33,076 nt of DNA from a virus, in IMG/VR virus record IMGVR_UViG_3300050033_000355, positions 1 to 33,076 of that record. One strand, 5' to 3'. This document shows positions 1 to 33,076 of the stretch, one piece after another. The translations under genes and the position numbers were made by a program. Every line of letters begins with the position of its first letter. The first letter of the stretch is position 1. The notes beneath the pieces are model-generated. The model ran no database searches. It saw only the letters and a list, made by a program, of their open reading frames with translations, and had not been told where the DNA came from.

Positions 1-180
1 CGGTGCTTTGCCGGCGTAGTTGTGTTTGATGCGCGCCCATATCTCCGAATCGAAGACGCGGTTGCCCTTGCCATCCTCCTTGCCAAATTCGACGAATGCG
101 TGAGCCGCGCCGAAGCCCCACGTCTTGACGGCGGCGGCGAGGTCGGTTTGCGAAACGATGGTTTGGGTTTTTATGTTCAT
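1..180 (-). CDS. Partial hypothetical protein, tail region (C-terminus off the window)
   Basis: The reading frame opens with ATG at 180 and runs off the left edge after 60 residues, beginning MNIKTQTIVSQTDLAAAVKTW. The ATG overlaps the TGA of the 891-residue gene upstream (ATGA at 177-180), the same coupling used throughout this array, which supports the start. I see no recognisable motif in the visible part. Its place after the tape measure and tail-tip-position genes suggests a distal tail or late accessory protein, but that is only context. Confidence 0.6.
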   Translation of the reverse strand, partial: MNIKTQTIVSQTDLAAAVKTWGFGAAHAFVEFGKEDGKGNRVFDSEIWARIKHNYAGKAP

Positions 181-2852
181 GCGGGGCCAAGATTGGTGAT
201 GTCATCCGATGCCGACGCGCCAGTCACGTCCTGCGATGCCAGCGCGCCGCTACTCTTGATTGCGCCGGGCCACGAGCCGTAGGGCAGGCTGGTGAACGCA
301 AATGTCGCATTCCAAATTCCAGAGCAGTTGAAATTGTAGCAAAGCTCGGCGGCAACCGGCAGCTTGAGATACTTATTGCCGTCACCACCACTGAAATCGA
401 ATGGAGCGTGCGCTGGGGCTGTCAGGCGTGCCTCCACCCAGCGCGGTAGGGGCCGGGGCACAAGCGCGATGCAAATTCCCGGCGCTCCGCCACTGCTATC
501 ATTCATTGTATTATCTTGGGGCGTGAAAAACCTATCTTCCATCGCCTGCACCGGCTGGCAATTCGAGTGCCCACCCGGCTCAATCGTCGCGTAGCAGGTG
601 CTCATTATCCGCGTGGTCGCGGACGGCCACTTGGCGGCGGATGCAGGGTTGGTAATCTCCGGCGATCCGGGCGGGCCGACGAACAGGATGCCACCGGTCT
701 TCGCCAGATTGTCCTGCTGAACTGATTGCACGTCCGGCGTGCCAGGGGCGTCGTAAGCGTTGCCAGAATCAAACGCCCAAACGAAATCACCTTTCGGGCT
801 TGGATCAGCCCACGCCGGGTCAGGTGCGCCGTGAGATTTGATGGCGACGCCGGTTGGCAGCGCGCCGGTGAAATGAAACTGTGTCGGGCTGTCCACATGG
901 GACGCGGTGACGTTGGCCGTGGTGACGTTATTGCTCGCGTCGAGGAAGTCCACGGCGTCACCATCTATCAGCGCGTCGGCTGGGTCGGTGAGCGTCACCG
1001 TCACCACGCCACTGCCGGAGTCGCGGGTGATGCTGGCGACGGCACACTTGCCGCAGATTGACCATGCGCCGGGGAAGCGCAGCGTCGCCGTCGGGTTGCA
1101 TTGCGAGTCCAGCAGCGTCTGTAAGCGCATTGCGCCGCATGGGCCAAAGAGATTTTCCGCCGGCAAATTCACTTTCTTTTCCGCGTATTTTGAAACGTAA
1201 ATTGCGTCTCCTCCATCGGCGGCAAAACCGCAGGATACGTCCACAAATGGCGGGCGGAATGATAGACTCCAACCCTCATAATACCTAGAGAATGGCGACC
1301 ATCCGTTCCCCCGGTCGCTGGTGTCCATCGATCCGGTGGTGACTTGAGTTGCCATCGAGACCCCTTGGATGTCCGATGGATAGGCACCGTAATTGTAGCA
1401 GAGCTTTTCCGCGCCCGGATTATCCGGATCGGCGGTGTAATTATAAATCCACATCGAGAAATCAAACCAACCCTTGCTGTAAACTCCAGATTTGTAATTC
1501 ACACCGCCAGCGTCCTTGTAATAATTGATCAGCGCACCCTTCACGCTGCCATCGTAAATCGCCGTCTGTGTCGGGTCTGCTGGCGTGTCGCAATAACCTG
1601 TGCCAGGTTGCCCACCGGTTTCCCACCGCGAAATCATCGGCGCGATGCGGCAGTCACTTGGCATCGTCCACGGAAAATCCTTATCGTTGGTGAAGTCGAA
1701 ATTATTCAGCAATGCCGTGGCATCGGCTTGCGCTTGCGCGAAGGTGTAGGCGTAGTCGTCGGAAAGGGTGACTGAAAAGGTGAATGTGTATTCGCTTTTT
1801 CTCGTAAGTTCTGCACCGAAAGCGGGCCAAACCTGATCGTATGTGTTGAGATATTTGACCGTTCCGGTCAGAGATGTGTTGGATAACGAGAAAGAGGTCA
1901 GTGAATAACTTTGGATGGCGTGCGCACCTCCGGCAACAATCTCATCGAAGTTCCACGATGCCAGCCATGCCGCAAGGCCGGACGCCGGACCACTGTAAGT
2001 CCCCAAATGAGGGACGTTCAAACCGATATTGCCACGTTCGGAATTGATGTTACAAAGCCATTTCAAAAATGTAACATTAGAAGCGCGGGTGCCAGTTGGG
2101 TCGGTATTATTAACGTCAGAAGGTATCCCTAAAAGGCCATCTGGTGCATCGGCGGTGCAGGGTGACCACGGTGGAGTCGGACAGCCTCCACAAGTAAGAC
2201 TGTCCAGAGAATTTCCATTTGAATCGGATATGTTTGCCGATCCATCGCCGCAAGATACGCCGCCGATGCAGCCATCCACGCCACCCGCTGTCAATGTGTG
2301 TTGCGATGTGGCTGTGCCCGCATTGCTGCGGGTGACTTGATTCATGCAGGTAATGTCCGCTTCGTAAAAATAGTTTTTTCCATCTTCAGAATACCCAATC
2401 TCAACTGTGAATTGCCGATAATGCGTCGTCGCCAATCTTGGATAAGTGATGTAATCCTGCACGAAGCCATTGCGGCCATCGTGAATCTTATTCGCCACGG
2501 CGAATTTTTCTCCCTTGGTGGCCGGGCAGGGAACCTTCGCCGGGTCTTTGGCCGCGAACTGTTGCGTCCGGCGGTAAAGAGCGATGTCCCACGGGCCAAG
2601 TCGGCAAGGGTCGCGGGCATAGTCAGGCGCGCATTCAATATCGCCCCGCGTGAACGGCGGGCTGATGGGTGCCGGCGGCGGCGGGGAGTCCGTGTTGGCA
2701 CAGCCCGCGTAAGGCGGAGTTGGAAGGCCGAGCGGATTGTAGGTCAACAACCAGGTCTGCAAGTCCGTCACGTTGGTCAGTGACAGGCAGCCGCACTGAC
2801 TTTTCAGGGAGTGTTTGGTGGCGGTGTCTGGTGATGGAGTGCATCCAGCCAT
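177..2852 (-). CDS. Large Cys-rich putative tail-tip / virion protein
   Basis: An 891-residue protein beginning MAGCTPSPDT. This start lies 2 nt after the upstream stop; a start 10 codons further upstream would overlap that gene. It holds roughly 27 cysteines spread over the whole length, several in CxxC or CxC arrangements (for example CGGC, CGKC), and many aromatic and Gly/Asn/Thr-rich segments as expected of an extracellular beta-rich protein. A segment near residues 640-690 (VTVTLTDPADALIDGD and onward) resembles a small beta-sandwich. There is no signal peptide. It lies three genes downstream of the tape measure, where siphophages encode tail-tip, fibre or receptor-binding proteins. I do not recognise a family; the role is inferred from position and composition. 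Confidence 0.6.
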   Translation of the reverse strand: MAGCTPSPDTATKHSLKSQCGCLSLTNVTDLQTWLLTYNPLGLPTPPYAGCANTDSPPPPAPISPPFTRGDIECAPDYARDPCRLGPWDIALYRRTQQFAAKDPAKVPCPATKGEKFAVANKIHDGRNGFVQDYITYPRLATTHYRQFTVEIGYSEDGKNYFYEADITCMNQVTRSNAGTATSQHTLTAGGVDGCIGGVSCGDGSANISDSNGNSLDSLTCGGCPTPPWSPCTADAPDGLLGIPSDVNNTDPTGTRASNVTFLKWLCNINSERGNIGLNVPHLGTYSGPASGLAAWLASWNFDEIVAGGAHAIQSYSLTSFSLSNTSLTGTVKYLNTYDQVWPAFGAELTRKSEYTFTFSVTLSDDYAYTFAQAQADATALLNNFDFTNDKDFPWTMPSDCRIAPMISRWETGGQPGTGYCDTPADPTQTAIYDGSVKGALINYYKDAGGVNYKSGVYSKGWFDFSMWIYNYTADPDNPGAEKLCYNYGAYPSDIQGVSMATQVTTGSMDTSDRGNGWSPFSRYYEGWSLSFRPPFVDVSCGFAADGGDAIYVSKYAEKKVNLPAENLFGPCGAMRLQTLLDSQCNPTATLRFPGAWSICGKCAVASITRDSGSGVVTVTLTDPADALIDGDAVDFLDASNNVTTANVTASHVDSPTQFHFTGALPTGVAIKSHGAPDPAWADPSPKGDFVWAFDSGNAYDAPGTPDVQSVQQDNLAKTGGILFVGPPGSPEITNPASAAKWPSATTRIMSTCYATIEPGGHSNCQPVQAMEDRFFTPQDNTMNDSSGGAPGICIALVPRPLPRWVEARLTAPAHAPFDFSGGDGNKYLKLPVAAELCYNFNCSGIWNATFAFTSLPYGSWPGAIKSSGALASQDVTGASASDDITNLGPA

Positions 2853-2854
2853 AA

Positions 2855-3331
2855 TCAGGACGGGTCGCCCCAGTATTGCCAATAAATTGCCGGTTTTCCA
2901 CTGCCATCCAGCGCGTCCAAGTCACCCATAAGCGGGGTGCCTGATGGAGCCGTCGCGCCAAGTCCGCTTGGATAAGGGAAAACCGGCACGTTGAATTTTC
3001 CACCAACCGCCGCCGGAACATCCCGCACACACTGCCAGTAACCGTAGCAGGACGTGACGTTGGCGTTGGTGATAATATCCGTCATGCCTGCCGTCACCAG
3101 AGTATTCAGCGCCGAGACATATGCCCACTTACCCGCCGAATACGGCAGCGACGTGTCAAGTTCCTTGTGCGTCGGATACATCCAGTCCCAGCCACCCGCG
3201 CCGCCGGCCGGCGGGATCTTCGCCGGCATCTGACGCCGCACTGGATATAACTTTTCCTGTGTGTTGATGAATCGCCGCGCTTCATTGTTTGAACCACCTG
3301 GCGAACGAGGCTGATTATTTCTATCAAGCAT
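2855..3331 (-). CDS. Hypothetical tail protein
   Basis: A 158-residue protein beginning MLDRNNQPRS. This start overlaps the upstream gene by 8 nt; an in-frame start 5 codons earlier would overlap by 23 nt. The N-terminal third is polar and basic. The middle is Gly- and aromatic-rich (GGAGGWDWMYP) and the C-terminus ends in YWQYWGDPS. No family recognised. It sits between two other unknown genes downstream of the tape measure, so a distal tail component is likely but unproven. Confidence 0.6.
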   Translation of the reverse strand: MLDRNNQPRSPGGSNNEARRFINTQEKLYPVRRQMPAKIPPAGGAGGWDWMYPTHKELDTSLPYSAGKWAYVSALNTLVTAGMTDIITNANVTSCYGYWQCVRDVPAAVGGKFNVPVFPYPSGLGATAPSGTPLMGDLDALDGSGKPAIYWQYWGDPS

Positions 3332-4145
3332 AAGCCGGTGATCCAAAACTACCTAGTTGCGTTTGTTCCCATTGATCCAGCCAATACTCGGTGGAAATCT
3401 TATCGCGGTTGTTCGCCGCCGTCGCATTGGTTCCGCTGCGCTTGAGCCATCCCCAAAGATAACCCGGTTGCGTGGCCGGAGCCGCAAGATATTGGACAAA
3501 GTATTGGAATCTCGGTGGCAGCGGATAAATCCACGAAGATGAATTTGTCAGTTCCGAAAGCAATTGCCCGACAGTATAAACGCAGTCCACGTTGAAATCT
3601 GACACGTTCGAGGAATATCCGTTTCCAACTTCCGTCTCATGTCGAAGGACATATTGGCTGAATGGATAGGATTCAGAGCCTTTCAAAAGAAGGTTATACA
3701 CGTTGGAAAGATAGGTAAAATCGGTTCCGGTAATGCTGGCGTCAATTTGTGATTTGATATTTGAAAAAGAAACATTTGATGAAACCCCGTTTTTCAAAAC
3801 TGCAATTTGATTTGTGTAAAAATCCGTGCCATCGTCATATTTCAAAATCCGCAGCATGGCCGGAGCGTCATAGCGAGATTTGCTTGTTTCGTTCGCCAAA
3901 ATCTGCCAAACATCAATCGCAGGAAAATTACTGTCCTGCAAAACCACCTTCGCGCGACCAAACTCAAACGAGTATTCCGTCGGAACACGGGCGGCAATGT
4001 TTGCATTTGCCAGAGCGATGGCATTCGCCTCACTGAAAGAATCAAAATCAAACACCTGAAACCCGCCGCTCGACGGGTCGTATTTGTAGGTGTATTTATT
4101 TTCTTGGGGTGTATATGTCCCCTTATCGTAAATAGGGCCACTCAT
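3324..4145 (-). CDS. Hypothetical distal tail protein
   Basis: A 273-residue protein, MSGPIYDKGTYTPQ at the N-terminus, starting 1 nt after the tape-measure stop. The composition is mixed alpha/beta and rich in Tyr, Phe, Asn and Ser, with no signal peptide or transmembrane segment. It is the first gene after the tape measure, where siphophages usually encode the distal tail protein; I cannot confirm that family from sequence alone. The C-terminal WLDQWEQTQLGSF region looks amphipathic. Confidence 0.6.
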   Translation of the reverse strand: MSGPIYDKGTYTPQENKYTYKYDPSSGGFQVFDFDSFSEANAIALANANIAARVPTEYSFEFGRAKVVLQDSNFPAIDVWQILANETSKSRYDAPAMLRILKYDDGTDFYTNQIAVLKNGVSSNVSFSNIKSQIDASITGTDFTYLSNVYNLLLKGSESYPFSQYVLRHETEVGNGYSSNVSDFNVDCVYTVGQLLSELTNSSSWIYPLPPRFQYFVQYLAAPATQPGYLWGWLKRSGTNATAANNRDKISTEYWLDQWEQTQLGSFGSPAYA

Positions 4146-4146
4146 A

Positions 4147-6690
4147 TTAGTGTTGAACTCCGTTTAAGGCTTGTGTGTTTTTAGTTCTCTGCTCGGAATT
4201 ATTTACTAATTGTTGAAGCAAAGAATTTGTGCGTTGTTGGAGTGGCACAAGCGGATTTCCACCTTGCGCCGTGAACGCGCCCAACCGCTGCCGTTCGTTT
4301 AATCCAGCCGGCTTGTTCTCGGTTCCCTGCATTTCCATCAATCCTTTGTTCTTGGCAAAAAAATCACGTTGGAGCACGGCAATTTCGTCCTGTGGCGCGC
4401 CGCGATTTTTTGCAGCGGCGAGTTCCGCCTTTGATTTTTCGAGGTCATCTTTTGCCTTTTGCAACCCAGCAACCGAGGCTGGCTCGGTCTTGCTTTCCAA
4501 CGATTGTTTTTTGGAAAAGAAATCGCGCGACAAGGCTTCAATCTCATCTTTCGGAGCGCCTTTTTTCTTCGCATCCGCAAGGTCGGCTTTGGCCGTTGCC
4601 AATTCCTGTTTTGCCACCGCAAGATTTTTAAGCGGTTCTGGCATTAACTCGCCTTGCTGCTGAATTCTACGCGTGGCAATGGCGGCATCGGCGGCAGATT
4701 TTCCAGTAGTTTGCTGTGTTAACAATGCCTTATCGGAAGTGATGACATCCTGCCGCAGTTTAAGCGTGCTTTGTTCCGCGTCATCCATCTTGCGCTTGGC
4801 ATCGGCTGCGGAAACTTCATCCTTTGACATCCCCGACTCCATCTTCTGCTTGGCTGCCTGTGCTGCCTTCAGTCTGGCTGCGATTTCTTCCGGTTTTACG
4901 GCTGGCATTTTTTTTCCATCAACCGTTCCAACCAGTTTTCCTTCTTCTTCTCCTGTGTAGGCATCCTTAGGTTCCAGAACGGACTCTGATACAACACCAA
5001 GAAAATTAAGACCTAGTGTTTTTTTCCCACTTTCAGCCATCGCCCTCATTTTCCCGTTTTCTCGATCAAACTGACGTTCTTGAAGCGCATCTTTCCATTT
5101 GGCAAGGGTTTCTTCCTCGCGTTTCAAATCGGCGAGTGTCTTTATTCTATGAGAACCTTCAGTCCCAGCTTCAGTGGTTTTTTTCTGCGAGGCTGCATAT
5201 TCGGATTTCTTTGATGCCAATGTCTTTTCAGCATCCGCATGGTCAATATGTCTCTGAATCGAAACATTCGTAAGTTGTATAACCTTGCGCGCCTGTTCGT
5301 CTTTAATTGCTGCTATATCCACGGCAGCTTTTCGCCTAGCCGCTTCACGCGCTGAAATCTTGCCGGTTTTTTCATCAAATTCGATTTGCGCATCGGCGCG
5401 CTTTTTAGAGGCTTCTGCCAGCGTGTTTTCGGCTTCTGCCTTGGCGTTTATGGAATCCACCGCACGATCTGAAATTTCTGCCAATGTCAGTTGTTTTTTT
5501 CCTACCAAATCAAGTGCCGTCGCTAATTTGCGAGCCGCGTCAGCCTGTTTGTCAAAGGCTTCTGTCTGCTGCTGTGACTGCGTATAACCGCCAAACATCA
5601 AATCAAAAACATTTTTTTGCTTTTGTGCCAGCTTATCGTAATAACTGATTAGTAGTGCTATTGGAACTAACGCAATGGCAATAATTATTCCGATTAAACC
5701 CAATTTCCCAAGCATTGTTGGTAGCAGCTTTGCGTTCACTCGTTCCATCTCGGCTTTTTCCACCAACGCCTCGGTTTCAGCATGGAGCGCCATCGTGCGC
5801 TTTAACGAGGCTGCGGCAGCTTGATTGGCCGCAATCTTATCAGCTTCCGTTGCGGCGGCATCTTCTGCCGTGACAACTGCTTTAGCCTCTAAAACAATGG
5901 ATTCTTGCGCCGACGCTGCGGTTAATTTTTCTGATGCGAGCGCGGCGTCAATGTGTGCGTCCGCTGTCGTCCCGATGATTTTACGAAGCCAGCCAAGCCG
6001 CTGTCCGAGAATCATCACTGATCCAATGATTCGACCGGTGCCGCGCCCCTGCAATGTTTCATGGCTCAGGACGGCTATTTCCTGAACGACACCGGCTTTT
6101 GATCCGCCGCCGTGCCCGCCACGGCCAAGCAGTCCAGCCGAGCCATAACCTCGCGCTGCGTTGCGGGCAATCAGCAGTTGCGCCGCCTTCGCCGCCGCAA
6201 CTTCTTCCGCATACAAAATGTCTGCCGCTGCGAGTTGCGCAGCCTTTTCATCCTCATAAACCCGACCAGCCAACTTTTCTTGCGCGATTATTTGAGCAAT
6301 CTTTTCAGCGTTGGACGCCTTCGCCGCCGCAACTTCTGATTTTTTGACCGCTGCCGCCTGCGTCGAACCCATCAGCCGCAGCCGCAATTTTTCCGTCTCG
6401 ATGTTTTTCTGAAAAGCCAGCGACCCTTTTTCTAATGCGTCCCATTTTTGATAAAGTGGCAGCAGAACGGAATCACCAGCCTTTTGTGAAAATGCTTTTT
6501 CAATCTGCTTGTCAATGTTCGCCATCGGCTTGGTGAACATGGCTGCATACTTCGCCTCCATCGCCGTGATGTTGTCGCGCAAATTGCTCTGCATGGCTAA
6601 CCCTGCGTTTTTCGCCTCTGCCACGCTGTTATTCAGCATCGCGGTGAACCCGGCATTGTTGCCGGTCATGGTGACAACTAATCCTGGCAT
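4147..6690 (-). CDS. Tail tape measure protein
   Basis: An 847-residue, Ala/Lys/Glu-rich, mostly helical protein, which is the hallmark of tape measures that set tail length and are ejected during DNA entry. Long heptad-like coiled-coil stretches cover about residues 95-180, 245-325 and 380-790. A single strong hydrophobic segment at about residues 330-350 (GLIGIIIAIALVPIALLIS) fits the membrane-inserting segment often seen in these proteins. A Gly-rich hinge (GLLGRGGHGGGSKAG) lies near 187-200. Near the C-terminus a 33-residue unit is duplicated (about 700-732 and 753-785). An AAAGGA sequence upstream of the ATG is one of the few Shine-Dalgarno-like signals in the window. The start overlaps the preceding gene by 13 nt. 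Confidence 0.88.
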   Translation of the reverse strand: MPGLVVTMTGNNAGFTAMLNNSVAEAKNAGLAMQSNLRDNITAMEAKYAAMFTKPMANIDKQIEKAFSQKAGDSVLLPLYQKWDALEKGSLAFQKNIETEKLRLRLMGSTQAAAVKKSEVAAAKASNAEKIAQIIAQEKLAGRVYEDEKAAQLAAADILYAEEVAAAKAAQLLIARNAARGYGSAGLLGRGGHGGGSKAGVVQEIAVLSHETLQGRGTGRIIGSVMILGQRLGWLRKIIGTTADAHIDAALASEKLTAASAQESIVLEAKAVVTAEDAAATEADKIAANQAAAASLKRTMALHAETEALVEKAEMERVNAKLLPTMLGKLGLIGIIIAIALVPIALLISYYDKLAQKQKNVFDLMFGGYTQSQQQTEAFDKQADAARKLATALDLVGKKQLTLAEISDRAVDSINAKAEAENTLAEASKKRADAQIEFDEKTGKISAREAARRKAAVDIAAIKDEQARKVIQLTNVSIQRHIDHADAEKTLASKKSEYAASQKKTTEAGTEGSHRIKTLADLKREEETLAKWKDALQERQFDRENGKMRAMAESGKKTLGLNFLGVVSESVLEPKDAYTGEEEGKLVGTVDGKKMPAVKPEEIAARLKAAQAAKQKMESGMSKDEVSAADAKRKMDDAEQSTLKLRQDVITSDKALLTQQTTGKSAADAAIATRRIQQQGELMPEPLKNLAVAKQELATAKADLADAKKKGAPKDEIEALSRDFFSKKQSLESKTEPASVAGLQKAKDDLEKSKAELAAAKNRGAPQDEIAVLQRDFFAKNKGLMEMQGTENKPAGLNERQRLGAFTAQGGNPLVPLQQRTNSLLQQLVNNSEQRTKNTQALNGVQH

Positions 6691-7460
6691 GACAAAGATC
6701 CTTTCGCTTCAAAAATCCGCACGGCGTCTTCTGTGTCTGAATACGTCCGCAAATCCGGGTAGGCATCAATCGCTGCGCCCCTTTCATCGTCCGTTTCCGC
6801 ACTTTTCCATGCCGTGTGCGCTGCATTGTAGGCATTGCGGATGTCATCAGCTTCCTTGCGGCTTTTTTCTTCCTCCTCGTTTTCAATCTGGCATCCGCCA
6901 AGCATTTCCGCCGCCACAAAATAACGCCACACGGCGGCGGAATATCCAAAATCCCATGCCGCGCGCTCCATCTTCTTTGGATTTTTGATGCAGGCTATTT
7001 CAGGCAGAGTCAGCACGAATTGATGGAGTTGGGAAAGAAGAGGTGCGCCGTATGAGCGGCCTTCTTCCTCACCTTTTTTTCGACTCCGTTTGGACAGGCG
7101 CGGATAATTGCGATGAGACGCGAGATAATTGCGAAATTCAGCACACGCCAGCGCGTAATCTTCCGGCTTCAACCCACGCCTGCGCCAGCGCAGGATGCGC
7201 GCCTTGATCGGCCACAGGAAATCAAAGTGAATCTCCCGCCACGACGAGGAACAGACGTTTATGGCCGTGTGTAGGGCGGTGCGCTGCGCGTCAAAATCCA
7301 TCTGGTTGAACTGTTCCTCGGAAACCTCGCTGGATTCATGGAAAGGGCTGCGAAAGCGGACAAGAAATAGCTCGTGCGCCAAGCTGAATGTCCGCAATGG
7401 AAGTTTGAGGACACAGACAGGCGGCGGTAATACCGCATTGGCATAGGAAAATTCCTGCAT
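6678..7460 (-). CDS. Hypothetical protein in the tail assembly chaperone position
   Basis: A 260-residue protein beginning MQEFSYANAV. It is rich in charged residues, with a basic middle (KRSRKKGEEEGRS near residue 145) and a highly acidic and basic helical C-terminal third (ENEEEEKSRKEADD). It lies immediately before the tape measure and overlaps it by 13 nt; this is the slot where siphophages encode the tail assembly chaperone(s). I saw no programmed frameshift arrangement. The function is inferred from position only. Confidence 0.6.
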   Translation of the reverse strand: MQEFSYANAVLPPPVCVLKLPLRTFSLAHELFLVRFRSPFHESSEVSEEQFNQMDFDAQRTALHTAINVCSSSWREIHFDFLWPIKARILRWRRRGLKPEDYALACAEFRNYLASHRNYPRLSKRSRKKGEEEGRSYGAPLLSQLHQFVLTLPEIACIKNPKKMERAAWDFGYSAAVWRYFVAAEMLGGCQIENEEEEKSRKEADDIRNAYNAAHTAWKSAETDDERGAAIDAYPDLRTYSDTEDAVRIFEAKGSLSCQD

Positions 7461-7463
7461 TGT

Positions 7464-7493
7464 AAAAAAGGCAGGAAGTCAAAACGAACTTCC
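7464..7493 (-). terminator. Possible weak intrinsic terminator/attenuator
   Basis: On the minus strand GGAAGT and ACTTCC (7488-7493 and 7474-7479) can pair across an 8-nt loop, followed four bases later by a run of six T (7464-7469). It lies in the only 37-nt gap of this part of the tail array. The 6-bp stem is short and the T-run is offset, so it may act only as an attenuator or not at all. Confidence 0.3.
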
Positions 7494-7497
7494 CGGA

Positions 7498-7767
7498 TTA
7501 TTCCGTTGGCAGATCGGCCGGCGGCGGTGTTGGAGCAGATTGCGGACTGCCGGCCTTTGCGTCATCCGCGTGCAGAAAGTTTTTGGCGAACAAATCACCC
7601 AGCAACTTTCCAGATTGAACAACCGCAATGTCGGGATGATTTTCAGTCCCACGTCCGGCGAGCGAGTGAATCATCACCAGCACGCCACTGACCGGATTGT
7701 CGCCGCCATCCAAGCCAACCACCTTGTCGCCAACCACCGCCTCCCGGCCATTTTTGAATTTCGCCAT
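7498..7767 (-). CDS. Small hypothetical tail-module protein
   Basis: An 89-residue protein starting MAKFKNGREAVVGDKVVG, 5 nt after the putative tail tube gene. The N-terminal 60 residues look like a small beta-barrel (GREAVVGDKVVGLDGGDNP), a pattern of small phage proteins that is not function-specific. The C-terminal tail is Pro/Ala-rich and probably disordered. A longer in-frame extension upstream would overlap the whole preceding gene and is rejected. Confidence 0.6.
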   Translation of the reverse strand: MAKFKNGREAVVGDKVVGLDGGDNPVSGVLVMIHSLAGRGTENHPDIAVVQSGKLLGDLFAKNFLHADDAKAGSPQSAPTPPPADLPTE

Positions 7768-7772
7768 AACGA

Positions 7773-8216
7773 TTAGGCCGGAGTTGAGGTCATCAGCGTG
7801 CGCTGCGTCGGATCGGCATAGGCTTCGAGTGGCAGTTTGAACTTGGCGATGTCGTCGTTTTTCAGGTTCAGCGCCTGACCGCTCACGCAAGTCCACGCGC
7901 CGTTCGCCAGTGCGAAATCCACGCTGGCGATGGTCACAGTGGACAGCGGTGGAAGAAATCCACCTGGAGCGACAGTGTTCAGCTTGGCGGCATTCACCTT
8001 GGTATCGCCAAGACATTCAAACTCGATGTCGCCCTTATACATTTCGTTCTGGCCGCGCTGTGTGCAATCTTGGCCGAGACGATCCTTGCCCTTCGTGTGC
8101 TGAAACTCGACAGTGATGTTGAACGTCTGTGGTTCAGCGTAGGTGATAACGTCAAACGTGGCCGAGCCGAAGCCGGAATTGATTTGCGCCTTGCCTTTGA
8201 ATGTGATGGTTGCCAT
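7773..8216 (-). CDS. Putative major tail tube protein
   Basis: A 147-residue, strand-rich protein beginning MATITFKGKAQINSGFG. The size, the absence of a signal peptide and the place three genes before the tape measure fit a siphophage tail tube subunit, which stacks in rings to form the tail lumen. No diagnostic motif is visible. The start is preceded by an A/T-rich stretch (AATAAATTT) without Shine-Dalgarno, the same context as the coat and scaffold genes. The alternative is another tail-completion protein. Confidence 0.5.
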   Translation of the reverse strand: MATITFKGKAQINSGFGSATFDVITYAEPQTFNITVEFQHTKGKDRLGQDCTQRGQNEMYKGDIEFECLGDTKVNAAKLNTVAPGGFLPPLSTVTIASVDFALANGAWTCVSGQALNLKNDDIAKFKLPLEAYADPTQRTLMTSTPA

Positions 8217-8220
8217 AAAT

Positions 8221-8637
8221 TTATTGGAATTGAACTTGGTTGCTGTATCCGAGACCGCAATTAAACGTCCCCCACGGAACGAAATAGACCGCATTGTTGA
8301 CGGTTGGAATCGGAATAATCACCGTCTGTCCGTTCGTAAATCCATTCCCAGCCGTGAAATTGGTGGCGATCGTGTTATAGGGTGTCGTGTTCGTGCTGCC
8401 TGCGATTGCGTAATTGTAAGTCAGCACAAATGTCTGATTTGTATTGATGTTAAAAATCGTCAGCGAATGGGTTGGAATCGAACCGTAACCAAAATTTGTG
8501 ATGGTTACTCCGGCGGTTTGCATGGTGCCAGATGAACTGTTTGTGACCCATACATAGCTCGGAAGAAATTGCGCCTGCACCTGCGTCGCGCCAAGTAAAA
8601 TCAGCCCCGCAAAAATGGAGAAAAGAATTGTTTTCAT
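8221..8637 (-). CDS. Small exported protein with signal peptide, in the tail module
   Basis: A 138-residue protein with a clear N-terminal signal peptide: MKTILFSIFAGLILLGATQ followed by VQA and a likely cleavage before QF. An ATG two codons earlier (8643) is an equal alternative. The mature part is rich in Thr, Asn, Ile and Tyr, with repeats of ITN/TNG type, and has one Cys. It lies between the tail-completion genes and the tail tube gene, an odd place for a secreted protein. A similar exported Asn/Thr-rich protein is encoded at 18160-19263. No family recognised. Confidence 0.65.
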   Translation of the reverse strand: MKTILFSIFAGLILLGATQVQAQFLPSYVWVTNSSSGTMQTAGVTITNFGYGSIPTHSLTIFNINTNQTFVLTYNYAIAGSTNTTPYNTIATNFTAGNGFTNGQTVIIPIPTVNNAVYFVPWGTFNCGLGYSNQVQFQ

Positions 8638-8674
8638 ATTCATATATTTTTCAAAGTCAACTGCGGACGGAGGT

Positions 8675-9007
8675 TTATAGTTTTTCGGAATACTGGATGT
8701 CGAAATCAAAATGGTCGTTGTGAATTTTTTTACCGTGAACATCGCCGCATGAATGATGCGCGTTAATCCGCACATGATTGAAATTTGCCGGTTTCTTGCT
8801 GATTGCCGCCAGTAGCGCCACTTTAACTTCTACAGGAATCCACAGTCCATTATTCTTCTCTGCCGGCATTTCTGGATACGCCTTCAGTTTTGAACAAACC
8901 CCTTCGCGTGAGCCGTCAAAATCGTCGCCATAAATGCTCCACCAGCCATCAGGGCGGTCGGGCGGAGGCGGTTTTTGGTGTAGTGGAATCTTTGGAATTT
9001 CAGCCAT
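8675..9007 (-). CDS. Hypothetical tail-completion region protein
   Basis: A 110-residue protein starting MAEIPKIPLHQKPPPPDRPDGWW. A Pro-rich N-terminus is followed by a compact domain with several His residues (NAHHSCGDVHGKKIHNDHFDF), which could bind metal but shows no known pattern. It is separated by 5 nt from the gene before it. Unknown function; context is the neck/tail-completion part of the array. Confidence 0.6.
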   Translation of the reverse strand: MAEIPKIPLHQKPPPPDRPDGWWSIYGDDFDGSREGVCSKLKAYPEMPAEKNNGLWIPVEVKVALLAAISKKPANFNHVRINAHHSCGDVHGKKIHNDHFDFDIQYSEKL

Positions 9008-9012
9008 AAAAT

Positions 9013-9630
9013 CTAATCAGAGTTGTAAGGCACCGCATGAATTTCGTAATGCCGTTGCTCAACGAAATAAAGGCTCCCTTGACCGTCTTTTTTCACGCGG
9101 GTCGAGCCTTTGAAAATGATTTTTTGACAGGTAAAATTCACCATGTCGGCGTTGTCCGCAGCCGACTTTACTTGAACCGGGTCTGTTCCGTTACTGTCGT
9201 CCACGGCTAAATCCCGTCCGGCGGCGGTAATCCATCCCGCCGTCACTTTCAAATCGCGGTCGGTGTCGCCCTTCTGCGAAAGTGCCGCATCGTGCGTTCC
9301 AACCCATGCATTGATGGTTTTCCAGTTCCAATTATTATCCACCTGATCCGGCTGGTTAATTGCCGCGTCAATAAATTCAGCCTCAAACGTCACATTCCAG
9401 ATTTCAATCCTACTTTCTGGAACTGCAACGGTTGAACCGTTTGCGGTAGTCGTGTTGATGACTCGCGGAACACTGCTATCTTTGTAAATCTCGCGTGGCT
9501 TGGTATCATTGGAGATGTAATTCTGATCGAATGTGCTGATACCAAGATTAACAAACCACGCCACAATCGCGCGCTCGACTTGCGAGCCTAGATTGGGCAG
9601 CGGTTCAATGTTTGGCAGGTTGTCGAGCAT
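9013..9630 (-). CDS. Hypothetical neck / tail-terminator-position protein
   Basis: A 205-residue protein beginning MLDNLPNIEPLPNLG. Its N-terminus (VERAIVAWFVNLGISTFDQNYIS) and mixed alpha/beta body with DSNGTDPVQV could suit a tail-terminator or completion protein, but no family motif is evident. It follows the 278-residue neck-position gene by 26 nt and precedes the tail tube region, which is where lambda-like phages place these functions. Confidence 0.6.
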   Translation of the reverse strand: MLDNLPNIEPLPNLGSQVERAIVAWFVNLGISTFDQNYISNDTKPREIYKDSSVPRVINTTTANGSTVAVPESRIEIWNVTFEAEFIDAAINQPDQVDNNWNWKTINAWVGTHDAALSQKGDTDRDLKVTAGWITAAGRDLAVDDSNGTDPVQVKSAADNADMVNFTCQKIIFKGSTRVKKDGQGSLYFVEQRHYEIHAVPYNSD

Positions 9631-9656
9631 TCAGGAAACGGATAAAGTCAAAGCTA

Positions 9657-10493
9657 TCAGCCTAAAATTCTCTGAAATGGCATCATGGCATCCGTCAATC
9701 GTCGTTCAAGCTCACCAACTGCCACGCCGGATTCTTTATCAATCGCAGATTGTAGCATCGGGCCAGCCTTTTCCACCAATGCGCGTCGCCGTTTCGCGTC
9801 CAACACAGAATTGCTGTTCTCGCCAACATTGTTTTCCGCCACGGCTACAAACTCGTCGCCCATTGTTTGCATGGAAAAACTGCCGAGTTGGGCCGGCGAA
9901 AGCCCATTCAAATCGTTCGCGCGTCCTGGAAAATCACGCTTCCGATAGCGGTTTTTGAACAATGGACTCGAAACACAGGCGTCCCGCGCCGGAATGAAGC
10001 CAGATTGCTCGAAATGCCCACTCGAATGACGCGTAAGCACCATCTGGCTCAATAACCGCGCAATGGTCGCTTGCCGCGCCGCCGCCGAACCTTTTCCGGT
10101 CGGCAGGATGTTGGATGGCAGTGCCCACCGGCTGCCAGTAAGCATATTAAAATTCGGATTTCCAAGCGAATTTAACCCAGCAGGCCGCATCTTCGACATA
10201 ACCACCAAAACACCAAGCTGAACGGGAGCAGCTTTTTTTGATTGAACTTTGAAATAACGCGGCTTTTTAGCCAAAGATGGCTTTCCGGTCTTCGTAACTG
10301 GCGTCACGTCCACGTTCAATTCTTCATCCATCCTCCCTGTCGGAACGAACGGCGTCCAATTTATCGCATCCTGTAAAAACATGCCCATGCTAGTAACGCA
10401 TTGCTCCTGTAATGTCCGCCGATTCAGCTTAATCAATTCAGGAGTCGCCCGATTCAAGACCGAAGCATCAAGCGTTAATGACATCTCATTCAT
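9657..10493 (-). CDS. Hypothetical neck-region protein
   Basis: A 278-residue protein beginning MNEMSLTLDASVLNRATPEL. It has a helical N-terminus, a basic stretch around residues 65-90 (TKTGKPSLAKKPRYFKVQSKK) and a helical C-terminus. HK97 gp10-like neck proteins occupy this position and also have Lys-rich centres, but the length is greater than usual and I cannot assert homology. It opens the tail array after the small minus-strand genes. Confidence 0.6.
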   Translation of the reverse strand: MNEMSLTLDASVLNRATPELIKLNRRTLQEQCVTSMGMFLQDAINWTPFVPTGRMDEELNVDVTPVTKTGKPSLAKKPRYFKVQSKKAAPVQLGVLVVMSKMRPAGLNSLGNPNFNMLTGSRWALPSNILPTGKGSAAARQATIARLLSQMVLTRHSSGHFEQSGFIPARDACVSSPLFKNRYRKRDFPGRANDLNGLSPAQLGSFSMQTMGDEFVAVAENNVGENSNSVLDAKRRRALVEKAGPMLQSAIDKESGVAVGELERRLTDAMMPFQRILG

Positions 10494-10510
10494 TCAACTT
10501 CCGCCCGCAG

Positions 10511-10687
10511 TCAAAATTGACTCCGATGTCCAGAACTTGTGAGATGCCATTTCGAGCAATCCGGGCATAAATACGTCCGCAAAAACTGAATGTCCCCGCA
10601 TTTCACCAATATCTCACCAGCCCGCACCGCCGCCTTCTCGTGGCTGTCAAACTTCACCTTGCCCGACTTGCGGCAGACTTTTTTCAT
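10511..10687 (-). CDS. Small zinc-ribbon-like phage protein
   Basis: A 58-residue protein starting MKKVCRKSGKVKFDSHEKAA. It carries one Cys near the N-terminus and a C-terminal CPDCSKWHLTSSG, the CxxCxxWHLTS pattern I know from small phage zinc-finger-like proteins, with a further Cys in between. These would bind zinc through Cys/His ligands; the molecular role is unknown. The ATG overlaps the stop of the preceding 53-residue gene (ATGA at 10684-10687). Confidence 0.6.
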   Translation of the reverse strand: MKKVCRKSGKVKFDSHEKAAVRAGEILVKCGDIQFLRTYLCPDCSKWHLTSSGHRSQF

Positions 10688-10845
10688 TCCGCCTTCTTTT
10701 CCGTGTGCCAGCACGTTTCCTTCCGCTCATGCAACTTGATCGCACCACGCAAATCATCTTCCAGATTCGGGCTGTGCTTATCCAGCAACCCAGACCGAAT
10801 CTTCATAGCCAAGTCCGCCACCAAAAGCTCAAGATTGATTTTCAT
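10684..10845 (-). CDS. Small hypothetical protein
   Basis: A 53-residue, largely helical, charged protein beginning MKINLELLVADLAMKIRSG. Its start overlaps the end of the replication-like gene by 17 nt and its stop overlaps the zinc-ribbon gene, so it is embedded in a translationally coupled trio (10511-11269). No family recognised. Confidence 0.5.
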   Translation of the reverse strand: MKINLELLVADLAMKIRSGLLDKHSPNLEDDLRGAIKLHERKETCWHTEKKAE

Positions 10846-11269
10846 TTCCATTCCTTTCTTCCACAATCTCACCCGGCTTCTTCGCCATCGGCGGTCGCCA
10901 GCCGGATGTTTTTTTCTTGGCGCGATATTCTGCCTGCTTGCCCCGATTGTATTCGCGCCGGTCGTCCTGATTCTTGATAACTTGATAAAATTCCCAGTTC
11001 ACCAGCCGATATTGAAACTGTCCCTCCTTTACTATCCTCCGCCCATCCTCAAGTTTTGACCGGCTGTTCGGATCGGGTCTTTGCAGAAAGTCCAACGCCG
11101 AAACGATTTCAGACTCTTCACCGCCAAGCGTGAACGCCAACAGCTTTGGATTCACTTCGACCCGCCCAGCGCGTGCTTTTGTCGTCATGTAATCCCACAC
11201 CGCAAACACATTGATCCCAGCACCAACCATTGAACCTTCAAATTTGCTTTCAAAAGATTTGCCATACAT
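10829..11269 (-). CDS. Replication-associated winged-helix-like protein
   Basis: A 146-residue protein. The run ALDFLQRPDPNSRS, then DGRRI, then a YRLVNWEFYQ motif and a DDRREYNRGKQAEYRAKKK basic tail match a pattern I know from phage replication-module proteins with an N-terminal winged-helix domain (PDPxSR, GRRI, NYxxYR, RREYxR). The preceding region (VWDYMTTKARAGRVEVNPKLLAF) fits the domain's first part. The start at 11269 is followed by a second in-frame Met at codon 14. It lies directly beside the DnaA-box-like sites at 11309-11346. An initiator or helicase-loading role is an inference; the protein is short for a full initiator. Confidence 0.55.
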   Translation of the reverse strand: MYGKSFESKFEGSMVGAGINVFAVWDYMTTKARAGRVEVNPKLLAFTLGGEESEIVSALDFLQRPDPNSRSKLEDGRRIVKEGQFQYRLVNWEFYQVIKNQDDRREYNRGKQAEYRAKKKTSGWRPPMAKKPGEIVEERNGNENQS

Positions 11270-11308
11270 TCAATCATTTCACAGAAATACTATACACTGT
11301 CAAACAAA

Positions 11309-11346
11309 TTATACATTTGTGGATTTTGTGTAGATTCTGTGGACAA
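11309..11346. promoter_or_regulatory. Cluster of DnaA-box-like motifs
   Basis: Three 9-mers resemble the DnaA box TTATNCACA or its complement: TTATACATT at 11309, TGTGGATTT at 11318 and TGTGGACAA at 11338 (eight of nine to TGTGGATAA). A fourth weaker TGTGTAGAT lies at 11327. They are spaced 9-11 bp in an A/T-rich stretch just upstream of the replication-like gene. This fits an origin or DnaA-regulated promoter, but short degenerate boxes also occur by chance. Confidence 0.4.
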
Positions 11347-11648
11347 CGGAGAATCAGACCCAAGCTGCGATTCGGCGCTCGCTTTTCTTGATTGTTTCAA
11401 CGCCATCACCGCTACTTTTTAAGTTTTGTCCGTAGAATTACATAAAAAAACTGCTCTCATACAGAGACGTGCGAGTTCCGTCACTAGCTATCAAGGACTT
11501 ACGCCAAAAAGAATCCTTATTGGGGGGGTTCCGAGGCACGATTTGACGAAGTGCGCTTAAATCGAATCCTGGAGCGATTGCGGGCCATCGCTGGCATCGT
11601 GGCGATATGGCGTTGGCTGGCTGTTGGTATGTTCACCCCGCTTTCCAG

Positions 11649-11685
11649 TTGCGGCTCGTCCTGGCTTAACGTGGCGCGCTGGCTG
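11649..11685. repeat. 37-bp direct repeat, copy 1
   Basis: A perfect 37-bp repeat (starting TTGCGGCTCGTCCTGGCTTA) recurs at 11758-11794, 109 bp downstream. The spacing is not a multiple of three and no gene covers it. The surrounding block is rich in GGCTGG and TTGGC motifs. Confidence 0.9.
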
Positions 11686-11757
11686 TTGGCCATGTCATCC
11701 GGCCCGCCGACATCGCGACGGCGATAGGCTGCGGCTTGTGTGCATCGGCTTTATGGC

Positions 11758-11794
11758 TTGCGGCTCGTCCTGGCTTAACGTGGCGCGCTGGCTG
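11758..11794. repeat. 37-bp direct repeat, copy 2
   Basis: Second perfect copy of the repeat at 11649-11685. Both copies are followed within about 10 bp by related GCTGTTGG / GCTGGTATG sequence, so the original duplicated unit may have been longer. Confidence 0.9.
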
Positions 11795-11942
11795 GTATGT
11801 TGTCGGCTTGCCAGCAAATCGGCTGGCCAGTGGTGCGCGGTGTTCTCCGTTGGCTGGCTCGCATGGCCGGCCAGGCTAGACCGTTGCCAGCTTATCGGCC
11901 TATTTTCCCGCCTGAAAAATAGTTAAATCTTTTTTCGTTTGG

Positions 11943-11974
11943 CTATTGACAATAGCAGTAAATCGGTTTAGTCT
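11943..11974 (+). promoter_or_regulatory. Putative promoter of the plus-strand operon with -35 palindrome
   Basis: TTGACA (11946-11951) is a perfect -35 hexamer; 17 bp later TAGTCT (11969-11974) is a weak -10. The -35 is embedded in CTATTGACAATAG, a 6-bp inverted repeat around a central A (11943-11955), which is a plausible operator. The first gene of the operon starts at 12041, leaving a leader of about 60 nt with a hairpin. Confidence 0.5.
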
Positions 11975-11993
11975 CATTTCAGTTAAGCAACAA

Positions 11994-12040
11994 TTAACCA
12001 AAAAAAGCCGGGCGCGGCGAAAAACACGCAATAAAATCAA
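11994..12040 (+). promoter_or_regulatory. Leader hairpin element, copy 1
   Basis: After an A7 run, GCCG-GGCG-CGGC (12007-12018) forms a 4-bp hairpin with a GGCG loop, followed by GAAAAACACGC and an A-rich linker of 22 nt to the ATG at 12041. A near-copy stands before the clamp gene (12700-12750), with compensating stem changes and the same loop. Read on the minus strand, the hairpin is followed by seven T and could instead be a terminator. Confidence 0.5.
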
Positions 12041-12220
12041 ATGAAAAACACATTCAGCAAAGCAATAATAAGTTGGTGCTCGCAGCATTCGTGGTTTGTT
12101 TCGGCAAGCGAAACAAAAATAGTTTGTAAAGATCAATACTCGGATGGAACGGAAAACATCGTTTGTTTTCTGGCTGGCGAACAAACATTTGAGGACATTC
12201 GGGACTGGGCAGGATATTAA
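12041..12220 (+). CDS. Small hypothetical protein, first gene of the plus-strand operon
   Basis: A 59-residue protein beginning MKNTFSKAIISWCSQHSWFV and ending TFEDIRDWAGY. The frame is intact, the composition is protein-like, and it follows the promoter and leader hairpin with a short A-rich linker. The opposite-strand open frame over the same DNA is rejected as a shadow. No family recognised. Confidence 0.6.
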   Translation: MKNTFSKAIISWCSQHSWFVSASETKIVCKDQYSDGTENIVCFLAGEQTFEDIRDWAGY

Positions 12221-12272
12221 ACATTCAACCGCGTTTTAAACGTAAAAATTCAACTGACGACAACCAAATCCC

Positions 12273-12312
12273 GCCGGCGATTGGCCGGCAAAAAAAACTG
12301 AAAGAAAATAAA
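12273..12312 (+). promoter_or_regulatory. Leader hairpin element, divergent third copy
   Basis: GCCGGC-GATTG-GCCGGC (12273-12289) forms a 6-bp hairpin, followed by A8 and an A-rich linker of 23 nt to the ATG at 12313. Sequence differs from the other two leaders, but the architecture (GC hairpin, 22-23 nt A-rich spacer, ATGAAAA) is the same. Confidence 0.4.
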
Positions 12313-12462
12313 ATGAAAACCAGAATTGATAGCCGATTTTCCTGCTTGTTGGATTTGAGATTCATGCGCTCTGCAAATCGCATGGCTCGCAAGATGAATT
12401 TAAAAACTCCGTATCCCCGCGAGATGCGGCGCAAGCTGATTCAAAAAATTTACGGATGGTAA
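12313..12462 (+). CDS. Small basic hypothetical protein
   Basis: A 49-residue protein beginning MKTRIDSRFSCLLDLRFMRS and rich in Arg, Lys and Met (predicted pI strongly basic), ending QKIYGW. It may bind nucleic acid, but nothing specific supports that. The start is placed by the A-rich leader and hairpin; internal Met codons at 18 and 24 are alternatives. Confidence 0.5.
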   Translation: MKTRIDSRFSCLLDLRFMRSANRMARKMNLKTPYPREMRRKLIQKIYGW

Positions 12463-12497
12463 AAACTGGCAAACCACAATCAAACCAAAACATAATT

Positions 12498-12695
12498 ATG
12501 AAATCTTACCAAATGACGGCAATTACAAGGCCTTGGAATGACGGCGCGAAAACTACCTTTTGCATTGATGGAAAAAGGGTTTCCTCAGCTCGTTTCGGGG
12601 CTGTTAATTGTGCGGCAACGCGCAAAGACACATTTATGACGACGATGGGCAAGGATGGCGCTATTCGGCAACATCATTTTGCGTATTTTCTCTAA
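12498..12695 (+). CDS. Small hypothetical protein
   Basis: A 65-residue protein beginning MKSYQMTAITRPWNDGAKTT, with a probable small beta-rich fold (FCIDGKRVSSARFGAVNC). The start is chosen over an upstream in-frame Met because that one would overlap the preceding gene and because the A/T-rich CATAATT context matches neighbouring starts. It ends 55 nt before the clamp gene. No family recognised. Confidence 0.5.
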   Translation: MKSYQMTAITRPWNDGAKTTFCIDGKRVSSARFGAVNCAATRKDTFMTTMGKDGAIRQHHFAYFL

Positions 12696-12699
12696 TCCT

Positions 12700-12750
12700 T
12701 TAACCAACAAAAAAAGCCCGGCGGGGCGAAAAACACGCGAACAAAAAACT
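12700..12750 (+). promoter_or_regulatory. Leader hairpin element, copy 2 (clamp gene leader)
   Basis: TTAACCA, an A7 run, then GCCC-GGCG-GGGC (12716-12727) forming a 4-bp hairpin with the same GGCG loop as copy 1, then GAAAAACACGCG and an A-rich linker of 23 nt to the ATG at 12751. Compared with 11994-12040, the fourth stem pair has changed from G-C to C-G on both sides, which preserves pairing. Confidence 0.5.
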
Positions 12751-14283
12751 ATGAAAACAACATTCAACGTCAAATCATTCACCCAGTCCCTAATCTTGTC
12801 GGCGCGATGCGGTGCCAAGCGTTCAACCTTGCCAATTCTGGCGAATGCTCGTTTGGTTCAAACGGCGGATCGCTTTGAAATTGTCACCACTGATTTAGAC
12901 AATTTTCTTTCCGTCTCAATACCGAATGTCGGCGAAGTCGGAGAAACCACTGTGCCGGCTTGCCAGTTGCGCAACACTGTGAAGCTTTGCAAAGGCGAAG
13001 TTGAAATTGAGACGGCGGCGCAAAAGCTGGCTGTGCGCAATGGTTCAAACTTTTCTTTGGATTGCTTGCCGGTTTCTGAATTTCCAGCGATGCCTGATTT
13101 TAACAAGCCGGAAAAATTCACGGTCAAGATTGCCGATTTGCGCCGCGCTTTGAAATTGGTTTCGTTCGCGCAAAGCACAGAGCATAGCCGATACGTCTTA
13201 TGCGGGATTTACTTTGAAATTGCCAAGGGCAATTTGCGCCTTGTCGCCACCGATGGCAAGCGCTGCGCCCTGAATGACATTCTCGCTACTATGCCAGAAA
13301 AGATGGATGATAGCTTCATCCTGCCAAGCGGCGCGGTTTCTTTGCTGGAAAGCGCCTTGCCGAAACCGTCCAAAAAGGAATTGCCTGGCGTGGGGGAAAT
13401 TTCAATTGAAATGACGAAAAACAATGTCCGCTTTTCGTTTGAAACATTGGCCGGAGTCATTCAGCTAACATCTAAAAAGCTAGAAGGAAATTTCCCGAAT
13501 TATCGGCAAATCATTCCCGGCAAAGGCTGGCAAACGGTAAATTTCAATCGCGCTGAATTTTTGGCGGCGCTGAAGACGGCGGAAAAATTCACGGATGAAA
13601 AATCCACGGATGAAAAATCCAACAGCGTCAAATTGTCATTCACCAATGGGCAATGCGTTGTTTCGGCATCATCGGCAAGCATGGGCGGCGCTGAAAATAC
13701 GCTGGCGATGAATTGGACGGTCGAAGCATGGTCAATTGCGTTCAATCCTTGTTACATGATTGAATGCGTTGAGACTGGCGAAGGGGAAACGGTGGAAATG
13801 GTTTTTCAAAAAGCCGATGAAGTCTTATCCACCGATTGCAAACAGTTTTATCTTAATCCCAACCCGGCGCAGATTGTTTCCGAATCGTTTCTTTACGTCA
13901 TCATGCCACTGTCTTTGGGGAAAGACTGGCAAGATGTCCCTGGCGCAAAGGATGAAGCCAAGCCGGCCACGATTGAACAAAAGACAGTCACAATCGGGAA
14001 AGGGATTGTGTGCGATGCCGATGCGCAAAGCCGGCAGATTGGCCAGCCGGCAAAGATTGTCACGCCACAAGTTGCGCCGATGGCGGGAATGACGCCTTTG
14101 GGAATTGCGCCGGCCAAAATTCCCAGCTTGGTTGAATATACATTGCGCCATTTGCCTAAAGGTGTGGCTTTTGTCCATCCTGCCCAGAAAGCCGGACGGC
14201 TTGAAAACTTGGATCATGCGCCAGCCATTGCTGCCGCAAAACTCTGTCTTGAAAGTGCCGGCCATATCGGCTTTACCAAATAA
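12751..14283 (+). CDS. dnaN: DNA polymerase III beta sliding clamp with C-terminal extension
   Basis: A 510-residue protein; bacterial clamps are about 365-390. Residues 1-389 match the three-domain ring-forming clamp that tethers DNA polymerase: ATDGKRCAL near 167-174 (family ATDGHRLA), EGNFPNYRQIIP near 245-256 (family DGRFPDYRRVIP) and LYVIMPLSL near 381-389 (the usual C-terminal end YVVMPMRL). About 121 further residues follow (390-510), Ala/Pro/Gly-rich in the middle and helical at the end, with no motif I recognise. The ATG at 12751 is chosen because the first clamp strand follows at once and the leader fits; the upstream in-frame extension has no clamp similarity. A 10-residue in-frame duplication (TDEKSTDEKS) lies at 281-290. 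It heads a DNA-metabolism operon and may replace or compete with the host clamp. Confidence 0.9.
   Translation: MKTTFNVKSFTQSLILSARCGAKRSTLPILANARLVQTADRFEIVTTDLDNFLSVSIPNVGEVGETTVPACQLRNTVKLCKGEVEIETAAQKLAVRNGSNFSLDCLPVSEFPAMPDFNKPEKFTVKIADLRRALKLVSFAQSTEHSRYVLCGIYFEIAKGNLRLVATDGKRCALNDILATMPEKMDDSFILPSGAVSLLESALPKPSKKELPGVGEISIEMTKNNVRFSFETLAGVIQLTSKKLEGNFPNYRQIIPGKGWQTVNFNRAEFLAALKTAEKFTDEKSTDEKSNSVKLSFTNGQCVVSASSASMGGAENTLAMNWTVEAWSIAFNPCYMIECVETGEGETVEMVFQKADEVLSTDCKQFYLNPNPAQIVSESFLYVIMPLSLGKDWQDVPGAKDEAKPATIEQKTVTIGKGIVCDADAQSRQIGQPAKIVTPQVAPMAGMTPLGIAPAKIPSLVEYTLRHLPKGVAFVHPAQKAGRLENLDHAPAIAAAKLCLESAGHIGFTK
13591..13620 (+). repeat. In-frame 15-bp tandem duplication in the clamp gene
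   Basis: ACGGATGAAAAATCC occurs twice back to back (13591-13605, 13606-13620), adding TDEKS twice to a loop of the third clamp domain. Both copies are identical, which suggests a recent slippage event or a loop tolerant of length change. Confidence 0.9.
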
Positions 14284-14304
14284 AAACAAACACGAAAGAA
14301 CACA

Positions 14305-14805
14305 ATGAAAACGACAAAACTATCAAACGGGATCGCGCTTTACGCGGCCAGCATGGGGAAACTGTTCCGCGTCACGCATATTTGCCTGGACGGGGCGCAG
14401 GCAAACCAAGCAATGAGCCAAGACAAAACGATTGCGTTAATCGCGGAAGATCGAAACGGGCTTTGCTACCTAGCCAAAACCTACGGAAATGTTGCGCCGT
14501 CCGCGATTCTGGACGATTTGAAGCAAGACAGGCCGACGCTGGCGAACGTCAAGCCGGTTTGCTCGGACATGAGCGAGGACGACGGCAAACGGATCAGCAT
14601 CCACACGCCCGGCGGATTAAATGCCGAGGCGACAAAGTTAGTCGGGGCGCGGATCGCGGAGCTGGAGCGGCAGAAAACGGCGCTGCTGGCGGCGCTGGTG
14701 CGGCTGGTTGAGAAATCGCAGGTGCCCGACGCGCAGCCGTGGGCGTTCGCCGAGGCGCTCGACCAAGCCCGCGCCGCACTAGGCAAAGCGAAGGGGGTTT
14801 TGTGA
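14305..14805 (+). CDS. Hypothetical protein of the DNA-metabolism operon
   Basis: A 166-residue protein beginning MKTTKLSNGIALYAASMGKL. The N-terminal half looks alpha/beta (FRVTHICLDGAQAN, TIALIAEDRNGLCYLAKTYG); the C-terminal half is a long helix with RIAELERQKTALLAALVRLVEKS, which is probably coiled coil. It starts 21 nt after the clamp gene in the same A-rich context and overlaps the next gene by GTGA at 14802-14805. No family recognised. Confidence 0.65.
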   Translation: MKTTKLSNGIALYAASMGKLFRVTHICLDGAQANQAMSQDKTIALIAEDRNGLCYLAKTYGNVAPSAILDDLKQDRPTLANVKPVCSDMSEDDGKRISIHTPGGLNAEATKLVGARIAELERQKTALLAALVRLVEKSQVPDAQPWAFAEALDQARAALGKAKGVL

Positions 14806-15038
14806 AAATCCAAGACCTGCCCGAAGGCGTCAGCAAATTAAAGTTGCGCGCCGATGCTCCAAAGTGGGCGCACGATCCTTTCTTCAAAAAGGAAATGCTC
14901 GTTTCAAAAATCACCGGCTTTGCCGGAGTCATTGGCCTTGCGCCCTTCGCCCTTGGCGCGGCTGTCCCCGCCAAAAACAAACACGCCATTGCTGGGGAAA
15001 ACTACCGCCAATGGCTCGACATGATGGAGGCCGCGTGA
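14802..15038 (+). CDS. Small hypothetical protein (GTG start)
   Basis: A 78-residue protein read from GTG at 14802, beginning VKIQDLPEGVSKLKLRADAP. The GTG overlaps the previous stop and the TGA overlaps the next GTG, so it is translationally coupled on both sides. A longer frame from 14739 would overlap the previous gene and is rejected. A Gly/Ala/Leu-rich stretch (ITGFAGVIGLAPFALGAAVP) could be a weak membrane segment. Unknown function. Confidence 0.6.
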   Translation: MKIQDLPEGVSKLKLRADAPKWAHDPFFKKEMLVSKITGFAGVIGLAPFALGAAVPAKNKHAIAGENYRQWLDMMEAA

Positions 15039-15658
15039 AATCAATCAGCCTATTTTACCGGGACGGCACGAGCGACAAGGTTTATCGCGCCGAGATCGTG
15101 CCGGACGGCGCAGAGTATCGCGTCAATTTCCAGTTTGGCCGGCGGGGGACAAAGCTGGCAGAAGGCACCAAAACCAGAATCCCGGTTTCGCTCGCTCTGG
15201 CGGAGAACATCTTTGCCAAGCTGGTCGCCGAGAAGCGCGGCAAAGGCTACACCGAGGAAGCGGGGGGAACGGCGGCGGCAATCGCGCAAGCCAAGAGCGT
15301 AATCCAGTGGCGGCGGCTTTTGCGCCATAACATCAAAAATCAGTTGGCAACTGCTCGGATAAAACGCCACGATAAACCCAAGCGCGTCGCCCGGCGCTCG
15401 AACAACGCAAACGGAAACCTGAAAGCAATCCAAACCGAAATGATGGCCCGCCGCCGCGAACTGATTGACGCGCAAAAGAAGCAAGGCGGCGGATGCGGGG
15501 CAATCCAGCTCAAATCCGACAACCTGCTTTTCTGCTACAACCCGAACCGCCAGGAGAGCCGGTCAAACCCGCTCGGCGAAAAGTTCTATGTCACCGGGAC
15601 AATGAACGGATGCCCGGTCATCGTGAACGAGTTCGACATCTACGCGGAGGCCGCATGA
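15035..15658 (+). CDS. WGR-domain-like protein (GTG start)
   Basis: A 207-residue protein starting at GTG 15035. Residues 1-80 fit a WGR domain: an initial strand (ISLFYRDGTSDKVYRAEIV), then FQFGRRGTKLAEGTKT at about 34-49, in the place of the usual WGRIG core (Phe replaces Trp), then the A-x-x-x-F-x-K-L helix and GKGYTE that end many WGR domains. WGR domains of PARPs and bacterial proteins bind 5'-phosphorylated or nicked DNA. Residues 81-207 are basic, helical and unassigned, and end in a beta-rich segment. It overlaps the genes on both sides (GTGA, ATGA) and lies 2 genes before the ligase-like gene, which suggests a shared role at nicks. Confidence 0.65.
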   Translation: MKSISLFYRDGTSDKVYRAEIVPDGAEYRVNFQFGRRGTKLAEGTKTRIPVSLALAENIFAKLVAEKRGKGYTEEAGGTAAAIAQAKSVIQWRRLLRHNIKNQLATARIKRHDKPKRVARRSNNANGNLKAIQTEMMARRRELIDAQKKQGGGCGAIQLKSDNLLFCYNPNRQESRSNPLGEKFYVTGTMNGCPVIVNEFDIYAEAA

Positions 15659-15846
15659 ATCCACAGCACCTCGAAACACTCACGAAGGCGGCGCAATGCG
15701 CCGACCTCCTCACAAGCGACATCCGCCAAGCGCACCACTACGCAGCGCAAGATGACCCCGTGCTGGCAATGGTGCTGCTCGATCTCATCGCCGACGCCGC
15801 GAAGCTCAAGAATCGGCTGGCGCAACTGGAAGGATGCTTCCGATGA
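15655..15846 (+). CDS. Small helical hypothetical protein
   Basis: A 63-residue protein beginning MNPQHLETLTKAAQCADLLT. The sequence is almost entirely helical with a Leu-rich middle (VLAMVLLDLIADAAKLKNRL) that may be an amphipathic coiled coil. The ATG at 15655 overlaps the preceding TGA and the stop overlaps the next ATG. No family recognised. Confidence 0.55.
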   Translation: MNPQHLETLTKAAQCADLLTSDIRQAHHYAAQDDPVLAMVLLDLIADAAKLKNRLAQLEGCFR

Positions 15847-15929
15847 CCCACAAGCAATTCAGCGCGAAAGGCGGCAAGGCCGGGACGGGCGAGGCGAAAG
15901 CCCGCCCGGCTGCCCAACGCCGCGCTTGA
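15843..15929 (+). CDS. Very small GGKA-type basic protein
   Basis: A 28-residue protein, start ATGA-coupled at 15843. Its core KGGKAGTGEAKARP resembles small phage hypothetical proteins that continue with a longer basic tail, so this may be a shortened form. It ends 12 nt before the ligase-like gene. Confidence 0.4.
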   Translation: MTHKQFSAKGGKAGTGEAKARPAAQRRA

Positions 15930-15941
15930 GCCAAGCCGCCA

Positions 15942-16709
15942 ATGAAAACTCTCGAAAATCAAACTGACCAGCGCGGCGGCTATACCGAGGACGCCAGCGG
16001 CCAACCCTTCGGCGGCGACGTTGCCAAACTTGGGGAAATCCTGCCACATCCGAAAAAGACTTTAATTAGTGCGGCGGAAATGCAGGCTCGGATTATCAGC
16101 GATGGCGGCAATGCACAACGGAAATACGATTGCGAGTTAGGCCGCTTGGACATCGGCGGGGGAACCGTGTTGCTTGGGGAAAAGATGCGTCGCAAGTCCG
16201 GCGGATTCTACACGGCGGCGGATTTGGCGATGTTTGAAAAATTCCCGCAAGGCTGGTTTGCGGCGTTCACCGTGGAGACGTGGGGCGGGGGGAATATGCT
16301 TATCCGGTCAGAGCTTGACCGGCAGCGCATACTAAGCAGCCTCACGTTGCCCGCTGGCGTCATCATAGCCGAAAGGGTGCATAACGTGGCGGATTGCATG
16401 GACAGCGGCGCGGAAGGCGTTGTCTGGCGCGCTTGGGATGCGCCGTGGTCGGCGGGTATGCTCTGTTGTAAGCAGCTTGGAATTTGGCCGTGTCGCATAA
16501 TTAAAACTGGCGGCACTCAATCCGTCCAGATCGCCGATGCCGCCACGGGGGAACTGCGCGGAAATTTGAAGCTCGGCGGCGGAAAAGTGGATCGCGTGCG
16601 CGTGGGGAGCATTGTCAAAGTCGAAGGGCTTGGACTGACGAATGACGGATTTATCCGCGAGCCTCGACCCTGCAAAGACACCGCCGATTCTTGGCTCGTA
16701 AAATTCTGA
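15942..16709 (+). CDS. ATP-dependent DNA ligase-like nucleotidyltransferase
   Basis: A 255-residue protein. The sequence order fits a small covalent nucleotidyltransferase: motif I-like KYDCELGRLD with K61 (the family usually has KxDG; here Cys stands for Gly), E112 in a strand (AAFTVETW) where motif III lies, motif IV-like AEGVVWR at 157-163, motif V-like MLCCKQ at 173-178, and a C-terminal OB-fold-like end (VGSIVKVEGLGLTNDGFIRE) of the kind that closes phage DNA ligases. This would adenylate itself and then seal nicks. The N-terminal 60 residues are divergent. The length is short, like minimal phage ligases. Its partner genes are a WGR protein and a sliding clamp. RNA ligase or an inactive relative cannot be excluded. 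Confidence 0.6.
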   Translation: MKTLENQTDQRGGYTEDASGQPFGGDVAKLGEILPHPKKTLISAAEMQARIISDGGNAQRKYDCELGRLDIGGGTVLLGEKMRRKSGGFYTAADLAMFEKFPQGWFAAFTVETWGGGNMLIRSELDRQRILSSLTLPAGVIIAERVHNVADCMDSGAEGVVWRAWDAPWSAGMLCCKQLGIWPCRIIKTGGTQSVQIADAATGELRGNLKLGGGKVDRVRVGSIVKVEGLGLTNDGFIREPRPCKDTADSWLVKF

Positions 16710-16743
16710 TTTCAACCTCAACAATAAACGTAATACAAAAACT

Positions 16744-17328
16744 ATGAATCACGAAAGCAAATGCACCGTCCATGTAATTTCCGCAGATGGAAAAGAAATC
16801 GAATTTGAAGCCAAAGCAACCATCACCAATCTGGAAGCGAATTGGTGGAATGATCCTGCGATAATTGAACCGCCGAAAGACGGCACCGCCATAATCGCCA
16901 AAGGCCGTATTATCGCCGAGGATGAATTTGGATGCACTGTTTCGCCCTACCTTGGGGAAATACGCTGGCTCAAAACCGAATCCGGCTTTGAAGGCTGGAT
17001 GTATGGCGGTAGTCAGCCATTATCCGTCACCTGTTCGCCAGACGAAACCTTCGTTATTGATTGGTGGATTGAGCCGCCGCGTGGTGAATCCGTCTCGGCG
17101 AGTTGTGACGACATGATGCCAGACGGCGCAGGGGGATCAAAGGTGTCCGATACTTTTCACATCACGGAGGAAGCCATGATAAAAACAGGCCGGTGTATGG
17201 CGGCATCGTTCGATATGCTGGCGGTGCTAGAGCAAGCTATTAACCTCACGCTGGACGATGACGATGTATGCCATCAAGCGTTTCTCAAAAACGCCCGCGC
17301 CGCCATAGCGATGGCTAGGGGGAAATAA
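16744..17328 (+). CDS. Hypothetical protein
   Basis: A 194-residue protein beginning MNHESKCTVHVISADGKEIE. The middle (about residues 30-110) has Trp-rich segments and repeated Gly-Trp pairs (GEIRWLKTE, GFEGWMYGG), reminiscent of small domains that ride on phage early proteins. The C-terminal third is helical. It starts 34 nt after the ligase-like gene with an A-rich leader (ACAAAAACT) and no Shine-Dalgarno. I do not recognise it. Confidence 0.6.
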   Translation: MNHESKCTVHVISADGKEIEFEAKATITNLEANWWNDPAIIEPPKDGTAIIAKGRIIAEDEFGCTVSPYLGEIRWLKTESGFEGWMYGGSQPLSVTCSPDETFVIDWWIEPPRGESVSASCDDMMPDGAGGSKVSDTFHITEEAMIKTGRCMAASFDMLAVLEQAINLTLDDDDVCHQAFLKNARAAIAMARGK

Positions 17329-17359
17329 CCAGATTTTTCAAAATCAAAACCACAAAATA

Positions 17360-17638
17360 ATGAGCAAAAAACAATACATACCCAAGCCCGGCGTGCCGGA
17401 TGCCGTCCGCCTTGCCGCGTCACTCATGGGGAAAAGTGCCGCCAACATCCCCAAGACGATCACCAAGGCCGAATCCAAGCGCCGGCGCGACCGGCTGGCC
17501 GAGAATCGCTATCGCGGCGGACGCCAGCCCGGTGCCACCAACCTCGCCACACGCGCGGCAAAACTGGCAGCAAAACCATCGCCGACATTGAAGCCAAGTT
17601 CGCCGAGATTGACCGGCTCTGCGGGGGGGAAATTATGA
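17360..17638 (+). CDS. Hypothetical basic protein
   Basis: A 92-residue, Lys/Arg/Ala-rich protein beginning MSKKQYIPKPGVPDAVRLAA. A helical, strongly basic stretch (TITKAESKRRRDRLAENRYRGGRQPG) could contact nucleic acid. It overlaps the next gene by ATGA at 17635-17638. No family recognised. Confidence 0.55.
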   Translation: MSKKQYIPKPGVPDAVRLAASLMGKSAANIPKTITKAESKRRRDRLAENRYRGGRQPGATNLATRAAKLAAKPSPTLKPSSPRLTGSAGGKL

Positions 17639-18000
17639 CCACCACACTTGAACCATCCTTTCTCCGCGCCGTGGTCGTAATGACAATGTTCGCACCAAAG
17701 CGGATGCTGCGCTGTCAGGCCGGATTGCTGATGCTGGGCTTGACGGTGGGGGAATTTACCGCTGCAAGCCTGCCTGGGGAACTCACGGAAGGTAACAAAC
17801 ACGTCGCCGGCTGTGCCACCGGAGCACTGGTCGCCACTGGTCTATTGACAGTCACAGGTAGAATCAAATCACCTATCAAATCAGCCAAAGGACGCAAGCT
17901 GGACGTGCTGCGCCTGTCATGCCGAGAAACCGCAAAGACGTGGCTTCGCGCCAACCAGTTCACCGTGCCGGAAGCCGGCAACCAACTCGCATTTCTATGA
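17635..18000 (+). CDS. Putative small regulatory or DNA-binding protein
   Basis: A 121-residue protein beginning MTTTLEPSFLRAVVVMTMFA. A helical middle with a Gly-rich turn and hydrophobic helices (GLLMLGLTVGEFTAASL) and the C-terminal basic part could form a winged-helix-like fold, which I cannot confirm. Both its start and stop overlap neighbouring genes (ATGA). Confidence 0.5.
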   Translation: MTTTLEPSFLRAVVVMTMFAPKRMLRCQAGLLMLGLTVGEFTAASLPGELTEGNKHVAGCATGALVATGLLTVTGRIKSPIKSAKGRKLDVLRLSCRETAKTWLRANQFTVPEAGNQLAFL

Positions 18001-18134
18001 GCAAAGTCTTTGACCCAATCCGCGCCACAACCGAATGGCGGGAACCGCTGCCGCCGGTTGAAGTGGCACGGCGCGGCATCCGTTCAATTCAAAAACGCCG
18101 CCGGGGAAAACCTAACCCGGCGGCGGAACTATGA
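17997..18134 (+). CDS. Small hypothetical protein, end of the plus-strand operon
   Basis: A 45-residue protein, MSKVFDPIRATTEWREPLPP at the start and a basic Arg-rich end (GIRSIQKRRRGKPNPAAEL). It is ATGA-coupled to the preceding gene. Its stop overlaps a further ATG at 18131 that encodes only 8 codons (MKPTATEI) before a stop at 18157; that mini-ORF is probably not a gene. The minus-strand head array ends 3 nt further on, with no terminator hairpin visible between. Confidence 0.45.
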   Translation: MSKVFDPIRATTEWREPLPPVEVARRGIRSIQKRRRGKPNPAAEL

Positions 18135-18159
18135 AACCAACTGCAACCGAAATTTAAGG

Positions 18160-19263
18160 CTACAACCCTTGCTTGACCGCCGAAAGTATTTGGATGCCGC
18201 CAGCATTGGCATAGTTTGTCACTGAATTTCCAACACTCCATGCCCACCAGCCTGCCGCAAACAGATCAGTGTAATTCGTCGAGTATGCCACGGCGGTAGT
18301 GCCATTAAAGCTTACAGTGAAATCGCGGGCGGTTTGCCGCACCCACGTCACCTTGTCCAGACTGTTGCTGGCTTGAAAATTAAGGAAGCCGTTTATGGCA
18401 TTCGTGGTGATTAGGTTGGTCGCCCATGTTCCGCTTTGTGTCACCGTTAGTCCCGGATTCAAAATAGTCACAATCTGCACCTGTGTCGTGGTAGGCATCG
18501 TGACCGTCAGAGTGCCGGAGAAATCGTTCGACAGCTTGTTGAACAGGTTGGTGGCCGTGGCACCAATGGCGTTCGTTTGTAAAATCTGGAGCGAATTGGT
18601 CGTCACGACATTGGTGACGGTGTAAAAACCGATGAGGTTATTCGTCAGGATATTATTGGTTTCCGATGCGCCAATCTGATAATCCGTGGACAGCGAACTC
18701 AAGGTGATTACCGTGTCCGCAACCGTCACGGTGCGCGGATACAGCGTGCGGGCGATGGCGACAGATAGGTTTGTTGCCAGCCCTGCCACCGTAGCGTTGG
18801 TTGGAACATCTGTTCGGAATATGGCCGGTGTGGCGAATGTGAAAGTGTTCGTTCGGTTGTTGAGAATAATGGCCAACGTCTGCCCATTGGTTGCGTTGGC
18901 AATGTTGGTGATTCCGATGACCAGATTGGTCGCCAGACCTGAAAGATTGGTAATCGTCAACACTGGATTATTAGTCCAAATGTAGAGATTTGTCACGCCG
19001 GCGACAATGACGCTGATGGACTGGCCATTCGTGGCATTGTCGGAGTTTGTTACGCCGATAAGTGCCGTGGTGGTATTCGCGCCCGATCCGCTGAAGGCCA
19101 CCTGCAATGCCAGACCACTCGTGTTGCGTGTGTCCACGACAAACGAATTGGTGGTGCCGACCGGCAAGCCGCCCACAAACGGCGTCTGGCGGTATTCAAG
19201 CTGGGCCGAGGCGGAAAACGCCATGGCCATGACAGCGGCGAAAAGGAAGATGATTTTTTTCAT
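18160..19263 (-). CDS. Exported Asn/Thr-rich repeat protein in the head module
   Basis: A 367-residue protein with an N-terminal signal peptide (MKKIIFLFAAVMAMAFSASA, likely cleavage before QLEYR). The mature part is Thr/Asn/Ile/Val-rich and beta-strand-like. A unit of type IGVTN-x4-ATNGQ with following strands occurs at about residues 68-96 and again at 115-143; SGLATNL and AGLATNL follow at 108 and 160. It has no cysteine. It lies last in the head array, 7 nt from the gene before it. The function is unknown; an exported, possibly surface-associated or virion-decorating protein is one option. Compare the exported protein at 8221-8637. Confidence 0.6.
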   Translation of the reverse strand: MKKIIFLFAAVMAMAFSASAQLEYRQTPFVGGLPVGTTNSFVVDTRNTSGLALQVAFSGSGANTTTALIGVTNSDNATNGQSISVIVAGVTNLYIWTNNPVLTITNLSGLATNLVIGITNIANATNGQTLAIILNNRTNTFTFATPAIFRTDVPTNATVAGLATNLSVAIARTLYPRTVTVADTVITLSSLSTDYQIGASETNNILTNNLIGFYTVTNVVTTNSLQILQTNAIGATATNLFNKLSNDFSGTLTVTMPTTTQVQIVTILNPGLTVTQSGTWATNLITTNAINGFLNFQASNSLDKVTWVRQTARDFTVSFNGTTAVAYSTNYTDLFAAGWWAWSVGNSVTNYANAGGIQILSAVKQGL

Positions 19264-19270
19264 AACTGGA

Positions 19271-19588
19271 TCAGGTTTCAGGGACGATTTTGATGGTCAG
19301 GGTTTTTTCATCGCGGGAATGGCTGGAAACGATGAAGCGTTTCTTGAAGTCGCCGACGAAATAGCCGGTGTCGCCGTCCGCAAGCGCAAAATCTTTCGGA
19401 AGTCCGGCCACCGGAATTTCCAGCGTGTCACAGGAATGAATCGCCGCATGATTGTAACCGCCGACGCAAACGGTGGTTTTCTGAACCTCAACCGATTTTT
19501 CAACTGGCGCGGCCACTGGTTCGGCAGCGGCAGATGCCGGTTCTTTGGATTCGACTACGGGTTCAATAACTTTTTTGTAATTTGCCAT
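19271..19588 (-). CDS. Hypothetical head-module protein
   Basis: A 105-residue protein beginning MANYKKVIEPVVESKEPASA. The first 35 residues are Ala/Glu/Pro-rich and probably disordered. The rest is a small beta-rich domain (ETLTIKIVPET at the end; GDTGYFVGDFKKRFIVSS in the middle). It follows the coat gene after a terminator and could be a head-tail connector or decoration protein, but no family is recognised. Confidence 0.6.
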   Translation of the reverse strand: MANYKKVIEPVVESKEPASAAAEPVAAPVEKSVEVQKTTVCVGGYNHAAIHSCDTLEIPVAGLPKDFALADGDTGYFVGDFKKRFIVSSHSRDEKTLTIKIVPET

Positions 19589-19602
19589 AAAAATGAATTT
19601 TC

Positions 19603-19642
19603 AAACAAAACCGCCGCGCCGACTCCATTGCCAGCGCGGCGG
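19603..19642 (-). terminator. Intrinsic terminator after the coat gene
   Basis: On the minus strand, CCGCCGCGC (from 19642) pairs with GCGCGGCGG (to 19611), a perfect 9-bp G/C stem with a loop of about 14 nt, followed by TTTTGTTTG. It lies in the gap between the coat gene and the next gene. It probably limits read-through from the highly expressed coat gene. Confidence 0.65.
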
Positions 19643-19669
19643 GAAACATGACTCAACTGCGAACCAGAC

Positions 19670-20809
19670 TTAACCCAAAAGCGTGGCGATGTATTTGGTG
19701 TTCCAAGCCTTCGCCTGATAATACGTCACCATTTCGTAGGTGTTCATCAGGTAGCCCTTGTAAACCGCGATTTCATAGACCAAGCCACGGTCGTCTTGCA
19801 CCGTCATGCGCTCGATGGCGATGTCACCGCCGGGCGGTAGCGCCGGGGGACGCATCACCAGTTCAATCGCGCTGCGGTGGAACGCGGTGTTGGCCGTGTA
19901 GATGGCGTTGACCGTCACCGTGTCGCCAGTCGTTTGGGCAGCCATCAGGCCGGGTTCGGCAATGACCAATGTGGTGCTCGAAAGAGCCGTGGCAACGACG
20001 TATTTGTAATTTCCGATGGTCACAACGTCACCGGCCACAATCGTTCCAGAACCGTCCTTGACAGTAAGCGTAGTAGCGCCCTTGACGTGGGAACCGTTCA
20101 AAACATAGTTCGTGCCAGTGCCGATGGCCGCAACCGTGACAGATTGGGCAGTTTCACGGATGCTGAACCCTTCGAGGTTCAGTAGTTCGCCGCGCCGGAG
20201 CAGGATGTCATTGCCAGCCTCATTGGCTTTGTAAAGGTTCGGAACCTGGCGGAGCTTGGTGCCCGCCGTGGTGTTGATGGCAAGGCTCAAATTGCCATCC
20301 ATCGGAGAACCATTGTCCAAAAGAATCTGCCGCACATCGGCGATGTTGTTGATGGTCGTCGCAAACGGCGCGGTGCCAGCCGTGCCAGTGGCGCGGGAAG
20401 CGCCAAGCTGGGCGATGCTGGCTACATGGGCTTCAACGGCGTTGCGGATGCCGCGCATGGACTGCGCGAACATATCCTGCATCACGCGGTCATAACCGGA
20501 GGTATTCTGCAACTTGAGCCAGTCCTCACCATTGATCGGAATGGCGACGCGGGCGGTCTGTCCAATGGTCATCGTCTTGGCGGCGATGGTGTAGGCATCC
20601 GGCGCGGGCACGGTCATGGCCGGCGTGGCGCTGGAATTGACCGTGGCGGCGGGCGTCACGAACGATTGCACCGTGCCGTTGATGGACACGCCATCTTTGG
20701 AGGTGTTGATCGTGCAACCCTGCAAATAGCCGGTCGGCTCATTGGCCACGACATCGCGGGCTTTGAAAATGATTTCGGTGAGGGCCGATAGTGTAAGTGC
20801 GTTTGCCAT
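19670..20809 (-). CDS. Major capsid (coat) protein
   Basis: A 379-residue protein beginning MANALTLSALTEIIFKARDV. The length, the N-terminal helical arm followed by alternating strands and helices, and the position directly after a scaffold-like gene all indicate the coat subunit that forms the icosahedral shell. A small inserted beta domain (GATTLTVKDGSGTIVAGDVVTI at about 250-270 of the protein) resembles the accessory domain seen in P22-like coat proteins, and the order also fits that group; I treat P22-like as possible, not proven. Neighbours are the scaffold upstream and a terminator downstream. The leader is A/T-rich without Shine-Dalgarno. Confidence 0.8.
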   Translation of the reverse strand: MANALTLSALTEIIFKARDVVANEPTGYLQGCTINTSKDGVSINGTVQSFVTPAATVNSSATPAMTVPAPDAYTIAAKTMTIGQTARVAIPINGEDWLKLQNTSGYDRVMQDMFAQSMRGIRNAVEAHVASIAQLGASRATGTAGTAPFATTINNIADVRQILLDNGSPMDGNLSLAINTTAGTKLRQVPNLYKANEAGNDILLRRGELLNLEGFSIRETAQSVTVAAIGTGTNYVLNGSHVKGATTLTVKDGSGTIVAGDVVTIGNYKYVVATALSSTTLVIAEPGLMAAQTTGDTVTVNAIYTANTAFHRSAIELVMRPPALPPGGDIAIERMTVQDDRGLVYEIAVYKGYLMNTYEMVTYYQAKAWNTKYIATLLG

Positions 20810-20844
20810 AAAATTTGATTTTTAAGTGTTGTTTGCGAAATGGT

Positions 20845-21624
20845 TTAGTCGGTGAACTCGTGCGGCGCGGAGATGAACGCCGTCTGCGCCTTCGCGTCGA
20901 GCGCGTGGAACTCGGCCCGGCTCAACTTCGCCTTGCTGCCGGTCGTGCCGGCCGGGGGCTGCGCGGGGGTAGCATCAGCGCGAACTCCGGCACGCTGCAA
21001 TGCGGCGGTAACAGCACCGCCGATGGCGGTCAGCTTCTCGGCAATTGGGATACGTTCAGCGGCAGAAAGTTTTTCAGCTTCGGTGGCCTTCGAGGAAAGG
21101 ACATTGCCTTTTTCGTCTCGCAAATCGGAAACAGCGTTCCACGCCAGAGCCTTCTTCGAGATTTCGGAATTGATGGCGAGAGATTCGGCGGTTACGCGAC
21201 CAGCCTCGGAGTTCGCGGCCTTGCGAAGCGTGATAACTTCGGCGTTTTCAGCCGTCAATCTGGCGACACTGGCGGTCAGTGTGACAACCTGCTCATTGAG
21301 CGCCACATTCTCGCGGGCAACAGTCGCCGCATTGGTTTCGGCGGTTACGGCGCGGGCTTCGGCGGCTTTGGCTTGATCCGCCAGAATCGTATTGTTGCGG
21401 GTCATCTCGCTGATTTCCTTGTCGCCAGCGCCTTCCTTGAAGGTTGCCGCAAGATTGGAAATTTTCAGCGCCAGCGGAACTTCATCGGAAGTCGCCGGAA
21501 CCTGTTTCCCATTCACCTCAATCGTGGTGATTTTTGCGCTGGTGAGAAGCGGATTGATCGCGGCATCGGCGGACTTGATTTCCGCGTCCGCCTCGCTGAT
21601 TCCGAAAAATTTGAATTTTGCCAT
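20845..21624 (-). CDS. Putative head scaffolding protein
   Basis: A 259-residue, Ala/Glu/Lys-rich helical protein starting MAKFKFFGISEADAEIKSAD. Long Ala/Thr/Glu coiled coils (for example NNTILADQAKAAEARAVTAE) cover about residues 70-155. The C-terminal 50 residues are basic and Pro-rich, then helical (SRAEFHALDAKAQTAF), as in scaffolds that bind coat protein. It lies between protease and coat in the lambda-like order (Nu3 slot). I choose MAKFKF over an upstream extension because it matches the start context of neighbouring genes. It is separated from the protease by a terminator. Confidence 0.75.
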   Translation of the reverse strand: MAKFKFFGISEADAEIKSADAAINPLLTSAKITTIEVNGKQVPATSDEVPLALKISNLAATFKEGAGDKEISEMTRNNTILADQAKAAEARAVTAETNAATVARENVALNEQVVTLTASVARLTAENAEVITLRKAANSEAGRVTAESLAINSEISKKALAWNAVSDLRDEKGNVLSSKATEAEKLSAAERIPIAEKLTAIGGAVTAALQRAGVRADATPAQPPAGTTGSKAKLSRAEFHALDAKAQTAFISAPHEFTD

Positions 21625-21683
21625 AAAAATATATTTGGTTGCGTTTCCGCTCGTCACAGTTTTGTTAAAGTCAACTGGCGAAT

Positions 21684-21712
21684 AAAAAAAGGCGTCCGAA
21701 AAGGACGCCTTT
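21684..21712 (-). terminator. Intrinsic terminator between protease and scaffold genes
   Basis: A perfect 10-bp stem, AAAGGCGTCC and GGACGCCTTT with a 5-nt loop (21688-21697 and 21703-21712), followed on the minus strand by seven T (21690-21684, three of them in the stem). This is a textbook rho-independent terminator. It lies just downstream of the protease stop at 21733 and upstream of the scaffold start at 21624, which implies either a separate promoter for scaffold and coat or regulated read-through. Confidence 0.85.
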
Positions 21713-21732
21713 AGTATTTTAACTGGATGGCT

Positions 21733-22548
21733 TCAAACCATGTTTTCAAGAATTTCATCCATGCTTTCAACAACGCCGTCTGTGAATCCAATTTCAGCAG
21801 CTTCCTGCCCATCGAACACCAACCCGTTACCAAATTTGTCATCGTTCACCACGCGATAAGTTTCCATCGCCTCTTTGAACTGGCCGTAAATTTTGTCCAC
21901 CCCCAACTGCAAAATCTCGCGCTCGTCGTCCTCCAGCGGCTTGAAGGATGCGCCAAGTAGCTTGTATTTTCCTGCGAAGATTGCGTTGACCTTAACGCCC
22001 TGTTCCTCCATTGCCTTTGTGAGATCGAGCGTCATGCAATAGACGCCACATGATCCGACGCGCGAACTTTGCGTGGCATAAAACCGCTGACATTGGGCGG
22101 CAAGCCACAGTCCGCCGCTGCAACACTCCGAATTGGTGAATGCAATTGTTTCCTTGCGCGAATACTGAATTTTTCGGCCGGCTTCAGGGATTCCAGTCAC
22201 CGTTCCGCCTGGGGTTCGGAAATCGTAAATTACACGCTGGATACGCGAATCGTTTTCCGCTGCGTCAATCGCCGCGCTCAAATCTTCCATCGCACACCCA
22301 CATTCTGACATGGCAATGTCCGAAGGATGTGCTACCAAGACACCATGAACCGGAATGATGGCAGTAGAGCCTTCCATCTGTGTATCATCATCGTCGTCCA
22401 CTGGGTTTGGCTTTGGTTGGTCATCAGGCATATCCACCCGCATTGAACCCATGCGCGATTCAACCAATTGGGCAAGCGCAGCCCATCGTTGCGGCGTGAT
22501 AAGCAGCGGTTCAAACAGCTTAGAAATTATGTGCGAGTAAGATTTCAT
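21733..22548 (-). CDS. S49 (SppA-like) head maturation protease
   Basis: A 271-residue protein with the S49/ClpP-fold sequence: a central strand IIPVHGVL at 64-71, a DFRTPGGTVTG turn at 109-119 and ECCSGGLWLAAQC at 141-153, in which S144 is the likely nucleophile (family SGG or SAAYW). The GKYKLLGA at 193-200 carries K194 and K196; K196, 52 residues after the serine, fits the Ser-Lys dyad spacing of S49 enzymes. This fits the lambda gpC-type prohead protease that trims scaffold and portal in head maturation. The N-terminal 55 residues include an acidic stretch (PVDDDDDTQ). It starts 4 nt after the portal stop. Confidence 0.85.
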   Translation of the reverse strand: MKSYSHIISKLFEPLLITPQRWAALAQLVESRMGSMRVDMPDDQPKPNPVDDDDDTQMEGSTAIIPVHGVLVAHPSDIAMSECGCAMEDLSAAIDAAENDSRIQRVIYDFRTPGGTVTGIPEAGRKIQYSRKETIAFTNSECCSGGLWLAAQCQRFYATQSSRVGSCGVYCMTLDLTKAMEEQGVKVNAIFAGKYKLLGASFKPLEDDEREILQLGVDKIYGQFKEAMETYRVVNDDKFGNGLVFDGQEAAEIGFTDGVVESMDEILENMV

Positions 22549-22551
22549 GGA

Positions 22552-24231
22552 TTATTTTTTGGACGGAGGTTCCGGTGGTTGCGGCGGCGAACCTTTCAAG
22601 GTTGGAAGCTGCGGCGGTTCGTCGGTTGGCGCGGACAAATCAATCTGCTGGTTGGCGTTGCCGAGATTGTCCAACATCTGCAAAACCTCTTTTGGATTCC
22701 AGATTGGCTCTCCCTTGTCGTCGAGTTGTTTTTTTGAAATTTCAACGGCGGATTTCATCAACCGCGCCCGCCGCTCAAAGATTTGCTCCTCGATGTTTTC
22801 CACGTTCAAACCAAATTTTCCGCAGATCACTTCCGGGCTGGTTAAACCGCGCGCCATCATGGCCAGTTCACCCTTCAAATCGTTGCCTTCATCCACGGAA
22901 ATTTCCTGTGGCGTCGAAAGTGCGATGTTGTAGGCGTCAAATAAATTGTCGTTCTTCGGGATTTCCTTGTTGGTCATCGCGTGCGCGATTTTTCGCTGCA
23001 TCCACGCCTTGCCGAACTTGGCCAGCGTCTTATGCCGTTTCCAGACGATTTGACGCGCCTGCACGATGTCAATTCGCGCCGCAGCACGCCCCTGCTTGTC
23101 GCTGTAAATAAAACCCCTCGGCCATAAATCCGCAAAGAAACCTGTCTCAATAAGCTCAATAAATTCCCGTTCGTTCATCGAAGGCCGCTCAAATGGGACG
23201 CTGGCGATTTCCTCGTCATTATTCGTCGCCAATTCGACAATGCCAGCCTGCATCAACTGGTGCGCCACAATGCGAGTTGAAGTTGTCCCGTCCGCCGCCG
23301 TGGTGGTAACGGGCTTGTAACTCACGCCGCCGGTTGGCCGGCCATCTTTGCTCTTGCGCGTCACCGCCCACGCCGCGCTTTGTTTCATGGCCTGCCCCAT
23401 GTAATAAATCCAGTCGTCCACCGTCCCGACCGATTCCACGATACCGGATAGCCCAGGATAACCCATGATTTGATCGGTGAACTTCGGCTCGAAAATCAGA
23501 TTCATTTTCCCGACCGGCAGATCGGCGCAGGCCGGCTTGCCGTCCACATCAAAGCCAATGACGCGATAACCGAGCGTCATCATCTGGCTGTTCACGATGA
23601 TGCCATCAATGATGAAATTTCCAGCGAACGGGCCTTCCGTAATTCGGAAATAATTAGCACCGTAAGTCCCGGTCAAGCCGAGTCCCCAATAGGTCAGATA
23701 CGTCGCCGCATTGCCGAGTTCAAAAATCTTGCCAACGCGAGATTCGGGCGACATCCCATTGCCGATGCTGGTGGCGGAAATCAGCTTGATTTTCCCGGTG
23801 CCTTTACCATTTTCGTCCGTATCGAACATCCAGCCAACCTGTCCATGAGTTTCCAATGCGATTGAAACTTCCGCCAGCGTCGTGTGAAAGTCATGGTTCT
23901 GGCCTTGCAGGTTGCAGTCGTTGTAATAGGTTTCATTCAGGTAAAGTTCGGTGGCTTTGCCCCAAACTTTGTCCGCACTGCGATGCTCCACAAAGCAGCC
24001 GTCCGAACAGGCAAAATCCGTCTTGAAATGGATTGCGCCGCGCACGTTTGGAATCTTTGCGTAGATGCCCCATGCCCAGTTGATGAGATCGCGGCGCTGC
24101 CACGGCGTCACATTCTCAAACGAGCGCATCCGCAGAAACGGTTTTTGCCGCCCTTCCGTCACCGTAGGCGTGGAGTAAAGCCCTTGGTAAAAGTAATTGC
24201 CGCGCCGGTCGAATGTGGTTGAATCAGCCAT
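22552..24231 (-). CDS. Portal protein (lambda-type)
   Basis: A 559-residue protein beginning MADSTTFDRRGNYFYQGLYS. Its size, early helical region with RSFENVTPWQRRDLINWAWG, the central NEREFIELIETGFFADLWPR and KQGRAAARIDIVQARQIVWKR helices, and a disordered Pro-rich C-terminus (ending PPQPPEPPSKK) match lambda-type portals. Twelve copies form the DNA entry ring and dock the terminase. It sits between the gpW-like gene and the S49 protease, in the standard lambda order. Confidence 0.88.
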   Translation of the reverse strand: MADSTTFDRRGNYFYQGLYSTPTVTEGRQKPFLRMRSFENVTPWQRRDLINWAWGIYAKIPNVRGAIHFKTDFACSDGCFVEHRSADKVWGKATELYLNETYYNDCNLQGQNHDFHTTLAEVSIALETHGQVGWMFDTDENGKGTGKIKLISATSIGNGMSPESRVGKIFELGNAATYLTYWGLGLTGTYGANYFRITEGPFAGNFIIDGIIVNSQMMTLGYRVIGFDVDGKPACADLPVGKMNLIFEPKFTDQIMGYPGLSGIVESVGTVDDWIYYMGQAMKQSAAWAVTRKSKDGRPTGGVSYKPVTTTAADGTTSTRIVAHQLMQAGIVELATNNDEEIASVPFERPSMNEREFIELIETGFFADLWPRGFIYSDKQGRAAARIDIVQARQIVWKRHKTLAKFGKAWMQRKIAHAMTNKEIPKNDNLFDAYNIALSTPQEISVDEGNDLKGELAMMARGLTSPEVICGKFGLNVENIEEQIFERRARLMKSAVEISKKQLDDKGEPIWNPKEVLQMLDNLGNANQQIDLSAPTDEPPQLPTLKGSPPQPPEPPSKK

Positions 24232-24239
24232 GATTGGGT

Positions 24240-24491
24240 TCAGGTTCCGGGCTGGGTAATTTTCAAATTTGCTTCCAGCACCGGCTTTAACTGCCGCAAC
24301 GCCAGCAAAGCGCAGTCAAAATGCACTTCCAACAGTTCCGATGACTTGTAATCCTTCGGCACGCCGCCCGGCAACTGCCGTAGTTCCGCCAACGTCTGCA
24401 ATTCAAATGACCGCGCCACGTTGTATGTCTCAACAACGCTTACAAGCTCTTTTATGGTAGGAACTTGGATTTTATTTTTGGGCGCGCTCAT
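24240..24491 (-). CDS. Small hypothetical head-module protein
   Basis: An 83-residue, helical protein beginning MSAPKNKIQVPTIKELVSVV. The start is chosen because the ATG overlaps the preceding stop (ATGA at 24488-24491). It has an extended helical, leucine-rich C-terminus (FDCALLALRQLKPVLEANLK). No family recognised; it lies between the gpW-like gene and the portal. Confidence 0.55.
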   Translation of the reverse strand: MSAPKNKIQVPTIKELVSVVETYNVARSFELQTLAELRQLPGGVPKDYKSSELLEVHFDCALLALRQLKPVLEANLKITQPGT

Positions 24492-24793
24492 GGTTCCATC
24501 CACGGGTTGAACTTGGAAGTGTAAATCGGAATCGTCTGGCCGGGGCGTTGGTTCATAGCACACGCCATTTGCACAGGATCGTTTGGATTAAAGCTGGGAT
24601 CGCTGGCAATTGAATCCTCAAGTTCTCGCAACACTTGATTTATGTTCGTCTGGTTGATGTTGTATTCCGTATAAACGCCATGCGCCGTCTGCACGCGGGT
24701 TTTTTGCCCGGTCAATCGCGCCTCTTGCAGGCCCGTAAGCCATGCGAGTTTTTTTTCCATGTCCCAGCCGATAAAATTGTCAAGTCCTGCCAT
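24488..24793 (-). CDS. gpW-like head completion protein
   Basis: A 101-residue protein starting MAGLDNFIGWDMEKKLAWLT. The stretch LQEARLTGQKTRVQTAHGVYTEYNINQTNINQV resembles gpW, the small lambda protein that joins the portal to the tail: a helix, a basic loop with VQ-x-x-x-G/R and strand pair, then a polar helix. It lies between the terminase and portal genes exactly as W does in lambda. It is longer than gpW (68 residues). The identity is likely but rests on pattern and position. Confidence 0.55.
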   Translation of the reverse strand: MAGLDNFIGWDMEKKLAWLTGLQEARLTGQKTRVQTAHGVYTEYNINQTNINQVLRELEDSIASDPSFNPNDPVQMACAMNQRPGQTIPIYTSKFNPWMEP

Positions 24794-24803
24794 ATCATTA
24801 AAA

Positions 24804-25157
24804 CTATGCCCCTTGGTTGTTGTCCTTGCAGATGAATTTCTGGATCAAATCGCCTACGCTGATCATTACAGTTCCGATTTTAAGAGCAAATACCGTATTG
24901 TTGTCGGGGTCTGGCTGAAGAAAGCAGTCGTTACCCTTGGTTGGCCTTGGTTGCGATGCGTCTCCAAAAACATCATCCCTTACAGTGATTATGACATCGG
25001 TGTCTGGCGAAAGTCCTCCCATAATCAACGCCGGATTACGGGTGATGTCTCCATGCGTGCATGGAAATGCCATGTTTTTCCAAATGAAGACTGCTCCGAA
25101 CAAATCCTCATGGGTTTTTTGTCCGCCTTGAAATATGGCTCGGTCGAGTGCGTTCAA
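24804..25157 (-). CDS. Hypothetical protein, possibly head-tail joining (TTG start)
   Basis: A 117-residue protein read from TTG at 25157, starting NALDRAIFQGGQKTHEDL after the initiator; an ATG at codon 29 is the alternative. It is strand-rich (TDVIITVRDDVFGD, NTVFALKIGTVMISVGD). Its length equals that of lambda gpFII, and the central strand pattern is similar, but the position between terminase and gpW is not that of FII. Treat the resemblance as weak. Confidence 0.5.
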   Translation of the reverse strand: MNALDRAIFQGGQKTHEDLFGAVFIWKNMAFPCTHGDITRNPALIMGGLSPDTDVIITVRDDVFGDASQPRPTKGNDCFLQPDPDNNTVFALKIGTVMISVGDLIQKFICKDNNQGA

Positions 25158-25180
25158 TCACCAATGCCCACAAGTCAAAA

Positions 25181-27328
25181 TCATTCCGATTCTGGAGCAC
25201 TCATTTCCGCCGGCGCGACCGCGCCAAGCAATCCCTGCCGTTTCATTAAATAGAGTATCCCGCAGCAACAATCGCTGTAATGGGGGTCGTCGTGAGCCTC
25301 GATGATTTCCATCTGTTTTGATTTAGGATTCATCGTCCGCACATTGGCCGAAATCTGGCTTTCCCATGACCGCTGATGCTGCGTGCTGTCCACCTCCATT
25401 TCGCGCGTCTTGTCCGAAAGTAGAAACTTTGTCGGGTCTTTCGGGTCGGAAGCGGATAAAGGCAATGCCGTCAACGTCGCCTTGCCGGGCACCTTCAACG
25501 CCGTGTTCTGCAAAATCGTCAGCAGTTGGTCTTTGAACCGATGATTTGACCAGCGAATGATGTTCACTTCCACACCAATGGTTTTCCCGGCGAAATCCAC
25601 TGGCACAACTTCCTTTTCTGGCTTTGAGAAGTCCCTGGTAATATCATCATCATGTCTAAAGCTGCGGCGGTTGTCACCAATCAACCCTGTCCAAGTTATG
25701 TAAAAACGTCCAGTCTTTCGCCCGCCATCATCGTAGCCATCCATAATTTCTGCGTTGGCGGCAGCATTGTTTATGACCTCGTTGCGAAAATATGCAGTGT
25801 CAATAACTATGTTGTAAGGCGAAATTTGCAATTCCTTTGCCTTCAAAATCCATTCCATCCAAGAAGTGCAATAGCCGCGCCAAAGCTGCTGTTGGTTGCC
25901 ATGATTATCCCATGCGTGCGCCACCACCCAGAAATGTCCCGTCATGCCGCCCTTGCCGGATTCGGGATTCTGTGCGGAAACTTTTTTATCCTTCTGACAG
26001 TCCACAGCCATACCTCGTCCGGCCTCGTTCGGAATGGCAATCGTCGGGTCAACCGTGTTGAATGATGGTGAGAATTTTACACGATTTGCGCTTTCTTCGT
26101 CCCAATCTTCTCCCTCCCATTTAGTGCGGAACTCCTGTAATTGCATCGTGTCACCCTCATTGAACGCCGCCATTGCGTGCTTGAAAGTCAGCATCACCGA
26201 CCCCCAGCTTGGTCGCGGGTTGATCCAGCGCGGAAGCGAGTATCCAAGGAATCCCGGCAATGCCGTTGGGCGTGTGGCGATCCAGTTATCGTCTAGCCCG
26301 GCCTCGCGGTCAAGGTAGAGTCGGGTCGGCCCATACGTCACCTTGTCGCCAGCGTGATAAATGTTGTCGTCGCGCCATATCCCGCCACAGTGCGGACACT
26401 CATAGACCGTGGACTTGATGATTTCACGCTCGTTAAAACTGCCGTCATCGCACTTTAATTCGCCTTCGACTTTGAAACCGCAATGCTTGCGCTGTTCAGA
26501 AATTAGGATTGGCCGGTGATGTGCAACCCAAGCCTCGCGGTCAAGCGATGGAATGGAAGCCGGCGCGATAATTTTTGTTTCTTCATTCCGCACATGATGG
26601 AACGTGAACCGCACGCGCGTCTGGCATTCCGGGCAACGCACCCAGAGCTTTTGTTCGTTTGTCTTGCCCATGAAATCCGCGAAGCCGCCGCCAAGGTTTC
26701 CCATCGGCGCGTCGCCCTGCGATTCCACGCACCACAGATAGCTTGACTCATATTTGGTGAACCGAACTTCAATCTTGCGGACATAACTCGCTTCCACCAA
26801 TGCCGCGTCATGCAGAAATCCATATTTTGCAGGGAACGATTGCACCCATTGCTCGTTCAATGGCCGCGCCCGGAAAACCATACCGGGCAATAAAATGTTG
26901 GTGGTGCAAACATCCCAGCGCGTCTCTGGCGTGGCCGCTATCCGTTTGAATATCGGTCCTAAAATCGGATCGCTCCGCAAAATCGGCATATAGCGATTTT
27001 TCATGTGGTCATCCGACTTCGCCTCATTCATGTCCCACATGAGCGTGTCCGCCGGATAATACTTCATCATGAACTTGGCGATGAGTTCAAGAATCGTCGT
27101 CTTGCCAAGCTGGTTTGCCGCCCGAACGCCGATGCGCCGCGTCGTCCGCTTGAACGCATCCCGCAGAATCTTCCGGTGAAAATGGCAGGCAAGAAACTCC
27201 TTCGTGTTCGGATTCTCCGTGTCGTCCTCGTAAATTTGCCCGCGAAACACGGATTCAGAAACGGCGGCAATGGCCGCTTCAATCATCGCCCCACAATGCC
27301 TCTGTCCAAATTCAGTTGGTTGGCTCAT
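25181..27328 (-). CDS. Terminase large subunit (GpA family)
   Basis: A 715-residue protein. Residues 71-78 (ANQLGKTT) form a Walker A-like loop (variant first position) for the packaging ATPase, followed by the helix and strand of the ASCE core. The middle has two paired CxxC motifs (CPEC near 240 and CPHC near 310) as in GpA-type terminases, which add a zinc ribbon. The C-terminal half (with acidic residues such as DDDITRD and VDCQKDK) holds the nuclease domain that cuts DNA to unit length. The start at MSQPTEF gives a 17-nt overlap with the small subunit gene; an earlier in-frame Met would overlap by 53 nt. Confidence 0.88.
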   Translation of the reverse strand: MSQPTEFGQRHCGAMIEAAIAAVSESVFRGQIYEDDTENPNTKEFLACHFHRKILRDAFKRTTRRIGVRAANQLGKTTILELIAKFMMKYYPADTLMWDMNEAKSDDHMKNRYMPILRSDPILGPIFKRIAATPETRWDVCTTNILLPGMVFRARPLNEQWVQSFPAKYGFLHDAALVEASYVRKIEVRFTKYESSYLWCVESQGDAPMGNLGGGFADFMGKTNEQKLWVRCPECQTRVRFTFHHVRNEETKIIAPASIPSLDREAWVAHHRPILISEQRKHCGFKVEGELKCDDGSFNEREIIKSTVYECPHCGGIWRDDNIYHAGDKVTYGPTRLYLDREAGLDDNWIATRPTALPGFLGYSLPRWINPRPSWGSVMLTFKHAMAAFNEGDTMQLQEFRTKWEGEDWDEESANRVKFSPSFNTVDPTIAIPNEAGRGMAVDCQKDKKVSAQNPESGKGGMTGHFWVVAHAWDNHGNQQQLWRGYCTSWMEWILKAKELQISPYNIVIDTAYFRNEVINNAAANAEIMDGYDDGGRKTGRFYITWTGLIGDNRRSFRHDDDITRDFSKPEKEVVPVDFAGKTIGVEVNIIRWSNHRFKDQLLTILQNTALKVPGKATLTALPLSASDPKDPTKFLLSDKTREMEVDSTQHQRSWESQISANVRTMNPKSKQMEIIEAHDDPHYSDCCCGILYLMKRQGLLGAVAPAEMSAPESE

Positions 27329-28145
27329 TTTCAGGTTCAAGTATTCCGCGCGCGCAAAGTTCATAGTGCCTCTGGAAATCAGACACTAATTCAATACCAT
27401 CGCGCCGCAGCTTTTCAAGAAACGCCGCCCTTGTGGATTCGTCGGCAATGAAGTTTTCCAACCCGCAACTTACTTTTGGAATAAGCTGGTTTTCCAAAAC
27501 TTCGCGCGCCGCGTTGCGAGCCGCGATTCCCAATCCGGCACCATCCTTGGCGGCAACGTCCGTTAGCGTGTATTTTTCATTATTTTCCTTTTCAATGCGG
27601 TCAGCTTTGGCTTCGCGGATGCGAGCGTCAGCATCCTCGATCCGCTGGCGCGGATTTCTGTTTTCGGAAGCGCCACGATAGCCGCCCGCTTTTTTTTCCA
27701 GCAGCATCCATTTGTCGAACCATTCAATCCACGCTTTCAGACTATATTTTCCACGCTTCTTACCGCTTATTGTTCCTGGTGGTTCGTGTTGCCCGGCATC
27801 CAACCGGTTTAATTTACACCAATCACTAACCACCCCTTTATCAATATCAATGCCTAACTGATTTGATCCATCAGGATTAGTGTAGTGCAGCCTCATCCGT
27901 TCCGCTAAAGCCTGCTGTGTATCACAAATAATGTCGCTTGGTTTAGCTACCGCAGACGCTTCTACTCCGATTTTAATTATGCCCCAATCATAGAGCTTTT
28001 GTTCCTGCCACTTTTGGGTTTCGCCGCCGAGATACTTTGAATACAACACGCGGGCGTTGCTGCGCTCTGCCGGCGATAGTTTGGCAAACACGGCCTCAAC
28101 TTCATCTGGCGTCAAATCGCACGGCGTTGTTGGTTCATCATTCAT
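27312..28145 (-). CDS. Putative terminase small subunit / packaging DNA-binding protein
   Basis: A 277-residue protein beginning MNDEPTTPCDLTPDEVEAVF. The central part contains RMRLHYTNPDGSNQLGIDIDKGVVSDWCKLNRLDAG, a possible winged HTH that would bind packaging DNA, and a long charged helix (ADARIREAKADRIEKENNEKYT) that could form a coiled coil as in Nu1-type proteins. It lies directly before the large subunit with a 17-nt overlap. Start ATGA-coupled to the lysis-like gene. Assignment by position and features, not by a certain motif. Confidence 0.65.
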   Translation of the reverse strand: MNDEPTTPCDLTPDEVEAVFAKLSPAERSNARVLYSKYLGGETQKWQEQKLYDWGIIKIGVEASAVAKPSDIICDTQQALAERMRLHYTNPDGSNQLGIDIDKGVVSDWCKLNRLDAGQHEPPGTISGKKRGKYSLKAWIEWFDKWMLLEKKAGGYRGASENRNPRQRIEDADARIREAKADRIEKENNEKYTLTDVAAKDGAGLGIAARNAAREVLENQLIPKVSCGLENFIADESTRAAFLEKLRRDGIELVSDFQRHYELCARGILEPENEPTN

Positions 28146-28588
28146 CGGTTGGTTAGGTTCGTGAATCTCGCAATGTAGTCCTGTTGCTCGCAGTTCAAAT
28201 GTTTGGCAGATGGACAATGCCACGCGACCGCGAATTGTTGCGGCGTGAGTTCGCCAGCATCCTTGCCTGTGCGTTGGCGGATGATTGCCAGCGTTACCGT
28301 GGCGGCGATGGTCGAATTTGTGGCCGCGCTGAATGGTTGTGCCGTGGCGTTACGCCAGACGGCTTTCAGGCACTGATACCGCCCAATCTCGCCTCGCCGA
28401 CCATGCGCCATGTCGTTTCTGCCGGATTCAATCTCGCCCAATGCCCAAAGGTAGCGCGCCGAATTGGGGTAAGCCGCTCGCGCACCATACGGAGCCGTCG
28501 CGGACGGGGCATGAAGCCCCTTGTCCCCCAATCCAGCAAAAGCGTTCGCGGAGATTAGAACGGCGGCAAGGATGGCAACGGTTTTCAT
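28142..28588 (-). CDS. Lytic transglycosylase-like exported enzyme
   Basis: A 148-residue protein with a signal peptide (MKTVAILAAVLISANAFA). The core ALGEIESGRNDMAHGRRGEI and the following GRYQ fit the lysozyme/transglycosylase fold: catalytic Glu in I-E54-SG, and the G-x-x-GEIGxYQ turn at 66-72. These enzymes cut the glycan strands of peptidoglycan, either for lysis or for DNA entry. A later CPSAKHLNC segment may form a disulphide. It sits beside a membrane protein gene (28588-28917), suggesting a lysis cassette. The start overlaps the stop of that gene. Confidence 0.65.
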   Translation of the reverse strand: MKTVAILAAVLISANAFAGLGDKGLHAPSATAPYGARAAYPNSARYLWALGEIESGRNDMAHGRRGEIGRYQCLKAVWRNATAQPFSAATNSTIAATVTLAIIRQRTGKDAGELTPQQFAVAWHCPSAKHLNCEQQDYIARFTNLTNR

Positions 28589-28917
28589 CAGATAGATTTT
28601 TTGGATTCTGATTTTAGATTGTCATCCCATTTCCCAAAGGTGACTTTTTTGCCGTAAAGAAAAGTATGCCTTAAGGCTGTCAGATTTCCATCTTTGTCGC
28701 GCTGATATTCTCGATTAAGGATTATGTCTTGTCTTTTTTTTATCCGCTTTTTGTAGGCACGCCACCACTTCCGGTTTTCCCGATATTCCACATCTGTCGG
28801 AGATTTACTGAAATACAGGTGCCACCAGTGAATCATAAACGCGGCGAACGCCCCAGCAAGCGCACCAACAATTATTCCTTCAGTCAGTCCCCAAAGTATA
28901 TCAAACGTGGTTTTCAT
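28588..28917 (-). CDS. Small membrane protein, possible holin-like
   Basis: A 109-residue protein beginning MKTTFDILWGLTEGIIVGAL. One hydrophobic segment (about 13-35, with GxxxG-type spacing and FAAFMIHWWHLYF) is followed by a very basic cytoplasmic-type tail (RAYKKRIKKRQD). The location next to the transglycosylase gene suits a holin or anchoring protein, but a single segment and a large basic tail are not diagnostic. It overlaps both neighbours by ATGA. Confidence 0.5.
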   Translation of the reverse strand: MKTTFDILWGLTEGIIVGALAGAFAAFMIHWWHLYFSKSPTDVEYRENRKWWRAYKKRIKKRQDIILNREYQRDKDGNLTALRHTFLYGKKVTFGKWDDNLKSESKKSI

Positions 28918-29105
28918 AGGTGTATTCCGCCGGGAGCGTTGTTTTGAAGATAATTCTCTTTCGCGATTTCGGTTTGTTCGGCGAGCTGTAATCCAGCGAT
29001 AGCTTTTGCCTGTGCTTTTTTGGCCGACTTGTATTGTTCGTTGATTTTTGCAACCAGTCTGCCGGATTCAAAAACATCTTCCTGCAATTCCTCAAGCGTT
29101 TTCAT
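28914..29105 (-). CDS. Small coiled-coil hypothetical protein
   Basis: A 63-residue protein beginning MKTLEELQEDVFESGRLVAK. Nearly all helical with heptad-like spacing (KINEQYKSAKKAQAKAIAG). Its ATG at 29105 lies 4 nt after the stop of a micro-ORF and its stop overlaps the next gene. No family recognised. Confidence 0.55.
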   Translation of the reverse strand: MKTLEELQEDVFESGRLVAKINEQYKSAKKAQAKAIAGLQLAEQTEIAKENYLQNNAPGGIHL

Positions 29106-29109
29106 AAAA

Positions 29110-29175
29110 TTATGCGGCGTGGACTTTTTCAGCACCTACGCCGGTAAGCGGAGTTACACCGCGCGCAATAGACAT
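29110..29175 (-). CDS. Candidate 21-residue micro-ORF
   Basis: ATG at 29175 to TAA at 29110 encodes MSIARGVTPLTGVGAEKVHA plus one Ala. It fills the only gap in this part of the array, starting 5 nt after the previous stop and ending 4 nt before the next start. That packing is the main support; the peptide is too short to judge otherwise. Confidence 0.3.
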   Translation of the reverse strand: MSIARGVTPLTGVGAEKVHAA

Positions 29176-29180
29176 ATTCG

Positions 29181-29342
29181 TCACATTACACCAAATTCAG
29201 AGAATGATTTCTTCTGCCGCTTCGGCGATCTTAACCAATCACCAATGTAGCCCGCGCCGGGCGTCCATCCGCGCTGGCGCAACTTGCGTAACTTCGCCTT
29301 TTCCGAACCAGACGCCTTGCTGAATCGTGTGTGATTTTTCAT
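29181..29342 (-). CDS. Small basic hypothetical protein
   Basis: A 53-residue protein beginning MKNHTRFSKASGSEKAKLRK. It is Lys/Arg/Gly-rich (RQRGWTPGAGYIGDWLRSP) and may bind nucleic acid or ribosomes, but no family is evident. The ATG overlaps the stop of the acyl carrier protein gene (ATGA), so it is part of the same translational chain. Confidence 0.5.
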   Translation of the reverse strand: MKNHTRFSKASGSEKAKLRKLRQRGWTPGAGYIGDWLRSPKRQKKSFSEFGVM

Positions 29343-29581
29343 GCTATTTCACCCCAACCTTGTAGAACCTTCAACGCATCGCCGTAGGTTTTAATGCCTT
29401 CAACAATATCGTCTGACAGATCGGACTCGATGACTTCCTCAACCTCCATACATAATTCAATCATGTCCAGCGAGTCCGCGCCAAGGTCTTCACAGAACCG
29501 CGATGCTGGCTTGATTTCAGCAGACTCAACGCCGAGGTGTTCAACGATGATTTCTTTCAGTTTTTGTTCGGTGATTTTCAT
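29339..29581 (-). CDS. acpP: Acyl carrier protein
   Basis: An 80-residue acidic protein with the canonical acyl carrier motif: GADSLDMIE at 34-42, with S37 as the 4'-phosphopantetheine attachment serine, after the EDL turn and followed by the hydrophobic helix II (MEVEEVIESDL). Size and helix pattern match type II ACPs, which carry acyl chains in fatty acid or polyketide synthesis. It lies inside an operon of phage genes, with ATGA overlaps on both sides. No acyltransferase or phosphopantetheinyl transferase is visible here, so it would need host enzymes. A phage-encoded ACP is unusual. Confidence 0.9.
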   Translation of the reverse strand: MKITEQKLKEIIVEHLGVESAEIKPASRFCEDLGADSLDMIELCMEVEEVIESDLSDDIVEGIKTYGDALKVLQGWGEIA

Positions 29582-29838
29582 GGTTGTTGAATCGGATTCA
29601 CTAAATGCGGCGGTTGCGGTATGGATTCAAACTTACCGCAAAAGTCGCTATCCAGAGTCACCGGCCAATTCAAATCATATTCTGATTGTATGTTTGGCTT
29701 CACTGGTGGATTAAACCGGCAGGTTCCGTTGGTCTGTGTTGTAAATGTTTCAACGCTACCACGAATAATTCCACCACTGTCTTTGATTTCTTGGAATGAC
29801 GGAAACCGTTTCCAAAATCTGCAATCGGAGCATTTCAT
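29578..29838 (-). CDS. Small CxxC zinc-finger-like protein
   Basis: An 86-residue protein: MKCSDCRFWKRF at the N-terminus, then GTCRFNPPV and a WPVTLDSDFCGKFE motif. The arrangement CxxC...C...WPV...DxxCGxF matches a small phage protein type I know, which probably binds a metal or an Fe-S group. It is ATGA-coupled to both neighbours. Confidence 0.6.
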   Translation of the reverse strand: MKCSDCRFWKRFPSFQEIKDSGGIIRGSVETFTTQTNGTCRFNPPVKPNIQSEYDLNWPVTLDSDFCGKFESIPQPPHLVNPIQQP

Positions 29839-30431
29839 AACTCGCCTTTCTCTTTAATCAAACTCCCAGCCAATTCGTGCAGGTCGTGAATCCGCTTGGA
29901 GTTGTTGAAGAATGTCACAACATTAAACCGCTCCCATTTTTCCATCGGAAACTCCTCAAGCAGTTCAACTGATTCGGCATCGGCGGTGACTAACGTTTTG
30001 AGATATTCCATGACCGGCTCATGCGGATGCTTCGTCTGTTCGCCGTGACTGCCCTTTGGCAGAAGTTCAAACTGCTCCATCAACTTTTCAAAAATCGGCG
30101 CAGCCTGCTCGTAAGTCTTAATCGGCTCGTCGTTGTTTTGCCGGATGGAAATGCACTCTTTAGCAAATGCAATCGGAGCGTCGCCAATTGCCAGCGCAAA
30201 CTGCCCATACTCAGCCAGCGCAAGTTTTTTGTGGCCGGTAAATTCCTGAATGGTATCGCCCATTCGGTAAGCCCGATTCACGGCGGCGATGGTTCGCGTT
30301 TTTACCAAAAAAACTTCGCTGCGGAATCCCTGAAACTCTTTTTCAAGAACCTCCTTGGCGGCAATGCGCGCCGCCATATTCATCGCGGTGGATCGGTCAA
30401 TGTATTCTGGTTTTTCAATGGTGTCTGTCAT
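29835..30431 (-). CDS. Hypothetical protein
   Basis: A 198-residue, strongly helical protein beginning MTDTIEKPEYIDRSTAMNMA. Basic and acidic patches alternate (KTRTIAAVNRAYRMGDT, QNNDEPIKTYEQAAPIFEK). The pattern is of a soluble cytoplasmic helical protein; I do not recognise the family. It lies 4 nt after the HTH-like gene and overlaps the next by ATGA. Confidence 0.6.
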   Translation of the reverse strand: MTDTIEKPEYIDRSTAMNMAARIAAKEVLEKEFQGFRSEVFLVKTRTIAAVNRAYRMGDTIQEFTGHKKLALAEYGQFALAIGDAPIAFAKECISIRQNNDEPIKTYEQAAPIFEKLMEQFELLPKGSHGEQTKHPHEPVMEYLKTLVTADAESVELLEEFPMEKWERFNVVTFFNNSKRIHDLHELAGSLIKEKGEL

Positions 30432-30435
30432 GGTG

Positions 30436-30984
30436 TTATTTGGTTAGCTGTTTGTTTCGTGCGTCCGACATTCTCTTCCTGGACTCTTTGCTCCGCTGTT
30501 CGTGAAAGTAGGGAAGCTCCGGCAGTTTGCGTTTGAAAAATCTAAAGCATTTATTCACCGCCGCCTTGGTAACTTCTTCGCCGTTCTGAAACGAAAGCAG
30601 TTTCACCAAATCTGTTTGTGATCCTGCCCCGGCGGCGGACGGGTAGCCCAACAACAGCAGGCAGCATCGAAATGCCAGATTGCTGTTGCCATTATTTTTG
30701 ACGTAGGATTGATACAGTATAAAAGCGCGCTCTTCCAATATGTGAATTTTCCAGAATTCGGCCATGATTTTTTCGCGCGCCTCGCCACCAAACGATTCAA
30801 GGATTTCGTCCACAAGTTCCGAAGCCTGCTCGCCGTTAAGCCGAAAGCGTTCACTTAATCTATCCAAACAGGCCGCTGAATCGCGCCCATCCGTCACAGG
30901 TTCAATCTGTCCGTGGTCGCCAAAGGCAACGTCAGATGCAAATGGCTGAATTGAATAATGATTGTTCCCTTGAGCGTCCTTCAT
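30436..30984 (-). CDS. Putative HTH regulator
   Basis: A 182-residue protein. The N-terminal 60 residues are acidic and polar; the C-terminal half contains QTDLVKLLSFQNGEEVTKAA followed by VNKCFRFFKRKLPELP, which fits the turn and recognition helix of a helix-turn-helix protein (TxLAxxxx...TxAAVxKC-type), followed by a basic tail. It is ATGA-coupled to the integrase gene. As a regulator beside the integrase it could control integration or early transcription; this is inferred. Confidence 0.55.
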   Translation of the reverse strand: MKDAQGNNHYSIQPFASDVAFGDHGQIEPVTDGRDSAACLDRLSERFRLNGEQASELVDEILESFGGEAREKIMAEFWKIHILEERAFILYQSYVKNNGNSNLAFRCCLLLLGYPSAAGAGSQTDLVKLLSFQNGEEVTKAAVNKCFRFFKRKLPELPYFHEQRSKESRKRMSDARNKQLTK

Positions 30985-32090
30985 GGTGTTGGTGTCAGGT
31001 TATTGGTTGATGGTCTTAAAGCAATAAATCTTTCGGCGTCGGAGTGCGTGACGTTGGCAACATAGCTTTTGGCCGCTATCGTTTCACTATGGCCGAGCAA
31101 CCGAGCCGATTCAATCGCTCCCATCAATTCACGGGCGTAGCTCGCCGCCGAATGGCGAAGGGCGTTTTGAGGAATTTCCACGCCGGCCAGTTCGCGAATT
31201 TTCTTCATCCGCTGGAAAAGATGCTTCCCGCCAAGTTCAACGCCGGGCACCGCCAGCCATGCCGACAAGGTTTCCGTCACCACTACATCGCGCGGCTTTT
31301 TCAACTTCGTCTGGCTACCATCAAGCTGGATTTTGCTGCCGACAACATCATCTTTGAGCGTGCGTGCCGACTCGCCCCGGCGCAGCCCGCCAAACAGAAT
31401 CATGGCGACATGGCCGATCAGGGCGGGGTCATGCTGTTCGCACGCACGCAGAATCTTCTCAATCTCGTCCACGGTCAAGATTTCAGGCCGCTTATAGGGG
31501 ACGGATGGTGCATCAACCGCCGCCACCGGGTTGCCGGCCACCAGCTTCCGCTTCACCAGCCAGTTAAAGGCCGTGCTTAACGCCGTGTGGCGTCCCTTGC
31601 GCGTCTGCGGCGTGTAATCGCCCGCGTAGAGCCAAGTCTCGATGTCGGCGGCCACAACCTCGCCAGCGGGCTTCTGGCACGCTTGGGCGAAGGATTTGAG
31701 GGCGCAGGCCAGCGTGGACACCGAGTTTGACCGTTTGCCGGACTGTTTCTTGGACGCCACCACTTGAGCAAAGGCATCGGTTAGCGTTAAAACTGGCATT
31801 TCTTGCCGCTTTACCTCTGTGGCGGCTTCCGTAACCAACTTGAAATCGCGGCATCCTTCAAATTCCCTTGAAATGGCGGCAAGCTGGCGGCGGTGTTCAA
31901 TCATCGCGCGCTTCTTTTCGAGATCTTTAGCAAAGCTGGACGCGGCTTTTTTGCTCGCAAATTTGGCGCGTGATTTCCCTACGATATGACGAAGTTTTTG
32001 GGGGACGTGAACATACCAAGGTAAGGCGTAGGTCAGTCGTAGGTCAGACGAGAAACGGTGTGGCGTTATTCTCCTATTCGCCATAACCAT
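30981..32090 (-). CDS. Tyrosine recombinase (phage integrase)
   Basis: A 369-residue protein with the tyrosine recombinase catalytic set: R237 in GLRRGE, a Lys-rich hairpin TKLKKPRD near 261-268, R312 in NALRHSAAS, H334 in LLGHSE and Y343 in KSY. The first His of the usual HxLRH box is Asn (N309), a known but uncommon variation. The N-terminal part (to about 85) is a basic arm-binding-like domain, then an SAM-like core-binding domain (about 100-185). It lacks the insertion that marks integron integrases. The gene starts at 32090 (ATG GTT ATG; the second ATG is possible). It is co-directional with the late genes and ATGA-coupled to the regulator gene. It should catalyse phage integration and excision. 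Confidence 0.88.
   Translation of the reverse strand: MVMANRRITPHRFSSDLRLTYALPWYVHVPQKLRHIVGKSRAKFASKKAASSFAKDLEKKRAMIEHRRQLAAISREFEGCRDFKLVTEAATEVKRQEMPVLTLTDAFAQVVASKKQSGKRSNSVSTLACALKSFAQACQKPAGEVVAADIETWLYAGDYTPQTRKGRHTALSTAFNWLVKRKLVAGNPVAAVDAPSVPYKRPEILTVDEIEKILRACEQHDPALIGHVAMILFGGLRRGESARTLKDDVVGSKIQLDGSQTKLKKPRDVVVTETLSAWLAVPGVELGGKHLFQRMKKIRELAGVEIPQNALRHSAASYARELMGAIESARLLGHSETIAAKSYVANVTHSDAERFIALRPSTNNLTPTP
32015..32047 (-). repeat. 11-bp iteron cluster inside the integrase 5' coding region
   Basis: Three tandem 11-bp units on the minus strand: CTGACCTACGA, CTGACCTACGC and CTTACCTTGGT. A 23-bp part (32017-32039) is repeated perfectly at 32118-32140, 101 bp upstream. The 11-bp period equals one helix turn, as expected for phased protein-binding sites. 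Confidence 0.8.
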
Positions 32091-32115
32091 TGAATCTGTT
32101 GATGTTGGTCACTGT

Positions 32116-32148
32116 TTCAAGGTAAGGCGTAGGTCAGTCGAAAGTCAA
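32116..32148 (-). repeat. 11-bp iteron cluster at the integrase promoter
   Basis: Second cluster: TTGACTTTCGA, CTGACCTACGC and CTTACCTTGAA in tandem. The central and last units are identical or near-identical to those at 32015-32047. The cluster covers the candidate -10 and spacer of the integrase promoter, so a bound protein would block or recruit polymerase. Confidence 0.8.
32119..32148 (-). promoter_or_regulatory. Putative integrase promoter
   Basis: On the minus strand TTGACT (32148-32143) is a good -35; TTACCT (17-bp spacer) or TACCTT (18-bp spacer) is a weak -10 at 32125-32119. The start codon at 32090 follows at about 30 nt. The weak -10 embedded in the iterons fits a promoter under control. 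Confidence 0.45.
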
Positions 32149-32216
32149 GCATCTTTTCCAACTATCCTCAAAAAGCGAGCGGATATGCCAATGAATTGAG
32201 TGGTGTAAATAGTGAA

Positions 32217-32255
32217 ATTAGTTTAGATAACTGATAATAGCGTCGCTAAACTAAT
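32217..32255. other. 10-bp perfect inverted repeat
   Basis: ATTAGTTTAG (32217-32226) and CTAAACTAAT (32246-32255) are perfect complements separated by 19 nt. It lies just downstream of the stop of the minus-strand gene at 32260-32535, before the integrase promoter. It is A/T-rich and lacks a T-run, so it is a poor terminator; an operator or recombination core is possible. The spacing is too long for a typical 6-8 bp crossover core. Confidence 0.5.
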
Positions 32256-32259
32256 GCCA

Positions 32260-32535
32260 TCACGCCCGCATTAAAACCTGCTGGACTTTCTTTCCGGCGA
32301 GCGTAGGCGATATTGACCAGCCACCCCAAGGGTCTTTATATGTGCTGAACTGCATCTGCGGCTGACCTTTGATGCGGATTATTACCACGGCATCAGCGGA
32401 CGGCTTTGGCGGCTTAAACACGTTGTCGTTTTCTTGAATCAATGCGGCAGCTTCTTTGTGCCGATAGTATGCCGCTATGCCTTCCCGTCGGCGGTGCGCT
32501 TTGATTTTACAAAACCTTGACTGTGAACGTCTCAT
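32260..32535 (-). CDS. Small hypothetical protein
   Basis: A 91-residue protein with a basic N-terminus (MRRSQSRFCKIKAHRRREGI) and a compact C-terminal half with DAVVIIRIKGQPQMQFSTYK and PWGGWSISPTLAGK. It is separate from the phage array (169 bp of control DNA between them) and lies just before the cassette-like region. The minus-strand sequence upstream holds a 13-codon mini-ORF from ATG at 32581. No family recognised. Confidence 0.5.
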   Translation of the reverse strand: MRRSQSRFCKIKAHRRREGIAAYYRHKEAAALIQENDNVFKPPKPSADAVVIIRIKGQPQMQFSTYKDPWGGWSISPTLAGKKVQQVLMRA

Positions 32536-32572
32536 AAAATCATTCTGATTTTAACTGCGGCATAAATGCTTT

Positions 32573-32579
32573 GTTGGGC
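32573..32579 (+). other. attC/attI core-like GTTRRRY site
   Basis: GTTGGGC fits the integron core GTTRRRY. The 16 bp before it (GCGGCATAAATGCTTT) resembles the L' arm of known attC sites in order and length (GCGGC, then TAA, then a short spacer). I found no matching RYYYAAC box within about 140 bp upstream, so this is a half-site, an attI remnant or chance. Confidence 0.35.
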
Positions 32580-32613
32580 ATCGTTACACCACCAACATTA
32601 ACACCATCATCAC

Positions 32614-32868
32614 ATGAAACATTACATCCTACTATCGGTCGCCATCCCACCACAAGACACACACATCGAGCTACACAAAGCTTGGCTGAATCTCTTGTAT
32701 GAATACCCAACACACAAACCAGCAGTTGCAGGAAGCGAAAGGCTTTCCGAAAATGTGTGGCTGTTTGAAAGAGACAGTTGCGCGTCAGCATTCGCACATC
32801 TTGTCGCCGCCGCAGAATCTGTTGGATTGCTGTGTCGTATTCAGTTTTTGACATCCGACGATGCCTAA
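32614..32868 (+). CDS. Integron gene-cassette-like ORF, unknown function
   Basis: An 84-residue protein beginning MKHYILLSVAIPPQDTHIEL, with mixed alpha/beta sequence. Its stop codon TAA (32866-32868) sits inside GCCTAAC, the R'' box of the attC site that follows, which is the usual arrangement of integron cassettes. The start follows the core-like GTTGGGC by 34 nt. No Shine-Dalgarno; expression in a cassette normally relies on an upstream promoter. I do not recognise the product. An opposite-strand frame (32540-32914) covers the same DNA but has poor composition and is rejected. Confidence 0.6.
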   Translation: MKHYILLSVAIPPQDTHIELHKAWLNLLYEYPTHKPAVAGSERLSENVWLFERDSCASAFAHLVAAAESVGLLCRIQFLTSDDA

Positions 32869-32973
32869 CAAGTCGCCGGAGCCAACCGGCATTGGACGTT
32901 TCTTTTTTATTCATAAAAGGTTTCAGTTATGCCACATCGCAGGTTGCCGGTGGCTCAGCTTTTTTCGTTAGGC
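32863..32973 (+). mobile_element. Integron attC recombination site (111 bp)
   Basis: R'' GCCTAAC (32863-32869) and R' GTTAGGC (32967-32973) are perfect complements and fit RYYYAAC / GTTRRRY. Inside, GAGCC-A-ACCGGCA (32879-32891) pairs with TGCCGGTGGCTC (32945-32956) with one extra unpaired A on the L'' side, the extrahelical base that defines attC polarity. The arm-to-box distances (14 and 10 nt) match classic attC sites. The loop is a variable 53-nt terminal segment. These features together are strongly diagnostic of an attC, which folds as a single-stranded hairpin for integron integrase. It indicates the plus-strand cassette is 32614-32868. Confidence 0.85.
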
Positions 32974-33076
32974 CACTTTTGCACCCGCAGCATTTATCAG
33001 ATCGCGCATCACTTGACGCTTTGCCTTTTCATAGAGCATGGCTTCTTTATACGCCTTGCAAGCCGCATCGTGTTTC
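32968..33076 (-). CDS. Partial hypothetical protein (N-terminus off the window)
   Basis: The C-terminal 35 residues of an Ala/Lys-rich helical protein (KHDAACKAYKEAMLYEKAKR and onward, ending NAAGAKVA) are open to the right edge. The TAA at 32970-32968 lies inside GCCTAAC of the attC R' box on the minus strand. It therefore converges with the cassette ORF. It may be a reverse-oriented cassette gene or a host gene. Confidence 0.5.
   Translation of the reverse strand, partial: KHDAACKAYKEAMLYEKAKRQVMRDLINAAGAKVA

Follow-up and report, generated by a model that had tools for sequence, protein, structure and literature searches.

The DNA analysed here, called the window in what follows, is a contig of 33,076 nucleotides from an IMG/VR virus record. 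It carries phage structural genes, a tyrosine integrase and, towards its 3' end, a small gene that points away from the beginning of an integron cassette array. The features are, with their positions in the window:

19670-20809, minus strand: major head protein of the P22-coat type (phrog_283, 2e-58)
21733-22548, minus strand: head maturation protease (phrog_53, 8e-61)
22552-24231, minus strand: portal protein (phrog_21, 8e-10)
25181-27364, minus strand: terminase large subunit (phrog_15, 9e-16)
30981-32090, minus strand: phage tyrosine integrase, not an IntI (phrog_1, 8e-21; TIGR02249, 18 bits; 44% to the integrase of G329, a viral relative)
32030, 32041 and 32131 (plus strand) and 32359 (minus strand): candidate integrase arm sites AGGTCAGNCG, within 32030-32368, a possible intact attP
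32260-32535, minus strand: conserved small phage gene of 91 aa, divergent from the array and in the position of intI, with homologs at array heads
32536-32579, plus strand: putative docking (attI-like) site at the array head, cassette junction G/TT at 32573/32574, 22 of 33 nt as in the head of the relative L176
32574-32967, plus strand: gene cassette 1 (TTGGGC...attC...G), starting at the G/TT of the head box
32614-32868, plus strand: cassette ORF of 84 aa, stop TAA inside R'', with a weak homolog among cassette genes
32863-32973, plus strand: attC site, R'' at 32863-32869 and R' at 32967-32973; the recombinogenic bottom strand is the minus strand
32968-33076, plus strand: beginning of gene cassette 2, truncated where the contig ends, with CACTTTTGCA following R' and the end of an antisense ORF

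The phage body also contains a perfect 37-bp direct repeat (11649-11685 and 11758-11794) and an ORF at 29339-29581 (minus strand) that, by eye, resembles an acyl carrier protein.

The attC is genuine and far above chance. It has complementary R boxes, L'' and L' arms with extra bases and the structure described by a covariance model, properties by which such sites are recognised. The R'' box (GCCTAAC) and the R' box (GTTAGGC) are complementary at every base, as a preliminary description of this DNA had claimed, and that description was also right in placing the stop codon of the 84-aa ORF within R''. The L arms pair as well, with two extra bases (G and A) unpaired on the L'' side rather than the one unpaired A described before. 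Folded as DNA, the bottom strand of 32863-32973 did better than 198 of 200 shuffles (z -3.07). A rule-based finder that recovers class 1 and Vibrio attCs gave this site as the only one in the window. Our covariance model CM R1, trained on 28 Limisphaerales attCs with that of the window left out, recognised it on the bottom strand alone, with 82.4 bits (E about 1e-20). The opposite strand had 11.9 bits and no other place in the window exceeded 12.2 bits; class 1 attCs are also detected by this model, at 26-35 bits. An Rfam search of the window produced no match. Fold and covariance search had both been proposed in the preliminary description, together with a hunt for more attCs, which within the window revealed no further complete site and, at 32968, the start of a second cassette.

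Scanning 84,980 species for an exact sequence pattern pointed to a metagenome-assembled genome of the Limisphaerales. The L'-R' half of the site (GGTGGCTCAGCTTTTTTCGTTAGGC), with at most 3 mismatches, occurs more than 120 times in 25 of the 49 genomes of one family of this order, and the reversed control never does. One genome of the same family (G111) has an intI with two attCs of the window type, and IntI proteins over the curated cut-off were found in 64 of 196 Limisphaerales genomes (control genomes, 0 of 14). The window is best explained as a segment of a phage with hosts among the Limisphaerales (Verrucomicrobiota). Integrons are widespread among the Limisphaerales genomes searched, and the literature that we found offers little on the integrons of this order. 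In several genomes (L114, L121, L122 and L126) the arrays have at their head CTTGACTGCCTTCTCATGGAAGTCGCCGGAGCC or close variants, an attC that lacks R'' and lies behind a promoter-like sequence. At the ends of cassette arrays in two genomes (L143 1445-2961, G201:C241; L153 from 1389, G224:C126) the gene of a large serine recombinase ends within an attC 5' half, possibly belonging to an element that uses attC as integration site. A Limisphaerales contig (L015 1-4450) has a tyrosine integrase and a replication-like gene, and its far end is an attC 5' half located at the contig end.

Cassette 1 has TTGGGC as its first bases and the G of R' as its last, as expected of a cassette, and the 10 nt that follow the head box score 3.2 bits with the cassette-start profile of the family versus -3.2 bits with that of the outer R'' flank. 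Since a second cassette begins behind R', the array comprises at least two, and the lone cassette of the preliminary description has to be abandoned: 32968-33076 opens another one, and the CACTTTTGCA directly after R' is similar to other cassette starts of the Limisphaerales family. The window thus holds one complete attC and the start of a second cassette; its relatives L176 and G326 hold many attCs. In the genome G152 a cassette gene near an intI encodes a weak homolog (27%, E 1e-3) of the 84-aa protein. Close relatives of this protein were sought in viral contigs, plasmids and phages and none was found, and the peptide behind the second boundary gave no matches in phages.

The left boundary of the array is the core-like GTTGGGC already indicated in the preliminary description, located at 32573-32579, and in the CM R1 scan of the window it is not part of an attC. 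For this reason the phage is not itself a cassette, an option that was ruled out as 32579 is not the end of an attC. The same phage (99% identical) is present in L003, another IMG/VR contig, and in their last 2643 bp the two are identical throughout. They begin to differ precisely at the R position of GTTRGGC (32576), past which there are seven more common bases and then unrelated DNA. The L003 flank has ~90 bp, too short to show the orientation of its cassette. The difference between both contigs at the same boundary would represent cassette turnover. The left end of the window phage was sought and could not be recovered, and there is probably no right end at 32573, where the preliminary description had located one.

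The small gene is what connects this boundary with those of other phages. Its 91-aa protein is 50% identical (74 aa) to one in the phage G326 and 57% (70 aa) to one in L176, both encoded at array heads, and over the full alignment the identity among the three is 45-48%. A more divergent version (29-31%) is found at an array head in G329, where the spacing is different, about 44 nt. Read from the small gene towards the array, the heads of the window, L176 and G326 can be aligned along 75 nt with no gap, with the start codons of the small genes in register 37 nt from the GTT box. In the 33 positions before the box 22 are identical between the window and L176, and 23 between L176 and G326 (manual count). 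The 12-nt stretch preceding the box is not rare alone, as 2 of the 1,123 GTT sites of the window score equally high against L176, and the argument for a docking module depends on the longer alignment, the common register and the small gene in combination. The window and G326 have different terminase families (phrog_15 and phrog_2), so the head module is common to different phages. AlphaFold modelled the small protein with little confidence (pLDDT 70, pTM 0.33), too little for the model to be of use. This protein is not a known recombinase and may be part of the cassette system. By sequence, a conserved and possibly attI-like site with a G/TT junction stands at the head of these arrays.

The layout is reminiscent of the order intI-attI-array and the first cassettes differ between strains, as could be expected if 32091-32573 were the attI region of the host and the phage had merely integrated upstream of a host integron. 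We consider this largely refuted and hardly credible any more. Among 320 Limisphaerales genomes none gave a real match to the segment 32091-32572, the matches of the phage end are no better than those of a reversed control, the array heads of the genomes G111 and G043 look different, and the small gene occurs in phages. Only slightly better placed, and still very improbable, is an entry of the cassettes by chance, through illegitimate or homologous recombination at the GTTRRRY motif, with a head module that merely travels between phages with the array. Such routes were proposed by Qi et al., who considered off-target or illegitimate recombination as the origin of the attC clusters of phages (PMC9892861). 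Exact G/TT junctions and unrelated DNA from the same base in near-identical phages resemble, on the contrary, a site-specific exchange, and the site can be aligned in three phages.

Arrays enclosed in phage genomes were found among the relatives. Scanning IMG/VR with the attC of the family gave 14 stretches, and L176 was found by a scan with the small protein. Along a single contig, L176 has an Erf gene, exonuclease VIII, attCs at 3449-5472, the small gene and a DnaC-like gene, i.e. phage genes on both sides of the array. G326 is a phage with terminase, portal, clamp and helicase that lacks an integrase of the clade found in the window. Across its two contig ends the order is exonuclease, array, small gene, and the array is internal if, as we assumed, the molecule is circular and the array is split over the contig ends. 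An array of G329 has on one side the small gene and the integrase, which is the closest relative (44%) of the integrase of the window, and on the other a gene block of the same viral contig. This viral contig has two attC arrays in opposite orientation (L173 90-4369 and L174 7155-10680). Genes for RecT or Erf and an exonuclease adjoin the arrays of L156 and L161 too, and L163 has a further array inside a phage contig. DNA methyltransferase genes are located in or beside the phage cassette arrays at L161 7641-8363 and L163 7757-8404 (the latter by eye). Another viral contig with attCs encodes a fragment of an IntI-like protein (L157 1-396), 42% identical to the IntI of G111.

No intI adjoins the array in the window. 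The neighbouring integrase reaches 18 bits with the integron-integrase model TIGR02249, whose cut-off is 265, in agreement with the preliminary description, which had not taken it for an IntI and had concluded, correctly, that the cassette needs an integrase in trans. Close relatives of this integrase were sought in genome contigs and none was found. The window has 4 copies of AGGTCAGNCG, all of them between 32030 and 32368 (0.12 expected). The first three are separated from the fourth, which is inverted, by a perfect 10-bp inverted repeat (32217-32226/32246-32255) that is 127 bp from int, within the range of distances of its relatives. Judging from this arrangement, the repeat and the AGGTCAGNCG copies look like an attP with arm sites. 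If so, the attP would be intact and the molecule is probably not an integrated prophage.

It is also conceivable that a prophage was put by its own integrase at the R box of an attC in a host integron array, so that 32573 would be attR and everything to its right host DNA. That was our earlier working explanation, dropped once arrays had turned up within the phage contigs L163, G326 and L176. A shift of the attachment site from a tRNA gene to an attC had once seemed likely because the tRNA genes lie on the int 5' side and the junction is 480 bp upstream of int. Indeed, among 37 Limisphaerales relatives of the integrase a tRNA gene is found on the int 5' side in 20 and on the 3' side in none, indicating that the att sites of this clade are normally on the side of the array. 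The different cassettes in the window and L003 could represent independent integrations, and a Vibrio prophage with flanking attC is known (PMC9892861). Against it, the same small gene and site stand at the phage-enclosed array of L176, and also in G326 without such an integrase, the two arrays of G329 are oppositely oriented, and a better attP candidate is available between int and the small gene. Furthermore, no enrichment of R boxes is seen around 30 relatives of the integrase, whose usual neighbours are tRNA genes, and this clade was ruled out as attC-targeting. We therefore regard this origin as unlikely, although it is the most plausible of the alternatives considered.

The most probable explanation, and one in which we have reasonable confidence, is that of a cassette array carried by a phage at a docking site conserved among phages, beside a divergent small gene, probably loaded by the IntI of the host in trans. 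The array would be docked at the phage site, with the junction at 32573/32574 and 37 nt away from a small gene that points in the opposite direction, a layout equivalent to intI-attI-array with the small gene where intI would be. By analogy with integron biology, the host IntI would insert and swap cassettes in trans, recombining the folded bottom strand of attC into the G/TT of the phage site. As in its relative, the array of the window would be internal to the phage. This position is deduced from homology because the contig ends in cassette 2, and for the window alone an integration junction is possible, the att sites of the integrase clade being on the int 5' side, the same as the array. 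The preliminary description had left the choice between a phage beside an integron array and a captured cassette. Capture is the better description, with the qualification that the array is at a conserved docking site, and the presence of this boundary module around arrays that lie within other phage genomes speaks against the first option. All the contigs compared are metagenomic and the evidence presented comes from comparing their sequences.

A docking site common to at least two otherwise different viruses suggests that viruses borrow the cassette-swapping machinery of their hosts. More tentatively, and with somewhat more doubt than confidence on our part, Limisphaerales phages might carry a dedicated integron head devoid of integrase, made of the docking site and a small accessory protein, that enlists the host IntI in the course of an infection for the loading, exchange and spread of cassettes, some of them useful against host defence. 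If true, these phages keep a standing port for cassettes, which is more than an accidental pick-up, and the cassette pool of the hosts becomes a shared gene store that phages can transmit.

Sedentary chromosomal integrons resemble the window in the type of attC, the structure of the cassettes and the presence of a divergent gene beside the array head, whereas the head found here has no intI, its small gene is no known recombinase and the array is phage-borne. IS1111-attC insertion sequences and group IIC-attC introns are also mobile elements that meet integron arrays at attC. They insert into the attC, while in the window the boundary is not an attC and it is the cassettes that are found at a phage site. 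The closest known system is that of the CALINs, attC clusters without intI, described in temperate and virulent phages by Qi et al. in 2023, whose attCs were recombined by IntI1 in their assay (PMC9892861). They share with the window the attC arrays without intI in phages, and also include methyltransferase cassettes (PMC9892861). In the parts of that article drawn on here a shared docking site or head gene is not described, whereas a small gene and an alignable site recur here at the array heads of different phages that share a host lineage. Clusters of attCs without intI were thus already known from phages (PMC9892861), and what appears to be new, as far as the articles consulted show, is a docking module common to different phages.
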